Positions 1 through 64,000 of a stretch of DNA of 64,000 nucleotides are shown here, one piece after another (position 1 is the stretch's first letter; each line of letters begins with the position of its first letter). Source of the DNA: Ignavibacteria bacterium (GTDB lineage: Bacteria; Bacteroidota; Ignavibacteria; Kapaibacteriales; UBA4661); assembly GCA_013298775.1 (NCBI GenBank), contig JAAFIV010000017.1, forward strand, positions 1-64,000. The letters are read 5' to 3'. Under the pieces are notes generated by a model. That model was not told the origin of the DNA and made no database searches. It saw nothing but the letters and a program-made list of their open reading frames with translations. Position numbers and translations under genes: made by a program.

Positions 1-556
1 CCTTAAAATCTTCATCCGAAATCGTTCCCGCAACCCGCTCCCCGAGTGCTTCAAATGCCGAAACGATGTTGAGTTTTTTGCCTTTGTAATTTCCTGATGC
101 AATCGTACCGCCATAGACCATGATTGCAGGACGATTCAGCCGACCCATTGCCATCATTGCGCCAGGCATGTTTTTATCGCAACCGACAATCGTAACCACG
201 CCGTCATACGCCTGAGCGTTGGTAACAGTCTCAATGCTGTCCGCAATCACGTCCCGCGAGGGCAGCGAATACCGCATTCCTTGAGTTCCCATAGACATTC
301 CGTCGGAAACGCCAATGGTGTGAAAAATTAAGCCGAGAACTTCTTTACTCAGTTCCGGTGTGGCAAAACCTTTTTTCACAATCGCGGCGAGGTCGTTCAG
401 GTGCATATTGCAGGAATTTCCCTCGAATCCAGTGGAAACAATCCCGACTTGCGCTTTTTGCATATCGTTGTCGGAGAAGCCGATAGCGTAGAGCATGGCT
501 TGTGCGGCGGGTTGGGTGTCGTCTTGCGTGAGAACGCGGCTGTATTTGTTGAGCAT
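1..556 (-). CDS. ilvD: Dihydroxy-acid dehydratase, N-terminal part (cut by window edge)
   Basis: The frame reads leftward off the window and shows about 185 residues of IlvD, the iron-sulfur enzyme that dehydrates dihydroxy-acids to 2-keto acids in valine, isoleucine and leucine synthesis. Family landmarks are [11 protein letters not shown] with a cluster cysteine at residue 49, [15 protein letters not shown], and [19 protein letters not shown] with a second cysteine near residue 126. The ATG at 556 begins MLNKYSR, a normal DHAD start. It lies 120 bases downstream of a strong terminator hairpin, which is itself preceded by a branched-chain-rich leader peptide, so transcriptional attenuation is inferred. 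The remainder of the gene and any following ilv genes lie outside the window. Confidence 0.95.
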
Positions 557-675
557 GGCAAAATCTAGTGTTGAGTGTTAAATGTTGAGGTTTGAGTTCC
601 GTATTTTTTTGTGATTGACTGGATTGACTGATTACTCCATTCGGCATACGACCAATCCACTCATGGCTAATGACC

Positions 676-740
676 AAAAAAAGCCTCTTCCCACATTTGG
701 TGAGAAAAGGCTTTTTGTGAAATTCTCTGTAAAAGCTCTC
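676..740 (-). promoter_or_regulatory. ilvD attenuator: terminator hairpin with competing antiterminator arm
   Basis: On the minus strand the bases 716-700 and 692-676 form a 17-bp stem (two G-U pairs) around a short loop, starting AAAAAGCC and ending GGCTTTTTTT, so it looks like an intrinsic terminator. Just upstream, GAGAGCTTTT (740-731) can pair instead with AAAAAGC plus TCTC of the left terminator arm. A ribosome resting at the leader stop (744-746) would cover this segment and favour termination. One stalled on the Val/Ile codons would leave it free. The pairing is seen; the mechanism is inferred by analogy with proteobacterial ilv/leu leaders. Confidence 0.65.
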
Positions 741-743
741 CGC

Positions 744-773
744 TCACCGTTCTAAGGCAACGACGATAACCAT
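744..773 (-). CDS. Putative ilv leader peptide
   Basis: A nine-codon frame reading MVIVVALER and then TGA. Five of its nine residues are Val, Ile or Leu, the end products of the pathway that the downstream ilvD serves. It ends 28 bases before a terminator hairpin, which is the classical geometry of an amino-acid attenuator. No Shine-Dalgarno site is visible, which is common in this group. Composition and position are seen directly; translation and regulatory use are inferred. Confidence 0.65.
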   Translation of the reverse strand: MVIVVALER

Positions 774-1122
774 AAGAAGGATGTATGCGGATGAAAGAGA
801 CCTGTGCGTACTTGCCCTGAGATTGGTTGTATTGCTGTGCCGAGGTTTCAAGTGTTCAGGAAAAGATACACAGAAATTTCACGAAAGTCAAGCATTGAAG
901 TAATTCACAGCCATTCAACAACTATTTCGGAAAATCACCCACCTCACCGCTCTTCCGTATCCTTACCTCCAAGCCGAGTTTTCCACTTCTACGCTGGGTA
1001 GTAATTCCTACTCCACACAAGATATAATCAGCTATCTGAGCGATTTCAATATCAATGCGCGTGAGTGCTTTCGCAAGAGGATATTTGACATTATACAGAT
1101 TAGCTGTTTTTGCTCTTCAGAT
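774..1122. other. Intergenic, no gene recognised
   Basis: The stretch has only short open frames without family resemblance. It should contain the promoter of the ilvD leader transcript on the minus strand, but I could not identify a TTG/TAnnTTTG pair at a sensible distance from 773. Confidence 0.5.
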
Positions 1123-1200
1123 AGTGGCTTGAGACTTCTTGTCTGTGAGTGTTGGTGCGGGGTTCGGGCGACAAACACAGACAAGAATGTCTGTGCCACT
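1123..1200. repeat. Dispersed palindromic element, GTCTGTGCC core
   Basis: Imperfect inverted repeat of about 25 bp per arm (AGTGGC...CTTGTCTGTG against CACAGACAAG...GCCACT). The copy at 58099-58174 shares both arms and a similar loop. Related palindromes with the same core lie at 8506-8642 and 36901-36934. No coding capacity; most likely a REP/MITE-like dispersed element. Confidence 0.75.
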
Positions 1201-1362
1201 GAAGCCAGTATTTATGCTACTCCCAGCCCCTCAACGCTTAATCTGTATAATGTCTATTTGACGTATCGCCACTCCTGAAGATATTCCTCTTGGGGCAACA
1301 GTTTCCGTGCAGACGCAGAGGCACGTATTTACGCGCTGTGCAGAATTTTCTCATAACTTCCA

Positions 1363-1393
1363 TTGATAAAACCAGCTTTATCCTGTATTTTTG
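1363..1393 (+). promoter_or_regulatory. Bacteroidetes-type promoter of ccmF
   Basis: TTG at 1363-1365, a 20-base spacer and TATTTTTG at 1386-1393 match the Bacteroidetes primary-sigma consensus (TTTG-N17-23-TAnnTTTG). The spacing equals that of the groES promoter in this window. It lies about 85 bases upstream of the chosen ccmF start. Confidence 0.6.
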
Positions 1394-1476
1394 TGGTGCT
1401 GATTGTGCTGGCTGCACGTGCAACCATCAACATTGCTTCACCACATTTTGCCCTCACACCACAATCTCACTGCATT

Positions 1477-3876
1477 ATGTTCGGACAATATCTCATCAAT
1501 CTCCTCTTCGCCTCGTCGGTTGTTGCCTCAGGCGCGTACTTCCTTTCCTTGCACACTGCTCGCGGTGAGCAGTGGCAAGAAGAATTTCGCCGTATCGGGC
1601 GCGTCTTCTTTCTCCTCATTTTCGCTGGAATGCTGATAACAAGCGGGATGCAGATGTACAACATCCTCACACACAACTTCCAATATACCTACGTCTGGGG
1701 ACATTCCTCGCGCGAACTCTCCAAACCGCTCCTTGTTGCAACGTTCTACGCTGGACAAGAAGGCAGCTTCACGCTCTGGACGGTGCTGGTCTCGGTGATT
1801 GGCGTGAGCCTTCTGCCCTACGTGCGACGGCACAAATACGAAGGCGAGGTAATGGCGTTTTACAGCCTCATTCTCGTCTTTTTGCTGCTCATGCTTGTTG
1901 CGAAAAGCCCCTTTGCAATGGTCTGGGAATCCTTCGCCAAAGATGGCATCACCGATGGTTTCATGCCTGCTAATGGCAAAGGCTTAAACCCGCTTTTGCA
2001 AAATATCTGGATTACGATTCACCCGCCTATCCTCTTCACTGGCTTCGCGTCTATGTCCGTGCCGTTTGCCTTCGCAATGGCGGGACTTCTGAAGCGTGAT
2101 TATCACAATTGGATTTCCGTTTCGCTGCCGTGGGTTTTATTTGGAACGGCAGTGCTGGGGTTTGGAATAATGCTCGGCGGCTTCTGGGCGTATGAAACCT
2201 TGGGCTGGGGCGGCTTCTGGGGCTGGGACCCGGTTGAAAATTCCTCGCTCATTCCTTGGCTTGTGGCAGTCGCGCTTGTCCACACGATGCTCACCCAAAA
2301 GAAAACACGCGGTTTGGTGAAAACAAACCTCGTTCTGGCGATAATGACCTTTTTGCTTGTTCTCTACTCCACCTTCCTGACCCGAAGCGGTGTTCTGGGC
2401 GATACATCGGTGCATTCGTTTGTGGACCCAGGCTTGTTTGCGTATGTGCTACTGCTCGCATTTATGGGAATTTTCACGCTTTTGGGTTTTGGAATTTTGC
2501 TTATGCGCCGCAAAGATATTGATGCCGCAAAAGCGAGCTTTCATCCTACCTCGCGGGAATTTGGCTTATCCATCGGCGCAGCTCTGGTGCTTGCAAGTGC
2601 GGTCATTGTTACCATTGGCACAAGCTGGCCCATTTTTACCGAAATCTTGAAGCAGCCCAAAGTAGCGATTGACATTTCGTATTACAACAAAATGCACTTG
2701 CCGCTCGTGATTGCCGTCGCCTTCTTGAATGCCGCAACAATACTGCTTCGCTGGCGTTCTACGCCGTCGAAAGAGTTCCTGCGCAAACTGCCCATTCCCG
2801 CAGGATTGGCAATCGCAGCAACGGTTGGGTGTGTTGTGTTTGGTGTGCATGACCCCGCGTATCTCGCATTGGTGCTGGGTTCGTTCTTTGCACTCTTTGT
2901 GAATGTCGAAATGGCAGGGCGTTTACTTTCTACCAAGCCCTCGCACACAGGCGCGTACGTCTCGCATTTCGGGGTCGCGCTGCTGTTTTTGGGAATTGTT
3001 GCAACCTCGCGCTATTCCGTAACCGAGCATATTGCCTTGCCGCAAGGCGTGGCAAAGTACGCAATGGGCTACAAAATGATGTACGTTGGGCGCGAACAAG
3101 TTGAAAAAGACTACAAAGACCGCGAGAAATACAAATACTACGTCGCGCTCGAAAAAGACGGCAAACAAAGCGTGGTCGCGCCCGTGCTGTACTGGAGCGA
3201 TTTCAACAAACGCCAGTCTGCTTTCCTCGAACCCGGCATAAAATGGTCGTGGTCGAATGATATGTACGTGTCGCCGAAGGCTATCGAAGTCGAAGGCGAA
3301 TCACCAACGGCTGCCATCTCGAAGGAAGAATACACGCCGCTTCCGTACGATTCTACCTACAAAATTATGCTAAAAAAATTCGATATGTCGGGCGCAATGG
3401 CAGCACAGCAATCGGGCGGAAACCCAGATAATTTGCGGCTTGGCGCGATTGTCGAAGTTGTGCATGGCACGGACACAACTGTTCAAGCCATTTACACAAC
3501 CTTCAAAGGAAAAGCGGGCATTGACGGCGACGCAAGTGCGCAAACCGCCGAGCCGTTCAATATCCCTGGAACCAAGTATTTCCTTGCCTTCCGTAAAATT
3601 GCTGCCAACAAAGAAGCACTCGCAAAATCGAAAGCCGTTCTTGCATTTGCCGATACCAGCAAGCCCGAAACGCAGCCCCGCGAGGTTTTTACGGTGGAAT
3701 TTTCCTACAAGCCGTTTATTAACTTAGTTTGGGGCGGTGTGATTTTCATGGTGCTGGGCTTTTTTGTGGCAATCATTCGCCGTCAGGATGAATTGAAGCG
3801 AGCAATGAAGCCAGAGACAAGCCAGCAAGCACGTAATGATGAGCTTGAAAAGACAAAACAAACAATAGAATCGTAA
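1477..3876 (+). CDS. ccmF: Cytochrome c heme lyase subunit CcmF
   Basis: Polytopic inner-membrane protein of 799 residues that handles heme transfer to apocytochrome c in system I maturation. The tryptophan-rich WWD motif WGGFWGWDPVENSSLIPWL lies around residues 244-262. Flanking histidines at about 182 (HPPILFTGF) and 313 (VHSFVDPG) fit heme ligation. A large periplasmic loop precedes a final helix near residue 750. Length is slightly above the usual 640-700. The start at MFGQYLIN was chosen because the longer frame from 1363 begins inside the predicted promoter. The gene after it starts 13 bases downstream. No other ccm gene is in the window. Confidence 0.92.
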   Translation: MFGQYLINLLFASSVVASGAYFLSLHTARGEQWQEEFRRIGRVFFLLIFAGMLITSGMQMYNILTHNFQYTYVWGHSSRELSKPLLVATFYAGQEGSFTLWTVLVSVIGVSLLPYVRRHKYEGEVMAFYSLILVFLLLMLVAKSPFAMVWESFAKDGITDGFMPANGKGLNPLLQNIWITIHPPILFTGFASMSVPFAFAMAGLLKRDYHNWISVSLPWVLFGTAVLGFGIMLGGFWAYETLGWGGFWGWDPVENSSLIPWLVAVALVHTMLTQKKTRGLVKTNLVLAIMTFLLVLYSTFLTRSGVLGDTSVHSFVDPGLFAYVLLLAFMGIFTLLGFGILLMRRKDIDAAKASFHPTSREFGLSIGAALVLASAVIVTIGTSWPIFTEILKQPKVAIDISYYNKMHLPLVIAVAFLNAATILLRWRSTPSKEFLRKLPIPAGLAIAATVGCVVFGVHDPAYLALVLGSFFALFVNVEMAGRLLSTKPSHTGAYVSHFGVALLFLGIVATSRYSVTEHIALPQGVAKYAMGYKMMYVGREQVEKDYKDREKYKYYVALEKDGKQSVVAPVLYWSDFNKRQSAFLEPGIKWSWSNDMYVSPKAIEVEGESPTAAISKEEYTPLPYDSTYKIMLKKFDMSGAMAAQQSGGNPDNLRLGAIVEVVHGTDTTVQAIYTTFKGKAGIDGDASAQTAEPFNIPGTKYFLAFRKIAANKEALAKSKAVLAFADTSKPETQPREVFTVEFSYKPFINLVWGGVIFMVLGFFVAIIRRQDELKRAMKPETSQQARNDELEKTKQTIES

Positions 3877-3889
3877 ACAGTACCGCACT

Positions 3890-4285
3890 ATGGCATTCAC
3901 CTTTCCTATCGAAACCTACGCGATTCTTGAAAAGCAACTTGGTCAGGAAGCCGCATTAAACCTTGCTCGCACGGTCGAGCAGGCGGCTACGGCTATGCAA
4001 CAAGAAGCGAATCAACTTGCCCAACAAAAAAAGATTGAAGTACGCGATGAGATGAGTAAAGAATTGGCTTCTAAGGCAGATATTGTGCTTGTTAAGTCTG
4101 AAATTGCAGCAGTACGCAGCGAACTGCTTGGTGAAATAAAAACTTTGCGACAAGAACTGATTGCAGTAGAACTGCGTTTGGAGCGTAAACTCACTGTTTA
4201 TATGGTGCTGTTGCTTGCCGCAATATTCCTCACCAACCCTGATGCTGTCTCATTCTGGCTCAAAATCTTTGGTGTGATGAAATAG
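3890..4285 (+). CDS. Small coiled-coil protein with C-terminal membrane anchor
   Basis: A protein of 131 residues. Residues 20-105 are charged and heptad-like, rich in Ala, Glu, Lys and Gln (EQAATAMQQEANQLAQQKK and onwards), predicting a long coiled coil. Residues about 106-128 (YMVLLLAAIFLTNPDAVSF) form one membrane segment. The layout resembles the DUF1640/CCDC90-type coiled-coil membrane proteins, but I cannot assign it firmly. It starts 13 bases after ccmF and is probably cotranscribed with it, so a link to the membrane cytochrome machinery is possible but unproven. Confidence 0.7.
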   Translation: MAFTFPIETYAILEKQLGQEAALNLARTVEQAATAMQQEANQLAQQKKIEVRDEMSKELASKADIVLVKSEIAAVRSELLGEIKTLRQELIAVELRLERKLTVYMVLLLAAIFLTNPDAVSFWLKIFGVMK

Positions 4286-4350
4286 CAAAATTGCACGTTT
4301 TGTTTCTTCCAAATTTCATCCCTCAAACTTCATCCCTCATCCTTCCAACT

Positions 4351-4854
4351 ATGCAGCATCTCTGGTCTCCGTGGCGGTCGGAATACATCCAGACCTTCAG
4401 CGAAAAAAGCGAAGCCAAGCCCGCAAAGAGTGATTGCTTCTTGTGCCACGCGCTTTTGGATGCCGAACACAACCACGAAAACCTCGTCGTTGCGCGGCGC
4501 GAATACTGCTTTGTGATAATGAATCGCTATCCCTACAATAGCGGTCATATCATGGTTGTACCGAATCGGCATTGTGGGGAATTGCGTTTGTTTCGCGATG
4601 AAGAACTCACAAACCTCATGCTCACAACACGCGAAGCTGAAGAAGTGCTGCACCGCGTGTACAAGCCACATGGAATCAACGTTGGGATGAATCTCGGTGC
4701 AGCCGCAGGTGCGGGCGTTCCCGACCATCTGCACGTGCATTTAGTCCCGCGCTGGAACGGCGATGTCAATTTTATGCCTGTTTTAGCAGATATTAAAATT
4801 GTTTCCGAAACGCTGGAAAGTGCGTGGAATAGGCTCGCAGAAGCATTTGCCTGA
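4351..4854 (+). CDS. HIT family nucleotide hydrolase/transferase
   Basis: 167-residue histidine-triad protein. The catalytic [10 protein letters not shown] motif (HxHxH) begins near residue 126 and a CxxC pair (CFLCHAL) lies near residues 30-33, as in the zinc-containing Ap4A-phosphorylase-like HIT branch. The opening [13 protein letters not shown] is typical of that branch and fixes the start at 4351 rather than the upstream in-frame ATG at 4291. The expected activity is hydrolysis or phosphorolysis of dinucleoside polyphosphates or nucleotide conjugates. A pyrimidine-rich stretch (CTCAAACTTCATCCCTCATC) precedes the start instead of a Shine-Dalgarno site. Confidence 0.9.
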
Positions 4855-4867
4855 ATAGTGTTTCCAC

Positions 4868-4930
4868 CTTCACAGTTTCACATCTTCACAGTTTAACATC
4901 TTCACAGTTTCACAATTTCACATCTTCATC
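4868..4930. repeat. Short tandem repeat upstream of hisF
   Basis: Three near-identical 16-base units beginning CTTCACAGTTTCACAT, with the third lengthened by an internal copy, followed by CTTCATCC. The array ends ten bases before the hisF ATG, so it forms the 5' leader. It is too short and too regular in spacing to be a CRISPR. Confidence 0.8.
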
Positions 4931-4940
4931 CTTGTCAAAT

Positions 4941-5714
4941 ATGCTTACAAAGCGCATTATTCCTTGTCTCGATGTAAAAGATGGCATGACTGTAAAAGGC
5001 ATCAATTTCGAGGGCTTGCGTCCTGCTGGCGATGCGGTAGAATTAGCGGAACGCTATGCCTTGGAAGGCGCAGATGAACTGGTTTTTCTTGATATTGCCG
5101 CAACCCTAGAAGAACGCAATACCTTTACAGACATGGTGCGTTCATGTGCAAAAGTGTTGAACATTCCTTTCACTGTTGGTGGCGGCATTCGTGCGGTGGA
5201 GGACGTTTCAAGGCTCTTGAATGCAGGAGCAGACAAGGCTTCGGTCAATTCTGCGGCGGTGAAAAATCCACAGCTTATTTCGGATTTGGCAAATGAATTT
5301 GGTAGCCAATGCGTTGTGGTGGCAATAGATGTGAAGCAGCTTGCACCCAATCAGCCTTGGCATGTCGTCATCAACGCTGGAAAGCAGCCCACCGAATGGG
5401 AAGCGGTGGCGTGGGCAAAAGAAGTAGAGCGGCTGGGCGCAGGAGAAATTTTGCTTACCTCAATGAACAACGACGGCACAAAAGCGGGTTTTGCCCTCGA
5501 TGTAACCCGCTCCATTGCTCGCTCGGTCGGTATTCCTGTCATCGCTTCGGGCGGTGCTGGTACGAAACAGCATTTTGCCGATGTTCTCCAAACGACCGAC
5601 GATGGCGGCTGGGCAGATGCAGCATTGGCAGCAAGCCTCTTCCACTTTGGGGAATTATCGGTGCCAGAACTCAAGCAATTCCTTCATGCAGAAGGATTGG
5701 CAATGCGTTTGTAA
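4941..5714 (+). CDS. hisF: Imidazole glycerol phosphate synthase subunit HisF
   Basis: 257-residue (beta/alpha)8 barrel cyclase. With HisH it converts PRFAR and ammonia to imidazole glycerol phosphate and AICAR in histidine synthesis. The opening [15 protein letters not shown] is canonical and carries catalytic Asp11; the second catalytic Asp falls at residue 130 (AIDVK). The phosphate-binding motifs GGGIR and ASGGAG are present. A TTG three codons upstream is a less likely start. No hisH or other his gene is in the window, so hisF stands alone here between a HIT gene and a helix-hairpin-helix gene. Confidence 0.95.
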
Positions 5715-5758
5715 CTTTTTCAGAGAAGGTTTTTCCCAGAGAAGGTTTTTTATGAATA

Positions 5759-5900
5759 ACTCACCTTACGCGCACCGCCCTCACCCAACCCTCTCCCAGA
5801 GGGAGAGGGCTTCAGAACTAGCCTCCATAAACCCTCGCCCTCTGGGAGAGGGTCTCGCACAGCGAGGGGTGAGGGCAGTGCGAGGGTTTGTGTAAGATGA
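5759..5900. mobile_element. Non-coding element, CTCTCCC core, ACTCACCTTACGC end
   Basis: About 142 bp that starts ACTCACCTTACGCGCACC and contains the strong palindrome CCCTCTCCCAGAGGGAGAGGG and its partner. Direct repeats ATGAATA (5752-5758 and 5901-5907) flank it, suggesting a target duplication. It is homologous to the copy at 7111-7254; its right end is degenerate. No open frame. Confidence 0.7.
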
Positions 5901-5926
5901 ATGAATAATTATTTGAAAGAATATCA

Positions 5927-6160
5927 ATGCCGTTTACAATCTCAGAACGCTCACAAATGCTTGCTTTGAAGGGAGTCGGTCCGACGGTTATTCAGCGTTT
6001 GGAGCAAATCGGTTATCACTCGCTACACGATTTGCAGAACCAACGTGCGGACGACGTTACCAAACAAGTTTCTGATTTTTTAGGCTCGACGTGCTGGCAT
6101 AATAGCCCCATGGCACGAGCTTCCATCCAAGCAATTATCTCGCTTGCAGAATCGCAATAA
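5927..6160 (+). CDS. Small helix-hairpin-helix protein
   Basis: 77 residues. The segment LKGVGPTVIQRLEQIGYHSLHDL at residues 14-36 is a helix-hairpin-helix with the GVG turn typical of non-sequence-specific DNA contact. The remainder resembles the small Cdd1/pathogenicity-locus group of HhH proteins, including a late Cys-Trp-His and a SPMARASIQAIISLA helix. The function is unknown beyond probable nucleic-acid binding. It lies 33 bases before the arginase gene and may be cotranscribed with it. Confidence 0.75.
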   Translation: MPFTISERSQMLALKGVGPTVIQRLEQIGYHSLHDLQNQRADDVTKQVSDFLGSTCWHNSPMARASIQAIISLAESQ

Positions 6161-6193
6161 CTTTTCTCTTTTTATTTTTTGCACACACCCACT

Positions 6194-7111
6194 ATGGCAC
6201 GACAAACAATACAACTGATAGGTTTTCCGATGAGCTTGGGAGCAGGCAAGCGCGGCATGGACACAGCACCTTCTGCATTACGCATTGCGGGAATACGCAA
6301 GCGTTTGGAAGCACTTGGCTACACGGTGAAAGATTCTGGTGATATTTTGATTACCTCGCAGGAAGTCCAGAACGAAGGAAACCCGCGTCTGCGCTATCTT
6401 GATGAGATTCTGCGCGTGTCGGAAAAAGAAGCGGCAATGGTGCAATCGGTTTTGGATGTCGGCGACTTCCCGCTTATTATGGGCGGCGACCATTCTATGA
6501 GTCTTGGCACGCTTGCAGGTGTGGGCTTGCATTGCAAAGAGCAAGGCAAAAAGCTCGGTGTTATCTGGGTGGATGCACACCCCGACATGAATACCGATGA
6601 AAGCTCGCCTTCGGGAAATATCCACGGAATGCCGCTTGCTGCCTCAATGGGTATCGGCGCGAAAGCCTTGACAACGCTTGGGGGCGATTTTACCAAAGTC
6701 GAGCCAGAGAACGTGATTATTGTTGGGGCGCGGGATATTGATAAAGGCGAAGCCGAGCTTATTAAGCGACTCAATATCACGACCTACACCATGTATGATA
6801 TTGATAAAAACGGCATGGTGCGTATCACCGAAGGTATTATTTCCACAATGAAAGCGCGTGGAATCACGCATCTTCACGTGAGTTTCGATGTGGATAGCGT
6901 TGATCCAAGCATTGCTCCAGGCGTAGGAACACCTGTTCCGGGCGGTCTTTCCTTCCGCGAAGCACATTTTCTTATGGAAGGTTTGGCGGAAAGCGGCATG
7001 GTTGCTTCGATGGACGTTGCAGAGGTGAATCCAATTTTGGATGAACGCAATCGCACCGCAGAATTTGCCGCAGAAATCGTGTGTTCGTGCATGGGCAAGC
7101 GGATTATCTAA
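6194..7111 (+). CDS. rocF: Arginase
   Basis: 305-residue binuclear manganese ureohydrolase that converts arginine to ornithine and urea. All metal-binding motifs are present: GGDHSMSLGT, WVDAHPDMNT (Asp-His-Asp) and SFDVDSVDPS (Asp-Asp). The substrate loop SSPSGNIHGMPLA and the closing MDVAEVNPILDERNRTAEFA are arginase-type rather than agmatinase-type. The start at MARQTIQL is preferred to a TTG five codons upstream. The last base of its TAA stop belongs to the inserted element that follows, so insertion happened exactly at the stop codon. Confidence 0.93.
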   Translation: MARQTIQLIGFPMSLGAGKRGMDTAPSALRIAGIRKRLEALGYTVKDSGDILITSQEVQNEGNPRLRYLDEILRVSEKEAAMVQSVLDVGDFPLIMGGDHSMSLGTLAGVGLHCKEQGKKLGVIWVDAHPDMNTDESSPSGNIHGMPLAASMGIGAKALTTLGGDFTKVEPENVIIVGARDIDKGEAELIKRLNITTYTMYDIDKNGMVRITEGIISTMKARGITHLHVSFDVDSVDPSIAPGVGTPVPGGLSFREAHFLMEGLAESGMVASMDVAEVNPILDERNRTAEFAAEIVCSCMGKRII

Positions 7112-7254
7112 CTCACCTTACGCGCACCCTCGCGCTGCCCTCACCCCTCGCTGCGCGAGACCCTCTCCCAGAGGGCGAGGGTTGATGGAGACCAGCTCTG
7201 AAGCCCTCTCCCTCTGGGAGAGGGTTGGGTGAGGGTCTTGTGCGTAAGGTGAGT
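7111..7254. mobile_element. Non-coding element with inverted ends, CTCTCCC core
   Basis: 144 bp bounded by ACTCACCTTACGCGCA and TGCGTAAGGTGAGT, near-perfect inverted ends. A TATCTA direct repeat flanks it (7105-7110 and 7255-7260), consistent with target duplication. Inside are two CCCTCTCCC palindromes. No coding capacity. The same core occurs at 5759-5900, 40246-40576, 46886-46989 and 54868-54995. Confidence 0.82.
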
Positions 7255-7323
7255 TATCTAACTCTAACGCGGTCCCCGTCCACAATCTCACCAAACATCC
7301 TTCCTCACATCATTTCAGATTGT

Positions 7324-8502
7324 ATGATTTGTACGATATTACGTCTCGGTATTCTTTTTTTTCTTCTCAGCACCTCCATCACCCTGCTCCATGCGCAACA
7401 GCGCATCCGTATTGCCATTGCGGGCGATTTTATGTGCCACGATACACAGCTTGCCGCCGCACTGCAAGAGCCATCGAAAGGAGTGGCGAAAGGAACAGAA
7501 ACGTACGATTTCACGAGCTGTTACGACCATATCAGTCCGCTCATTCAAAAAGCAGATTTTGCTTTTGGGAATCTTGAAACTGTGCTGGCTGGCAAACGCG
7601 AACGCTACACGGGCTATCCCATGTTCAATTCGCCCGATGCCTACGCCGTTGCGCTGAAAAATGCGGGATTCGACGCGCTCACCACCGCGAACAATCATTC
7701 CTACGACCGCCGCTACGTGGGCGTTCAGCGCACACTGAACGTACTTGACAGCTTGAATATTCCGCATACTGGCACGACCGAATCTACACAAGAACGCTCA
7801 AAGCCGCTTGTGGTCAGTGTTGCAGGGATTCGCTTGGGAATTATCGCGTTTACCTACAATTTGAACGACGGTCCTGCACCAGAGCAATACCGTACAACGG
7901 TGAATATCATTGACACCGCATGTATTCGCGCTGATATAGCATTTCTGCGGTCATTGCCCGCACAAGAGCGTCCCGACCTCATTCTTGCGTCCTTGCACTG
8001 GGGCAGCGAATACCAGTTGCAACCCCGCGCCGACCAGCGTGCGTTTGCGGACTGGCTTGCACGTGCGGGCGCGAATGCACTGTTGGGAGCGCATCCACAC
8101 GTTGTACAAACGGTTGAGAAGCAAGATTTTGTGCAGGTTGTGGATGGAAAACTTGATACAATTGCATATCCCGTTGTCTATTCTATGGGGAATTTTATTT
8201 CTGCACAGCGCACCAAACCTCGCGATGCGGGTTCGCTGGTATGGCTTGATATTGAAAAAGATAGCGTGAGCGGGCGAACAAAAATTATCGGGCAAGGCTT
8301 TACGCCAACCTACGTATGGCGACCGCGCACAAGCGCAGGAAAGCTGGGCTACAAGGTGCTGAATGTACCTCAGGCATTGAAGGAAATAGACGCAAATGCG
8401 AGCGCGTACCCAGCAGATGTGGTAAAGCGATTACGGGAAATTTATCGTGATATTACCAAACAATTTTCCACCCCGACAAATGCTTTTCGCTTGATTGAAT
8501 AG
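7324..8502 (+). CDS. CapA family secreted metallophosphatase-like protein
   Basis: 392 residues. A signal peptide (MICTILRLGILFFLLSTSITLLHAQ) is followed by a PGA_cap/CapA fold: IAIAGDFMCHD, ADFAFGNLETVL, FDALTTANNHSYDR, LHWGSEYQ and ANALLGAHPHVVQ. Family members are exported or membrane proteins of the calcineurin-like metallophosphatase superfamily; some act in poly-gamma-glutamate capsule synthesis. No capB/capC partner is nearby, so the specific role is open. The start at 7324 gives a clean signal peptide; the longer frame would begin in the preceding mobile element. Confidence 0.88.
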   Translation: MICTILRLGILFFLLSTSITLLHAQQRIRIAIAGDFMCHDTQLAAALQEPSKGVAKGTETYDFTSCYDHISPLIQKADFAFGNLETVLAGKRERYTGYPMFNSPDAYAVALKNAGFDALTTANNHSYDRRYVGVQRTLNVLDSLNIPHTGTTESTQERSKPLVVSVAGIRLGIIAFTYNLNDGPAPEQYRTTVNIIDTACIRADIAFLRSLPAQERPDLILASLHWGSEYQLQPRADQRAFADWLARAGANALLGAHPHVVQTVEKQDFVQVVDGKLDTIAYPVVYSMGNFISAQRTKPRDAGSLVWLDIEKDSVSGRTKIIGQGFTPTYVWRPRTSAGKLGYKVLNVPQALKEIDANASAYPADVVKRLREIYRDITKQFSTPTNAFRLIE

Positions 8503-8505
8503 AGT

Positions 8506-8642
8506 TAGGGGCTTTCGTAAAAGGATGATTTTATGGCGCGGACAAGAGTGTCCACGCTACCGAAGTCGCATAAAATCTGAGCCAGAAGGTAGCACAGACA
8601 CTCTTGTCTGTGCCGTAAAATTGCCATTGTGCGAAAGTCCTA
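8506..8642. mobile_element. Palindromic element with GTCTGTGCC core and CTTTCG ends
   Basis: The ends TAGGGGCTTTCGTAAAA and GTGCGAAAGTCCTA are inverted. Inside is a 33-bp imperfect inverted repeat (8529-8561 against 8588-8620) built on CAGACACTCTTGTCTGTGCC. It separates two convergent genes and may also act as a terminator. An end resembling TAGGACTTTCGCAAAA reappears at 34408-34423 next to a different palindrome. Confidence 0.7.
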
Positions 8643-8669
8643 AGAATTTGTGCTTCTGCAAAAATGCTC

Positions 8670-9869
8670 CTACTCTCGTGGTGCATCATTCCCAAGTCGC
8701 ACAAAAGCATGCGCATTCAGCGTCGTGTAGCGATTTCCCAAATTTACCTCTGCACCAATATCCGCCACAAGCAGGTGAATACTTGCGCCCAGCACAATGC
8801 GCGTAGTATTTTCGCTGGGAATATCGAAACGAATCGGGACAGGCTGAAGTGGCTGACCGTTTACGTCATTGGCAATCTGCCCCGTTGCCGAGCGCGGTTG
8901 ATACTTGTAATCAACGGTGAGCGTGGTTGATTCCATGAGAAATCCTGCATACGGCGTAAACGCGAAGGCAGAGCCACCCAAACGCCAGCTCGCGCTTGCT
9001 CCGTAGGCAAGTCCAGCAGCCCGTACAGCATCGGTGAGACGATAGGATTGATTGTAAAAATTCAGACTCACATTGAGCGGTAACGCCGTAGAATCTGCAA
9101 AAAACCACGTGAGCGGGTTATGCTGAATCCCCCAGCCAAACATACTTACTCTGCCTAATTTTCCAAGACCAACCCAATCAGCTACATTCGGTACAAAGCG
9201 CACCACGCCTCGTGTTCCCATGAATGTCCCAATCGTGAGTTGCGGTGCGACAAGCGGCACGGCGTTCAAAAAATACTCACGCGGATTCAGCAAACCCTTG
9301 ATGTCGAGCGCGTACGATTGGTTGTCGGGCAAAACGATATTCACCGCGCGACCATTGATAGTAGTCGAAAAGGTGCGTGCTTGTTCGCTTGCTGAGAGTG
9401 CGATGCGAACGTTGTCGGTATTGCTTCCAATGGCAGTCGGACCGGAAATCTGTACAGTAAAATCACGCCCAGAAACGGCACGAATGATGTCGTTCTGCGC
9501 GTTTGCGGGCAGCGTCGTGTATTCGCGCACCATTGCAGCTGTCTGGCGTGCTTGCTCTGCTGTGAGGCGATAGGTCGCGCTGCGGCTAAACGTCTGGTCG
9601 AGCGGCACAAAGGCTGCCATGCCGACGGCACCTGCTTCCAGCATAAAACCAAAGCGGCGAGCGGGCGGGGCTTCATGAAACCATCCGCCGTTCATATTCA
9701 TCGTAAAACCTGCTGCGAGCGGCTGCACATAGCCTTTCGCAGCTTCGGCGATAAGTGTTTGTACATTGTACTCAATCGTTGGTTGCACCTGTGCGCGAAG
9801 CATGGTTTGATGCGGCAGAGAGAGCATAAGGGTTGTACATGCTGCACACAAAGAAAGAAGATGTTTCAT
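8670..9869 (-). CDS. DUF6588-like outer-membrane protein
   Basis: 399 residues. After a signal peptide ending about LPHQTMLRAQ, the segment YVQPLAAGFTMNMNGGWFHE and the following strand-rich sequence resemble the DUF6588 family found in Bacteroidetes, predicted outer-membrane beta-barrels of unknown function. Aromatic/glycine alternation continues to the C-terminus (VEVNLGNRY-like strands). The start MKHLLSLCAACTTLM at 9869 was chosen because it opens the signal peptide. The gene is monocistronic and convergent with the CapA gene. The family assignment is from recall of its motif, so moderate certainty. Confidence 0.65.
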   Translation of the reverse strand: MKHLLSLCAACTTLMLSLPHQTMLRAQVQPTIEYNVQTLIAEAAKGYVQPLAAGFTMNMNGGWFHEAPPARRFGFMLEAGAVGMAAFVPLDQTFSRSATYRLTAEQARQTAAMVREYTTLPANAQNDIIRAVSGRDFTVQISGPTAIGSNTDNVRIALSASEQARTFSTTINGRAVNIVLPDNQSYALDIKGLLNPREYFLNAVPLVAPQLTIGTFMGTRGVVRFVPNVADWVGLGKLGRVSMFGWGIQHNPLTWFFADSTALPLNVSLNFYNQSYRLTDAVRAAGLAYGASASWRLGGSAFAFTPYAGFLMESTTLTVDYKYQPRSATGQIANDVNGQPLQPVPIRFDIPSENTTRIVLGASIHLLVADIGAEVNLGNRYTTLNAHAFVRLGNDAPRE

Positions 9870-9947
9870 AGCGTTTTGAGGGAATGGGTAAACCTTGATT
9901 TCAAGTTGTACGTGCGAAAGTTGGTATGATAAAAAAGCGAGCGAAAT

Positions 9948-9977
9948 ACCTCTCTTGACCTCTCTTGACCTCTCTTG
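9948..9977. repeat. 10-bp unit repeated exactly three times
   Basis: Three perfect copies of ACCTCTCTTG. A second exact triplication of a different 10-mer lies at 10156-10185, so the two flank the IS30 remnant. Confidence 0.95.
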
Positions 9978-10020
9978 GCAACAACCCGACCAAGAGTCAT
10001 CCACCAACAGAGGCACAATC

Positions 10021-10173
10021 ATGTACCAGTATCTCACCCAAGAGGAAAAATACACAATCTATGAGAAACTCCACGAGAAATGTTCCCAATGAGAAATAGC
10101 ATCTGCTCTTGGGAAACACGTTTCGACTATGTATCGGGAAATCAAGCGCAATACGTTGTATGAGTTTGTATGA
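10021..10173 (+). pseudogene. IS30-family transposase remnant
   Basis: The frame MYQYLTQEEKYTIYEKLHE, then CSQ, a TGA stop at 10090-10092, then EIASALGKHVSTMYREIKRN is the N-terminal helix-turn-helix of IS30 transposases (LTQEER...IAxxLGRSxSTISREIKRN). The stop stands where the family has Arg, so a CGA-to-TGA change is likely. The frame ends after residue 50 and no DDE catalytic domain follows. This is a dead fragment of an insertion sequence. Confidence 0.8.
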
Positions 10174-10185
10174 GTTTGTATGAGT
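10156..10185. repeat. 10-bp unit repeated exactly three times
   Basis: Three perfect copies of TTGTATGAGT at the point where homology to IS30 transposase stops. The expansion probably contributed to truncating the frame. Confidence 0.95.
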
Positions 10186-10453
10186 GCAAAAGGTTCTACT
10201 CAATGAGTTTTCAAAGGTTGTCCATATCAAGACTGTTTTTGGCTCCGTTACTTGAGTATAACCCTTTGAACCCATACAGACGCGCCAGCTGTCATGTAAT
10301 CACGCCTTCTGGGAACTAATGAAGGTATTTTTTTCGCCCCCTGCGAATGCCCGTGCGAAATATCCCCAGAAAATCGTAATTTCGTATTCTGTTCACATTC
10401 TCTTTTCTTACTGCTAACTCTTTACTATTCAATCTTTAACAAAGGAACGTACC

Positions 10454-11689
10454 ATGTCTGCCGCAACTATGACTGCACCGAAAACAAACGGCGTTCACAA
10501 AAACGGAAAAGCTCCAAAGCAAAGCCCAAATAATCCATTTGATTACTATAATCTTGACGGACTTTTTGCAACGGAAGAACGCCTCGTGCGAGATACCGTG
10601 CGGGATTTCGTTGATGCTGAGGTTTTGCCAATTATCGAAGACCACTACCAAGCAGGCACGTTTCCAAAACACTTGGCAATGAAAATGGCGGAAATAGGCG
10701 TGTTCGGGATAACGCTTCCAAGCGAGTACGGATGCGCTGGAGCGAGCTACACCGCATACGGACTGGCAATGCAAGAGCTTGAACGCGGCGATTCTGGTTT
10801 ACGCTCCTACGCCTCGGTACAGAGTTCGCTTGTGATGTACCCAATTTATACTTATGGAAACGAAGAACAGCGCAAACACTGGCTTCCCAAGCTGGCATCA
10901 GCAGAAGCAATTGGCTGTTTCGGCTTGACCGAACCTGATTTTGGTTCCAATCCAACAGGCATGATTACCACGGCAAAAAAGACCAGCAACGGTTTTCTGC
11001 TCAATGGCGCGAAGATGTGGATTACGAACGGCAATGTAGCTGATGTTGCGGTTGTGTGGGCAAAGCTCGATGGCGTTGTGCGTGGCTTCCTTGTTGAAAA
11101 AGGTACGCCAGGCTTCACCGCACCCGAAATGAAGGGTAAACACTCGCTCCGCGCCTCTGCCACAGGTGAACTGGTGTTCCAAGATTGCGAAATTCCTGAA
11201 GCAAATCTCTTGCCGAATGTAGAAGGCTTAAAAGGACCGCTCGGCTGCTTGAATCAAGCTCGGTACGGCATTTCGTGGGGCGCAATCGGCGCAGCAATGG
11301 CGTGTTACGAGTCGGCATTGAATTACGCAAAAACACGTATTCAATTTGGTAAGCCGATTGGCGGATTCCAGCTTGTGCAGGAAAAATTGGTGTGGATGCT
11401 GAATGAAATCACCAAAGCGCAGCTCATGGCGTTCCGCTTAGGACAAATGAAAGATGCCGGCGAAGCCACACCACAACACGTGTCTATGGCAAAGCGTAAC
11501 AACGTGTGGATGGCGTTGGAAATTGCACGCATGGCACGCGATATTCACGGCGCAAATGGCATTTTGGGTGAGTACCCAATTATGCGACATATGGCAAATC
11601 TTGAATCAGTAAAAACATACGAAGGCACACACGATATTCACACGCTTATTCTCGGTGCCGATATTACGGGCATTCAAGCCTTTGAGTAA
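10454..11689 (+). CDS. Glutaryl-CoA dehydrogenase-like acyl-CoA dehydrogenase
   Basis: 411 residues, FAD-dependent. The motifs RSYASVQSSLVMYPI, IGCFGLTEPDFGSNPTGM, RYGISWGAIGAA and the catalytic glutamate at about residue 390 in KTYEGTHDIHTLILG point to the glutaryl-CoA dehydrogenase branch. That enzyme oxidises and decarboxylates glutaryl-CoA to crotonyl-CoA in lysine and tryptophan breakdown. A basic, low-complexity N-terminal extension (about 25 residues) precedes the fold. It has AACAAAGGAACG upstream of the ATG. No electron-transfer flavoprotein or other lysine-degradation gene is near. A different short-chain substrate cannot be excluded. Confidence 0.85.
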   Translation: MSAATMTAPKTNGVHKNGKAPKQSPNNPFDYYNLDGLFATEERLVRDTVRDFVDAEVLPIIEDHYQAGTFPKHLAMKMAEIGVFGITLPSEYGCAGASYTAYGLAMQELERGDSGLRSYASVQSSLVMYPIYTYGNEEQRKHWLPKLASAEAIGCFGLTEPDFGSNPTGMITTAKKTSNGFLLNGAKMWITNGNVADVAVVWAKLDGVVRGFLVEKGTPGFTAPEMKGKHSLRASATGELVFQDCEIPEANLLPNVEGLKGPLGCLNQARYGISWGAIGAAMACYESALNYAKTRIQFGKPIGGFQLVQEKLVWMLNEITKAQLMAFRLGQMKDAGEATPQHVSMAKRNNVWMALEIARMARDIHGANGILGEYPIMRHMANLESVKTYEGTHDIHTLILGADITGIQAFE

Positions 11690-11697
11690 ATTGCACA

Positions 11698-11797
11698 AAC
11701 CGGAGTGAGGCTCTGACTTCCTAGCCAGAGTCTCACTTTTACGGCGACAGCGAGAGTCTCACTGACGGCTTTGCGTCAAGAAGTGTGACCCTCACAA
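11698..11797. repeat. Dispersed palindromic repeat, GAGAGTCTCAC type
   Basis: Complex inverted repeats around GTGAGGCTCTGAC, GAGAGTCTCACTGACGG and TGCGTCAAGAAGTG. Related sequence occurs at 15299-15346 and inside the nested element at 40306-40529. It lies just upstream of the sensor kinase start and just after the dehydrogenase stop. Confidence 0.65.
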
Positions 11798-11811
11798 AAC
11801 CTTGTATTTTT

Positions 11812-14800
11812 ATGCTCACTTCTCTTCGTCTCCATACCGCATTCCTGCTGCGTTTTGTGCTTTTTTGCTCAATATTGTTCCTGTGTTTTTTTTCGCTGAT
11901 GTTTTCGCAGTCCAATCCGCCAAACACGCCGCCATATCAAGCCTCACGCCTTTTTTTACAACGCTTACCAACGCATCCTGACGCTCCACAAAGCCTCATT
12001 ACGGCAATTCACTGCGACAAACGAGGTTTTATGTGGTTTGCAAGCGAAACAGGCTTGTTCCGTTTCGATGGCACAAGCTATCGGCAATTTCGCCCATTCC
12101 CGCAGAAACCTAGTTTCGATAATGCCATTACCGCATTGCAAGAAGACGATTCCGCCCGACTTTGGCTCGGCACTGCCTCTGGATTATTATACTTCAACCG
12201 CCGTACAGAGCGCATCAATCCTTGTGCTGCAATCCCTTCTTCGCTGAACATTGCTGCACTCTGCAAAAGCGTCATTGCACCACAACAAGAGCTTCTTTTT
12301 GTTGCTGGTAATGACACGCTCTACGCCCTTAGCCCAGCAACAATGAGCCTTGCAGGACAATTGCCCTTAAAAAGTGTTATCACGTATCTTCATCCAATTG
12401 CATCGCAAAATGCAGTTCTCGTCGCAACGCGTGCGGGTGTTATCCGTGTAAACGTGAAGATATCGCAAAGCACCATTTCACGCGCTTCTAGCGGAATACA
12501 TGCAGAAAATTGTGTGTTGAGCATTGCCGATACGATTTCACCCAACACAAGTATTAGTGCGCTGTGTGGCTTATCGGATGGAAGAATTGCATTGGGCAAT
12601 GCTGCTGGCGGTGTGGAGCTGTACGACGCGCACAGCAAGCAACTATCGCGCATCCCAACGGGAAAAAATCGTATTCTTGCCTTACAAGAGGATGCTGAAG
12701 GCAAGCTCTGGTGCGCAACGGCGGGCGATGGCGTTCTCACGCTAAGTACCAGCACCAATACTGCCGAGCGACGACCAGAAGCGGCGTTGCAAGGGCGTTT
12801 TGTGAGTGCGATGGCAGTTGTGCATTCTTCCTCGCACGCTCCGCTTCTTTGGCTGGGAGCAAGTGATGGTGCGCTATACAAGGCAGAATATGTGCCGCAG
12901 CACTTTCAATATATTGTCCCCGATTCGCGACGCATCCCAGAGGCGGAGAGCCTTCTCGTTCTCGCCGTATTTGAGGATTCCGAGCGGACGCTCTGGCTGG
13001 GAACGCAAAATGGTTTATTGTCGTACACGCCCACAAGCAAGCAATGGAGAATCTTTCGGCACAATCCCACTCGAAAAAACAGTATTTCAGGAAATAACAT
13101 TTCGTGTATGTATGAAGATTCGCGGGGAATGCTCTGGATTGGCACAACGGGAAGCGGTTTGAATCGGTACGACCGCAAACGCGGCATCTTTACTGCCTTT
13201 CGGAATGATAGTACGAATCCAGCAAGCATTTCTAGCAACAACATTTCCTGCATCTATGAGGATTCACGCGGGCGGCTGTGGATTGGCGCGTGGATAAACG
13301 GTTTGAATCTATTCAATCCAGATAATTCCACCTTTACGCAATACCGCTCTAGCCCTGATAAAATCTCGACTCTGAGTAGCAATAGCATCAGCTACATTCG
13401 TGAAGACCGCATGGTTGCTGACGGAACGCTCTGGATTGGCACGTATGAAGATGGCGTAAATGCGTTCCACCCTACAATCCAAGCATTTACGCGGCATTTG
13501 AACAATCCTGCAAAACCAAACTCGCTCAGTTCTAACGCAGTGTCGGCAATTTTTGAACAAATGGATGGTACGCTCTGGGTGACGACCGATGCAGGTTTGA
13601 ACAAATTCACCCGCCAAACACAAGGATTCACCCGCTACGGCAATGCCGAAGGTCTGCCCGACGAACCGCTTGGGAGCTTGCTAGGCGATGCGGAAGGTAA
13701 TCTTTGGTTCACCGCCGGAACGACGCTCTATCGCTTTCGTCCCGGAACCTCCGCACTGCAAGCCTTTCCTGCTTCTCTTACGCAAGGCAGTAACGACGCG
13801 CTTCTTGGGGAATCAGGCGAGCGCGTACTCAAAAAAAATACGCTGCAAAAAGCTGACGCGCTTGCCGTACAATTCAGTCCCCGTGCCTATTGCGCGGCAT
13901 CAGATGGCATGCTGTATTTTGGTGCAGGAGCGGGTGTTGTACAGGTACAACCGTCCGCAGTCCGCATGAATACAAGTGCGCCGCCGATTGTACTAACCGC
14001 GCTCAAGAAATTCAACAAAGCGATTGAATTGCCCATTTCCCTCACAGAAGCTGACGAAATCGAACTTTGGTACACCGACAATTATATTTCGTTTGAATTC
14101 GCCGTCCTCAGCTTCTCCACAACAGAAAAACACCATTGCCGCTACAAATTGGAAGGATTCGACAAAGAGTGGATTGACGCAGGCACAAGGAATGAAGCGG
14201 TGTACACAAATCTCGACGGTGGCGAGTACCGCTTTCGCGTGCAAGTGCGCACTGTGGATGGCGCGTGGAGTGAGAAAGCAAGTAGTCATCAGAGTTTGCA
14301 GGAAGCATCCATACAGGAAGCATCCATGCAGGAAGTGTCTGTACGGGAAGCAGCCGTGCGGGTCATTGTACATCCTCCTTTTTGGCAACGGCGGTGGTTT
14401 TACGCAATGGCTATCATCAGCACTATTACTGGTGTTTGGGGCGTTTTTCGCTGGCGTGTGCGCAGCATTGAACGTAAAAATGTTCAGCTCGAAGGGCTTG
14501 TAAACGAGCGTACAAGCCAGCTTCAGCAATCTTATCACGCGCTGGAAGCTGAGCAGGAACGCACCGAGAATCATGCAACGGAAGTACAACGCTTAAATGA
14601 GGCTCTGAACACGCATAACGCCGAGCTTTCCCAGCAAACACGCCATGCGCAATTAGAAATGCTCCGCTATCAATTAAATCCGCATTTTCTCTTCAACGCG
14701 CTTATTTCCATCAGCGACCTCATTACTGAAGACCCTAAACACGCTGTTCGCACAATGACAATGCTCATGGCATATTTGCGCTATGCCTTGCAGCCCGCAG

Positions 14801-15276
14801 GACTACCAACCACGCCGCTTTCAGAAGAAGTTCTCGCGCTGGGAAATTATCTCGCAATTGAACAAGTACGCTTTGAAGAACGCTTGCGCGTGGAAATTGA
14901 TATTGCCCCAGAAGCAGCAACGGTGCGAGTTCCGAGCTTTCTTTTGCAACCATTGGTGGAAAATGCTATCAAATACGGCATGCGAACAAGCCAAATGCCG
15001 CTTCATATCAGGGTTTTGGGCAATATCAATCAAACCATGGCAGGAAAAACGCTCGTGCTAGATGTTCTTAATTCTGGCTCGCTAACAATGCCAGAGGGCA
15101 TCAGCAAGCCGAGCGGCACAGGGACTGGCTTGCAGAACATTCGCGAGCGATTAGAAGTGCTGTTTCCCAAGAAACATCGTCTTTCGCTCGAAGAAGTGCC
15201 AGAGGAGAGAACTTCGCGGGAAGAACCTCAAATGCAAGGAATGGTGAGGTTTCGCGTGGAGATTGACGTAGGATAA
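11812..15276 (+). CDS. Large hybrid sensor: beta-propeller, Y_Y_Y domain and LytS-type histidine kinase
   Basis: 1154 residues. Order: signal/anchor (1-35); about 14 two-component-regulator propeller repeats of the type EDSRGMLWIGTTGSGL (about 45-690); Y_Y_Y domain (KLEGFDKEWIDAG, about 740-825); a repeat linker at 830-849; a membrane helix at about 863-883; coiled coil; then a His_kinase domain with NPHFLFN (His958). The ATPase shows PLVENAIKYG near 1050 and GTGTGLQNIRERL. This LytS/YehU layout senses a periplasmic ligand and normally works with a LytTR response regulator, but no regulator gene lies beside it. The start at 11812 gives the hydrophobic N-terminus. A GTG nine codons upstream is less likely. 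Confidence 0.9.
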   Translation: MLTSLRLHTAFLLRFVLFCSILFLCFFSLMFSQSNPPNTPPYQASRLFLQRLPTHPDAPQSLITAIHCDKRGFMWFASETGLFRFDGTSYRQFRPFPQKPSFDNAITALQEDDSARLWLGTASGLLYFNRRTERINPCAAIPSSLNIAALCKSVIAPQQELLFVAGNDTLYALSPATMSLAGQLPLKSVITYLHPIASQNAVLVATRAGVIRVNVKISQSTISRASSGIHAENCVLSIADTISPNTSISALCGLSDGRIALGNAAGGVELYDAHSKQLSRIPTGKNRILALQEDAEGKLWCATAGDGVLTLSTSTNTAERRPEAALQGRFVSAMAVVHSSSHAPLLWLGASDGALYKAEYVPQHFQYIVPDSRRIPEAESLLVLAVFEDSERTLWLGTQNGLLSYTPTSKQWRIFRHNPTRKNSISGNNISCMYEDSRGMLWIGTTGSGLNRYDRKRGIFTAFRNDSTNPASISSNNISCIYEDSRGRLWIGAWINGLNLFNPDNSTFTQYRSSPDKISTLSSNSISYIREDRMVADGTLWIGTYEDGVNAFHPTIQAFTRHLNNPAKPNSLSSNAVSAIFEQMDGTLWVTTDAGLNKFTRQTQGFTRYGNAEGLPDEPLGSLLGDAEGNLWFTAGTTLYRFRPGTSALQAFPASLTQGSNDALLGESGERVLKKNTLQKADALAVQFSPRAYCAASDGMLYFGAGAGVVQVQPSAVRMNTSAPPIVLTALKKFNKAIELPISLTEADEIELWYTDNYISFEFAVLSFSTTEKHHCRYKLEGFDKEWIDAGTRNEAVYTNLDGGEYRFRVQVRTVDGAWSEKASSHQSLQEASIQEASMQEVSVREAAVRVIVHPPFWQRRWFYAMAIISTITGVWGVFRWRVRSIERKNVQLEGLVNERTSQLQQSYHALEAEQERTENHATEVQRLNEALNTHNAELSQQTRHAQLEMLRYQLNPHFLFNALISISDLITEDPKHAVRTMTMLMAYLRYALQPAGLPTTPLSEEVLALGNYLAIEQVRFEERLRVEIDIAPEAATVRVPSFLLQPLVENAIKYGMRTSQMPLHIRVLGNINQTMAGKTLVLDVLNSGSLTMPEGISKPSGTGTGLQNIRERLEVLFPKKHRLSLEEVPEERTSREEPQMQGMVRFRVEIDVG
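14299..14358 (+). repeat. In-frame 15-bp tandem repeat inside the sensor kinase
   Basis: Four units starting CAGGAAGCATCCATA encode QEASI, QEASM, QEVSV and REAAV at residues 830-849, between the Y_Y_Y domain and the membrane helix. Divergence rises toward the 3' unit. Expansion would lengthen the periplasmic linker without breaking the frame. Confidence 0.9.
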
Positions 15277-15298
15277 AGCAAAAAATGAGCAAAAAAAA

Positions 15299-15346
15299 TG
15301 AGAGCCTCGCTGACGGTTGTACGTCAAAAAGCGAGACTCTCAGAGT
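15299..15346. repeat. Inverted repeat between convergent genes
   Basis: GAGAGCCTCGCTGACG pairs with CGTCAAAAAGCGAGACTCTC across a short loop. It is related to 11698-11797. It may serve as a bidirectional terminator between the sensor kinase and the minus-strand membrane protein, although no T tract is evident. Confidence 0.65.
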
Positions 15347-15368
15347 ATGTGCGGTGCAATGGAATAAC

Positions 15369-15821
15369 TTAAAAACGAAAAAGCGGACGGCTTGACCACG
15401 GAATGGAAACGAACACAAGCACCATCGCAAGTCCGAAAAAGATAACCGCCATTTTGTGTTTCGCAAGGTCTGATGCGGCTTTGCGAACACGTGCCGAGCC
15501 GATATGGGCGAGCGCGAGCGCAAGTATCATGGCGGTAATATGTTCGACTGCCCAGAAGCGGAGTTCGGGGTCTTTCATCGCAGCGCGGAAATCAGGAAAT
15601 ACGCCTTGTGTAGTAATCGGGCTAACAAAAGCGTACAGAATCAATCCGAGCAAAAACTGGAGCGTCATGCTGTGAACAAAAATAGCGTTGAAACGGCGTT
15701 CATTGGCTGTCCAGGGCTTATTGCCAAGCCAACCCGCCAATCCTAAGCCAATCGCGCCGAGCGCACCACCAACAACAAGCCAGCGTAAAAGCGAGTGCGC
15801 AGTAAGAAGAATTTCGTGCAT
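15369..15821 (-). CDS. Four-helix membrane protein, possibly heme-binding
   Basis: 150 residues with four predicted membrane helices: AHSLLRWLVVGGALGAIG, IFVHSMTLQFLLGLILYAFV, WAVEHITAMILALALAHIG and MAVIFFGLAMVLVFVSI. Histidines sit in or at the ends of the first three helices, an arrangement like small cytochrome-b-type proteins common in Bacteroidetes, so heme binding is a reasonable inference only. The start MHEILLTAH at 15821 was preferred over an upstream ATG with an unconvincing N-terminal extension. The redoxin gene lies upstream, 64 bases away, in the same direction, so the two may be cotranscribed. Confidence 0.7.
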   Translation of the reverse strand: MHEILLTAHSLLRWLVVGGALGAIGLGLAGWLGNKPWTANERRFNAIFVHSMTLQFLLGLILYAFVSPITTQGVFPDFRAAMKDPELRFWAVEHITAMILALALAHIGSARVRKAASDLAKHKMAVIFFGLAMVLVFVSIPWSSRPLFRF

Positions 15822-15885
15822 AATCGAAGAAAAAAATGAAGTGGTGAAAAACAATGTAATGCAAAATGGTCTCAATAAATAGCAC

Positions 15886-16530
15886 CTACAAAGCAGTTGT
15901 AGCGCGGCGAAGAAGCTCTTCCACATCCATCATGGGCTTTGTATCGAAATGCGCAAATTCTACACGCCGCTTGCGGACAACCATAGAAACATGCAGTTCG
16001 GTTTTCGCGCCATCGTCTTCCGTGTACACCGCACCAATACTCCGTCCGAGCGATTTTGCGGGGTCGAAGGCAAAGCTAAAGACGGCGGGGTCGAATTCAT
16101 ATTTTTGTACGACAACTAGATTTTGCTCTGGCATATCGTCGCTAAACGCAATGACCTTCACGCGGGCTGATTTTAAGCGGCTTGTGAGCTTTTGCAATGC
16201 GAGTAATTGCTCGATGCAATGCGAGCAACCATAGCCAAGATACCGAATGACAATCACCGTGCCTTGCTCGGAAAGTTCTGCTGGCGAAAGCGAGGTTTTA
16301 TCGGTGTTTTGAAGCAAAGTTGCGGGAAGATTTTTACCCGTGAGATTTGCCGCGCATTTTTTGTGGTCGTCTGAAGAGGCGTGTGTATGCGCTGTTTGGG
16401 CGGTAGATGTTCCTGAAATCGCGCTCACATCATCGGGTTTGGATGATTTCATAAAATATATCATTGAGACCAAACCCACCGCTACAAGTGCTATTGCGCT
16501 TGCAAAACGTCGAAAAAGCAGCTTAAACAT
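15886..16530 (-). CDS. Membrane-anchored thioredoxin-fold (redoxin) protein
   Basis: 214 residues. One N-terminal membrane segment (ASAIALVAVGLVSMIYFM) is followed by a His-rich linker and an AhpC/TSA-type redoxin domain with the active site YLGYGCSHCIEQLLALQK. The CxxC pair is placed as in thiol oxidoreductases, and a conserved strand (TVIVIRYLG) precedes it. It probably works outside the inner membrane on protein thiols or peroxides. An ATG 15 codons upstream overlaps the adjacent mobile element, so MFKLLFRR was chosen. Confidence 0.8.
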   Translation of the reverse strand: MFKLLFRRFASAIALVAVGLVSMIYFMKSSKPDDVSAISGTSTAQTAHTHASSDDHKKCAANLTGKNLPATLLQNTDKTSLSPAELSEQGTVIVIRYLGYGCSHCIEQLLALQKLTSRLKSARVKVIAFSDDMPEQNLVVVQKYEFDPAVFSFAFDPAKSLGRSIGAVYTEDDGAKTELHVSMVVRKRRVEFAHFDTKPMMDVEELLRRATTAL

Positions 16531-16571
16531 AAACGAATTCTTGAAAAAATTGTGGTTGTTTTGATTCCATG

Positions 16572-16715
16572 ACAACTGGTCAGATCTTGATTTGGGAACG
16601 CGGATTGGAGGATTCAGAGGATGTTGAGGATAAAAAATAATGAAAAGAAGTCCTCAAAATCCTGAAAGTCTGGGCTTCATCCGCGTTCCGTAACGAAAAA
16701 CCTGACCAGAGTTAC
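16572..16715. mobile_element. MITE-like element, GTAACTGGTCAG-type ends
   Basis: About 144 bp with ends ACAACTGGTCAG and CTGACCAGAGTTAC. An 8-bp direct repeat ATTCCATG flanks it (16564-16571 and 16716-16723). The interior is an imperfect palindrome bounded by GGGAACGCGGATT and ATCCGCGTTCCG. No coding capacity. It lies between the POT transporter stop and the redoxin gene. Confidence 0.8.
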
Positions 16716-16727
16716 ATTCCATGTACA

Positions 16728-18251
16728 CTATTTCACCCCGCCCATGAGCTTTGCAACTGGCTTGGCAACAAGCATGAACGCTAGTCCCACGCCCGCAGCA
16801 ATTGCAAACACAATCAGAAACACTTGCGATGCTGGAAGATGTTCCATCGTGCCAGCAGCTTGCCCTGCGATATAATTGCCCACCGATGAACCCAAGAACC
16901 AAATACCCATTGCTTGGCTTACATAGCGCGTGGGGGCGAGCTTGGTGATATTACTCAGTCCCACAGGGCTGATACACAATTCACCAAAGGTATGAATGCA
17001 AAATACGGAAAGGAGCCAGAGCGGAGACACTTTCGTGCCGTCGGCGGCAATCGTCGCCCCAAACGACAGCACGAGAAAACCTATGCCAACCAGCACCAAA
17101 CCTATGGCGAATTTCATCGGCGCAGAAGGCTGGCGGTCGCCAAGCGTGACCCAAAGCCATGCGAAGACTGAAGCAAAAATCACGATGAACATGGAATTGA
17201 GCGATTGAAAATACGACGTTGGAATCGTAAAACCACCGATAACGCGGTCAGTAGAATCGCGGGCAAAGAGCGTAAAGGTTGTGCCAGCTTGCTCGAAAGA
17301 ACCCCAAAAAATGGCGGACAACACGAAGAAAATGCCAATCACAATAAAACGTTTTTTTTCCGCCAACGACAAGGATTTATCCGAAAAAACAACAATGAAA
17401 AATGCTGCCGGAATGATGATGTATGCGATGTTGAAGACCGTGCGCACAAGAGCAATAGTCAAGGGAAGAATGTTCGTGAAATGCAATACCGCCGACAGCC
17501 CAACCACACCAAGCAAAGCACCACCAATTTTGATAAGCGTGCGTTTTGCCGTAGCAACCTTTTCTGGGTCGGATGGCGGCTGACCAACCGTACCAAGATG
17601 TTTTGTGCCAAACCAAAACCAAATCACGCCAACAATCATACCGATTCCAACCGAGAGAAAGCCCAAATGCCAGTTGATTTTTTCGCCAAAACTGCCGACA
17701 ATAAGCGGTCCGGCAAAGCCACCAAAATTGATACCCATGTAAAAAATGGAAAATGCTGCATCGCGGCGCGACGACTCATCTGCGGAGTATAAACCGCCCA
17801 CCATCGCGCTCACATTTGGCTTCAACAAGCCTGTTCCCAGCACGATGCAGGTCAGTCCTGCAATGAGAAATGAAAGCCCATGCAAAGCGAGAATGAGGTT
17901 TCCTGCCGCAATAAAAATTCCTCCGAGAAATACAGCGCGGCGTTGCCCTAAAAGATTATCGGCAATCCAACCGCCTGGAACGGCAGCCAAGTACGCCATT
18001 GCAGTATAAAGCCCATATACAAAGCCCGCAGTGGCAGTATCGAAGCCAAGTCCGATATTTTGAAACTCTGGCGACATGACAGCAGGAGCGGTGAGGAAAA
18101 GCAGCAAAATAGCCCGCATACCGTAATAGCTGAAGCGTTCCCAAAATTCTGTAAAGAAGAGAACGGATAAGCCAAAGGGATGTCCGAAAAATTGTTTGCC
18201 GGAAGGCGTATTTGCTGATGGCACGGTTGATTTATCAATATTTTCCGTCAT
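16728..18251 (-). CDS. POT/PTR family proton-coupled peptide transporter
   Basis: 507 residues, a major-facilitator-type protein with about 14 hydrophobic helices. The signature TEFWERFSYYGMRAILLLFL (the ExxER proton-coupling motif) lies near residue 30 and FSIFYMGINFGGFAGPLIVG (PTR2 signature) near 165. It should import di- and tripeptides with protons across the inner membrane. The start MTENIDKS at 18251 was chosen over a GTG four codons upstream. Apparently monocistronic, with a mobile element directly after its stop. Confidence 0.92.
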   Translation of the reverse strand: MTENIDKSTVPSANTPSGKQFFGHPFGLSVLFFTEFWERFSYYGMRAILLLFLTAPAVMSPEFQNIGLGFDTATAGFVYGLYTAMAYLAAVPGGWIADNLLGQRRAVFLGGIFIAAGNLILALHGLSFLIAGLTCIVLGTGLLKPNVSAMVGGLYSADESSRRDAAFSIFYMGINFGGFAGPLIVGSFGEKINWHLGFLSVGIGMIVGVIWFWFGTKHLGTVGQPPSDPEKVATAKRTLIKIGGALLGVVGLSAVLHFTNILPLTIALVRTVFNIAYIIIPAAFFIVVFSDKSLSLAEKKRFIVIGIFFVLSAIFWGSFEQAGTTFTLFARDSTDRVIGGFTIPTSYFQSLNSMFIVIFASVFAWLWVTLGDRQPSAPMKFAIGLVLVGIGFLVLSFGATIAADGTKVSPLWLLSVFCIHTFGELCISPVGLSNITKLAPTRYVSQAMGIWFLGSSVGNYIAGQAAGTMEHLPASQVFLIVFAIAAGVGLAFMLVAKPVAKLMGGVK

Positions 18252-18537
18252 AATGGAACACACAAAAAATGAAAAGAGATAGAGTAATTACCTTCGCTGT
18301 TCACACACGTATTTATGCGTGTTGTAGGGTTGTTTGCAACGAACCTAAACACACGACAATTGACACAAAGCAGATAAGCACGAAAGATAGGAAAAAAAAT
18401 TTACGCAACAAGGGCGTTTTTCATCACGAAGATAATTTACAACCAATACCTGCAACTCAATGTTTGGAATTTGCCCTCGTTTCATGCAATTTGGAGTTTC
18501 ATAAAGTACACAATTTTTTATGTATCAAAAGGATTGT

Positions 18538-19158
18538 ATGCCGCATCCCGTCATTACTCGCGCACATTTGGACAATTCATTTTCCTATGCTGGATACCTT
18601 CATTATGCTGAAGAATGCTTTGCCAAAGGGCGCACCACATCTGAAGCAGACGACCTCAATACTCCCAAACACCTTGAATTTACTGCGCTTAATTTTCAGC
18701 GTATGAAGCGCATTTACACAACTACGAAGCTCCGTGAAGACCTAGCGCAAGCGTTACAAAACATCAAGCAGCCCCAGACATGGCTTATTCTCTCGGAATC
18801 GTGGTGTGGCGATGCTGCGCAATGTATTCCTGCCTTGCAACTTATGGCAGAAGCCGCACCAAACCTTGATGTGCGGATTCTGCTTCGTGATAAAAACCTT
18901 GATATTATGGACAATTACCTCACTGGCACATCGCGCTCCATCCCAAAACTTATCGCACTCAACACCGCAACTCTTGAGGAATACGGCAACTGGGGACCAC
19001 GCCCGAAAGCCGCTCAGGAAGCCGTTCTTGCAATGAAAGCACAAGGAATTGAACACGATGAAATGATTACGCAGGTTCACGCATGGTACGGTAAAGACCG
19101 CACCAAATCATTGCAAGAGGAAATCCTCGCGCTCGTGCAGGAGTGGGGGAAAGGCTGA
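18538..19158 (+). CDS. Thioredoxin-family protein
   Basis: 206 residues. The central part TWLILSESWCGDAAQCIPALQLMAE shows a thioredoxin strand and an active-site-like WCGDAAQC, with the second cysteine displaced relative to CxxC. This is characteristic of the Thioredoxin_9-like cytosolic group common in Bacteroidetes. SIPKLIAL supplies the cis-proline strand. The ATG at 18538 is preceded by AAAAGGATTGT, a plausible ribosome site; another in-frame ATG exists at 18520. Function beyond redox chemistry is unknown. It starts the plus-strand pair that continues with the c-di-AMP cyclase. Confidence 0.8.
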   Translation: MPHPVITRAHLDNSFSYAGYLHYAEECFAKGRTTSEADDLNTPKHLEFTALNFQRMKRIYTTTKLREDLAQALQNIKQPQTWLILSESWCGDAAQCIPALQLMAEAAPNLDVRILLRDKNLDIMDNYLTGTSRSIPKLIALNTATLEEYGNWGPRPKAAQEAVLAMKAQGIEHDEMITQVHAWYGKDRTKSLQEEILALVQEWGKG

Positions 19159-19256
19159 CGTATAAAATATGAAGCATGAAATTTTACAGAGCGCATTCAC
19201 GCTTGCGCTTGGACTGCATAACAATCAACTACTCGCACAAAAAAGGCTCACTTTCC

Positions 19257-20141
19257 ATGATTGAACTTTTCAAAATATGGTTCATCAGCGTAACGGTGAT
19301 TGATGTGATTGACGTACTGCTCGTCGGCTTTACGCTGTACTTTCTGTACCAGACCGTCAAGAACACCGTTGCTGTGCAGATTTTCATTGCGATTGTGGTC
19401 ATTTTGGCGGTGTACTTTCTGACCGAAGCTCTGCACCTACGTTTGCTGAACTTAATTCTCCGAACACTCGGTGGAATCTGGCTTCTAGCGTTCATTGTGC
19501 TATTTTCGCAGGAGATTCGGCGTGTGCTGCTTCTGATTGTGCGCTCGCCAATTTTCAACGTATTTACGGGCGGACAGTTGAATGAAACGATTGATGAAAT
19601 TGCACGAGCAGCCGTAGAAATGGCGGAAAAGCACACCGGCGCACTGATTGTCTTTGCTCGCTCGACCAATATCAAAATGACGATTGAAACCGGAATCCCG
19701 CTTCAGGCGCAGCTTTCAAAGGAATTGATTGTTTCAATTTTCAATCCAAAATCGCCCTTGCACGATGGTGCAGTGGTGATTCAAAACGGCGTTATCGAAG
19801 CGGCGCGGTGTATTCTCCCTCTCAGCCTCACCACACGCTTTCAAGGCAAGCACTTAGGCACACGCCACCGCGCCGCGATGGGCATTTCCGAGCAGGCAGA
19901 TGTGCTGGTGCTGGTGGTATCAGAGGAGACAGGTAAAATCTCGCTTGCAGAGGAAGGAATGTTTATCGCGGGCGTAACGGCTGGAAATTTGTATGATGTC
20001 TTGTCGGAACACCTAGGAACCCGCACCCGCACTGGTGCGACAACAAACAGCGATAAGGAACTTGTCGCGCTTGTGGAGGAATTGCGCACGACAAATCTTG
20101 CCCTTGCAGGAAAGCAGGAATCAGCAAAGCAGGACTCTTAA
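19257..20141 (+). CDS. cdaA: Diadenylate cyclase CdaA (DacA)
   Basis: 294 residues. Three N-terminal membrane helices (about 5-95) precede a DisA_N domain, with the catalytic DGAVVIQNG and RHRAAMGISEQADVLVLVVSEE. The enzyme condenses two ATP into the second messenger c-di-AMP, which controls potassium and osmotic balance. The start MIELFKIW matches CdaA family openings and is preceded by AAAAGG; the longer frame adds an unconvincing 27 residues. No cdaR or phosphodiesterase gene is adjacent. It lies about 98 bases after the thioredoxin-like gene. Confidence 0.92.
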   Translation: MIELFKIWFISVTVIDVIDVLLVGFTLYFLYQTVKNTVAVQIFIAIVVILAVYFLTEALHLRLLNLILRTLGGIWLLAFIVLFSQEIRRVLLLIVRSPIFNVFTGGQLNETIDEIARAAVEMAEKHTGALIVFARSTNIKMTIETGIPLQAQLSKELIVSIFNPKSPLHDGAVVIQNGVIEAARCILPLSLTTRFQGKHLGTRHRAAMGISEQADVLVLVVSEETGKISLAEEGMFIAGVTAGNLYDVLSEHLGTRTRTGATTNSDKELVALVEELRTTNLALAGKQESAKQDS

Positions 20142-20170
20142 ACGCTAGGAACAACGATGAACCATAATGC

Positions 20171-20212
20171 AAGAACGGGCTTGGAAACATCACGCTTCCA
20201 AGCCCGTTGCTT
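20171..20212. terminator. Hairpin between convergent cdaA and asnS
   Basis: AACGGGCTTGGAA (20173-20185) pairs perfectly with TTCCAAGCCCGTT (20196-20208). It sits midway between two convergent stops, so bidirectional termination is likely although the T tract is weak. Confidence 0.7.
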
Positions 20213-20234
20213 GTAGAGCCTCACAGATACTCGC

Positions 20235-21590
20235 TTACGGCTGAATCCGATAAATCATACGTGGATACGGATTTGTTTCGCGGATGTGTTCTGCACCCGT
20301 AATCCACTTCACCGTGCGCTCCAAGCCAAGCCCGAAGCCGCTATGCGGCACGCTTCCGTAGCGGCGCAAATCCAAGTACCATTCAAACGATTCGAGCGGC
20401 AAATCATGTGCTAAAATGCGTTCTTTCAATGCTTCAAAATCATCTTCACGCTGCGAGCCGCCGATAATCTCGCCCGCGCCTTCGGGAGCAAGCATATCCA
20501 TTGCGAGCGCGACTTTTGGATTTTCAGGGTCGCGCTTCATGTAAAACGCTTTTACTTCTGTCGGATAACGGTGAACAATGCACGGCTTCTCGAATTGTGA
20601 CATCAGTGCTTCTTCCTGCGGCGCACCAAAATCCTCCCCCCAGGGGAAATCAATCTGAATTTCCGTGCCGTCTGCCTGCTTCCTATTGAGCTTCACGTTA
20701 TTTTTATTCAACCATTCTACTGCTTCGGTGTACGACATACGGTGAAAGGGGCGTTTCACCTTTTCGAGTTTGGTAATATCGCGTCCAAGCGTTGTCAGCT
20801 CTGGCATACGATGTTTCAAAACCATTTGTACAATGTACTCAACGAAATCTTCAGCTAAGTCCATATCATCGGCAAGCTCAAAGAATGCGGCTTCTGGCTC
20901 AACCATCCAAAATTCCGTCAAGTGGCGGCGTGTTTTGGATTTTTCCGCACGGAAGGTCGGACCAAAGGTGTAGATTTTCCCTTGCGCCATTGCGGAGGCT
21001 TCGCCGTAGAGCTGTCCTGATTGCGATAAATACGCTTTACCTAAATCGAAATATTCCGTTTCAAAGAGCGTGGATGTGCCTTCGCACGCGGCGGGCGTGA
21101 GAATAGGCGAATCCATAAGCGTAAAGCCATTGCCATCGAAGAAATCACGGATTGCCTTCACAATCGTTGCGCGAACTCGCATAATGGCGTGTTGGCGCGT
21201 TGAGCGCAGCCACAAGTGGCGATTTTCCATGAGGAATGCGTCGCCGTGTTCTTTCGGAGTAATCGGATAATCCTTCGCAATTTGATGAATCTGAAGATCG
21301 GTTACATCCACTTCTACGCCGCTTGGCGCACGTTCATCGGCGCGGACAGTGCCATGAATGGTGAGCGAACTTTCTTGTGTGAGTGTTTTTGCGGCTTCAA
21401 AAACTTCTTCCGAAACGGCGGTTTTCAGCATCACGCATTGCACAATGCCCGCACCGTCGCGGAGCTTGATAAATTGGAGTTTTCCTTTTCCGGTGGTGTC
21501 ATAGACCCAACCGCGCAATTTCACCGTTTGCCCGACGAGGCTCGGTAATTGCTCAATCGTGTGGTAGGATTTATAGGCAGATTCGACCAT
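20235..21590 (-). CDS. asnS: Asparaginyl-tRNA synthetase
   Basis: 451 residues, class IIb. An OB-fold anticodon-binding domain (VKLRGWVYDTTGKGKLQFIK) is followed by the catalytic core with motif 2 FRAEKSKTRRHLTEFWMVEPE-like sequence and motif 3 GFGLGLERTVKWITG. HLTEFWMVEPE is the AsnRS rather than AspRS pattern. It attaches asparagine to tRNA-Asn directly. The start MVESAYKSYH at 21590 excludes an extension that would run into the element at 21620-21781. Confidence 0.93.
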   Translation of the reverse strand: MVESAYKSYHTIEQLPSLVGQTVKLRGWVYDTTGKGKLQFIKLRDGAGIVQCVMLKTAVSEEVFEAAKTLTQESSLTIHGTVRADERAPSGVEVDVTDLQIHQIAKDYPITPKEHGDAFLMENRHLWLRSTRQHAIMRVRATIVKAIRDFFDGNGFTLMDSPILTPAACEGTSTLFETEYFDLGKAYLSQSGQLYGEASAMAQGKIYTFGPTFRAEKSKTRRHLTEFWMVEPEAAFFELADDMDLAEDFVEYIVQMVLKHRMPELTTLGRDITKLEKVKRPFHRMSYTEAVEWLNKNNVKLNRKQADGTEIQIDFPWGEDFGAPQEEALMSQFEKPCIVHRYPTEVKAFYMKRDPENPKVALAMDMLAPEGAGEIIGGSQREDDFEALKERILAHDLPLESFEWYLDLRRYGSVPHSGFGLGLERTVKWITGAEHIRETNPYPRMIYRIQP

Positions 21591-21619
21591 AGTTTTGAAA
21601 ATGATAACAAAAGAAAAAT

Positions 21620-21781
21620 GTAACTGGTCAGGTTTTTGAACGCAGATTGCCATGATTGCCATGATTTCCATGACGAAGAGGATTTCAGAGAAGAATAGTC
21701 CTTTTCTTCCCAGTCTTCATCTGCGAGAATCATGGAAATCATGGAAATCCGTGTCCTAAAAATCATGACCTGACCAGTTAC
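21620..21781. mobile_element. MITE-like element with perfect inverted ends and 8-bp duplication
   Basis: 162 bp beginning GTAACTGGTCAGGT and ending ACCTGACCAGTTAC, a perfect 14-bp inverted pair. The 8-bp direct repeat AGAAAAAT lies on both sides (21612-21619 and 21782-21789). The interior is repetitive (CATGATTGCCATGATTTCCATG) and palindromic, with GAACGCAGATT against AATCCGTGTC. There is no open frame. It is the clearest example of the family in this window. Confidence 0.88.
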
Positions 21782-21888
21782 AGAAAAATTGAACTGGCTA
21801 CATTTCTACAAGACTTTTCCAAGACAAGTCCAAGACAAGGTTGTATGGAAAATATTTTCCTTGTAGGAGAAAACTGCATGAGAAAGCA

Positions 21889-21928
21889 AACCCGCCGCAA
21901 GCAAGCATGTATGCTACTTCGGCGGGTT
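21889..21928 (-). terminator. Terminator-like hairpin after the histone H1-like gene
   Basis: AACCCGCCG (21889-21897) pairs with CGGCGGGTT (21920-21928). It lies 36 bases downstream of the minus-strand histone-like stop. The T tract on the minus strand is weak (TGCTTTCTC). Confidence 0.55.
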
Positions 21929-21963
21929 ACGAACGACAGAACGATGCCAAAAAACAACAGATA

Positions 21964-22173
21964 CTACTTTGGTTGTCGCCGTGATTCGAGCGTTTGCTTG
22001 ATAGTATCTTTTTGGGCTTGGACATCCTTGCGCACCTCTTTCCCAAACGAGCGAAGAGATTGCATATGTTTGCGGAGGCGGATGCCAGCCTCTTTATTGC
22101 CCTTATCGTAAAACTTTACGAAGTCCACTTCAAAAGTCTGGATAAGAGCTTGGAGTTCTTCATAACGATTCAT
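21964..22173 (-). CDS. Histone H1-like protein (Hc1 type)
   Basis: 69 residues, lysine/arginine-rich and helical: MNRYEELQALIQTFEVDFVK, FYDKGNKEAGIRLRKHM and a basic tail. This matches the short Hc1-like proteins found across Bacteroidetes and Chlamydiae, which bind DNA and help compact the nucleoid. The start at 22173 is the family start; an upstream frame adds 12 hydrophobic residues without support. Own terminator-like hairpin downstream. Confidence 0.82.
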   Translation of the reverse strand: MNRYEELQALIQTFEVDFVKFYDKGNKEAGIRLRKHMQSLRSFGKEVRKDVQAQKDTIKQTLESRRQPK

Positions 22174-22325
22174 AATACCAGAGATAACTCGTACAATTAT
22201 TGCGAACACAAGATAAACATTGTGTTCTGGAATTAAAAAATATCACCCAAAAACGAGAAGCGATTTCGCTCTCTGAACAGAGCTTTGGTGCGCCTTTCAA
22301 GCGAGTATAGTTTTGGTATAGTCGC

Positions 22326-22994
22326 TCACAACGTAGGCGCTTGCGCGATAATATTTGCAATATACACTTTTACTTGTCGCAAAACAGCAACAATTTGGAA
22401 AATATCTTGTTTGCTTGCGTCGAATGCCAAACTCACGGCATATTTTTTATCTTGTAAGACCACAAAGTACCAATCCTCGCCTAAAACATAACATCCATAC
22501 AGTGTTTGCAATGGCGGATTGAGTGTTTGCGCGGCTATCATTTCGGCAAGGAGCTGTCCTAGTGGGTCGTTGTTTCTACCGCGTTTGCGCTTGTATTCGT
22601 GGAAAAAGAAATAGGGCTGGCGTGGAACGGTTTTGCCTGTAGCCAGCATTAAATCTACCTTTCCAGTGAGTTCAATGTCGTGAATAACAGCGTGTAAGGG
22701 GCGTTGTAAAAAAGGCTTGAAGAGCTTTTCTTCTAATTGCGCTAGGAGCATCAACGGACCGAGAAAATAAAATTTTAGCTCGTCCTCGTTCCATGCTTCC
22801 ACATTTTTGCGAAGATATTACTGCAAAAGCAAAAGCTGCTCGCGTTCACGCTCGGAAACGTCTATTGGCGAGGAAAGCCAGTCGTTGAGGGCTGGCATTT
22901 CATCAAGCCGCTCCAGTCCGAAAACTAGCTCAATATCGTCAATAATCCACGTATCGAAGGGACGTTTACGTGGTTTGATTTTTGGGGGATTCAT
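22326..22994 (-). pseudogene. PD-(D/E)XK nuclease-like protein interrupted by an in-frame stop
   Basis: Reading from ATG 22994, MNPPKIKPRKRPFDTWIIDD continues for 58 codons to LLLLQ, meets TAA at 22818-22820, then resumes in the same frame as YLRKNVEAWNEDELKFYF and runs 164 more codons. The second part has a nuclease-like core: GKVDLMLATG, YFFFHEYKRKRG (an Asp...Glu-x-Lys pattern) and DPLGQLLAEMIAAQ. Genes like this occur widely in Bacteroidetes and cyanobacteria with no settled function. Reinitiation at the GTG at 22802 would give a C-terminal protein that still has the putative catalytic residues. The frame being intact on both sides suggests a recent mutation or readthrough. Confidence 0.72.
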
Positions 22995-23020
22995 CGCCGT
23001 TCCGAAAAAATAACCATGAT

Positions 23021-23076
23021 AAAAAAATACTGCGCCGTCCTATGAATGCTGGATGCACACAGAAACGACGCAGTAC
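23021..23076 (-). terminator. Intrinsic terminator of the TonB-dependent receptor gene
   Basis: On the minus strand TACTGCGTCG pairs with GGCGCAGTA, followed by TTTTTTT (23027-23021). It lies about 55 bases after the receptor stop at 23130. Confidence 0.78.
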
Positions 23077-23129
23077 AAATGTACAAAAAATCAACAAATA
23101 CAGCTTTGTCTGTTTGCGGAATTTTGAAC

Positions 23130-26039
23130 TTAGAACGTGATATTTACACGAGCATACAAGAAACGTCCACCAACGCCCCACGGTGCGCCAGTTGCGGGGT
23201 AAACGAATACTGAACCTGTCGTGCCTGTGTCTGTGTTTGCTGGAACGCCCGCAGGAAGCGGCTGTCCGCCAAGTGCAGCGGGAATTGTTGGCTGCCATTT
23301 TATCCATTCTTGCGGCATCACGTCGAAGAGATTGTTTGAGCCAATTGCAATGCGAATGCCTTTAACAATCTCATAGTTAATATCAAGGTCGGTAACAAAC
23401 AAGCCGCTTGTTACTTGGTCGAGCGCGGGTTGTCCGATGAGGTTCACCACTTTCACTTCACCAAAGCGTTGTGTGCGGAGCATTACGCCAAAATTACCAA
23501 CGTTGTAATTTGCCGACAACTGAAGATTGGTACGGGGTTGCCCTTCCAAGAAACGTACACGCTCGCCACGGTCGAAGAGAATGTTTGCGGGGTCGGTTGT
23601 GCCTGTCAAGCCTGTCAATTCAGGCGGATTTCCTGCTTGACTGACAATCGTATTTTCATTCCAGTTAAATCCTGCTGTCAAGCGCAATTTTCCTGCTTCT
23701 GCCAAATCAAACGCATAGCGTACAATTACGTCCACACCTTGTGTTTGTGTGTTTAAGTAGTTCGTAAAGAAGCGTCCGCCACCCACACCAACGACGTTTA
23801 CTGATTCCAGTCGGCGAATAACATCTGTGCCAATAAAATTACCTGAAAGCGTGATACGGTCTCGGATGGCGATGTTGTAGTAATCTGCGCTGACGGAGAG
23901 ATTTTCAATCATATCAAAGGTAAGACCTGCGCTGAGATTCACTGAGGTTTCTGGCTTGAGTGGTTTCGCGCCGAATGCTTTTGCGGCATCGCTGGATACG
24001 GGGAAGGTGCTGATGTCGTACGGCAAACCATTGATAAAGTTTGTTGCGGTCGAGCGGAAATATGATTGTTGCAAGGAAGGAGCGCGGAAGCCTGTCGAAG
24101 CAGCCGCACGAAGTGCCAAGCCTGGCACAAACTCATAGCGCGTAGAGAATTTTCCTGTAAACAATGCGCCAAAGTCACTGTAATTCTCAAAGCGTCCTGC
24201 AAGCCCGATGGTAAAACGCTCAAAGGGGTCGGTTTCAATATCCAAATATGCCGAAAGGTTGGTGCGGGTTTGATTTGTGACATCCGACGGACGGAAGCCT
24301 GGAAATACCTGCGCTCCAGCTGCGGGAACGCCACCTGCACCAGCTTGCGTTGCTGGAACACGATTCACGGTCGGGATAATTGTTGTTGCAATGGTGGAGG
24401 CTGGAATGCGTACTGTTATGCGGGTATTGCCAATGCCGCTCAGTACCGTATCACGTGCTGGACCAGCAGCAATACGAAGACCTTGCGAGCCAACGTTACC
24501 GGGCTGATTTATCCACGAAGCGGTATCACCAGCAGCAATTTGGTAATTTTCAATGCGATATTCTGCACCAAACGCCACGTTGAGCGGCTTTGCAAAGCCA
24601 ATATCAAAACCTTTGCTTACGTCCAAGTTGAACGATGTTTGATTATAGCCCAACGTTCCAGCATCAAATTGATTATTGATTGGGCTTGCCGCGCCAAGTG
24701 AAGCATTCCAGCTATTGCGAACATTGAAATTGAACGAATTATTGCCATACACCGCCGAAAGGTCATAGTTCCAGCCATCCAAAGCACCTTTCACGCCAGC
24801 ACCAGCAGAAGCGTCATTTATCCGCGCAAAAATTTGTGGTAAAAATCCATTCGGGAAGCGGGCAACATCATTGCGAGCATCACGTGGAGTACGGAAGAAA
24901 CCATAGCTTTCCGACTGACGATAGGTGTAACCACCGAACAGATACAAAAATGTTTGTTCGCCAAGCGTAAAGCTAGAATTGAGGAAACCGCCAATATCTG
25001 TCGTGCGAGAATCTCCGTTCCAGTGATTGATGCGGCGCGGGTCGTCTAATGACCAATCGCCTGTGGCTACGTCACCTGCCGCGCCTGTGCCTGGCATCAT
25101 ACGGCGAATGTCGCGTCCAGTGCGGTTGGTAGAATCACGAAAGCGATACGTACCGCCGATGTGAATAAAACTACCATTGCCAAGGTCAATACCGTAATTT
25201 ACACCAGCATCTACCACTGTACCGTCATTGCGCGTTGTGCGTCCGCCCGTAACGTTTGCGCTGAAGCCAGCATCTTTGCGTAAAATGACGTTGATTACGC
25301 CCGCAATAGCGTCTGAGCCGTATTGCGCTGCCGCACCGTCGCGCAAAACCTCGATGCGGTCAATCATATTTGCTGGAATAGCGTTCAAATCTACGCCCGC
25401 CGAACCACGTCCGACCGTGCCATTGACGTTCACGAGCGAACCGACGTGGCGGCGTTTGCCATTCACCAAAACGAGTGTTTGGTCAGGTCCCAAGCCGCGA
25501 ATCGTTGCAGGGCGCACAGCGTCTGTACCGTCGGAGATAGAAGGGCGCGGGAAGTTGAAGGACGGCACCATCATTTGAATCATCTGATTCGTTTCCGTTA
25601 AGCCGTTCTGACGCATTTCTGCTGCTGGAACAATGTCAATCGGTACAGAAGATTCAATAACGGTGCGGTCTGCGCGGCGCGTACCGACAACGACAATCTC
25701 ACTCATCCCAACCAAATCTTCTTCCATTGATAAATCTAATGTTTGATTATCACCTGCCGCAACAGTAACGGTGCGCTTCAAGGTTTTGTAGAGTGGAAAA
25801 CTTACGATAAGCTGGTGCGTTCCCGCAGGAAGCGACAGCGTGTACGTGCCGTCTGCCTTTGCATTCGCACCCGTGCGTGCTGAGGGAACATTGATTTTTG
25901 CCGAAAGTGCCTCTTTCGATTTTTTATCCGAAACTTTGCCCGTAATGGTAGCTTTCTGGGCAAACGCCGCACTACTCGCCAATACCGCAAAAAGCAGCAT
26001 CACAACTGGTGCGAAAACACGTTGTTGAAGTGTGGTCAT
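23130..26039 (-). CDS. TonB-dependent outer-membrane receptor with CarboxypepD-like domain
   Basis: 969 residues. Signal peptide (about 1-28, ending SSAAFAQ), a carboxypeptidase-regulatory-like beta domain (ITGKVSDKKSKEALSAKINV, about 30-110), then the plug (RGLGPDQTLVLVNGKRRH and RIEVLRDGAAAQYGSDAIAG) and a 22-strand barrel ending in terminal Phe (LYARVNITF). It imports a large ligand such as a siderophore, cobalamin or oligosaccharide with TonB energy. The barrel and plug resemble iron-complex receptors more than SusC, and no SusD-type gene is near. The start at 26039 opens the signal peptide. Substrate unknown. Confidence 0.9.
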   Translation of the reverse strand: MTTLQQRVFAPVVMLLFAVLASSAAFAQKATITGKVSDKKSKEALSAKINVPSARTGANAKADGTYTLSLPAGTHQLIVSFPLYKTLKRTVTVAAGDNQTLDLSMEEDLVGMSEIVVVGTRRADRTVIESSVPIDIVPAAEMRQNGLTETNQMIQMMVPSFNFPRPSISDGTDAVRPATIRGLGPDQTLVLVNGKRRHVGSLVNVNGTVGRGSAGVDLNAIPANMIDRIEVLRDGAAAQYGSDAIAGVINVILRKDAGFSANVTGGRTTRNDGTVVDAGVNYGIDLGNGSFIHIGGTYRFRDSTNRTGRDIRRMMPGTGAAGDVATGDWSLDDPRRINHWNGDSRTTDIGGFLNSSFTLGEQTFLYLFGGYTYRQSESYGFFRTPRDARNDVARFPNGFLPQIFARINDASAGAGVKGALDGWNYDLSAVYGNNSFNFNVRNSWNASLGAASPINNQFDAGTLGYNQTSFNLDVSKGFDIGFAKPLNVAFGAEYRIENYQIAAGDTASWINQPGNVGSQGLRIAAGPARDTVLSGIGNTRITVRIPASTIATTIIPTVNRVPATQAGAGGVPAAGAQVFPGFRPSDVTNQTRTNLSAYLDIETDPFERFTIGLAGRFENYSDFGALFTGKFSTRYEFVPGLALRAAASTGFRAPSLQQSYFRSTATNFINGLPYDISTFPVSSDAAKAFGAKPLKPETSVNLSAGLTFDMIENLSVSADYYNIAIRDRITLSGNFIGTDVIRRLESVNVVGVGGGRFFTNYLNTQTQGVDVIVRYAFDLAEAGKLRLTAGFNWNENTIVSQAGNPPELTGLTGTTDPANILFDRGERVRFLEGQPRTNLQLSANYNVGNFGVMLRTQRFGEVKVVNLIGQPALDQVTSGLFVTDLDINYEIVKGIRIAIGSNNLFDVMPQEWIKWQPTIPAALGGQPLPAGVPANTDTGTTGSVFVYPATGAPWGVGGRFLYARVNITF

Positions 26040-26186
26040 ACAATACCTCGTTGGTGTGAAGGTGATGAAAAAATGAATCAGAGAATCTGAATTGCACATT
26101 TTAATGCTTGATGATGAAGCGGCATGAAGATACTCACAAAATAGCACAGATGCAAGTATTCACGCCTCGCGCTGGAAAATTTATGC

Positions 26187-26221
26187 AAAAAAAAGCTGCA
26201 CCCGTGAAGAACAGATGCAGC
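26187..26221 (-). terminator. Intrinsic terminator of the ABC transporter genes
   Basis: On the minus strand GCTGCA...TGCAGC closes a hairpin (26221-26195) followed by TTTTTTTT (26194-26187), 60 bases beyond the permease stop. Confidence 0.78.
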
Positions 26222-26280
26222 AAACGAAAAAGGTCGTGCAAGCGGCTTAATGCGAGCCTTGAATTCAAGAGCTTAAAAAA

Positions 26281-27108
26281 TCAAAACTCTTTCCGCGAAA
26301 ATGAAAACGCTGAAAGCCCGAAGAACACAAGCGCGTAGGCGAGCGAGTTGTAGTACGGAACGGTATTGGTAACGGTTTTTTCTTGGACGATATTGCTCGT
26401 AATCTGCGCCATATCTGCCACTTGCGGTGTGGTGTGATAGACGAGCGTAATCATGCTGCGCCAAAAATCGCTCGTAACGGCTTGGAACATGAGTTCTTCG
26501 CGGCTAAAGAGAAGCGGGCTGGCAGTATAAACAATCAAAAAGCAAATAACCATGCCGCTTACCGACGAGCGCGATTGAATCCCAACATACACCAACACGC
26601 CATACAAGCCCAAAAACGTTGCAATCAGTGGCACAAGCGAAAGCATATAGCCAGTCGTCCACACGCCCGTTGCAATCGAAATAATACTCCACGAACCCAG
26701 CATGAAATAGAGCGTCAGCACTAACACAACCGCAAAGCCGCCTAGAACCTTGCCAAAAAGTAAGGTTACACGCGAAAGCGGCTTGGAGAGGAGCAAATCA
26801 ATCACGCCTTTGGTCATCATGTTTGGCACCATGTCGGAGGTGATGATAATTGCCAAAATGAGCGCGGCATTGAAAAATGCAAAGCTAATACCGCTTTGCA
26901 GCGAGCGCAATTTCTCGCGGAGTGCCACGCCAAGCGGGTCATCGGGCGTGGGTTGGAGATTTTGGATCTGCTCCTGAAAGCCAGAACTGAAGCAGTATGC
27001 CGCCAGAATTACTAGCCCGATAGTGGAAATAATTGCGAAAACAATAAACACCTTTTTTGAGAGTGCTTCCAAAAATGTTTCGCGGATGAGAGCGTAAATT
27101 TTAATCAT
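26281..27108 (-). CDS. ABC-2 type exporter permease
   Basis: 275 residues with six predicted membrane helices (for example IVFAIISTIGLVILAAYCF and VLVLTLYFMLGSWSIISIA). The segment MVPNMMTKGVIDLLLSKPLSR is typical of the ABC2_membrane_2/NosY-like permeases that pair with single-domain ATPases. The ATPase gene lies upstream on the same strand, with a 154-bp mobile element in between. The substrate is unknown; such pairs export drugs, lipids or ions, or serve in copper-enzyme assembly. Confidence 0.85.
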   Translation of the reverse strand: MIKIYALIRETFLEALSKKVFIVFAIISTIGLVILAAYCFSSGFQEQIQNLQPTPDDPLGVALREKLRSLQSGISFAFFNAALILAIIITSDMVPNMMTKGVIDLLLSKPLSRVTLLFGKVLGGFAVVLVLTLYFMLGSWSIISIATGVWTTGYMLSLVPLIATFLGLYGVLVYVGIQSRSSVSGMVICFLIVYTASPLLFSREELMFQAVTSDFWRSMITLVYHTTPQVADMAQITSNIVQEKTVTNTVPYYNSLAYALVFFGLSAFSFSRKEF

Positions 27109-27212
27109 TTGTTCGTTTTAGTTGCTTGGTTGCTTAGTTACTTGGTCATTGATGGAGAGCGAGATTTTGCGAGGCTTTTCAGCCTTGATTCCTTTGCTCT
27201 TATCCTTTTATT

Positions 27213-27366
27213 GTAAATGGTCTCTGGTCATTCCGTCGGGCGGCTGAGGAGTGCGTGAACGCTGCCGTCCGGCGGGTTTGTCGCTTGCACAGCACTCGCC
27301 GGATGGCTACTGCGCTCGTGATAACAGCCGCCCGACGAGACGATATTCTGAATTCTGACCAGTTAC
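27213..27366. mobile_element. MITE-like element between ABC ATPase and permease genes
   Basis: Ends GTAAATGGTC and CTGACCAGTTAC match the GTAACTGGTCAG family. The core is a GC-rich palindrome unlike the other members: CGTCGGGCGGCTG (27232-27244) against CAGCCGCCCGACG, with an inner GCCGTCCGGCGGG pair. No clear target duplication remains. Adjacent low-complexity sequence (TTGCTTGGTTGCTTAGTTAC, 27122-27141) lies on the permease side. Confidence 0.7.
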
Positions 27367-27376
27367 CTTGTTTGCT

Positions 27377-28312
27377 TTACTTGCTTTCCGGGCGCAGCAA
27401 TTCTTGGCTTTCCTGCATGAGTTCGATGAAAATTTCTTCCAAAGAACTGCGTTTCGGTACAATCGTTTCGATAAAACAACCTGCCGCACGGAGCGCGTCA
27501 ATGCTGGTGTTCAGCGCATTTGGATTTGCCGCTTCAATTTCCACTTCGCGGGTTTGCGCGTTGTAGTTGAGCATTCCCTGAACACCATTCGGTGGTGTGC
27601 CGCCAGAGAGCGTAATCACGTGAACGCCCTGTGTTTGCGTGAGTTCCTGCGTATTTCCCGCCTTCACAACCACGCCTTTGCGCATGATTGCGACGCGGTC
27701 GGTGATAAGTTCCACTTCGGAAAGCAAGTGCGAATTCACAAAAATCGTTGTACCTTCATTTTTCACAATCTCCAGAATGCCGCGTATTTCCTTGCGTCCA
27801 ACGGGGTCAATGCCGTCGGTTGGTTCGTCGAGGAAGAGCAGTTTTGGGTGATTGAGCAATGCTTGTGCAAGCCCGATACGCTGCATCATGCCTTTAGAGT
27901 ACCGTTGAATCTTGAGTTTGCGCCATTCACTCATGTTTACAAATTCCAGCACTTCGTCAATGCGCTTGCCGAGAGTTTTTCCCGACAAACCGCCCAAATT
28001 GCCGTAGAATTCCAGCATTTGCTGACCGCTTAAATAGAGCGGAAAACGGTGATTTTCGGGAAGATAGCCAATGAGCGTTTTTGCCTTCAGCGAGCCAATT
28101 TTCTCGCCTAAGATGGAGCATTCACCAGAGGTTGGCGCGATAATGCCGAGCATCAGTTTAATGAGCGTTGTTTTTCCTGCGCCATTCGGACCGAGCAAAC
28201 CAAAGATTTCACCTTGCTGAATGGTCAAATCAATCGGCTTCAAGGCTTCGATGAGTTGTTTTCCGTTGCGATAGGTTTTGGAGATGCCATGTATTTCGAT
28301 ACAAGCTGCCAT
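27377..28312 (-). CDS. ABC transporter ATP-binding protein
   Basis: 311 residues. Walker A GPNGAGKTT, signature YSKGMMQRIGLAQALL, Walker B LLFLDEPTDGIDP and the switch histidine (VNSHLL) are all present, followed by a C-terminal domain of about 90 residues. It belongs to the CcmA/NosF-like exporter class and should energise the permease encoded next downstream. About 268 bases, including a mobile element with strong secondary structure, now separate the two genes, which might uncouple their expression. Confidence 0.92.
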   Translation of the reverse strand: MAACIEIHGISKTYRNGKQLIEALKPIDLTIQQGEIFGLLGPNGAGKTTLIKLMLGIIAPTSGECSILGEKIGSLKAKTLIGYLPENHRFPLYLSGQQMLEFYGNLGGLSGKTLGKRIDEVLEFVNMSEWRKLKIQRYSKGMMQRIGLAQALLNHPKLLFLDEPTDGIDPVGRKEIRGILEIVKNEGTTIFVNSHLLSEVELITDRVAIMRKGVVVKAGNTQELTQTQGVHVITLSGGTPPNGVQGMLNYNAQTREVEIEAANPNALNTSIDALRAAGCFIETIVPKRSSLEEIFIELMQESQELLRPESK

Positions 28313-28387
28313 GCGGTTTGTGGGGTGGTGTGAGAGATTTTGAGTAAGTTTTATTGTACGTGTTCGCGTCTCACAGCAATTTCACTC

Positions 28388-28497
28388 ATTCGCCCCCTTG
28401 ATAAAGGGGGAACGGGGGATTTGCCACGTGAAACGAAAGATTTGAAGCGGTGTTGAACCGTTTAATCCCCCGTTCCCCCTTTATCAAGGGGGCGAAT
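28388..28497. repeat. Long perfect inverted repeat (34-bp arms)
   Basis: The arms 28388-28421 and 28464-28497 are perfect complements (beginning ATTCGCCCCCTTGATAAAGG), with a 42-base loop. Each arm itself contains an internal CCCCCTTGATAAAGGGGG palindrome. It lies between mazG and the ABC ATPase gene, both on the minus strand. Non-coding and able to extrude a cruciform; MITE-like. Confidence 0.88.
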
Positions 28498-28524
28498 CGG
28501 GCAGCGTTCTGTGTCGTCGAATAG

Positions 28525-29382
28525 TTATGCGCTTCTTTGCTTTTCCTCGCGCTTTGCCTGATTCCACAGTTCGTCCATTTCCTGAAGCGACATAGCGTCG
28601 AGGCGGCGTGATTGCTCGGTAGCAAGCTCTTCGATGCGTTGAAAACGGCGCATAAATTTTGCGTTGGCGTTTTGCAAGGCTTGTTCGGCGTTTACTTTCA
28701 GAAAGCGCGAAGCATTCACGAGGGCGAAGAGCGCGTCGCCAAATTCTTCTTCAATGTTGGCGCGGTCGTTGGCGGCGCGAGCAACGCGGAGTTCGGCAAA
28801 TTCTTCGGCAACTTTTTCGAGTGCGCCTTCGGCATCTTGCCAATCAAAACCAATCGCCGCAACTTTTTCTTGAATCCGCGTTGCACGCAAAAGTGCGGGC
28901 AAATGCTTAGGAACGCCTTCCAGCACGGATTTCCGTCCTTCGCGCATTTTGATTTGCTCCCAATTTCGTTTCACATCTTCTGCCGAATCCACATCCGAAA
29001 CATTGCCAAAGACGTGTGGATGCCGTGTTACGAGCTTGTCAAATTCGCGGCGCAAAATTTCTTTCATCGAAAAGGCGGATGTTTCCTCAGCAATGACCGC
29101 ATTCATCACAACGTGGAGCAGAATATCGCCAAATTCTTTCGCCATTTCCGCGTTATCGCTTGCTTCGACGGCATCAATAGTTTCATAGACTTCTTCCAAA
29201 AGCAAGGGCGTAAGCGAAGTGTGGGTTTGCTTTCTATCCCAAGGGCATTCTACGCGGAGAATGCGCACCAAATCAAGAAACGCACGGAAATACTCGGCTT
29301 CGTCCTCTGGCGCGTGAATGACGGGAACAGCGCGGGGAAGCGTGGTTGCGTATTGTGTTTCCGTATTGCTTGTTTGTGCCAT
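28525..29382 (-). CDS. mazG: Nucleoside triphosphate pyrophosphohydrolase MazG
   Basis: 285 residues with two all-alpha MazG domains. The first contains ECPWDRKQTHTSL and LLEEVYETIDAVE with EFGDILLH (the EExxE...ExxD magnesium site). The second contains VAEEFAELRVARA with EEFGDALF. The enzyme hydrolyses NTPs to NMPs and cleans damaged nucleotides or lowers ppGpp under starvation. Start MAQTSNTETQ at 29382. The C-terminal tail is lysine/glutamate-rich. Confidence 0.92.
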   Translation of the reverse strand: MAQTSNTETQYATTLPRAVPVIHAPEDEAEYFRAFLDLVRILRVECPWDRKQTHTSLTPLLLEEVYETIDAVEASDNAEMAKEFGDILLHVVMNAVIAEETSAFSMKEILRREFDKLVTRHPHVFGNVSDVDSAEDVKRNWEQIKMREGRKSVLEGVPKHLPALLRATRIQEKVAAIGFDWQDAEGALEKVAEEFAELRVARAANDRANIEEEFGDALFALVNASRFLKVNAEQALQNANAKFMRRFQRIEELATEQSRRLDAMSLQEMDELWNQAKREEKQRSA

Positions 29383-29482
29383 AATGCTTTTGGTGGTATG
29401 AAAAATGCGCCGCAATGTACGAACAAGTGTTGTTTTTCACAACTTTTTCAATCTTGTGTGTGTTCAATCTTGTGTGTGCTTT

Positions 29483-29525
29483 TCCGTGAAACCCGTTCTA
29501 CCGTTAAGAAACGGTAGGACGGGAA
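29483..29525. repeat. CCCGTTCTACC palindrome
   Basis: Contains GAAACCCGTTCTACCGTTAA followed by GAAACGGTAGGACGGGAAG. The same core (AACGGGTTTC, AACCCGTTCTACG, GTAGGACGG) lies inside the element at 51657-51800, where it is enclosed by GTAACTGGTCAG-type ends absent here. Confidence 0.65.
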
Positions 29526-29578
29526 GATGAAGGACTGAGCAGTTATTCTCAATGATTTTTTTATTTCCACATTATTAC

Positions 29579-29609
29579 TTGACTTTGACAAAAAATACAT
29601 TTAATTTTG
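29579..29609 (+). promoter_or_regulatory. Bacteroidetes-type promoter of groES-groEL
   Basis: TTG at 29579-29581, a 20-base spacer and TAATTTTG at 29602-29609. Its spacing equals that of the ccmF promoter. The CIRCE operator begins 15 bases downstream, covering the expected transcription start region. Confidence 0.75.
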
Positions 29610-29623
29610 CAACGCAATTTGAA

Positions 29624-29650
29624 TTAGCACTCTACACAAGAGAGTGCTAA
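29624..29650 (+). promoter_or_regulatory. CIRCE operator (HrcA binding site)
   Basis: TTAGCACTC, nine bases, GAGTGCTAA: a perfect match to the CIRCE consensus. It predicts heat-inducible control of groESL by the repressor HrcA. No hrcA gene is in the window. Confidence 0.97.
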
Positions 29651-29759
29651 CAATATCAGAAATGCTTCTGCGTCTTTAGGTTTGTTCGATTGTCATTCAT
29701 TCGTTGATTTCCATTCCACAATTCTTTTCATTTTTACTTTATTTCGGAGGTTCATAACC

Positions 29760-30047
29760 ATGCCATTAACACCATTGCATGACCGCGTAATTGTGCGTGC
29801 AGCACAAGCAGAAGATGTCACCAAAGGCGGCATCATTCTTCCCGACACCGCAAAAGAAAAGCCACAACAAGGTGAAGTTCTTGCTGTTGGTCCGGGCAAA
29901 GTCGGCGACGACGGAAAAACAATTTCTATGCAAGTAAAATCAGGCGACAAAGTTCTCTACGGAAAATACTCCGGTACAGAGGTCAGCATTGACGGCGAAG
30001 ATGTGCTTATCATGCGCGAAACTGATATTTTTGCGGTGATTAAGTAA
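29760..30047 (+). CDS. groES: Co-chaperonin GroES
   Basis: 95 residues. The opening [21 protein letters not shown], the mobile loop [18 protein letters not shown] and the [16 protein letters not shown] end are canonical. The GroES heptamer caps the GroEL ring during ATP-driven protein folding in the cytoplasm. CGGAGG lies nine bases before the ATG, one of the few strong Shine-Dalgarno sites here. It sits under a CIRCE-controlled promoter with groEL 82 bases downstream. Confidence 0.97.
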
Positions 30048-30117
30048 TCAGCACTCAAGCGATTTGTCTGCTCACGTATTGAGCATTGTAATTCAACACC
30101 TACCATTCAAAACTTAA

Positions 30118-31758
<1,641 letters not shown>

Positions 31759-31832
31759 AAAAGGATGAAGTATGAAATATGAGAGCTGAAATTTTAGCTT
31801 GAGGCTTTTGTACTTTGTTCCTTGAAAAATGG

Positions 31833-31868
31833 AAAACCCCGCATTACAGCTTGTAATGCGGGGTTTTT
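31833..31868. terminator. Bidirectional terminator after groEL
   Basis: AAAACCCCGCATTACA pairs with TGTAATGCGGGGTTTTTT around a short loop. A tracts and T tracts on both sides make it usable by groEL and by the convergent gene ending at 31893. Confidence 0.92.
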
Positions 31869-31892
31869 TGTTGTTATGTTTTTGGCTTGTTT

Positions 31893-33794
31893 TTAGCGCA
31901 CAATCATCACGCGCTTGATGGCGGTTTCGCCTTTGTCGGTGGAAAGGGCGAGCAAGTACACCCCTATATTGCGCCCCGTGAAATCAAGCGGCAATTCATG
32001 TTCCCCTGCGGGCAGAACAGGCGTAGGCTCAAGGATTGCAAGGCGTTCACCGTTCAAATTATGTAGGGTCAGCGTGATACTTCGTGCTTCTTGCAGCGTA
32101 AAGCGCACCGTTGCTTGAATGTTTGCTGGATTTGGATAGAGATTCGTAATTTTCAAAACGCCATCGCACGACCGCCACGAATCGAAATAGCCTGCAACTG
32201 CCTTCTTTTCTTCTTCGGTGGGGATTTCGCACGTTGTGGCGTACTTCTTTGCCGTTTCCACTTCGCGCTGCAAGCCCACACGATACCGCTCTGGCAAAAG
32301 CGCGATAAACTCTGGCGCGGGGTCGTACCAAAGCAAGTATTCATCGCCTTCGGAACGTTTTTGCGCTGATTGCACACGAATACCGATGAGCTTGCTGATG
32401 TCGGATTTTTCTTGCTCGAATTGATGTTCAAGTTTTTTCGCTTGCTCTGGAGTTACAAGTTTATCTCTGTACGAACTCCACACTTTTTCATAATTGGCGA
32501 CAACCTGCGCAGAATCTAGCTTCTGTGCTTTTGCTTGCTGCCGTGCAGAATCGGCTTTTGCATGAATTTCCCTCAACACCTGTAAATGCGGTGCATCGGA
32601 AACATCAATCGAATAACGAAAATTATGTCCGTCCGTAACTAAGCGAGGGAAGATATGATGCCGAATTCGCTCAATTTTTTCATGCTCTTGCTGCTGTATA
32701 GAAACAATACTCACCAATCCTGTTTTGCTGATGTTGTGAATGCTATCAGAAATCAAATCTCGCAACGCTTGTTTACCGTTTTCCCACTGAGTAAGCTCCC
32801 ATCTATCAGCAAGCGCCTCTTTCCCTTGCTTGCGAAGAGTGCGAATATACTCCTTAAAAACGCTGTCTGGCATGAGTTTCGGCGTAATGGCAGATTTGAT
32901 GCTGGTTTTCATTTGGTACAAATTCTCATGTGCTTTATCCCAGCCATAAATCCGCAGAATATCCGCCGTATCGCGCTCCACACCTATCTTCCGCAGCTCT
33001 TCATCGCTCAAGGTCAGCATTTGCGCCTTTTCGATACGATTTTTCCCTGTTCGCTCATTCAAACGAAAGTGAAACGGCACACTCACCCAACATGCAACAG
33101 GCTTACCACCTCGCGTAGCGGGTTTCCAATGCGCTGCAAACATTGCCAAAAGTGCCGCAGAATCAAGCACCTTGCCATCGGAATATTCCACAAAAGAGCG
33201 CGGTGAAACTTTGCCATTTGGCAACACCAAACCCCGCACTGTTACTTGCCCTTCGATGCCGAGCCTCTTGTATTCTTCGGGATAATGCGTATGCTTACTA
33301 AGTTCGCTTGCATCCACAAATGGTTCGTTGTCAATCGCTACAACATCGTAGGGCGCGGGAAGGCTGTCAGTGGCTTGGTTACTTGGTTTTTTCGTTACTT
33401 GATTACTCAAGGCTTGGTGCTTGGCTGCTTGGGGCTTCGTTGTTTGAGGTTTGGCTGTTTGTGGCTGTTGTTGAAAGGATTGTGAATGAGATTGTTGAGA
33501 GCGAATAACGCCAGAAGGCTCATTGTTCCTTGTATTTGGGAATATTATGAAAAATGCTATAAGTGCGGCAGTGAGCATGGAAAACATAATCCAACCTTTT
33601 GGGAAAAGAAATGGAGAAAGCATTGAGAAAAATCGCCCCACACTACGAGGAAAGACGCGCTTTCTGCGACGGTGAGCATCGTCGCTGAAAGAGCGCGTTG
33701 CGAGCTTCTCGGCAAGAATGCTGCTCACGTCATTCTTTTGGAGAGGTGCTTGTTCGCGGCGGGCGCGGTCGAAGTATTTGTCAAGATTCGTCAT
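31893..33794 (-). CDS. Fusion: anti-sigma-like N-terminus, membrane helix, TonB C-terminal domain, T9SS sorting domain
   Basis: 633 residues. Residues 1-66 are cytosolic-looking and open NLDKYFDRARREQAPLQKND, like anti-sigma proteins of Bacteroidetes ECF loci. Residues 67-85 form one membrane helix (GWIMFSMLTAALIAFFIIF). A Gln/Pro/Lys-rich linker follows, then a TonB_C-type domain (YPEEYKRLGIEGQVTVRGLV...AHWKPATRGGKPV, about 155-245). A long helical region with an alkaline-type Cys-x32-Cys pair near the end precedes a type A T9SS sorting domain (LYPNPANIQATVRF...GVYLLALSTDKGETAIKRV, about 550-633). The gene follows the ECF sigma gene by 25 bases (or overlaps it if started at 33830). It may be the sigma factor's membrane-bound partner. 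Confidence 0.75.
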   Translation of the reverse strand: MTNLDKYFDRARREQAPLQKNDVSSILAEKLATRSFSDDAHRRRKRVFPRSVGRFFSMLSPFLFPKGWIMFSMLTAALIAFFIIFPNTRNNEPSGVIRSQQSHSQSFQQQPQTAKPQTTKPQAAKHQALSNQVTKKPSNQATDSLPAPYDVVAIDNEPFVDASELSKHTHYPEEYKRLGIEGQVTVRGLVLPNGKVSPRSFVEYSDGKVLDSAALLAMFAAHWKPATRGGKPVACWVSVPFHFRLNERTGKNRIEKAQMLTLSDEELRKIGVERDTADILRIYGWDKAHENLYQMKTSIKSAITPKLMPDSVFKEYIRTLRKQGKEALADRWELTQWENGKQALRDLISDSIHNISKTGLVSIVSIQQQEHEKIERIRHHIFPRLVTDGHNFRYSIDVSDAPHLQVLREIHAKADSARQQAKAQKLDSAQVVANYEKVWSSYRDKLVTPEQAKKLEHQFEQEKSDISKLIGIRVQSAQKRSEGDEYLLWYDPAPEFIALLPERYRVGLQREVETAKKYATTCEIPTEEEKKAVAGYFDSWRSCDGVLKITNLYPNPANIQATVRFTLQEARSITLTLHNLNGERLAILEPTPVLPAGEHELPLDFTGRNIGVYLLALSTDKGETAIKRVMIVR

Positions 33795-33819
33795 TGGTAC
33801 TTGGTTACTTGGTGCTTGG

Positions 33820-34353
33820 TCATTCGTCATTGGTAAGGCGTTTTTTTAGTTGCTCGCGAGCGCGGGTAACACGAGATTTTACGCCAGAGACCGTCCCGCC
33901 TTGTATCTGGCGGATTTCTTCCAGCGAAAGCCCTGCAATTTCAAACAGCGTGATTGCTTCACGCTGTGCTTTGGGGAGTTTTGCTATTGCTTCGTGCAAA
34001 AGAGCAACATCGGCGGAAACGTCGGGCAAAGCCGCATCGGAAGTGCGTTCTGTGACCTTTGTTTCATTGAAAATGCCCCAGAATTTTTGCCGTCGCTTAC
34101 GCTCGTACACAATATTTCGCGCAATCGAAAATAGCCACGATGCTGATGCTTGCTCGTTTTTCAGCGTATCTAATTTTTCAAATGCTCGCAAAAGTACATC
34201 GCCCACAATATCCCGTGCTTCCTCACGGTTGCGCGTGAGGGCATGAACAAAGCGTCCAATGGCTTCGACATGCGGCTCTACAAGTGCGCAAAAGCGAGCG
34301 TGTTGGTTGTTGTCTGCAATCCTAGTGATGGTATGAACGGGTGTTTCGGTCAT
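33820..34353 (-). CDS. ECF (group 4) RNA polymerase sigma factor
   Basis: 177 residues. Sigma-2 region: FVHALTRNREEARDIVGDVLLRAFEKLD and WLFSIARNIVYERKRR. Sigma-4 region: LPKAQREAITLFEIAGLSLEEI with a helix-turn-helix ending VSGVKSRVTRAREQLKKRL. It directs RNA polymerase to a specific stress or cell-surface regulon. The next gene downstream carries an anti-sigma-like cytosolic segment and a membrane helix, so it probably controls this factor. Confidence 0.92.
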   Translation of the reverse strand: MTETPVHTITRIADNNQHARFCALVEPHVEAIGRFVHALTRNREEARDIVGDVLLRAFEKLDTLKNEQASASWLFSIARNIVYERKRRQKFWGIFNETKVTERTSDAALPDVSADVALLHEAIAKLPKAQREAITLFEIAGLSLEEIRQIQGGTVSGVKSRVTRAREQLKKRLTNDE

Positions 34354-34406
34354 GTATCCAAGCGTTCACGGGGCGATTGATGGAAGATTTGTTTTGTTGT
34401 TTGTGT

Positions 34407-34505
34407 AGGACTTTCGCAAAACGCGCTAGTCATACCGACGTAGGTCGGTATCCATCCCGTGTCCAGGTTTCCGATAGATTCCAACATACGTCGGAATGAC
34501 AACGT
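34407..34505. repeat. Dispersed palindromic repeat, GACGTAGGTCGG type
   Basis: Contains GTAGGACTTTCGCAAAACGC followed by CATACCGACGTAGGTCGGTATCC and a second inverted segment GATTCCAACATACGTCGGAATG. The left end resembles the end of the element at 8506-8642 while its palindrome is different. No coding sequence. Confidence 0.6.
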
Positions 34506-34724
34506 TTATGGATGGTTTGTGAATCTTCTATTGCGTTTAGAAGGAAGATGCACAAGCTCCGAAAAAAGTTGCATGCAGAAATTGTTTTTATACGATGTCC
34601 TTTGATACAGAGATTTTTTTTGGAAGAAATAAAAAAATCAGTTATTTTAGCTATTCTTGCGCAGAATTTCTGTCAAGACCAAACTTCGGTGATTTCTTTA
34701 CAACTCGAAAGCATTTTTGCTCCT

Positions 34725-34756
34725 GCTTTTACCCAATTGGTAAAAGCTGTTTTTTT
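34725..34756 (+). terminator. Terminator/attenuator in the rpsF leader
   Basis: GCTTTTACC (34725-34733) pairs with GGTAAAAGC (34739-34747) around CAATT, followed at once by TGTTTTTTT. The structure ends about 30 bases before the rpsF ATG with no gene directly upstream on this strand, so it is placed as a leader attenuator. No S6:S18 leader motif was recognised. Confidence 0.65.
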
Positions 34757-34786
34757 CTCAAACACCCATAGGAGTTTATTCCTTCA

Positions 34787-35215
34787 ATGAATTCAAAATA
34801 CACCTACGAAACGACGATTATCGTCAATGCTGCGCTTGAGGACGCAACTATCGAGCCGATTATCAACAGCACGGTAGAATTTATCCAAAACAATGGCGGT
34901 TCGATTACTACCCTCGACAAATGGGGTCGTCGTCGCCTTGCCTACCCGATTCAAAAAAAGCATAACGGCTTTTATGTGTATGTGATGTATGATGCACCCG
35001 GAACCTTGATTCCACAATTAGAGCGGTATTTCCAATTGGAAGAAAATGTTTTGCGCCATTTGACCTTGAAAATGAATGACCATGCGATTGAATTCCGCAA
35101 GACATTCTTGCAAAATCGCCTTGAGCGCATGACCATTGGCAACGATGCACCTCCTGCGGCGGCAGCTCCGGCAGCAGCAGAAGCCGCGCCAGCAAGCACC
35201 GAAGCGGCTGCATAA
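34787..35215 (+). CDS. rpsF: 30S ribosomal protein S6
   Basis: 142 residues. The core NSKYTYETTIIVNAALEDA, WGRRRLAYPIQKKHNGFYV and LEENVLRHLTLKM is a normal S6. The C-terminus is extended by an alanine-rich tail (about 22 residues). S6 binds 16S rRNA as a dimer with S18. ATAGGAGTTTATTCCTTCA precedes the start. It is followed 71 bases later by rplI with no rpsR or ssb between, although that order is the usual one in bacteria. Confidence 0.95.
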   Translation: MNSKYTYETTIIVNAALEDATIEPIINSTVEFIQNNGGSITTLDKWGRRRLAYPIQKKHNGFYVYVMYDAPGTLIPQLERYFQLEENVLRHLTLKMNDHAIEFRKTFLQNRLERMTIGNDAPPAAAAPAAAEAAPASTEAAA

Positions 35216-35286
35216 TCATTCCGTTCTCGTTCATAATCATACACTCTGAATCATACACCCGAAAACTCAAAGCGAAGGATTCTATC

Positions 35287-35733
35287 ATGAAAATCATTCT
35301 CCGTGAAAATGTTGAGCATTTAGGCACTGTCGGCGAGACGGTTCTTGTCCGCGACGGCTATGCTCGTAACTTCCTTATTCCGCGCGGCTTGGCGTATTAT
35401 GCCTCGCCAAAAGCAATGCGCGTTTTGGAATCTGAGAAAAAGCAATACGAAGCACGTATGGCGAAACTCAAAACCGAAGCCGAACACATTGCCGCACGAC
35501 TTGCCGATACACAAGTATCTATCACGATGCAAGTGGGCGAAGAAGGTCGCCTCTTTGGTAGCGTAACCAATCAAATGATTGCGCAAGAACTCACCGATAA
35601 AGGCTTCAATATCGACCGCCGCACCATCATGCTCGACGAACCGATTAAGAGCATTGGTGAATTTGAAGTGAAAATTAAATTGCATCCCGAAGTTCACGCA
35701 CCGCTTAAAGTCTGGGTTACAAGCGCAGCGTAA
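35287..35733 (+). CDS. rplI: 50S ribosomal protein L9
   Basis: 148 residues. The N-terminal domain KIILRENVEHLGTVGETVLV and RDGYARNFLIPRGLAYYAS is followed by the long connecting helix (MRVLESEKKQYEARMAKLK) and the C-terminal domain (LFGSVTNQMIAQELTDKGF). L9 binds 23S rRNA at the base of the L1 stalk and affects frame maintenance. GAAGGA precedes the ATG. Terminator 36 bases after the stop. Confidence 0.97.
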   Translation: MKIILRENVEHLGTVGETVLVRDGYARNFLIPRGLAYYASPKAMRVLESEKKQYEARMAKLKTEAEHIAARLADTQVSITMQVGEEGRLFGSVTNQMIAQELTDKGFNIDRRTIMLDEPIKSIGEFEVKIKLHPEVHAPLKVWVTSAA

Positions 35734-35768
35734 TCATCCTTTCGGGCAATTTGCACGAATGTAAAAAA

Positions 35769-35803
35769 GAAAGCGGGTACTTGAAAAAAGTATCCGCTTT
35801 TTT
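35769..35803 (+). terminator. Terminator after rplI
   Basis: AAAGCGGGTACTT pairs with AAGTATCCGCTTT (one G-U pair), followed by TTTTTA. It closes the rpsF-rplI transcript. Confidence 0.9.
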
Positions 35804-35919
35804 ATTGGATTTATACGCTGCACAGCCATTCGTCCTTGCAGATATGTCCCATTCCGCCGTATATTCATTGAACATAATGCTCACATAATGCTCAATTATT
35901 CCTACAATTATTACTCACC

Positions 35920-36819
35920 ATGACCGACCACCGCAAATATCTCCAACCCCAGACCATATCAAAGATTCAGGGCATTGAAATGAAAGCACGGCTTGTTGTG
36001 GAAGGCTTCATTACGGGCTTGCACAAATCGCCGTATCATGGCTTCAGTATTGAGTTTGCGGAGCATCGGCAGTATATGCCGGGCGATGAAATTAAGTTTA
36101 TTGATTGGAAAGTCTTTGCCCGCACCGACCGCTATTATGTGAAGCAATACGAGGACGAAACGAATCTGCGTTGCACGATTATCGTGGATTCCAGCGCGTC
36201 CATGAACTACGCCTCAAAGGGCAATATCACGAAGTTCGAGTACGCTTGCTATCTCGCGGCGGCAATGGCTTTTTTGATGATGAAACAACAGGATGCAGTC
36301 GGGTTGGCGTTGTACGATACCGATGTGCGTACCTACTTGCCGTCGCGCTCGAAAACATCTTACATCCAAGAGATTTTGCGAACCTTAGGCAATACCACGC
36401 CTAGCAATGCGACCGGCACTGGACTTGCACTGAACCACATTGCAGAACGCATTTCGCGGCGCGGTTTGGTGATTATTCTCAGCGACTTTTTTGATGACGT
36501 GCAAACTATCGCAACTGCGCTCAAACGCTTTCGCCACAACAATCACGAAGTCTTGGCGTTTCAAATCCTCGACCCCAGAGAACGTGATTTTAACTTCGGT
36601 CTGGATGCTGTTTTCCGCGATATGGAAAGCGGCGAAGAACTGACGACGCAGCCGTATCAAATCAAGCAATCTTACGCAGAAGCCCTTCAAACCTTCACCG
36701 AAACGCTCAAAATGACCTGCCGCGAGCGAAACATAGACTATGCCCTTTTGGACACCGCAGAACCCTTCGATACCGCCCTTGTGCAGTATTTAGCCAAACG
36801 CCAAAAAATTCAGGGATAA
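35920..36819 (+). CDS. DUF58 domain protein with VWA-like fold
   Basis: 299 residues. The N-terminal IEMKARLVVEGFITGLHKSP and the segment EFAEHRQYMPGDEIKFIDWK are hallmarks of DUF58. The following VWA-like part has a MIDAS-type DSSASMNY and TGTGLALNHI. DUF58 proteins usually sit in MoxR ATPase operons and are thought to act as chaperones or adaptors, but no moxR gene is adjacent in the window. Soluble, with no membrane helix. The start ATG follows CTCACC with no Shine-Dalgarno site. Confidence 0.9.
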   Translation: MTDHRKYLQPQTISKIQGIEMKARLVVEGFITGLHKSPYHGFSIEFAEHRQYMPGDEIKFIDWKVFARTDRYYVKQYEDETNLRCTIIVDSSASMNYASKGNITKFEYACYLAAAMAFLMMKQQDAVGLALYDTDVRTYLPSRSKTSYIQEILRTLGNTTPSNATGTGLALNHIAERISRRGLVIILSDFFDDVQTIATALKRFRHNNHEVLAFQILDPRERDFNFGLDAVFRDMESGEELTTQPYQIKQSYAEALQTFTETLKMTCRERNIDYALLDTAEPFDTALVQYLAKRQKIQG

Positions 36820-36900
36820 ATGGCAATGGGGAAAACGAGGGTAAATGAGCGCACAACGAAACATTCCCATAACTTCCTGAAAACAAAACTGCTACAAACA

Positions 36901-36934
36901 ATAATGGCACAGACAAGAGTGCCTGTGCCATTAT
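36901..36934. repeat. Short palindrome, GTCTGTGCC family
   Basis: ATAATGGCACAG (36901-36912) and CTGTGCCATTAT (36923-36934) are perfect inverted copies around a 10-base loop. It lies between convergent stops and may double as a terminator. Confidence 0.75.
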
Positions 36935-36967
36935 CGCTATTCGTCTCGCTTTTTCTACCTTTTTTGC

Positions 36968-39289
36968 TTATTTCCCGCTTGTCGGCGTTTGTACTTCTAT
37001 GCGCACAAGGCGGTTGTACATTCTGCCGTCTGGCGATTGATTCTCGTGTATCGTCGTCGGACCAACGGCAGTGATTTTCGCTTTTGTTGTGCCGAGTGCT
37101 TTGGCAACGAAATCAGCGCGTTTTTGGGCGAGTTGCTTGTTTTGTGCGGCATCGCCTGTGTTGTCGGTGTACGCGCTGATAAAGACGTTTGCTTCTGGTT
37201 TCAGCTTTGCTTTAAGGTCGGTCAAGGTTTTTGTATTGGTTTCGTCCACGCTCGGATTCATGCCGCCACCAAAGCCTAAAATGTCATAGACATCAATACG
37301 CTTATCGCCTTTTGCGTCGAGTTCTTTTTTCTGCACGTTAATCTGCTCTACAGGCACGGAAACAAGCGGCGCGTCGGCGTTTTTGTTGTTGATATCGGTC
37401 ATGGTAAGCTGTACCGTCATGTCCTGCCCTGAAGGTGGTACGGTTGCTGGCTCTTGGTCCAGTTTCCAGTCAAGCTGCGGGTCATATTTGTTTGTGCCGC
37501 TAAATTCTTTCAATGTAACGGATTCGTCATCATTAAACTGCGTAGCTTCCACATTCCATTGCTTCAAACCCGCACCAGCATTGATTTCAATACCAAAGCG
37601 CAGCGTTGGGGGATTCGGAATACGTGCAATTTGGTCGCTGACAACGGGCGCGAAAATTTCTGGTAAATTTGAGGAAATATCCACGCGGCGATTTTCGGCG
37701 GCTCCGTTTGCATCGGCACTATTGGCGGGGCTTTCTGGCAAATCACGCTTTTGGATAATCACACGTTTTGCCGGAATTTTCCAGACATCTTGCAAATAAT
37801 CGCTGATAGCTTGAGCGCGTTGTTCAGAGAGTTTTTGATTGCCCGCTTCTGGTCCAACGTTCGCATTGCAACCCGTCAGAAACAGTACGGCTGCTGGGTT
37901 TTCCTCCATGCGTTTGCCAACAACGTTCAAAATTTGACGATACACATCCAAATTCCCTTTGCCACCAAGGTCGGCGAGCTTGAAGGAGCCTCGGTCGGCA
38001 GCTTTCAAGCGGCGATACCGCGTCGGCAAGGTGAAGGAATTTTCCTCAAAAAAGACCGTCGGCAATATCGGTTGCGTCAGCGACTTGCGGAACTGCTCCA
38101 CCACGAGTTTCGGGTTTGGAATTTCCCGCCCGTCGGCATCTACACCCACAACTTTTGTGATACTAACGCTAATACCGACCTTCTTCAATTCCGCCACTTT
38201 TGCGGTAATCGCTTTGTTGATAGAATCCACCTGCTGCAAGCGTTTTGCATTTTGCTGGCGTTCCACTGTAATTGCGCTGTCCAGCTTTTTGATTTGCTTA
38301 ATCGTTTCTTGCAAGGCTGGCGTAAGCTCTGGGCGGATAGTGCGATACGGTGAATAACGAAGCGAGAGACCTGCGCGGAGGTTGTTGAATGTCCATGAGC
38401 CTACGCTTCTCGTATTTGTGCCAGGGCTGGTTTGCACAACACGAACAAGATTAGTGATGGTATCTCTTGTTGGGCTTACGGGGGTTGACAATGCACCGAG
38501 CGGCAATGCTCCAAACATGAAAAAGGCTTCTGGTACGATCATCCACTTACCATTCGCATCCAAAGGAATTTCATAGCTGATTCCCGCTACTGCTGCAAGG
38601 TTGAGAGGATTTAATGATGCAATGATGTTCCCAGTCGTAGAATTACGTGTACTAGAGACGCGACCAGTCTTTTCATCATAAAAATTCACAGTATCAGTTG
38701 CCAAACGTTCGACGGATGAGAATTGTCCATTGAAGTAATAATTTGCCCGAAGACCAAGATAAATAGAGAGAGCATCTAACGGGCGATAGGTGAGCATTGG
38801 CTCAAAAGCAATAGCTTGTAGAGTGATGTCTTTACTATGTTCAATGGGCACTTCTTCGGCGCGGTTTGCTCGAGTAATCGCTAAAAGCTGCTCAGTTTTT
38901 GATAAGCGGACACCATAATCGGTATAACTCAAACGCAGTGCCAATCCTAGACGATTCTGGATTTGTGGCATTTGAAACGGTGTTTCAAACAATGCTCCCG
39001 CATACCAACGTAAGTTTTGTTCGGAAAAACCGTAAAATGTACCGCAGCACGTTGGGAAAGGCTGAAAGTAAGTAAAATTAGCATCGTGCCAGTTCCAATT
39101 ATGCCCACCAAAAATACCATAGCGCAGAAACAAAGGTTTATCCGCATCGGCGGTGAGGTCGTCGAAGTTGATGCGCGATGTTGTGCTGGTATCGGTTTGC
39201 GCGAAGAGAGATGGAGTACGTGTGGTGGTGGTACTTATTGCCACAAGTGCGCACAGTACCGTAAGGACACGAAGAACACGTGAAGTCAT
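36968..39289 (-). CDS. Outer-membrane protein with two OmpA-like domains
   Basis: 773 residues. Signal peptide (about 1-30), a strand-rich region likely forming a barrel (about 35-330), a coiled coil (VERQQNAKRLQQVDSINKA) and two OmpA-like peptidoglycan-binding modules. The first is around ALLFLTGCNANVGPEAG-type sequence and ends ENRRVDIS (about 470-600). The second is at the C-terminus (NVFISAYTDNTGDAAQNKQL...YNRLVRIEV). OmpA modules anchor the outer membrane to the cell wall. Two in one chain is unusual. A promoter candidate lies at 39380-39412. Confidence 0.85.
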   Translation of the reverse strand: MTSRVLRVLTVLCALVAISTTTTRTPSLFAQTDTSTTSRINFDDLTADADKPLFLRYGIFGGHNWNWHDANFTYFQPFPTCCGTFYGFSEQNLRWYAGALFETPFQMPQIQNRLGLALRLSYTDYGVRLSKTEQLLAITRANRAEEVPIEHSKDITLQAIAFEPMLTYRPLDALSIYLGLRANYYFNGQFSSVERLATDTVNFYDEKTGRVSSTRNSTTGNIIASLNPLNLAAVAGISYEIPLDANGKWMIVPEAFFMFGALPLGALSTPVSPTRDTITNLVRVVQTSPGTNTRSVGSWTFNNLRAGLSLRYSPYRTIRPELTPALQETIKQIKKLDSAITVERQQNAKRLQQVDSINKAITAKVAELKKVGISVSITKVVGVDADGREIPNPKLVVEQFRKSLTQPILPTVFFEENSFTLPTRYRRLKAADRGSFKLADLGGKGNLDVYRQILNVVGKRMEENPAAVLFLTGCNANVGPEAGNQKLSEQRAQAISDYLQDVWKIPAKRVIIQKRDLPESPANSADANGAAENRRVDISSNLPEIFAPVVSDQIARIPNPPTLRFGIEINAGAGLKQWNVEATQFNDDESVTLKEFSGTNKYDPQLDWKLDQEPATVPPSGQDMTVQLTMTDINNKNADAPLVSVPVEQINVQKKELDAKGDKRIDVYDILGFGGGMNPSVDETNTKTLTDLKAKLKPEANVFISAYTDNTGDAAQNKQLAQKRADFVAKALGTTKAKITAVGPTTIHENQSPDGRMYNRLVRIEVQTPTSGK

Positions 39290-39598
39290 ACGATTCAGCC
39301 CTTTGAAAATGAAGAAAGTAAAAATCACAAGAAAAGTGGATTTGGGTGGCATCACCAAGAACAGAGCGGACAATGCTGCCAAATATATTGCGAACTATTT
39401 TGAGTGCGACAAAATAAAAAAAAACTACGCACAAAAAAAGTTTCCGCGCACGTGTTGAGAAAAATACCATGATTTTACGACGATTTTATGTTGAATCGCT
39501 GTAATTTTGAAAGAGAGTGCGATACTTTCCAAAAGGTAAGAACCTCACATCGCCCTCAAACTTCAACCCTCATCCCCCAGATTTCATCCTTCAAAGCT
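39290..39598. other. Intergenic, divergent promoters expected
   Basis: No gene recognised. It contains the ompA-type promoter candidate on the minus strand, A-rich tracts around 39415-39440 and, just before 39599, a pyrimidine-rich leader (CCTCAAACTTCATCCTTC-type) like those ahead of the HIT gene and hisF. Confidence 0.5.
39380..39412 (-). promoter_or_regulatory. Promoter candidate for the double-OmpA gene
   Basis: On the minus strand TTG (39412-39410), 22 bases, then TATATTTG (39387-39380), matching TAnnTTTG. It lies about 90 bases upstream of the start. Confidence 0.5.
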
Positions 39599-40192
39599 AT
39601 GGCAAAGCAAGCAGGCAGCGACTACGAGCAATTTGTCCCCGCAAACCGCGCAGAATGGCGATTGTGGCTGGAGCAGTTCCATACGGAAAAGCAGGGAATT
39701 TGGCTTGTGTATTTCAAAAAAGAGAGCGGAAAGCCGCGTGTTTCCTACGATGATGCCGTTGAGGAAGCCTTATGCTTTGGGTGGATTGATAGCGTCGTCC
39801 GTACGCTCGACGAAGCCAGCTACCAACAGCTTTTCACGCCGCGTAAAAAATCCAGTAACTGGTCGCGTCTCAACAAAGAGCGTGTCCAACGTCTCACAGA
39901 GCAAGGTTTGATGCGCGAAGCAGGACAACGCATGATAGACATTGCCAAAGCAAGCGGCAAATGGGATGCGCTGAACGATGTGGAAAATCTCACTGTGCCA
40001 GACGATTTACAAGCTCTCTTCGATGAAAACCCAGATGCAATGCGGCATTGGGACGATTTTTCTCGCTCGGTGAAGCGCGGCATTTTGGAGTGGATTCTGA
40101 ACGCAAAACGCCCCGAAACCCGCTTGAAACGTCTGCACGAGACCGTGCGCATGGCAGCAAAAAACTTGCGGGTAATTTTTGACAAAGAATAA
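39599..40192 (+). CDS. YdeI/OmpD-associated family protein
   Basis: 197 residues. The pattern NRAEWRLWLEQFHTEKQGIW, SYDDAVEEALCFGWIDS, KKSSNWSRLNKERVQRLTEQG and KRGILEWILNAKRPETR is the YdeI/OmpDA-type family, cytosolic proteins whose role is poorly defined (linked to resistance to cationic peptides in some species). The start MAKQAGSDYE at 39599 is the family start; an upstream frame is not conserved. Monocistronic. Confidence 0.85.
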   Translation: MAKQAGSDYEQFVPANRAEWRLWLEQFHTEKQGIWLVYFKKESGKPRVSYDDAVEEALCFGWIDSVVRTLDEASYQQLFTPRKKSSNWSRLNKERVQRLTEQGLMREAGQRMIDIAKASGKWDALNDVENLTVPDDLQALFDENPDAMRHWDDFSRSVKRGILEWILNAKRPETRLKRLHETVRMAAKNLRVIFDKE

Positions 40193-40245
40193 ATGATGCG
40201 AACTGGCACTCTGTACGTCGCGATATTTCATTTGCATTACTGAAT

Positions 40246-40576
40246 CATCTCCCAGAGGGCGAGGGGTTGGTGGAGACTAGCTCTGAAGCCCTCTCCCTCT
40301 GGGAGCCAACAAGGGTAGGTATTGCTGCAAAGTGCATAAAATCTAGTGTTTTGCAGAGTCATATCGCAAACACGAAAACAAGATTGTACGCGAGGTGTGA
40401 GGGTCTCAATTCTTACTCAAGGGTCTCAATTCTGCTTATAGTGAAGGAAGTGAGAGCCTGACGACGAAGTCAGACCCTCACACAGAACACCAGTGTTCAT
40501 GAGGCTTCCGTAATACCTACCCTTATTAGCTCCCTCTGGGAGAGGGTTGAGTGAGGGTCTTTTGCGTAAGGTGAGT
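40246..40576. mobile_element. CTCTCCC-core element interrupted by a nested insertion
   Basis: The left part (from about 40246) and right part (40530-40576) together rebuild the element seen at 7111-7254, ending GCGTAAGGTGAGT. The left end is truncated. A 224-bp element has inserted into the CTCCCTCTGGGAG palindrome, leaving a copy of that 13-mer on each side. Confidence 0.8.
40306..40529. mobile_element. Nested 224-bp element with AAGGGTAGGTATT ends
   Basis: The ends CCAACAAGGGTAGGTATT and AATACCTACCCTTATTAG are inverted (about 18 bp, two mismatches). Direct repeats CTCCCTCTGGGAG at 40293-40305 and 40530-40542 flank it. The interior carries palindromes of the GTGAGGGTCTCA / GAGAGCCTGACG type also seen at 11698 and 15299. 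No coding capacity. Confidence 0.78.
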
Positions 40577-40619
40577 TACCAAAGCACTAGATTTTCACGG
40601 AGCAGTATTCTTTGTTCTG

Positions 40620-41891
40620 TCAGGATAATTCCTGTATGCGTTGCCGAAAATATCCTTGTTCAATGGCGGATTGCGTCAGCTTTTGTGCGCGTTCAAAGGA
40701 TTCTCGTGCAGATGCGGCATTCCCACTGCGTTTCAAGAATTCACCGCGTGTAGCATGGTATAGATACACCTTCCCCAATGCGGCTTCTAGTGCCGACAAC
40801 TCCTGCAATGCTCGTTCCTCGCCGTACAAATAGGAGCGCACTATCACGCGATTGAGCTGTGCAATGGGACTAGGAGCAAGTGCGAGCAGGACGGAGTAGA
40901 GCTTTTCAATCTCGCGCCAATCAATCGCCTCAAAGGACGGAGCAAGCGCGTAATGAGCCGCTATGCCCGCTTCCAAGTGATAACGTGAAATTTCTTCGCC
41001 TTGCGCAGAAGCCGCTAAAAACCGTGTTCCTTCCGCAATTTTCGTACCATTCCAGAGCGACGCATGCTGTTTTGATAAAATAACTAATTCGCCACTTTCT
41101 TTCAATCGCGCATCAAATCTGGAGGATTGGAAGAGCATGAGTGCGAACAGTGCATTTGTTGAAGGGGAATTGGTGAGCGGATGTTCCGTCAGAAAGCGGC
41201 ATAAACGCTGGGCTTCATCGCAAACATCGTGGCGAATAAGTAAATCTGGATGCGAAGAATTATAGCCTTCATTGAACAGAAGATAAATCATCTGTAACAC
41301 AGCATTCATACGGCTTGGAAGCTCGCTTTCGCGTGGAAATTCCACTGCAATATTGCTTTCTCGCACGCGCTCCTTTGCCCGATAAAGACGCTTTTCAATC
41401 GTATCTTTGCCCGTCAAAAAAGCATTGGCAATCTCTTGAACGCTCAGTCCGCATAAGGTTTTGAGGGCAAGTGTGATTTGCATTTCCTCAGAAAGTGCGG
41501 GATGACAGCATGCAAAGAGCATTTGCAGCGTACTGTCTTCGATGGTTTTCGTGGTAAAGACTTCTTCTAAAGCCCGTGATTGGTCGTCTTCAAGGTCTTG
41601 CTCGGTGAGATACGTGATTTCACCTTGCATGGAGGTAAAATGTTGCTTGCGCCGCACATAATCTAAGGCTTTGTTCTTCGCCACGCGGTACAGCCATGCC
41701 GTCGGATTCGCCGGAACGCCGCGTTGCCAGTGCTGCAAGGCGGCAATCATTGTCTCTTGGACAATATCTTCAGCAATCTGCACATTGCGAAAGCCAAAGT
41801 GTTTTGTGAGGGTAGCAGTCATTTTCCCCGCTTCATGGCGGAAGAGGTGCGCTGTGAGTGTGTCGTGGTGCGGTGTTTGTGCTTCGGTCAT
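40620..41891 (-). CDS. ECF sigma factor with C-terminal SnoaL-free, TPR-like extension (ECF42 type)
   Basis: 423 residues. The N-terminal sigma-2 (AEDIVQETMIAALQHWQRG, WLYRVAKNKALDYVRRK) and sigma-4 (ALKTLCGLSVQEIANAFLTG) regions are followed by a DUF6596-type domain (RMNAVLQMIYLLFNEGYNSS) and helical repeats (YHLEAGIAAHYALAP). This is the ECF42 layout, in which the extension replaces an anti-sigma factor. Such genes usually neighbour a DGPF/YCII-domain gene, but none is present. Start MTEAQTPHH at 41891. An orphan sugar permease gene ends 36 bases upstream. Confidence 0.88.
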   Translation of the reverse strand: MTEAQTPHHDTLTAHLFRHEAGKMTATLTKHFGFRNVQIAEDIVQETMIAALQHWQRGVPANPTAWLYRVAKNKALDYVRRKQHFTSMQGEITYLTEQDLEDDQSRALEEVFTTKTIEDSTLQMLFACCHPALSEEMQITLALKTLCGLSVQEIANAFLTGKDTIEKRLYRAKERVRESNIAVEFPRESELPSRMNAVLQMIYLLFNEGYNSSHPDLLIRHDVCDEAQRLCRFLTEHPLTNSPSTNALFALMLFQSSRFDARLKESGELVILSKQHASLWNGTKIAEGTRFLAASAQGEEISRYHLEAGIAAHYALAPSFEAIDWREIEKLYSVLLALAPSPIAQLNRVIVRSYLYGEERALQELSALEAALGKVYLYHATRGEFLKRSGNAASARESFERAQKLTQSAIEQGYFRQRIQELS

Positions 41892-41926
41892 GGTGAGTAT
41901 TTTTAAACAAGATTCAGCAAATCGCT

Positions 41927-42883
41927 TTACTTCGAGCGGAGAAGCCGCATTTGGAGCAGCGAAAAACAAAGAATAATCGCAAAAACAATGTAGGCAAGCG
42001 CGGAGGCGTAGCCCATATCGAACTTATCAAAAGCGTGTTGGTACACAAGGTAAATAAGCGTCGAAGTGCTGCCAAGCGGACCGCCACGCGTCATAATATA
42101 AATTTCGACAAAAATTTGAAACGAGCGAATGGTATTGATAACCAGCACAAATAGGAGCGTTGGGCGCATAAGCGGCAACGTGATGCGCCAAAATGTTGCC
42201 CACGCATTCGCGCCCGCAAGCTCGGCTGCTTCGTACATATCGCGGGGAATCGTTTGCAAAGCAGCGAGGAAAATCACCATATAATAGCCAGTCGCGATGC
42301 CGATGTCCATTGCCATGATTGCTGGTAGCGCAGTAGAAAGCTCTTGCAACAAGCCGCGTGCAGGGAAGGGAATACCAAGCATGGTGCATAAACTCGCAAT
42401 GTAGCCATTGGCAGCATACAAGCGCGAAAAGACGAGCGCGAGGACAATAAGCGACGTAACCGAAGGCAGGAAAAATGCAGCGCGAAAAAAGCCCTGCAAA
42501 CGAGGAATACTGCTCACTCCAACCGCCAACACCAGCGCAAATACAGTGGTGAGGGGAATCGTCCCTGCGCTGAAAATTGCCGTATTTTTCAGTGCTAACC
42601 AGAAGAAGCTATCGTGGAGGATGTGCGCGTAGTTCTGAAGCCCTATCCACGTGGTTTCATTGCGCAAGGTTTCGTATTTGGTGAAACTGAGATAGAGCGC
42701 GTAGGCAAGCGGATACACCCAAAAAACACTGAGAACAATTACCCAAGGAGCTAGGAATAACGCTGTGTTCAGGTGCTGCCCGCGTTGGGCATTCTTCCAA
42801 ATATTTCCCCAAAGAGTTCCCAAAAGAGTTCCCAAAAAACTCGGTGGCGTTTGGCGTGGAGCAGGCGAAGGAGAAGGATTCAT
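41927..42883 (-). CDS. Sugar ABC transporter permease (MalF/UgpA type), orphan
   Basis: 318 residues with six membrane helices and the EAA loop EAAELAGANAWATFWRITLP that contacts the ATPase. NTALFLAPWVIVLSVFWVYPL at the first helix is typical of carbohydrate importers of the MalF/UgpA family. The partner MalG-type permease, the ATPase and the binding protein are all absent here, so the transporter must be completed from elsewhere in the genome or be non-functional. It starts 10 bases after the SRPBCC gene. Confidence 0.88.
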   Translation of the reverse strand: MNPSPSPAPRQTPPSFLGTLLGTLWGNIWKNAQRGQHLNTALFLAPWVIVLSVFWVYPLAYALYLSFTKYETLRNETTWIGLQNYAHILHDSFFWLALKNTAIFSAGTIPLTTVFALVLAVGVSSIPRLQGFFRAAFFLPSVTSLIVLALVFSRLYAANGYIASLCTMLGIPFPARGLLQELSTALPAIMAMDIGIATGYYMVIFLAALQTIPRDMYEAAELAGANAWATFWRITLPLMRPTLLFVLVINTIRSFQIFVEIYIMTRGGPLGSTSTLIYLVYQHAFDKFDMGYASALAYIVFAIILCFSLLQMRLLRSK

Positions 42884-42893
42884 CGAATTCGCC

Positions 42894-43355
42894 TCACTTT
42901 TTGAAATGCTCTTGATAAAGCGGTTGCCGTGCGCGGAATTGTGCGCTAATCACGGGTGCGACAAAGGGAAGAAGCCACAACGGCGTGCGGTATTCTATAT
43001 CATCAACAATCACCGAACCGCCATTTTCAGCAGCAATGATGCGGTGTGTGTGCCGCCAAAAGCGAAGGAAAAATGGCAGCTCAATTCCTTCATCAACAAA
43101 AAAGTATTCGTCGGTGTACGTAGCGTGTCCTTGCACCTTGCCAGAACGCACAATACGGCTTATCCAGCGTTCTTTGCGCTTCAAAATGGGAACAGTCATT
43201 TCGATATGCACCTCGTCGCCTGTGGCACAGCCATCAAAACGCTGTATGGTAACGGGAGGATTGACGGGAGTGAGTTTTTTGAACAACTCGAAATCAAATC
43301 CAGCAAAAACTTCCTCGAAGGATTTCTCAACGCTTGTGTGGATGGTAAGGCGCAT
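42894..43355 (-). CDS. SRPBCC (START-like) family protein
   Basis: 153 residues. The sequence LTIHTSVEKSFEEVFAGFDF, then ERWISRIVRSG, ATYTDEYFFVDEGIELPFFL and GGSVIVDDIEYRTPLWLLPF, is typical of polyketide-cyclase/SRPBCC ligand-binding folds. The C-terminal segment (LWLLPFVAPVISAQF) is hydrophobic. No enzymatic residues can be named. Its stop is followed 10 bases later by the sugar permease start. Confidence 0.75.
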   Translation of the reverse strand: MRLTIHTSVEKSFEEVFAGFDFELFKKLTPVNPPVTIQRFDGCATGDEVHIEMTVPILKRKERWISRIVRSGKVQGHATYTDEYFFVDEGIELPFFLRFWRHTHRIIAAENGGSVIVDDIEYRTPLWLLPFVAPVISAQFRARQPLYQEHFKK

Positions 43356-43405
43356 GAAATGTGGTGTTGTAGTGTTGTGAGATACTGCTTTTGTTGTAAA
43401 AAATC

Positions 43406-44062
43406 TTACGAAATATTTGCGGTATTCATTTCGTCAATATCCAAACCATCAATATCTGCTTTGAAGAACACGGCGGAATGTACTGCCATATCGTGCAATG
43501 CCTGATGCGACGCGCCGAGTGTGAGCAAAAAGCCACAGCTAATCATAAAACCCCAAATAGAGCCAATCGTGGACAGAAAAGGAATCAGCACAAAAAGATA
43601 GCCGCCAAACTTCACCCACCACCGCCTCAAAAGCAGACTCCGTGAGGCTCGCTCGGCGGTGTCGGTGGCAATACGCAAGCCCATAAGCCGCTTTCCGACT
43701 GATGCGCCTGTGAAAAGCTCCAACAGACTATACAGCAGCGTCATAATGCTATTCGCAATAAGCAGCACCGTGTAAGTTTCTTCGGGCATGCCGAAGAGCT
43801 GTGCGGAGGAGCTACGTGCATTATTTGCAGCGTCGTCGTCATTATCGTTTGCGTCATCGGAGTTTTCGCTGAAAATGCTAAACTCCGTAGAATCGCCCTC
43901 TGGTTTGACGAGATGCAGTATCGTCGAACCCAGACTGAGAGCCATTCCCAGCGCAAGAATACTGACGAGAAGATTGTCCAGCATTGCGGCAAGAAATCGT
44001 CGCGCAAAACCGACGCGCTCCGGCATGGGAGCTTCATTGTAAGGATAGAAGTGGAGTGCCAT
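43406..44062 (-). CDS. RDD family membrane protein
   Basis: 218 residues. GFARRFLAAMLDNLLVSILA provides the Arg-Asp helix, followed by a long acidic Asp/Asn-rich insert (SENSDDANDNDDDAANN, about 67-83), then two or three membrane helices with GASVGKRLMGLRI, the second family motif. RDD proteins are membrane proteins of uncertain role, some linked to ion exchange. The acidic insert is unusual. The beta-lactamase-fold gene ends 17 bases upstream in the same direction. Confidence 0.82.
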   Translation of the reverse strand: MALHFYPYNEAPMPERVGFARRFLAAMLDNLLVSILALGMALSLGSTILHLVKPEGDSTEFSIFSENSDDANDNDDDAANNARSSSAQLFGMPEETYTVLLIANSIMTLLYSLLELFTGASVGKRLMGLRIATDTAERASRSLLLRRWWVKFGGYLFVLIPFLSTIGSIWGFMISCGFLLTLGASHQALHDMAVHSAVFFKADIDGLDIDEMNTANIS

Positions 44063-44079
44063 TGGGGAGAGTACAGTTT

Positions 44080-45306
44080 TTAATTTGTCGTGGGAATAAT
44101 ATCGCGCAAAAGCTGTTTCATGCGCTTGTATGTCGCTTGCATTTTGTCTTGCGGCGTGTACGTGGAAAAAACACCGATAACATTGCGACGCACGTCAATC
44201 CAAGGACTGAAGCCGAATCTACCTTGCGAATTCAGTTCAATGAGTTCCACTGTTGCTGAGGTGGTCTGTGGCGGCGCAAGCGTTGGAACAAGCGTTGGTG
44301 AGCTTTGTGTGCTATTGGGGCTTGAAAATGCTGTTGAAATACCCGTTGGAAGGCTCGCACACACACGCCACACACCCAAACCGTAATTTGCAATTTCGCT
44401 GGTTTGCGTCAGAGTGGCGGAAGTGGATTGCAACCGGCGCAGCACTGGCACGCGACCGGCTTGGTTGCTGTGCATTTCGGTAATTGCTGTTTCCGAGAGA
44501 ATACGTTTTCCCTGCCACACGCCTTTATTCATCAGCATTTGGAGGAATCGCGCATATTCGCGAGCCGAGGATTTCGCGCCACCTGCGAGCAAAGGATTTT
44601 GCGTTTTGCCAAGTCCATAAAAGCTCGTATGCACCATTCCAAGCGGCTGCGCGAGGCGTTCCTGAAATAATTCTTCAAACGATTTCTCGCCAACAATTTC
44701 AAGAATACGTCCCCCAAGCTGCATGGATGCGCCTCCGTAGGCAAAACGCGTTCCGGGCGTGTATTGAAGCCGCTCGGTGGAAATGCGATAGGCAGCATCT
44801 TTCATGGGAATCTTCATATCCCGCATCACGGCTATCTCGCCCGCGTAGCCCGATGTGTGCGCGAAAAGCTGCTGCACGGTAATTCCCGCTTTTGTTCCCA
44901 CGAGGTATTGTAAATACTTGCTTGCGGGGTCGCGAAGGGCGAGCTTGCCTTCATCGACAAATGTCATCAAAAGCGCACCAGCAAGCCACTTTGAGGCAGA
45001 AGCAACGGGAATAACGGTATCGGCGTTCATGGTGCCAAAATTCTTTTCATAAATCACACGCCCATTTTGCATGAGAAGCACGCTGCATCCGCCATCGAAA
45101 TTCTTCAAAGAATCGCGCAAAAGCTGCTCAACGGGCGTAAAATCGTATGCGTGAAAAGCCGCGCTCGTAGGCGATGATTGGGAATGCAGTCCATGTTGCT
45201 GCTGGCTCAAGGCTTGATTCCACGCCACAACCGACCACCCCACAAGGGCGCATGTTCGCCGCACGGCAGAGGAGACAAGGTTTTTCAATACTTCTGGGAT
45301 GTGCAT
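44080..45306 (-). CDS. Serine hydrolase of the beta-lactamase/class C family
   Basis: 408 residues. An N-terminal hydrophobic segment (about 14-32) may be a signal anchor. SASKWLAG gives the SxxK nucleophile motif, RFAYGGASMQLGG the Tyr-x-x second motif, and HTSGYAGE and PLGMVHTSFYG are family hallmarks. Members act as esterases, D-aminopeptidases or penicillin-binding-like hydrolases in the periplasm, so antibiotic resistance is not implied. Near the C-terminus is a Ser/Thr/Pro-rich insert (STAFSSPNSTQSSPTLVPT). Start at 45306. Confidence 0.87.
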   Translation of the reverse strand: MHIPEVLKNLVSSAVRRTCALVGWSVVAWNQALSQQQHGLHSQSSPTSAAFHAYDFTPVEQLLRDSLKNFDGGCSVLLMQNGRVIYEKNFGTMNADTVIPVASASKWLAGALLMTFVDEGKLALRDPASKYLQYLVGTKAGITVQQLFAHTSGYAGEIAVMRDMKIPMKDAAYRISTERLQYTPGTRFAYGGASMQLGGRILEIVGEKSFEELFQERLAQPLGMVHTSFYGLGKTQNPLLAGGAKSSAREYARFLQMLMNKGVWQGKRILSETAITEMHSNQAGRVPVLRRLQSTSATLTQTSEIANYGLGVWRVCASLPTGISTAFSSPNSTQSSPTLVPTLAPPQTTSATVELIELNSQGRFGFSPWIDVRRNVIGVFSTYTPQDKMQATYKRMKQLLRDIIPTTN

Positions 45307-45361
45307 TTATGATACAAAAAACGTAAAACTCACTCTTTGTGCCTTCAAAAATAATGCTGCA

Positions 45362-45509
45362 ATTCTTGAATGACACAATGATTATTGGAACGCGGATGAA
45401 GCCCAGACTATCAGGATGTTGAGGACTTTTTCCATCCTCACAATCCTTATAGTCCTCAAATCCGCGTTCCTTGTTCACATCTTCCATTATTGCTGCGTAA
45501 TGTAAGAAT
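45362..45509. mobile_element. MITE-like element, ATTCTTGAA ends with GAACGCGGAT core
   Basis: About 148 bp from ATTCTTGAATGACAC to GTAATGTAAGAAT. The core between GGAACGCGGATGAAGCCCAG and CCTCAAATCCGCGTTCC is a palindrome rich in GGATTGAGGA motifs. It is related over its length to 48233-48390, there in the opposite orientation. The same core occurs inside GTAAC-ended elements at 16572 and 55681. Confidence 0.7.
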
Positions 45510-45535
45510 CATGTACGTAGGTTGCGGTTTTAAGA

Positions 45536-46840
45536 TTACTCTGAAATACTGTATTGCTCAACTTTCTCTGCCGTTGGAGCCATGCGCTTAATCACCACAA
45601 CGGTTTTATCATCCGAATAGCGATGCTCGGCTCCGGCAGAGAATTTCTGGGCATCTTCAATGCACTGATAGGCAATCTCGCGAGCGGTAGCACGGTGCAT
45701 CTTGCGTAAGATAGATTTTAAGCGGTTTTCACCGAACAGTTTTCCAGCTTTATTTTGAGCTTCAATAATACCGTCGGTGTAGAGGAGAAGAATGTCGCCG
45801 TGAGCCATGTTCACATTTTCCACGCGAAAACGCTGGTCGGGCGACACGCCAAGCATACTCCCCGTCGAGGGAAGATAGTAAAAATCCCGCGTTTTTGCGC
45901 GATACAGAATCGGGCTGCAATGCCCAGCATTTGCAAAGAGCAACAAACCTTGGTCGGAAGAGGTGAGTTCGCAATAGAACAAGGTTACAAAACGCTCGTA
46001 GGGAAAGGTTTCGTAAATAAGCGTATTCAAGCGGGCAATAAGCGAGGCAATTTTAATATCAAACCCAATACCCATGCGTATTGCGCCAGAAACAAAGAGT
46101 GCTTGAATCGCAGCAGCCATGCCCTTGCTGGAGGCATCGCTAATCAAAATGCTGAGGCGGTCTTCGTAGCTATTCGGCGGACGCAGATAATCGAAGTAAT
46201 CGCCACCCACGATGCGGTCTGGGATGGAAATGCCAAACACATGATAATCATGGAAAATCGTCTCGTGGTCGGGGAGAAGGCTTTTCTGGATTTCCCACGC
46301 TTGGTTGAGGTCTTTTTCAATCACTAAGTGGCGTTTTTGCTGCTCCAAATCGCGCAGACGAATTTCCACCGCGCTACCGATAATGTTAATCATATCGAAA
46401 AACTTATCGCTGATTTTCGGCGCATTGAAGGCAAGAGCGTATTTGTAATACTTCTGGTTGCCGCGTTTCACAAGGTCGCCTACGCCTGTGGCGGAATAGA
46501 GCTTAATCCCGCTTTGAATCAGCACTTCATCGGTTTCATAGTTCATGATGGTACGCTTCAAGGGCAATTGCATGAACATTGGATAATCCTCAACCGAAAC
46601 AGTATAATTCATTGGCACGGGGTCGAGCGAACCGTACTGGTAGCGCATGGTGTAGGCGTTTTGCTCATTGTCCAACTCCCAAATACGCCCGCCTGAAATT
46701 TCAATATCGGCGCGGTCCACAATCTCCCGCATCACCGAGCTGAGAAGCTCCAATTGATTGGAATATTTCGCCGAAGCAAGTTTATCAACAATGCGATAAA
46801 TCTGCTTCTGTGTCATTACTTGCGCTGTTTGACGTGCCAT
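45536..46840 (-). CDS. SpoIIE/RsbU-type PP2C phosphatase with N-terminal GAF-like domain
   Basis: 434 residues. A GAF-like region (about 20-190, including RYQYGSLDPVPMNY) and a helix are followed by a PP2C-type phosphatase: VGGDYFDYL, LISDASSKGMAAAIQALF, FANAGHCSPILY and LLLYTDGIIEAQN, the metal-binding acidic residues. Such enzymes dephosphorylate anti-sigma antagonists in partner-switching systems or respond to second messengers. No RsbW/RsbV-type genes are nearby, so its target is unknown. Start MARQTAQVMTQ at 46840. Confidence 0.9.
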   Translation of the reverse strand: MARQTAQVMTQKQIYRIVDKLASAKYSNQLELLSSVMREIVDRADIEISGGRIWELDNEQNAYTMRYQYGSLDPVPMNYTVSVEDYPMFMQLPLKRTIMNYETDEVLIQSGIKLYSATGVGDLVKRGNQKYYKYALAFNAPKISDKFFDMINIIGSAVEIRLRDLEQQKRHLVIEKDLNQAWEIQKSLLPDHETIFHDYHVFGISIPDRIVGGDYFDYLRPPNSYEDRLSILISDASSKGMAAAIQALFVSGAIRMGIGFDIKIASLIARLNTLIYETFPYERFVTLFYCELTSSDQGLLLFANAGHCSPILYRAKTRDFYYLPSTGSMLGVSPDQRFRVENVNMAHGDILLLYTDGIIEAQNKAGKLFGENRLKSILRKMHRATAREIAYQCIEDAQKFSAGAEHRYSDDKTVVVIKRMAPTAEKVEQYSISE

Positions 46841-46885
46841 AGTAGTTATTATGCGGTGTTCAAGGGATGATGAAAGCAGAATCCT

Positions 46886-46989
46886 TCCCCTCACCCAACC
46901 CTCTCCCAAAAGGAGAGGGCTTCAGAAATATTTGATTTTCTTTGTCCTTGCTCCTTCTCCTCTTGGGAGAAGGTGGGGGATGAGGGCAA
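46886..46989. repeat. CTCTCCC-core palindrome without recognised ends
   Basis: CCCTCACCCAACCCTCTCCC at the left and GGGAGAAGGTGGGGGATGAGGG at the right form a long imperfect palindrome. It lacks the ACTCACCTTACGC ends of the copy at 7111-7254. Confidence 0.7.
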
Positions 46990-47016
46990 AATGGGTGAGT
47001 GTCTCTAAAGTTCACG

Positions 47017-47919
47017 TTACAACAACCCCGCCTTCACAAGCGCAGTGCGGAGCTTTTCTTTATTCGCCGACTGCATGGGAACAAGCGGCAAGCGGTATTG
47101 CTCTTCGATAATGCCCATCATATTCAACGCCGCTTTTACGGGTAAGGGATTGGATTCGATAAAGTTTAATTTCATCAATTCCAAAAAGCGATATTGAAGC
47201 GAGCGAGCGAGGGCGAAATCTCCCGCACGTGCCGCACGTACAAGGTCGCTAAAGCCGCGAGGTGCGTAATTGCTGAACACAGAAATAACGCCTTGACCGC
47301 CCGCCGCAATGAGCGGCAGTGTGAGCGAATCGTCGCCAGACAGCACCGCTACGCCTTCGGGAGCGGATGCGATAATTTCCATCATTTGGTCGAGATTGCC
47401 AGAGGCTTCTTTTGTGGCAACAATATTCGGACATGCCTCCATAATTGCAAGCTGCGATTCCGCGCCAACATTCGAGCCAGTGCGTCCGGGAACATTGTAC
47501 AAAATGACGGGAAAATCTGGTGCGCCATCGGCAACGGCTTGGTAATGTGCCATCAAGCCCGCATGAGTTGGTTTGTTGTAGTACGGCGTAACGACGAGTG
47601 CGCCGTCTGCGCCCAGTTCTTGAGCATATTTTGTGTAGCGAGCGGCTTCGCGGGTACTATTTGAGCCAGTGCCAGCAATTACTTTCACATTCTTACCCGA
47701 TTCTTTTACTTTTTCGACCACAAACCGAATAACAGAGCGGTCTTCTTCTTCGGTCATGGTCGCGCTTTCGCCCGTAGAGCCACATGCGATGAGGAATTCT
47801 ACGCCGCCATCGAGTTGAAAAGTAATAAGACGAGCAAACGCATCGAAATCAATGGAAGTATCAGGTCGGAAGGGCGTTACCAATGCCGTTCCTGTGCCAA
47901 CAAATGGGCAGTTTCGCAT
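47017..47919 (-). CDS. dapA: 4-Hydroxy-tetrahydrodipicolinate synthase
   Basis: 300 residues, a pyruvate-lyase (beta/alpha)8 enzyme that condenses pyruvate and aspartate semialdehyde in lysine and cell-wall precursor synthesis. Catalytic features are CGSTGESATM (Thr), YNVPGRTGSN (Tyr) and the Schiff-base lysine in IVATKEASGN near residue 165. A complete chain with a standard length. Start MRNCPFVG at 47919. No other lysine gene is adjacent. Confidence 0.96.
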   Translation of the reverse strand: MRNCPFVGTGTALVTPFRPDTSIDFDAFARLITFQLDGGVEFLIACGSTGESATMTEEEDRSVIRFVVEKVKESGKNVKVIAGTGSNSTREAARYTKYAQELGADGALVVTPYYNKPTHAGLMAHYQAVADGAPDFPVILYNVPGRTGSNVGAESQLAIMEACPNIVATKEASGNLDQMMEIIASAPEGVAVLSGDDSLTLPLIAAGGQGVISVFSNYAPRGFSDLVRAARAGDFALARSLQYRFLELMKLNFIESNPLPVKAALNMMGIIEEQYRLPLVPMQSANKEKLRTALVKAGLL

Positions 47920-48232
47920 GAAAATTTCCCTTACAATAAATACAAAAGTTGAAACAAAAAATTGAAACAGAGTTGAAAAAAATTGAACAGAAAATGAACA
48001 AAAATGATTTTTGAAGAATCACAAAGGTACGGCTTTTTCAGGAAATTCTCCGTGCAAATTTTTAACAGGCTCGCCCGTCATCGCGTGGTGGGAGAGAAGC
48101 AGTGCGGAAGCAGGATTTCTCGAAAGGAAAGGTGAGTACAGACAGGATTCTGTGGAAGACGCATAAAATCTTATGTTGGCAGGTATCATCAATGCAGAAA
48201 GCCACCGAATTTGCTCAAGAAGAGAGTATAGT
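47920..48232. other. Intergenic, no gene recognised
   Basis: An A/G-rich stretch with repeated TTGAAACA/TTGAAAAA motifs (47950-48005) lies directly upstream of dapA. A short minus-strand frame around 48019-48120 (HHAMTGEPVKNLHGEF) looks like a possible decayed gene end but has no recognisable family. Confidence 0.4.
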
Positions 48233-48390
48233 ATTCTTGAATTCAGCAGCAATAATGAACAATGTAAGCAAAGAACACGGATTTGAGGATTACAAGGATT
48301 GCAAGGATGGTAAGAATGGAAAAAAGTCCTCAACATCCTGATAGTCTGGGCTTCATCTGCGTTCCAATAATCGTTGCGTACTTCAAGAAT
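48233..48390. mobile_element. MITE-like element, ATTCTTGAA ends, opposite copy of 45362-45509
   Basis: 158 bp from ATTCTTGAATTCAGCAGC to TGCGTACTTCAAGAAT, an imperfect inverted pair over about 24 bp. The core reads AACACGGATTTGAGGATT to CTTCATCTGCGTTCC and is related to the reverse complement of the element at 45362-45509. Confidence 0.7.
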
Positions 48391-48407
48391 CACGTATTCA
48401 GTGTCCT

Positions 48408-49094
48408 CTATTTTTCCGCTTTCCCGCCTTTTATCAAATACCACAAGCCTAATACAAGTTCACCTAATGCCATCGGTGCGCTCAGAACCGCTTCAACACT
48501 AGGCTTGTAGAAAGCATAGTTTGGAATAATGAGCGCAGCAATGCTTGTTCCAATATAGCATAGCGCAGCAAACATGGCAAGAAAACCCAGTATTTTTGGA
48601 ATGTTTCCAGCAGTTGCAACAATATATCCAACCAACAACAAATGCACGCCAAACAGCACCAAAGCCAGTGACCATGCGTCATTGAAGGTAGTGAGTCGTT
48701 GGTGAATTTGCACCGCATTCGCGGCATGTTCCGATAATGGCAATACGCTGAGAAGAAACGAAAGTAATGCCGCAAACGTGGCTGCAAATGCTACACGAAA
48801 CCATGCCGAAAGCTGCGCCAATCCTTCGTTTGCATCTCGTAACAGATGGTACAATCCCCATGCGCAAAGAATATCGCAAACAATTACGCCAAGAAAACTC
48901 AGAATACCTGCACGAAACAGCATTGATGAGCTTTGTAGCTTGGCAAAGGTTGCCGCAGCATCATTCGGAATAAGAATCGAATTGAATACAAACCCATAAC
49001 TGAAGCCACCTCCAGCCGCCATCAGCACAATAGTGATACCCACCGTAAGCGCGAATACACGCTGGGAGAGATGAGTGCGAGAATCCTTCAACAT
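48408..49094 (-). CDS. DUF4386 family membrane protein
   Basis: 228 residues, six hydrophobic helices. The DUF4386 pattern is visible in GGFSYGFVFNSILIPNDAAA, RAGILSFLGVIVCDILCAW, LVGYIVATAGNIPKILGF and PMALGELVLGLWYLIKG. The function of the family is unknown. It is transcribed away from the Crp-type regulator gene, whose other neighbour is a second DUF4386 gene. Start MLKDSRTHLSQ at 49094. Confidence 0.82.
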   Translation of the reverse strand: MLKDSRTHLSQRVFALTVGITIVLMAAGGGFSYGFVFNSILIPNDAAATFAKLQSSSMLFRAGILSFLGVIVCDILCAWGLYHLLRDANEGLAQLSAWFRVAFAATFAALLSFLLSVLPLSEHAANAVQIHQRLTTFNDAWSLALVLFGVHLLLVGYIVATAGNIPKILGFLAMFAALCYIGTSIAALIIPNYAFYKPSVEAVLSAPMALGELVLGLWYLIKGGKAEK

Positions 49095-49236
49095 TGTTTT
49101 TTGGTGAAAATGGTACAAACCTTTATTTTATCACGCAAATCTAGCACAAAGTTTTGCGACATCCATTGACGAAAGATAAGAAATGCCCTCTCTGACCAAT
49201 GACCAAACAACCAATGCACCAATGACTCATTCCCCA

Positions 49237-49833
49237 ATGACCATTCACCAACACCCGCTTATCCGCTACTTTGCAGCAATCACGCCGCTTACAAGCGAAG
49301 AAGCGGAAGCGATTTACCACAGTATGGTTCTGCGCACCTATCCGAAAGACCATACGTTGCTTCGCGCTGGCGACGTGGCGGTGGAGAGCTATTTTGTGCT
49401 AAAAGGCTGTATTCGTCAGTATTCCATGCTGGATGGCGTTGAAAAAATCAATGCTTTTTTCACCGAAAATGATTGGGTGCTGTCCTTGAATAGTCTGGAT
49501 GCACCCAGCTACGCACCGCACTACTGGACGTGTTGCGAAGAAACCACGCTTGTTCTCGGCAATGACAATGGCGCAAATGCTCTCTTTGCACAATTCCCAA
49601 AGTTTGAAATGATTGCCCGAAAAATCTTGGAAAATACTCTCTTTCAGCAGCAGCACACAATGGCGCGATACAGCACCGAAAGCCCCGAAGAGCGTTACCA
49701 GAACTTGCTTTCAGCGCGTCCAGATTTATTCCAACGCTTGCCACAGTACCAGATTGCAAGCTACATCGGCGTTCAGCCAGAATCCTTGAGCAGAATTCGC
49801 AAGCGATTACACGAGCGGAAGAATGTTCGTTAA
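49237..49833 (+). CDS. Crp/Fnr-family transcriptional regulator
   Basis: 198 residues. A cyclic-nucleotide-binding-like jelly roll (HTLLRAGDVAVESYFVLKGC, about 40-110) is followed by a helix and an abbreviated C-terminal winged helix (YQNLLSARPDLFQRLPQYQIASYIGVQPESLSRIRKR). This form is common in Bacteroidetes, where residues needed for cAMP binding are often missing and the ligand is unknown. Two upstream ATGs (49183 and 49222) exist, but they fall in a CCAATGACCAA low-complexity tract, so 49237 was chosen. It sits between two minus-strand DUF4386 genes. Confidence 0.85.
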   Translation: MTIHQHPLIRYFAAITPLTSEEAEAIYHSMVLRTYPKDHTLLRAGDVAVESYFVLKGCIRQYSMLDGVEKINAFFTENDWVLSLNSLDAPSYAPHYWTCCEETTLVLGNDNGANALFAQFPKFEMIARKILENTLFQQQHTMARYSTESPEERYQNLLSARPDLFQRLPQYQIASYIGVQPESLSRIRKRLHERKNVR

Positions 49834-49842
49834 AGCAAGTAT

Positions 49843-50604
49843 TTACACAGCTTTCACGGGAGAATGAAGCACAGAAGCAGGAACGCCTTTCACCAACAGC
49901 CACATCCCTAACGCAATTTCACACAAGCCGCCCGGCACAGCGCACATCACGCCGACAGCAATGCCGAAGCATTCCAACACAGCACCAACAAGCAGAACCA
50001 CATAGCCTGCAAGCAGCATGAGTGCAAGCGGCGCGGGGACAACGCGTGCAGCGCGAAGCACGTGACAAAAACCAATACTGCCGAGCGCGAGTGCCATCAT
50101 TCCTACTTGATACGACCAATAATTTACCTTTTGCAAGAGAAGCGAAAGCGTGTGCAAATGCAGGAAATACGCTTCTTTCGAGGATAATTGCTCCGCTCCA
50201 GCAAACGAATATCTCCCATAGTTTGCGTATTCCTCGCTCAGGAAAAGAATCGCCAATAGCGCAACAATGCCCACTGCCGTAAACACTGCTTCAACACTGC
50301 GCCCAACGACATAACTTATTCCTGCAAAACTATTCCATTTCGATAGAAGCGGAAAAAATAATATTCCGAGCAACGCCACTGCAACCGAGTTCGCCAGCAT
50401 GAGCAATGCGCCCACAATGTATTGAATTTTACCAGCCTGAAGAGCCGATAAATACTGGCTTATAGCCTGTATTCCGTTTTGTCCTGTGCTTGGAGTTGAG
50501 CTTTGTAAAAGTGCGTCCATGAGCGCGTTTCCGCCGCCATACGCAAAAAAGACGATAAGAAATAAAAAGCCGCAAAGCCTCGCCGTTGCTTGGGTAAAGG
50601 GCAT
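49843..50604 (-). CDS. DUF4386-like membrane protein (second copy)
   Basis: 253 residues with six or seven hydrophobic helices: LCGFLFLIVFFAYGGGNAL, YIVGALLMLANSVAVALLG, RSVEAVFTAVGIVALLAILF and the C-terminal GLCEIALGMWLLVKGV, matching the end of the DUF4386 protein at 48408-49094 (ALGELVLGLWYLIKG). It converges on the Crp-type gene, with 9 bases between the two stops. A TAATTTTG-type -7 box on the minus strand lies at 50662-50655. Confidence 0.72.
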   Translation of the reverse strand: MPFTQATARLCGFLFLIVFFAYGGGNALMDALLQSSTPSTGQNGIQAISQYLSALQAGKIQYIVGALLMLANSVAVALLGILFFPLLSKWNSFAGISYVVGRSVEAVFTAVGIVALLAILFLSEEYANYGRYSFAGAEQLSSKEAYFLHLHTLSLLLQKVNYWSYQVGMMALALGSIGFCHVLRAARVVPAPLALMLLAGYVVLLVGAVLECFGIAVGVMCAVPGGLCEIALGMWLLVKGVPASVLHSPVKAV

Positions 50605-50820
50605 ATTGCCTCTGAGGAATTATTGGTACATTGGTTGGTGAATTTGTGATGATACAAAATTACACCACAGGAGAAGCAATGTCATTGACCTCAGTTAAGA
50701 AGTGCAAGCAGGATTACTTGGAATACAAAAAAGCCTGAGGAAGCAGTAAGAACGACCTGAATTCACGCGAATATTCACATTAATATTCACGTTGGTATGT
50801 ACCTCATTTTTCGCACTGAA

Positions 50821-51576
50821 CTATGCTGCAACAGGCTTCCAGCCAAGCTCGGCAGCAAGTGTGTAGCGAGGATGCTCTTGTGGAATAAACACCTTGTTGG
50901 GACTATTTTCCACTTGAAAAACGGTGTAGTTTGGCAAAGGAAAATCTATCTGTGTGTGCGTAATTTCGGCTTGAATAATCGGGCGATAGTGTGCTAGAAT
51001 TTTTGCTGCTCCTTGCAACACCTGATTTTCTGCGCCTTCGGCATCAATTTTCAAAAAATCGAACCGCGTCAGTTTTTCCCACGCGAACAAATCGTCGAGC
51101 GCAACAACCAATGACGATAACGCTTGTGCAGAAGCATCGTGCTTCACAAGACTGAATTCGTGCGGCTTTTCAGAATTCATCCAGAACATACTTGTTTCGG
51201 TGCGCTCACCTGCACACAGATTACGGATGCGAAGATTGCTAAAACGATTCGCCTGCGCACTTTTAAACAAGACGGCAAGCACATCGGGGAATGGCTCCAA
51301 AGCCAGCACTGTTCCTGTTCCTGCAAGATGTTGAGCAGCTTTAATGCTATAAATTCCTGTATTCGCCCCTACATCAATCATCACACTTTCTGGCGCGAGA
51401 AATTTCGTAAAATGTTTGTACTCTGGCTCAATTTCATCACGCCAAACGTAGATTCCACGACCACCAAAACCCGCTTTATTCTGCCCGTAAATGATTGCAC
51501 CATTTGACAATCGTGTTTTCAGAAGTTGTGCGCGTGGACTGAGCGCCACGCGGATTTTGCGCAAAAATTCCATCAT
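50821..51576 (-). CDS. FkbM-family SAM-dependent methyltransferase
   Basis: 251 residues. The SAM-binding motif VMIDVGANTGIYSIKAAQHL, the acidic loop ALEPFP and the family motif RFDFLKIDAEGAENQVLQGA identify an FkbM methyltransferase. These O-methylate sugars or small molecules, often in polysaccharide biosynthesis. The start MMEFLRKIRV at 51576 was chosen because the longer frame begins near a mobile element at 51657-51800. No glycosyltransferase is adjacent. Confidence 0.85.
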   Translation of the reverse strand: MMEFLRKIRVALSPRAQLLKTRLSNGAIIYGQNKAGFGGRGIYVWRDEIEPEYKHFTKFLAPESVMIDVGANTGIYSIKAAQHLAGTGTVLALEPFPDVLAVLFKSAQANRFSNLRIRNLCAGERTETSMFWMNSEKPHEFSLVKHDASAQALSSLVVALDDLFAWEKLTRFDFLKIDAEGAENQVLQGAAKILAHYRPIIQAEITHTQIDFPLPNYTVFQVENSPNKVFIPQEHPRYTLAAELGWKPVAA

Positions 51577-51656
51577 TGGTTTATCCGTTATTGGAGGAGA
51601 AAGCTGTGAAAAAATATGAAAAAATGGAACAATTCGTCCGGCAGCATAGACACTTC

Positions 51657-51800
51657 GTAACTCGTCAGGTCTTGGTTTTCCCATCCTACTATTTCTTCAT
51701 AGGAGAACGGGTTTCATGGTATATGTTCCGCGAAACCTATTTTCGCGAAAAACCCGTTCTACGCTTAGGAAAGTGTAGGACGGTAAGACTGACCAGTTAC
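51657..51800. mobile_element. MITE-like element with 8-bp duplication, CCCGTTCT core
   Basis: 144 bp from GTAACTCGTCAGGTC to GACTGACCAGTTAC. The 8-bp direct repeat GACACTTC is exact on both sides (51649-51656 and 51801-51808). The core AACGGGTTTC...GAAAAACCCGTTCT is different from the cores of 21620-21781 and 16572-16715 and resembles 29483-29525. Confidence 0.87.
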
Positions 51801-51864
51801 GACACTTCTTGAATTCAAGCTCTTATCTGTGCCACAAAAACGAGCATTTTGCAAAAGTCTCACC

Positions 51865-52422
51865 TTAATTCAATGACGGATGCTCAGGCGTTCCCGCAAT
51901 GATATGATATTCCCCGCCAAGGCTCGCCACCACACGCGACCAGAGGTTTTTATGCGCCTCATCGAACAGAAGTTTTGTGCTAGATTCCGTGAGAATCCAT
52001 GATTTTTCTGCAATTTCCCCCGCTAATTGCTCTTCACTCCAGCCTGCATAGCCCACAAAGAAGCGGATATCCTCGTTCGTCGCGCCGCCAGAGACAAACA
52101 TTTCCATGAGCGCGTCAAATTGTCCGCCCCAAAAAATTCCATCGGCAATTTCCAACGCACCCGGAATCACTGTACCAATGCGGTGGACACAATGCAAGGT
52201 GTCGTTCTGGCACGGACCGCCCCAGTACAAAGGCGCGTCGAAACCGCGTGTTTCGTCGGGCAAAATGTCAATTAAGGTTTGCTGCAAGGGGCGATTTATC
52301 ACGTATCCGAGCGTTCCTGAGCTTTCGTGCTGCGCAAGGAATATCACCGACCGCTTGAAATTCGGGTCGGTGAGCGTATGCGCTGCCGCCAAGACTATGC
52401 CAGGTGCGGGGTGGAGGTTCAT
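51865..52422 (-). CDS. YqgE/AlgH family protein
   Basis: 185 residues. PGIVLAAAHTLTDPNFKRSV, GTLGYVINRPLQQTL, YWGGPCQNDTLHCVHR and FVGYAGWSEEQLAGEI are family signatures. The fold is structurally known, but the biochemical role is unsettled; AlgH in Pseudomonas influences transcription of alginate genes. It is the next gene after def (36 bases), the last of a run of cotranscribable genes starting at the HAD hydrolase. Confidence 0.92.
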   Translation of the reverse strand: MNLHPAPGIVLAAAHTLTDPNFKRSVIFLAQHESSGTLGYVINRPLQQTLIDILPDETRGFDAPLYWGGPCQNDTLHCVHRIGTVIPGALEIADGIFWGGQFDALMEMFVSGGATNEDIRFFVGYAGWSEEQLAGEIAEKSWILTESSTKLLFDEAHKNLWSRVVASLGGEYHIIAGTPEHPSLN

Positions 52423-52458
52423 TGCGTGATAGGGTGAATTGTACGGAATGTACGGACT

Positions 52459-53061
52459 CTATTTTTTCTTTTTCCGACGCTGCGGATGCTTCTGCTCCAA
52501 ATACACAGGATATTCCGCTTCCGCTTGCCCAAGCTGGATGCGGCGGAGCTTCGGGTGCGCCATTGCGCGGCGCATGGGGCTTAATCGCTCGAAAAAATAT
52601 ACGCCGTTCAAATGGTCTATTTCGTGCTGCATCACGCGGGAAAGCAAGCCGTCTGCTTCCAAGCGGTGTTCCTTCATGTCGAGGTCGTAGAAACGCACTT
52701 GAATCCCTGTCGGGCGCGTAACCTTGTCGCGGAAGGTCGGCAAGCTAAGGCAACCTTCTTCAAAATCTTCCTTCTGCTCGGAAAATGCTTCAATGACGGG
52801 ATTGATAAGCACGAGCGGCGGGGTTTTATGCGCCTTCTTGCCGCTTTTGAGGTCGTCTTCTTCCAAGTCGCCAATGTCTATCACGGTTATCGCGTGTTCG
52901 CTGCCGACTTGATTGGCTGCAAGCCCGATTCCATCGGCATTGTTCATGGTTTCAAACAAGTTTTTTACAAAGAGTTTTATCTCGCCGGTCATCTCTGCAA
53001 CGGGCGTGGATACTTGCTTTAGAATAGGATGGTCGAAGGTGTAGATGGGAAGAATTGCCAT
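52459..53061 (-). CDS. def: Peptide deformylase
   Basis: 200 residues. The three conserved motifs GIGLAANQVG, EEGCLSLP and QHEIDHLNG supply the metal-binding Cys and two His. The enzyme removes the formyl group from the initiator methionine of nascent proteins. A C-terminal extension ends in a basic HPQRRKKKK run that may bind RNA or the ribosome. A charged insert (EEDDLKSGKKAHK) sits in the middle. It follows the HAD gene by 24 bases and precedes yqgE by 36. Confidence 0.96.
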   Translation of the reverse strand: MAILPIYTFDHPILKQVSTPVAEMTGEIKLFVKNLFETMNNADGIGLAANQVGSEHAITVIDIGDLEEDDLKSGKKAHKTPPLVLINPVIEAFSEQKEDFEEGCLSLPTFRDKVTRPTGIQVRFYDLDMKEHRLEADGLLSRVMQHEIDHLNGVYFFERLSPMRRAMAHPKLRRIQLGQAEAEYPVYLEQKHPQRRKKKK

Positions 53062-53085
53062 AAAAATTGTGCAAAGAGTGAGTAT

Positions 53086-53769
53086 TTATGCGTCTTTCTG
53101 GGCGGTGATGATATTCAACAAATCCGCAATATCATTCAAAATAAAATCTGCCACAACGTTCTGATTGCCAAAGGAATCGCCGTAGCGAGCAAATGCGGTC
53201 TGCATTCCGACGTTTTTCGCGCCAACCATATCGCGCTCCGCCCAATCGCCGACCATGATTGCGTTTTGCGGCTCTACGCCGAGTTTGGCGAGTGCGGTCA
53301 GAAAGGGCTTGGGGCTTGGCTTGCGCTCTTTGGTGTCGTCGAAGGTAACAACAACATCAAAAAAGTGATGAAAATTGATGTACGACAGGCGCAGCCATGC
53401 TTCGGGCGTTGGCGCGTCCGAAACAACGGCGAGTTTGATATTACGCTTCATGAGTTCAATCACCGTCGCCGTTGCGTGTGGGTACGGCTTCAAGGATGCC
53501 TCACGCGCCCGACGATAGGCAATGATGCCCGCCGAAAGGATTTTGTAATCCACGCGCCCCAATGTTTCCTGCAAAAGCTGGTCGAAGACGCGCTGATACT
53601 CAATTCCCTGCTCATTGTAAATACGGTCAATCTGCGATTTTATTTGCTCGAAAGTGAGGTCGAATCCCGCATCAATCATTGCCGTCACTGCCGCATCAAT
53701 GGCGGTGCGCTTCATTGCCATAAAATCAACGAGCGTATTGTCGAGGTCGAATACAACAGCTTTTATCAT
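53086..53769 (-). CDS. HAD-superfamily hydrolase
   Basis: 227 residues. Motif I is VFDLDNTLVDF (nucleophile Asp10 of the start-at-MIKAVVF chain), motif II LAVVSDAP, motif III Lys in KERKPSPKPF and motif IV GDWAERDMVGAK. The cap domain is alpha-helical (YNEQGIEYQRVFDQLLQE). Likely a phosphatase of small phosphometabolites, close to phosphoglycolate/pyrimidine-nucleotidase types. Start at 53769; the longer upstream frame is not supported. Confidence 0.9.
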   Translation of the reverse strand: MIKAVVFDLDNTLVDFMAMKRTAIDAAVTAMIDAGFDLTFEQIKSQIDRIYNEQGIEYQRVFDQLLQETLGRVDYKILSAGIIAYRRAREASLKPYPHATATVIELMKRNIKLAVVSDAPTPEAWLRLSYINFHHFFDVVVTFDDTKERKPSPKPFLTALAKLGVEPQNAIMVGDWAERDMVGAKNVGMQTAFARYGDSFGNQNVVADFILNDIADLLNIITAQKDA

Positions 53770-53840
53770 ACAATTTGGTGAAGAAGTGAGAAAAGACACG
53801 TTTGATGCGAAGAAACAAGTATTGATGAGGCTTTCAGGCT

Positions 53841-54845
53841 CTACTGCACACGGAACGTAAAGGTGATAAACCCAACCATTTCCTTCGTTTCCTGCAAAGG
53901 ATTGAACTGCCAACGCCGAAGAGCTTCGATAGCTGCTCGCTCCAAGAGCGGGTCACCTTTTTGCATGGGCAGAATCACGCCTACCGTGCCGTTGGGATTC
54001 ACCGTAAAGCGGATTTTTATTTGCGTAGAAGTGTTCATGCCTGCCGGATATTTGGGCAATTCTTTGTGCAGCACAACGCGATTGCCGCCGCCGCCCCATT
54101 CCAAGCCATATCCCTGACCACGTCCCGCACCTGAACCAAAACGTCCTAAACCTTCCGCATCAGGACTGGTGCTGCCTTGCTGCGTCCCGACGCTTGTTTT
54201 TTGTGGCGTGGAATTACTTGCAAGTGTCGTACTTTCTTGCTTCGGCGCAGGTTCTTGCTTGGTATTATCTGGTTTTTCGTTATTCGTTTTTTCGGATGCC
54301 TTTGCACGCTCTTCTTGAACAGGCTTCGTAAAGCTGGGCTGCGTGTATTCACGCGGCTTTGCGGCTGTTGTTGCGCTGGCGAGTGTCTTAGGCGTGGTGG
54401 CAGGAGCCGTGGTTGTCGGAGGAGTTGGCGGTGGTGTGGCTTTCGTGGTCATTTGTGCTGGTGCTTTTGCCGCATCAGCAAGGCTTTGTGCGGGCGCGGG
54501 GGCTTTCGTGGCTGTGCCTTCGGTGGACAAATTCCCTTTATTTGCCTCGCTGGAGCCAACAACGCCATACTCCAAAAGCTGAATCGGAATCGTTACGCGC
54601 TCTTCGCGGCGGACGTAGGGCGTAATATCTATCACACTTATTCCAATGAGCAAGAGCAGCAAGACCGACATTGCCAGCACCGAACCAGCAATGGTGTGAT
54701 TCCGCCGCCGCTCGGTATGGTACATCCCCTGCAACTCCCGTTCCAAGCGCACCCGTGCGAGAGAACGCACTTTTACTGGTGCGTCTTCTGCGCTTGTTTC
54801 TCCGCTCATTTCGAGGGAGCGATATGCTGCAATGTCTGATTCCAT
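53841..54845 (-). CDS. Energy transducer TonB
   Basis: 334 residues. The cytosolic N-terminus (about 1-50, basic) precedes one membrane helix (IAGSVLAMSVLLLLLIGISV). A long Ala/Thr/Pro/Lys-rich periplasmic linker follows (about 100-240). The C-terminal TonB domain reads HKELPKYPAGMNTSTQIKIRF to EALRRWQFNP. It transfers proton-motive energy to TonB-dependent receptors such as that at 23130-26039. ExbB/ExbD are not in the window. The start at 54845 lies just inside the boundary of a repeat element. Confidence 0.88.
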   Translation of the reverse strand: MESDIAAYRSLEMSGETSAEDAPVKVRSLARVRLERELQGMYHTERRRNHTIAGSVLAMSVLLLLLIGISVIDITPYVRREERVTIPIQLLEYGVVGSSEANKGNLSTEGTATKAPAPAQSLADAAKAPAQMTTKATPPPTPPTTTAPATTPKTLASATTAAKPREYTQPSFTKPVQEERAKASEKTNNEKPDNTKQEPAPKQESTTLASNSTPQKTSVGTQQGSTSPDAEGLGRFGSGAGRGQGYGLEWGGGGNRVVLHKELPKYPAGMNTSTQIKIRFTVNPNGTVGVILPMQKGDPLLERAAIEALRRWQFNPLQETKEMVGFITFTFRVQ

Positions 54846-54867
54846 GCGGGTTTGAAGAGGCGATGCC

Positions 54868-54995
54868 GTTACGTTAAGTGCTTTTCCCTCACCCCAACCC
54901 CTCTCCCAGAGGTAGAGGGGCAAGACGTAGAACTAGTTTCCCTCGCCCCTTGGGAGAAGGTCGCTCACAGAGCGGGGTGAGGGCTTAACGTAATG
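54868..54995. mobile_element. CTCTCCC-core element with ACGTTAAG ends
   Basis: Inverted ends GTTACGTTAAGTGC and GGGCTTAACGTAATGAC enclose CCCAACCCCTCTCCCAGAGG and CTTGGGAGAAGG. The core matches 7111-7254 but the ends do not. It is located between the rhomboid and tonB genes. Confidence 0.7.
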
Positions 54996-55025
54996 ACATT
55001 GATTTGAAGAGGTAGTTATCAATCC

Positions 55026-55637
55026 TTACAATGCAAACGGGTCTTTCGGCGTTGCGCTGGAAACCGCACCACTTGTGCCGCGCAAGGCAGCGAGGTCTTT
55101 TTGTGAAAATCCAAAAATGCTTCCGCAAATACCGCCTAAAATATGAGCGAATTGTGAAACATTATCCATTTGGAGCGAGTTATAGATTTCTTTGCCCAGA
55201 AACAACACAACAATTATCACGAAAGTAAGCGGGATGCGTCCTTGCTTTAAGTTCGCAAAGGAACTGAGCAATATCATCATAAACACGATGCCGCTCGCAC
55301 CCATAAGACCAGTCGAGAAGAAGAAATTGTTTAAAAGCGAGGTGATAAGTGCTGTCATTGTAATCATTATGACCATATTCTGCGAACCGTATTTTTCTTC
55401 CAAGAGCGGTCCGACAAGCAGAATAATCGTGAAATTGCCAAATAAATGGTCCCAATTCGCATGACCAAAGACGTGCGAGAACAACCGAAAATACGTGCTA
55501 AGGTCTGACCACGACAAGCCCGGCTGCGTCGAGAACCAATACGCAAGCGCACCACCAGTCGAATTCGCAGCAACCATGACTGCCGCAGAAATGAGTGTGA
55601 AGGTGAGTACCACAGGGGCGTTGTAGTCAAGTTTCAT
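55026..55637 (-). CDS. Rhomboid-like intramembrane serine protease
   Basis: 203 residues with six membrane helices. The family motifs are HVFGHANWDHLFGNFTII (HxxxN in helix 2), catalytic serine in LMGASGIVFMMILL and catalytic histidine in SQFAHILGGICGSIFGF. The catalytic Ser-His dyad is therefore complete. Rhomboids cleave transmembrane helices; the substrate here is unknown. The C-terminal tail is short and soluble. Separated from the ferredoxin gene by a mobile element. Confidence 0.9.
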   Translation of the reverse strand: MKLDYNAPVVLTFTLISAAVMVAANSTGGALAYWFSTQPGLSWSDLSTYFRLFSHVFGHANWDHLFGNFTIILLVGPLLEEKYGSQNMVIMITMTALITSLLNNFFFSTGLMGASGIVFMMILLSSFANLKQGRIPLTFVIIVVLFLGKEIYNSLQMDNVSQFAHILGGICGSIFGFSQKDLAALRGTSGAVSSATPKDPFAL

Positions 55638-55680
55638 AGCGGTTTGCGGGTTGGTTTTGAGTGGGATTTTTTCGTGAATG

Positions 55681-55831
55681 GAACGAGTCGGTCATTCGGC
55701 AGGGAACGCGGATGAAGCCCAGACTGAGAGGATTTTGAGGACTCTTGCTTTCCTTTCAAACATCTCAATTATCCTCGAAATCCTCTGAATCCTCAAAATC
55801 CGCGTTCCCTAATCAAGAACTGACCAAGTTC
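55681..55831. mobile_element. MITE-like element with degenerate GTAAC-type ends
   Basis: GAACGAGTCGGTCATTC at the left and GAACTGACCAAGTTC at the right are diverged versions of the GTAACTGGTCAG ends. The core GGGAACGCGGATGAAGCCC...AAAATCCGCGTTCCC matches the core at 45362-45509. No target duplication is clear. Confidence 0.6.
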
Positions 55832-55841
55832 ATTCTAAACA

Positions 55842-56156
55842 TCATTCTTCGTTCAATACTTTCATCACATTCTTTTTCACGCGCTTCCCCTTCGCAAGCT
55901 GCTTCCGCACGAGCTTTTGTGCGGCTTTTGGGGTCATGTCATTGTGCCATGTTCCGTCGGGATAGACCATCACCATCGGTCCTTGCTTGCACAAATGATT
56001 GCAATGCGTTTTGGTAAGATGAACAGACTTTTGCAAACGCTGCTCTTTTAGCTCGTGTTTGAGCGCGTCGTACACGTCTTCCGCGCCGTTTTTCTTGCAC
56101 GAAGAACCGAAGCAACACAAAACATGACACGTGATTTTCTCAGCGTTGAGCGACAT
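55842..56156 (-). CDS. Thioredoxin-like [2Fe-2S] ferredoxin
   Basis: 104 residues. The cysteine pattern CFGSSCKKNG (first pair) and CNHLCKQGPMVMVYPDG (second pair) is that of the NuoE-like/2Fe-2S thioredoxin-fold ferredoxins. A basic C-terminal tail (KAAQKLVRKQLAKGKRVKK) is present. Probably a small electron carrier in the cytoplasm. Its start lies 51 bases after the gatA stop. Confidence 0.85.
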   Translation of the reverse strand: MSLNAEKITCHVLCCFGSSCKKNGAEDVYDALKHELKEQRLQKSVHLTKTHCNHLCKQGPMVMVYPDGTWHNDMTPKAAQKLVRKQLAKGKRVKKNVMKVLNEE

Positions 56157-56207
56157 AGTTCAAGAAAAAAAATGGACAAATATTTCCCAGACATTTTCTC
56201 AACTCTA

Positions 56208-57623
56208 TCACGCACCAACAAGATGATATGCGATGTTCAGCAGTTTTGCTTCGTCGAAATGATTTGCTTGAAGCTGCATTCCAAGTGGCAGTCCATTCGT
56301 ACTTGTTCCCATCGGAAGGCTGATGCCGGGTACGCCCGCGAGATTTGCCGACACAGTAAAAATGTCCTCAAGGTACATTGCAAGCGGGTCGGCGAGCTTT
56401 TCACCGAGTTTGAAAGGCGGCGTTGGCGTTGCGGGCATGAGGAATACATCCGCTTCAGCAAACATTGCTTTGTAATCGTTGTAGATGAGGCGGCGTACTT
56501 TCAATGCCTTCGTGTAATAGGCATCGTAGTAGCCCGATGACAACACGTAATTGCCAATCATAATCCGCCGACGAACCTCGCTGCCGAAGCCTTGCGAGCG
56601 CGTTGCGGTTGTTACTTCGCCGTCTGCGCCGATTTTTCGCGCACCGTAGCGCACACCGTCGTAGCGAGAGAGATTCGATGCGGCTTCTGCGGTGGCAATG
56701 ATGTAGTACGTCGGAATAAGTGCCGACATATACTTCATTTCATGCGAAACAACCTTCGCGCCCAGCGTTTTCAAGCGTTCCAGCGTTGCGTGATAGACGT
56801 TTAGCACATCTTCCGAGCAGCCTTGCAACTGCGATTCAGGCAAGACAGCAACCGTAAACGAGGCGGGAAGCGGGTTCTTGAGCGATTGTACAGTATTGTG
56901 TGGCTCGTAGTGTGCGCTTGTTGCGTCGTGGTCGTCGAAACCGCTTACGGCATCGTAGAGACGCGCTGTGTCTTCGACGCTTGTGCCAAATTGCCCGATT
57001 TGGTCCAGCGACGAACCATACGCAACCAAGCCGTAGCGCGACACCCGCCCGTAGGTAGGTTTCATACCAACAACGCCGCAAAATGCCGCCGGAGTACGCA
57101 CAGAACCGCCCGTATCCGAGCCAAGCGCAGTGTGGCACATTTTCGCCGCAACAGCCGCCGCAGAACCGCCTGAGGAGCCACCTGGCACATATTCCTGATT
57201 CACAGGATTTTTTACTGCACCAAAGGCAGAATTTTCATTCGATGAACCCATTGCAAATTCATCCAAATTCGCTTTGCCAACAATCACCGCGCCCGCCGCT
57301 TTCAAGCGTTGAACGGCGGTTGCATCATAGACGGGAACGAAGTTTTCCAGAATTTTTGAGCCACACGTCGTGCGCGTTCCTTTGGTAGAAATATTATCCT
57401 TCACAGCAACAACCATGCCCTCAAGCGGTCGTGCGGTGCCGTTTTGAAAGCGTTGGTCGCTCTCCGAAGCTGCCGCACGGGCTTCATCGGCAGAAGTGCT
57501 GAGAAGCGCGTTAATACTGGGGTTTACGGCATCAATCGTTGAAAGGAATGTTTCCAAAGTTTTGGCGCACGTGGTGGTGTTTGCTTCGCGCTCGGTGCGG
57601 AATTGCGTGTAGGAAGTGTTCAT
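56208..57623 (-). CDS. gatA: Aspartyl/glutamyl-tRNA amidotransferase subunit A
   Basis: 471 residues, amidase-signature enzyme. The Ser-cisSer-Lys triad is visible in VAVKDNIS (Lys), GGSSGGSAAAVAA and GSDTGGSVRTPAAF. KANLDEFAMGSSNENSAFG and GRVSRYGLVAYGSSLDQIG are GatA hallmarks. With GatB and GatC it converts mischarged Glu-tRNA-Gln to Gln-tRNA. As asnS is also present, the amidation of Asp-tRNA-Asn is unlikely to be its main job. No gatB or gatC is in the window. Confidence 0.93.
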   Translation of the reverse strand: MNTSYTQFRTEREANTTTCAKTLETFLSTIDAVNPSINALLSTSADEARAAASESDQRFQNGTARPLEGMVVAVKDNISTKGTRTTCGSKILENFVPVYDATAVQRLKAAGAVIVGKANLDEFAMGSSNENSAFGAVKNPVNQEYVPGGSSGGSAAAVAAKMCHTALGSDTGGSVRTPAAFCGVVGMKPTYGRVSRYGLVAYGSSLDQIGQFGTSVEDTARLYDAVSGFDDHDATSAHYEPHNTVQSLKNPLPASFTVAVLPESQLQGCSEDVLNVYHATLERLKTLGAKVVSHEMKYMSALIPTYYIIATAEAASNLSRYDGVRYGARKIGADGEVTTATRSQGFGSEVRRRIMIGNYVLSSGYYDAYYTKALKVRRLIYNDYKAMFAEADVFLMPATPTPPFKLGEKLADPLAMYLEDIFTVSANLAGVPGISLPMGTSTNGLPLGMQLQANHFDEAKLLNIAYHLVGA

Positions 57624-57663
57624 CAAATTCGGTAAGGTAAAAGATAGTGAAAGCTGCTGAAAT

Positions 57664-58026
57664 CTATTGCGCCACCGAGCCTTCTGGCGGGCGAATCTGC
57701 ATCATTGGTGTTGTTGCCTCTGGCTCTACTACTGTGCTTTGTGCTTCGGAAGCGGGCGGTTGAATTGGCTCAAGCGTGTGATGAATGACGGATTTAGGTT
57801 TGTCAATATCATCCACGCTTTTGATTTCCTTTTGTACATCCTGCACAGTTTCTTCAATTTCATCGGAAATGGCGTTCAAATTACGCTGAAAATCGGTCTG
57901 CGCACGGCGTATGTGCGCCATTCCTTTGCCGAAAGAACGCGCTAATTCGGGCAATTTGCTTGGTCCGAAGAGCAGCAACACTGCCATCAAAATGAGTAAA
58001 AGTTCACCGCCGCCAACGTCGAACAT
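57664..58026 (-). CDS. Tat translocase TatA/TatB-like protein (long)
   Basis: 120 residues. An N-terminal membrane helix with conserved Glu (VGGGELLLILMAVLLLFG), a short hinge (FGPSKLPELARSFGKGM), an amphipathic helix and a long Pro/Glu-rich tail. The length and acidic tail suggest a TatB-like role, but Bacteroidetes often use divergent TatA/TatE paralogs. The Tat system exports folded proteins with twin-arginine signals. A separate short TatA lies 178 bases upstream, beyond a dispersed repeat; tatC is absent from the window. Confidence 0.82.
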   Translation of the reverse strand: MFDVGGGELLLILMAVLLLFGPSKLPELARSFGKGMAHIRRAQTDFQRNLNAISDEIEETVQDVQKEIKSVDDIDKPKSVIHHTLEPIQPPASEAQSTVVEPEATTPMMQIRPPEGSVAQ

Positions 58027-58098
58027 AGTTTTTTAAGAAGAGGAAAGTTATGCTGTTTAAATTTTTTGTCGTCTGTGCTATGAAAAATCACACATTAC

Positions 58099-58174
58099 GT
58101 GGCACAGATATTCTTGTCTGTGAGTGTTAGCGCGGGTTTCAGAGGATAAACACAGACAAGAATGTCTGTGCCAC
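58099..58174. repeat. Dispersed palindromic element, copy of 1123-1200
   Basis: Arms GTGGCACAGATATTCTTGTC and GACAAGAATGTCTGTGCCAC enclose a loop related to that at 1123-1200 (TGAGTGTTAGCGCGGGTTTC against TGAGTGTTGGTGCGGGGTTC). It lies between tatA and the longer Tat gene, where it may influence their cotranscription. Confidence 0.78.
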
Positions 58175-58203
58175 TAAGTGATTTTGGACATTCCGTAATG
58201 TTC

Positions 58204-58365
58204 TTACGCTTGTTTTTTCTCATCTTCCTCAACGGTCGCTGCTTTCTTGAACTCCTTTACGCCAGAGCCGAGACCTTTCATCAGGTCGGGAATCTTTTTC
58301 GCGCCGAAAAGAAGCACAAGCACAACAGCAATAATGAGGATTTCAGGTGTTCCTAAGCCAAACAT
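58204..58365 (-). CDS. tatA: Sec-independent translocase TatA
   Basis: A 53-residue protein, short but complete. [20 protein letters not shown] supplies the membrane helix with the family Glu. [20 protein letters not shown] is the hinge and amphipathic helix with the conserved Phe-Gly and Gly-Lys residues. A charged tail (EEDEKKQA) closes it. TatA multimers form the pore for folded Tat substrates. It begins 60 bases after the recA stop and is followed by a dispersed repeat and the longer Tat paralog. Confidence 0.92.
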
Positions 58366-58425
58366 AGTAGTATTCTAAAAAGTGAAAAAAGTGTTTCTGG
58401 GAAAATATCACCAAGCGTGGAAAAG

Positions 58426-59535
58426 TTACGCTTCTGCTTCCTCTGCCGCAGCATTCGCGGGTGTTTTGTCGGGTGCTGCGCCCGTGGCGAGACGCGCTTT
58501 TACGTCGCCTTCGAGATTGGCAAGAAGTTTTGGATTTTCCTTCAAAATCGCTCGCATTGCATCGCGTCCTTGTGTCCGCTCATCGCGGTAGCTAAACCAT
58601 GAGCCGCTTTTGGCAATAATTTTGTATTCGAGCGCGAGGTCAATCATATCGCCGAGTTTGGAGATGCCTTCATTGTACATAATGTCGAATTCAACTTCCT
58701 TGAATGGCGGTGAAACCTTGTTTTTCACCACTTTCACCTTCACGCGATTGCCCACCGTTTGGTCGCCTTCTTTGATAACTTCTTTGCGGCGAATGTCCAT
58801 ACGCACCGAAGCATAGAATTTAAGCGCGTTTCCGCCCGTTGTAACTTCGGGATTGCCATAGACAACACCAATCTTCGAGCGCAATTGATTCGTGAAAATA
58901 ACCGTCGTTCTGGAGAGACCAATCGCAGCGTTCAGCTTGCGCATTGCTTGCGACATCAGGCGTGCGTGCGAACCCATCTGCGCGTCGCCCATATCACCTT
59001 CAATTTCCACACGCGGCGTAAGCGCGGCAACCGAATCAATCACCACCACATCAATCGCATTCGAGCGTACGAGCGTTTCGACGATTTCCAATGCTTGCTC
59101 ACCAAACTCTGGTTGTGCAAGCAACAAATTGTTCAAATCCACACCCAAGCGTTTTGCGTATTGCACATCAAGTGCGTGTTCAGTATCAACAAACGCCGCA
59201 ACACCGCCCGCTTTCTGCGCTTCCGCGATAACGTGCAAACACACCGTCGTTTTTCCCGACGATTCTGGTCCGTAGATTTCAATAATCCGACCACGCGGCA
59301 CTCCGCCAATACCAATCGCGTTATCCAGCGAAATACAGCCCGTTGAGATACAATCAATAGCATGAACAGTTTTTTCGCTCAGGCGCATAATCGCGCCTTT
59401 TCCATGGTCTTTTTCAATTTGGTCCATTGCCGCTTTGAGTGCCTTATCGCGTGCTTCTTTCATCGCGCCTGATGGTCCAGACGCATCAACTTTTTCTTTT
59501 GGTTCTTTTTCTTTGGGTGCTTTTGCTTCAGCCAT
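58426..59535 (-). CDS. recA: Recombinase RecA
   Basis: 369 residues. Walker [10 protein letters not shown], the NATPase motif [23 protein letters not shown] loop L2 region [18 protein letters not shown] and the closing C-terminal segment are present. RecA binds single-stranded DNA, drives homologous recombination and triggers LexA cleavage. The N-terminus carries a Lys/Glu/Ala-rich extension of roughly 25-30 residues ([17 protein letters not shown]) before the fold, as in several Bacteroidetes. The start at 59535 is chosen at MAEAK. Confidence 0.97.
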
Positions 59536-59590
59536 GGTGGTAAGTGCTTGGAGATTAAACAATATGAATTACGAAGGCATCGAATTTTGT

Positions 59591-59786
59591 AGGTAATGAG
59601 GCTAGGTAATGAGGCAGTAATTCTTTGGACGCAGATGAAGATGATTGAATGGATAAAGATGATGACAGAACAGTAAACGTCAAGGACAGATTCGGGTGTA
59701 CGCTCTCACTTTCATCAACTATCTTTATCAATCCAATCATCTTCATCTGCGTCCCCTCTTTGTTGCCGAGACCTAACCAGTTACCT
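59591..59786. mobile_element. MITE-like element upstream of recA (degenerate ends)
   Basis: The left end AGGTAATGAGGCTAGG and right end CCTAACCAGTTACCT are inverted with gaps. TTTTGT occurs directly outside both ends (59585-59590 and 59787-59792). The core GGACGCAGATGAAGATGATTG / AATCATCTTCATCTGCGTCC is palindromic and repetitive. It lies about 55 bases upstream of recA, in its likely control region. Confidence 0.55.
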
Positions 59787-60085
59787 TTTTGTTTTTGATG
59801 CAGACGTAACACGCAAGTTAGCATTTGTTTTTTTTTCGGACAAGATTATTCGCGGACAACTTTTCCAGCACAGGCGCGTATAAACGGTAAGCAGCATACA
59901 TCCAATAAAATCAGCTTTCATTCGTTTATGAACTTGGGAGAAGTCCGTAAAATATCTTTGCTAAGTAACAGGAAGTCCGTACATTTGTGGCTTGCTATTT
60001 TTGCATTAAAACTGGATTAACATTTAGCTTTTAATGCGTTATCAATGATGAAAATTTTGTTGAATTGTAGAGTTTCAAACAACCC
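59787..60085. other. Intergenic before rpoD, promoter candidates
   Basis: No gene seen. Two TAnnTTTG boxes on the plus strand, TATCTTTG (59953-59960) and TATTTTTG (59996-60003), could serve rpoD. The first has TTG at 59934-59936 with a short 16-base spacer. Confidence 0.4.
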
Positions 60086-60949
60086 ATGCGCATAACCAAA
60101 CAGTACACAAACCGCGAAAGCCAGTCGCTCGATAAATATTTACAGGAAATCGGGCGCGTAGAACTTTTAACGGGAGATGAAGAAATTGAAATCGCCAAGC
60201 AAATAAAACGCGGTGGCGACGAAGGACAACGAGCAATGGAGCGGCTTACGAAGGCAAACTTACGCTTCGTGGTCTCGGTGGCGAAGCAGTATCAAAATCA
60301 AGGTTTGTCGCTCGGCGACCTTATCAATGAAGGAAACTTAGGCTTAATTAAAGCAGCAAAACGCTTCGATGAAACACGCGGCTTCAAGTTTATTTCTTAT
60401 GCCGTGTGGTGGATTCGGCAATCAATTTTACAGGCTCTTGCCGAGCAATCGCGTATTGTGCGCTTGCCCTTGAACCGCGTTGGTGCATTGAATAAAATTG
60501 GTAAGAAATACAGCGAGATGGAGCAGGCTCTGGAGCGCGAACCCACAAGCGCGGAACTTGCCGACCAATTGGAAATGACGATGTCGGAAGTAACCGATAC
60601 GATTAAAATTTCTGGTCGTCACTTGTCTGTTGATGCGCCCTTCAATGATGGTGAAGATAATCGCCTTTTGGACGTACTTCCTAACGACCAGCAACCACCG
60701 CCAGACCATGGTTTGATGGCAGAATCGCTCCGCGTTGAGGTACGACGCGCCCTTTCGACGCTCTCCGAGCGCGAAGCAGAAGTTGTACGCCTTTACTTTG
60801 GTTTGGACAACGAACATTCTCTCACGCTGGAAGAAATCGGTGAACGCTTTAATCTTACGCGCGAGCGTGTGCGTCAAATCAAGGAAAAAGCTATCCGTCG
60901 CTTGCGCCATGCTTCGCGCTCGAAAGCTCTTCGTGCGTACCTTGGGTAA
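60086..60949 (+). CDS. rpoD: Primary RNA polymerase sigma factor RpoD (Bacteroidetes type)
   Basis: 287 residues. The chain opens [20 protein letters not shown], typical of housekeeping sigma factors of Bacteroidetes that lack region 1.1. Region 1.2 reads [15 protein letters not shown], region 2 [20 protein letters not shown] and [19 protein letters not shown], region 3 [19 protein letters not shown], region 4 [17 protein letters not shown] and [18 protein letters not shown]. It directs most transcription and probably reads the TTG/TAnnTTTG promoters seen at ccmF and groES. A long 3' untranslated region ends at a strong terminator (61132-61171). Confidence 0.95.
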
Positions 60950-61131
60950 AGGATGAAATATGAAGGTTGAAAATCTGATATTATTCGCTGGAAACAAGTA
61001 TTGATGAGCCTTTATGCCATTTCATATTTCAGCATTCATACTTCAACCTTTCCACACGACGACTGGGACAGAGGGCAAAAACGTCCTTGCTTCCCGTTTT
61101 CCACTAACATCTAGGTAACCCCTACTTGCAG

Positions 61132-61171
61132 ACCCGAAATCAAGATTATATCTTGCTTTTCGGGTTTTTTT
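61132..61171 (+). terminator. Intrinsic terminator downstream of rpoD
   Basis: ACCCGAAATCAAGAT pairs with ATCTTGCTTTTCGGGT (one internal mismatch), followed by TTTTTT. It is 182 bases past the rpoD stop, so a short transcript of its own might also end here. Confidence 0.85.
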
Positions 61172-61328
61172 ATTGTGAAAATATGTTGTCGGGTGATTGA
61201 GAAATAAATATGAAGCAGGTTTTTTCTGCCCGCCAATTTTTTCCTTGCACTTTGTCGGAAAAAACAGCATTTTCTTACCGTTATTTCGACAGAGAAACCC
61301 CGCATCAGTACAACCTTCATAGAGCAGA

Positions 61329-63185
61329 ATGACGCATTCTTCCTTTCAACAACACTCGCATTCTTTGTCAAACGATGGCGACAGCACAGACGCTCTCGAA
61401 CAAGGTGCTGTGCCAGATTCCGACGAGCCACCACCTGCATCCGCGTATTCTGCAAACGCAAACAAAAGAGAAAAACACCGCAAAGAGAAACGATTCAAGG
61501 GTATTCCCGCATCATCGGGGATTGTGATTGGTAAAGCAGTTATTCTTGCAACCGAAGCTATTGCCATTAAAGACACGCTCATTCCTGAAGACCGCATAGA
61601 TGCTGAGATTGAGCGATTTGCTCATGCCGTACAAGAATGCACCCACGAGCTACACCGTATTGTTACAATGGCAAATGACGAAGCCCCCGTTGCAGCACCA
61701 ATTCTCGAAGCACAGCTCTTTATCTTAAACGACCCCACTATTGCTGAAATGATTGCGGGACGCATCCGCAAGTGCTACCATGCCGAAAGCGCGGTACAGG
61801 AGGTGTTCGACAGCCAGCAAGCAATTCTGCGCCATGCAAGCGATTCCTACCTCCGCGAGCGAGCAGTGGACTTGGACAATGTAAAACAACGGCTGCTCAA
61901 TTTCCTCACGGGACGCAATACCGTTACCACCACGCAGCCAGAAGGCATCGTGATTACCGAATCGCTTACGCCATCCGACGTGATGCTGTTTCGTAAAAGC
62001 GGCATGACGGCGTTTGGTACGGAAACAAGCGGTATCACCTCGCACGCAGCGATTTTAGCCCGCTCGCTCGGCATTCCGTCGGTGGTGGGTTTGGCGAATA
62101 TTTGCAAGCGCATTTCCACAGGAAGCACGGTAATTATTGATGGATATGCGGGGATTATCATCGCAAACCCGCTTCCCGACACAATTTCTCGCTACGAGCA
62201 GCGTGTGGAAGATTTGGAACATCACGCCCGCAAACTCGGCAAACTCGCGCACCTGCCTTCCCAAACCAGCGACGGACGCAAAGTCCACCTTTTTGCCAAT
62301 GCCGATACGCCCGAAGAGATAGAATTAGCGCGAGCTTCTGGCGCGGAAGGTGTTGGGCTGATTCGTACAGAATTGCAGATTTTAACGCATAATTTTGTTC
62401 CCGATGAGGACGAGCAAACAACGTTCTACAAAGAGCTTGCCGAACGCGCCTATCCGCTTCCCATCACGCTTCGTGCCTTCGATATTGGCAGCGATAAATC
62501 CTTTGGCTTAATTGCCAATGAGCCAAATCCCGCACTAGGACTGCGTGGACTGCGCTTTTTGCTCAAAAATAAAGCCGTGTTTATGGCACAACTCCGCGCT
62601 ATTCTCCGCGCTTCGTGCCATCGCAACGTGCGCCTGATGTTGCCGATGATTACGACGGTGCAGGAGTTTCAGAAATCCTTGCAATGGGTGGAAGAATGTA
62701 AAGCGAAATTGAAGGAAAACGGAGAAGAATTCGATGCGCAAATGCCCGTCGGTGCAATGATTGAAACACCCGCAGCCGCGCTCATCGCCCGCGAACTCGG
62801 CGCACTTGCGGACTTTTTTAGCATCGGCACCAACGACCTCACACAATACACGCTTGCCACCGACCGCATGAATGCTAGCACGACACAGATTTATGACACC
62901 TTCCATCCTGCTATTTTGCGCCTCTTGAAAATGATTGTGGATGCGGCGCATTTCAACAACATTCCCGTTGCTGTGTGCGGTGAATTTGCCAGCCACGCCG
63001 CCGCGACCGAGCTGCTTATCGGCTTGGGAATTGAGGAATTAAGCGTCGCGCCGAGTTCGCTTCTGGAAGTGAAAAAGCGTGTTCGCAAGGCTGTTTTTTC
63101 TCAAACAAAGCAGCTTGCAGGGGAATCGCTGCATTGTAGCACTGGCTCGGAAGTGCGGAAATTCCTCACTTCGGGAACGAATTAG
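61329..63185 (+). CDS. ptsI: Phosphoenolpyruvate-protein phosphotransferase (PTS enzyme I)
   Basis: 618 residues, 40-50 longer than usual at the N-terminus (low-complexity QQHSHSLSNDGDSTDALEQG and a Lys/Arg-rich stretch). The EI core GIPASSGIVIGKAVIL, the phosphohistidine in TSGITSHAAILARSLG (about residue 239) and the PEP-binding C-terminal barrel (FSIGTNDLTQYTLATDRMN, AVCGEFASH) are complete. It starts the PTS phosphorelay from PEP to HPr. No HPr or sugar-specific EII gene is in the window, so the pathway may be regulatory here. Confidence 0.93.
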   Translation: MTHSSFQQHSHSLSNDGDSTDALEQGAVPDSDEPPPASAYSANANKREKHRKEKRFKGIPASSGIVIGKAVILATEAIAIKDTLIPEDRIDAEIERFAHAVQECTHELHRIVTMANDEAPVAAPILEAQLFILNDPTIAEMIAGRIRKCYHAESAVQEVFDSQQAILRHASDSYLRERAVDLDNVKQRLLNFLTGRNTVTTTQPEGIVITESLTPSDVMLFRKSGMTAFGTETSGITSHAAILARSLGIPSVVGLANICKRISTGSTVIIDGYAGIIIANPLPDTISRYEQRVEDLEHHARKLGKLAHLPSQTSDGRKVHLFANADTPEEIELARASGAEGVGLIRTELQILTHNFVPDEDEQTTFYKELAERAYPLPITLRAFDIGSDKSFGLIANEPNPALGLRGLRFLLKNKAVFMAQLRAILRASCHRNVRLMLPMITTVQEFQKSLQWVEECKAKLKENGEEFDAQMPVGAMIETPAAALIARELGALADFFSIGTNDLTQYTLATDRMNASTTQIYDTFHPAILRLLKMIVDAAHFNNIPVAVCGEFASHAAATELLIGLGIEELSVAPSSLLEVKKRVRKAVFSQTKQLAGESLHCSTGSEVRKFLTSGTN

Positions 63186-63397
63186 GGCTAAACCCAAGAT
63201 TCTACCATTTCTGCAACCATTTCTGCATTTTTGCGTTTACTGCTGTCGTAGGGGAGCAGAAAGTGGGGGAAATTTGCCCAAAAGTAAATAGCCCAAACAC
63301 CGCAATAAACCTCAACAATTACCTTCTTTTCTCATTTTTTGAAAGTGTGTGTTGTATGTTTTTTTCGTCGTCGTTATCCTTGTTTTCTCCTTCATCA

Positions 63398-64000
63398 ATG
63401 CGCTCAACTGCGCTCCGCTTGGCACTTGTAGCAGTTATGGGTATGGCGGCAAGCCATTCTTCGAGTATTGCACAAGAGCAATATCGCCTCACAGCACCGC
63501 CAAGTGGCAACAATCAACGCGCTTCGGTTACGCAGTACATTGGTTTGGTAAAAATTACAGTGGATTACAATAGCCCAAATGTTACGAGTCCGCAAGGGCA
63601 AGACCGGACGGGAAAAATCTGGGGACAGCTTATTCCCTACGGTTTGGGGGATTCAGATTTTGGTTTGCTCCAAAAAATGCCATGGCGAGCGGGCGCGAAT
63701 GAAAACACCGCGATTTCCTTTTCGCACGATGTGGTAATTGAAGGACAAAAGCTCCCCGCAGGACGCTACGGCTTCCACACGATTCCAGGCGCGGACGAGT
63801 GGACGCTGATTTTCTCGAAAGTGTCAACGGCGTGGGGAAGCTATTTCTACCGCGAAGCAGACGACGCGCTGCGTGTACGGGTGAAGCCGCAAAAAAGCGA
63901 GTTTAACCAATGGCTCACCTACGAGTTCCCCGTGCGCAAGCCGAATTCCGCCGTGTGTGCGCTCTTGTGGGAAAATTTAAAAGTTCCGTTTACAATTGAT
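63398..64000 (+). CDS. DUF2911 family secreted protein (cut by window edge)
   Basis: 201 residues visible. The signal peptide MRSTALRLALVAVMGMAASH ends near SSSIAQ. The mature part reads VGLVKITVDYNSPNV-like sequence, IWGQLIPYG, MPWRAGANENTAISFSHDVVI, LPAGRYGFHTIPG and WTLIFSKVSTAWGSYFY, the DUF2911 pattern. The function is unknown. The start at 63398 gives a clean signal peptide, although an in-frame ATG at 63356 exists. The reading frame is open at the right edge. Confidence 0.87.
   Translation, partial: MRSTALRLALVAVMGMAASHSSSIAQEQYRLTAPPSGNNQRASVTQYIGLVKITVDYNSPNVTSPQGQDRTGKIWGQLIPYGLGDSDFGLLQKMPWRAGANENTAISFSHDVVIEGQKLPAGRYGFHTIPGADEWTLIFSKVSTAWGSYFYREADDALRVRVKPQKSEFNQWLTYEFPVRKPNSAVCALLWENLKVPFTID

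Follow-up and report, generated by a model that had tools for sequence, protein, structure and literature searches.

A membrane-anchored putative anti-sigma factor with a C-terminal type IX sorting domain, encoded beside an ECF sigma factor in an Ignavibacteria bacterium

Two overlapping genes in the window (the whole 64,000-nucleotide stretch of an Ignavibacteria bacterium contig that was analysed) encode an ECF sigma factor and a 645-aa protein that combines a single inner-membrane helix with a C-terminal sorting domain of the type IX secretion system (T9SS); the two are very probably a sigma/anti-sigma pair. Our best reading, to which we give even odds, is that the larger protein resembles the Dma anti-sigma factors of Bacteroides but has a T9SS tail at its outer end where those have a barrel, and that the tail is engaged, the envelope bridged, and the sigma factor thereby released. 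By sequence comparison, the pairing with an ECF gene, the topology, the tail family, and the exchange of tails for probable barrel ends in the partners of close sigma paralogues are established; we infer sigma binding, T9SS engagement, bridging, the signal, proteolysis, autoregulation, and the regulon. In the open-access literature, no published account of a T9SS tail on an anti-sigma factor was found. For a little-studied order, the findings suggest a sensor that would connect the cell surface with gene control by way of the T9SS.

The gene pair and its products

The features of the locus are collected in Table 1. The sigma gene and its partner, both on the minus strand, overlap by 11 nt, and in a Pfam search the sigma protein matched Sigma70_r2 (E 5e-10) and Sigma70_r4_2 (E 5e-12). 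An alternative start of the partner at M13 (33794) is possible, and the orthologue in genome G002 begins there. Orthologues in five other genomes of the genus have the same architecture, and a published Kapaibacterium contig (RDXM01000119) carries a copy that is 91% identical. An assembly or gene-fusion artefact was ruled out by these five orthologues together with relatives in 17 of the 27 genera of the order.

Table 1. Features of the operon, with window coordinates and the basis of each assignment
Feature	Position	Strand	Basis
ECF sigma factor gene, 177 aa	33820..34353	(-)	Pfam Sigma70_r2/r4_2, NCBIfam sigma70-ECF
Membrane-anchored putative anti-sigma factor with T9SS tail, 645 aa	31893..33830	(-)	ORF, overlap with sigma gene, 65 relatives
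Cytosolic N-terminal segment aa 1-78, putative sigma-binding	33597..33830	(-)	positive-inside topology; low-confidence model
Single membrane helix aa 79-97	33540..33596	(-)	hydropathy 2.27
Low-complexity linker aa 98-158	33357..33539	(-)	composition
TonB_C domain aa 180-257, lineage-specific, 7/65 members	33060..33293	(-)	PF03544 E 5e-17
Motif LTLSDEELRKIGV aa 272-284, start of shared ectodomain	32979..33017	(-)	pattern search, about half of members
Variable ectodomain, predicted helical, aa 285-470	32421..32978	(-)	conservation and model
A2 region aa 471-560 (LWYxPTPEF-LPERYR ... YFDxWRSxxG), family signature beside tail	32151..32420	(-)	profile A2
T9SS type A sorting domain aa 564-645	31896..32141	(-)	PF18962, TIGR04183, beta-sandwich model
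Conserved promoter-like block TGCAACTTTT-N11-TGCATCTT of operon	34545..34573	(-)	six genus members

The segment at aa 79-97 is the only strong hydrophobic helix of the 645-aa protein and also its first hydrophobic stretch. It is preceded by RRRKR, and thus the N-terminus should face the cytosol; it also lies far too deep in the protein to belong to a cleavable Sec signal peptide. Judged by hydropathy, charge, and composition, the helix is oriented N-inside and is followed by a long disordered tether, of which the linker at aa 98-158 is the least conserved segment of the protein within the genus (27-69%). Two helices, at aa 15-25 and 32-44, are predicted in the N-terminal segment from a low-confidence model: AlphaFold gave the full-length protein a pLDDT of 37 with three sequences in the input, and this model was used for predicted helices only. 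No Pfam family and no anti-sigma family matched the N-terminal segment, and neither FecR nor RsgI_N was matched by Pfam in the 645-aa protein at E-values of up to 10. The TonB_C domain is internal and full-length, and it is related to solved TonB; it does not end the protein.

At the C-terminus, Por_Secre_tail was matched over aa 564-643 with 27.4 bits (cut-off 27), and TIGR04183 with 26.7 bits (cut-off 23). The AlphaFold model of a fragment comprising A2 and the tail reached a pLDDT of 62-78 in most of the tail only. A structure search with that model matched many Ig-like sandwiches, a result at most consistent with a sorting domain; the PorU C-terminal domain was found with Z 8.0, RemZ at rank 24, and the RgpB CTD at rank 40, none of them above unrelated folds. 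Within the genus, A2 is 81-100% identical. Between species of the genus, a near-identical copy in G005 aside, A2 and the tail are 78-89% identical, the N-terminus 50-69%, and the middle 40-49%; A2 and the tail are co-conserved as one block, at 78-100% in the genus versus 40-49% (once 97%) for the middle.

The sequence-only reading had described this order of domains next to an ECF gene. Its coordinates and reading frames were right, and the C-terminal domain that it assigned passes both profile models. The puzzle that it raised, a sorting domain on an uncleaved inner-membrane anchor, still holds. Gene order, topology, and comparison favor the anti-sigma-like, cytosolic N-terminus that it proposed, but a Pfam domain match there is lacking.

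A family of ECF-adjacent proteins in the order

In a protein search, aa 450-645 recurred in many ECF-adjacent proteins of the order. A profile, A2, was then made of the 90 residues that precede the sorting domain, leaving the tail out. This profile matched in 30 of the 61 genomes of the order, representing 17 of its 27 genera, with up to seven matches per genome; across 395 genomes drawn from the phylum, only 18 had matches, and 16 of those were from the same order. Sixty-five A2 proteins were examined with their loci. The borderline score of the sorting domain in the 645-aa protein is thin by itself, and a chance match was considered; it is ruled out because 61 of these 65 relatives, which were found without that domain, match PF18962 (best E 8e-20). 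TIGR04183 matched in 59 of the 65.

Most A2 genes (56/65) come immediately after an ECF sigma gene and share its strand, mostly within ~70 nt of it or overlapping it. There are 28 sigma region 4 matches in this genome of 5.2 Mb, and a downstream ECF neighbor would thus rarely occur by chance. At L077, one gene separates the ECF sigma gene from the A2 gene; L094 and L119 are loci cut by contig ends, and no sigma gene was seen at the L069 locus. L081 / L160 (G024:C130) is a single 840-aa polypeptide in which sigma regions 2 and 4 are joined to a membrane helix, a PPIase domain, and a T9SS tail that is weak. Four members (L102, L108, L111, and L126) have a likely Sec signal peptide at their start and no ECF neighbor; the module of A2 and tail is therefore also found in ordinary-looking cargo. 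Over the 65 proteins, the anchor goes with the ECF gene and the signal peptide goes with its absence. The genes of L102, L111, and L126 lie directly upstream of a VIT-like gene, VIT being confirmed by Pfam for L102 and L126.

In a typical member, the cytosolic N-terminus is short and is followed by a helix near aa 45-100, a polar low-complexity linker, a variable middle, A2, and the tail. The bias of K+R residues predicts the N-inside orientation in 47 of 57 members, and, where the LGI motif was found, its median distance from the helix is 96 aa of polar low-complexity linker. A search of relatives for this order of domains beside ECF genes, which the sequence-only reading had put forward as a check, thus had a strongly positive outcome. 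That reading had over-weighted the TonB-type domain: TonB_C occurs in only seven of the 65 A2 proteins, and it was rejected as a core element and taken to be a local, lineage-specific insertion.

Anchored tails and ordinary T9SS tails

SprA is present in this genome (SprA_N, E 6e-34), the presence of a T9SS being judged from SprA alone, and 107 sorting-domain matches were found. SprA was also found in 60 of the 61 genomes of the order, and because the T9SS is thus nearly universal, its co-occurrence with the A2 family is uninformative. Known T9SS substrates carry a Sec signal peptide (PMC12618676).

Fifty-eight anchored tails were set against 49 ordinary ones from this genome. R583 is found in 45 of the anchored tails and in none of the ordinary ones, and E635 in 49 and five, respectively. 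At position 640, Arg is present in 49 anchored versus 10 ordinary tails, and Lys in five anchored versus 18 ordinary tails. Type A tails have a near-invariant Lys near the C-terminus (PMC10994853); the residue of the 645-aa protein that aligns to it is R640, with K639 beside it, and both Mirolase (8qb1) and 5jvk have a Lys aligned to the R640 position of the anchored tails. The fold motifs of genuine tails (PNP, G594, G623, and Y625) are all kept in the anchored tails, some of which (G060:C12 and G053:C1, for example) are among the best PF18962 matches. By their residues, the anchored tails are a distinct, specialised subclass of sorting domain, and the differences at R583, E635, and R640 mean that they may have left the export route. 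Either outcome is informative. Known T9SS substrates enter the periplasm by means of a signal peptide that is cleaved off; a conserved, ECF-paired family that retains its inner-membrane anchor would be the first sign either of a T9SS taking tethered clients or of a sorting domain reused for sensing in the periplasm.

The sigma clade and the outer ends of its partners

A sigma profile applied to 14 genomes gave one clade scoring >130 bits versus <95 bits for other ECFs. The clade comprises 71 rows, set apart from other ECFs at 100. The partner's end is a T9SS tail in 55 rows, a probable barrel in 10, and another domain in six, the other ends being described as transglycosylase, TPR, WD40-like, or short. 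These partners have their N-terminal pattern and helix in common and differ in their ends. On the sigma tree, the type of end changed at least nine times, and the types are clustered (mean of 15.2 changes when shuffled). The barrel ends were judged by eye, from repeated strands and a terminal aromatic residue, and Pfam matches to them were sub-threshold only; two partners with a probable outer-membrane beta-barrel and terminal aromatic residue, L156 and L158, belong to this genome. That a single sigma clade has partners with either barrel ends or tails is an argument for the tail likewise serving to reach the outer membrane. The sequence-only reading had offered bridging of the envelope as one possibility, and this gains support from the barrel-like partner ends of the close sigma paralogues and from the Dma proteins (PMC13088901); we infer the bridging itself, and that the 645-aa protein spans both membranes seems to us an evenly balanced proposition.

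The ECF partners with probable barrel ends (L156, L158, L165-L171, and L173) are candidate Dma-type anti-sigma factors of the order. In L172, also an ECF partner, the ectodomain is a lytic transglycosylase (SLT; E 3e-15). A further single-helix protein that this genome encodes beside an ECF gene, L159 (G000:C67, 934-2046), ends in TonB_C and is without a T9SS tail.

Comparison with known systems

RsgI-type anti-sigma factors are found in clostridia, which are one-membrane cells, and have an external sensing end. The present protein would be similar in joining an anti-sigma anchor to an external sensing end, but no RsgI_N domain was found in it. Like ordinary T9SS type A cargo, it has a C-terminal sorting domain, with SprA in the genome; unlike such cargo, it has an uncleaved inner-membrane helix and the R583/E635/R640 signature. 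It also differs from TonB energy transducers, as its TonB_C is internal (aa 180-257 of 645) and not C-terminal. The first paper on the Dma anti-sigma factors is reportedly that of Pardue (PNAS, 2024). In Bacteroides, Dma proteins begin with an anti-sigma domain, which is followed by a helix, a disordered tether, and, at the C-terminus, a barrel, and an ECF21 sigma factor is encoded adjacent to them; in Dma3, the sigma factor is fused to the anti-sigma factor (PMC13088901). The likeness extends to the ECF sigma gene next door, the N-terminal segment, the one membrane helix, the long disordered tether, and a C-terminus directed, here presumably, to the outer membrane, and a natural sigma fusion is found on both sides (Dma3 and L081). 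However, the A2 family ends in a PF18962 sorting domain and not in a beta-barrel, and it has the conserved A2 ectodomain; the present lineage has in addition a TonB_C insertion. Because the barrel is absent, we do not class the A2 family as Dma.

In Porphyromonas gingivalis, PorA is a surface tail-bearing protein that acts upstream of the ECF sigma factor SigP and has been proposed to reflect T9SS activity (PMC7712824). As in the PorA-PorXY-SigP system of that species, a T9SS-tail protein would here feed an ECF sigma factor (PMC7712824, PMC4800418). PorA, however, is made with a Sec signal, stands apart as a protein of the surface, and works through a two-component system, whereas in the present case the presumed anti-sigma factor bears the tail itself.

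Proposed mechanism and alternative explanations

In the mechanism we propose, the N-terminus of the 645-aa protein would hold the adjacent ECF sigma factor in the cytosol, and the one uncleaved helix would keep the protein in the inner membrane, with the long tether and conserved ectodomain crossing the periplasm to the outer membrane. Recognition of the tail by the T9SS is somewhat probable; the C-terminal domain would then be taken as a client by the translocon or carrier (SprA/PorV), so that both membranes would be bridged, much as by the Dma barrel. A trigger at the outer end, which might be a ligand bound by the exposed ectodomain, tail cleavage, or the stalling or pulling of the tail, would free the sigma factor, probably by proteolysis, and the freed sigma factor would transcribe its own operon. 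More tentatively, and at less than even odds, the T9SS may act as a signalling wire: the tail of the anchored anti-sigma factor would be engaged by the translocon and carrier, the secretion motor or sortase would act on the tethered client, and its state or a surface ligand would set the ECF sigma factor, tails and barrels being interchangeable ends of one envelope-spanning class. Envelope-spanning anti-sigma factors, described so far in Bacteroidota with barrel ends, would thereby gain a second, interchangeable outer end. R583, E635, and R640, together with the single-copy promoter, are discrete testable features.

The tail could instead be a co-opted Ig-like periplasmic domain, the protein being an ordinary single-pass anti-sigma factor whose A2 and tail sense in the periplasm and never meet the T9SS. 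The specificity of R583 and E635 for anchored tails would fit such a sensor, as would the conservation of the tail with A2 as one block and the fit of their model to many Ig-like folds, and T9SS clients anchored in the inner membrane are not known. We nevertheless judge it rather unlikely: anchored tails keep all the fold motifs of genuine tails, some of them rank among the best-scoring sorting domains of their own genomes, A2 and the tail are also found on Sec-signal proteins, and in sister partners it is apparently a barrel that extends to the outer membrane. It is improbable, in our view, that a periplasmic cut lets the T9SS export the ectodomain and tail to the surface and also starts regulated proteolysis that releases the sigma factor, such that export and signalling coincide. 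Neither a cleavage site nor a dedicated protease gene was identified, and release would leave the probable outer-membrane barrels of the paralogues' partners unexplained, even though the type A tail is complete and at the very C-terminus, the long unstructured linkers (the helix and the LGI motif being a median of 96 aa apart) suit cleavage, and the Sec-signal versions of the ectodomain look exported.

PorA upstream of SigP (PMC7712824) is a precedent for a reporter of T9SS function, in which the tail would occupy the translocon during export and a failure of binding or pulling would relieve the sigma factor. However, up to seven A2 matches per genome with variable ectodomains suggest several different signals, and the exact promoter block is present at its own operon only and at no T9SS genes; this explanation seems quite improbable. 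Lastly, TonB_C might be the working part, coupling the protein to a TonB-dependent outer-membrane receptor in cell-surface signalling. The domain is full-length (E 5e-17) and related to solved TonB, a receptor gene of that kind lies at 23130-26147, and the anti-sigma-like L159 of this genome ends in TonB_C, but with only seven of 65 members having the domain, we consider this very improbable.

Promoter and neighboring genes

Upstream of the sigma gene, TGCAACTTTT-N10/11-TGCATCTTCC, which resembles an ECF-type promoter, is common to six genus members. The exact motif is present as one copy per genome, at its own operon, in the six genus genomes with the system, and zero copies were found in two genus genomes without it; this single-copy promoter suggests autoregulation. 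A relaxed search for the motif with three mismatches gave matches at the level of the control (15 versus 14 in G000), and no further targets are named. Across the order, TGYAACNTT was found upstream of 20 of 55 sigma genes, compared with 1.0 expected.

Outside the operon, the TonB-dependent receptor gene at 23130-26147 (-) lies a few kilobases from the gene of the TonB_C-bearing protein, and the gene at 40620-41969 (-) is for another sigma factor, whose C-terminus carries a long extension (DUF6596). A repeated element occupies 34390-34510, between the promoter block and the start codon of the sigma gene, and has ten further partial matches that are 72-93% identical; the 91% identical relative L031 is without this element, and its promoter is ~130 bp closer.
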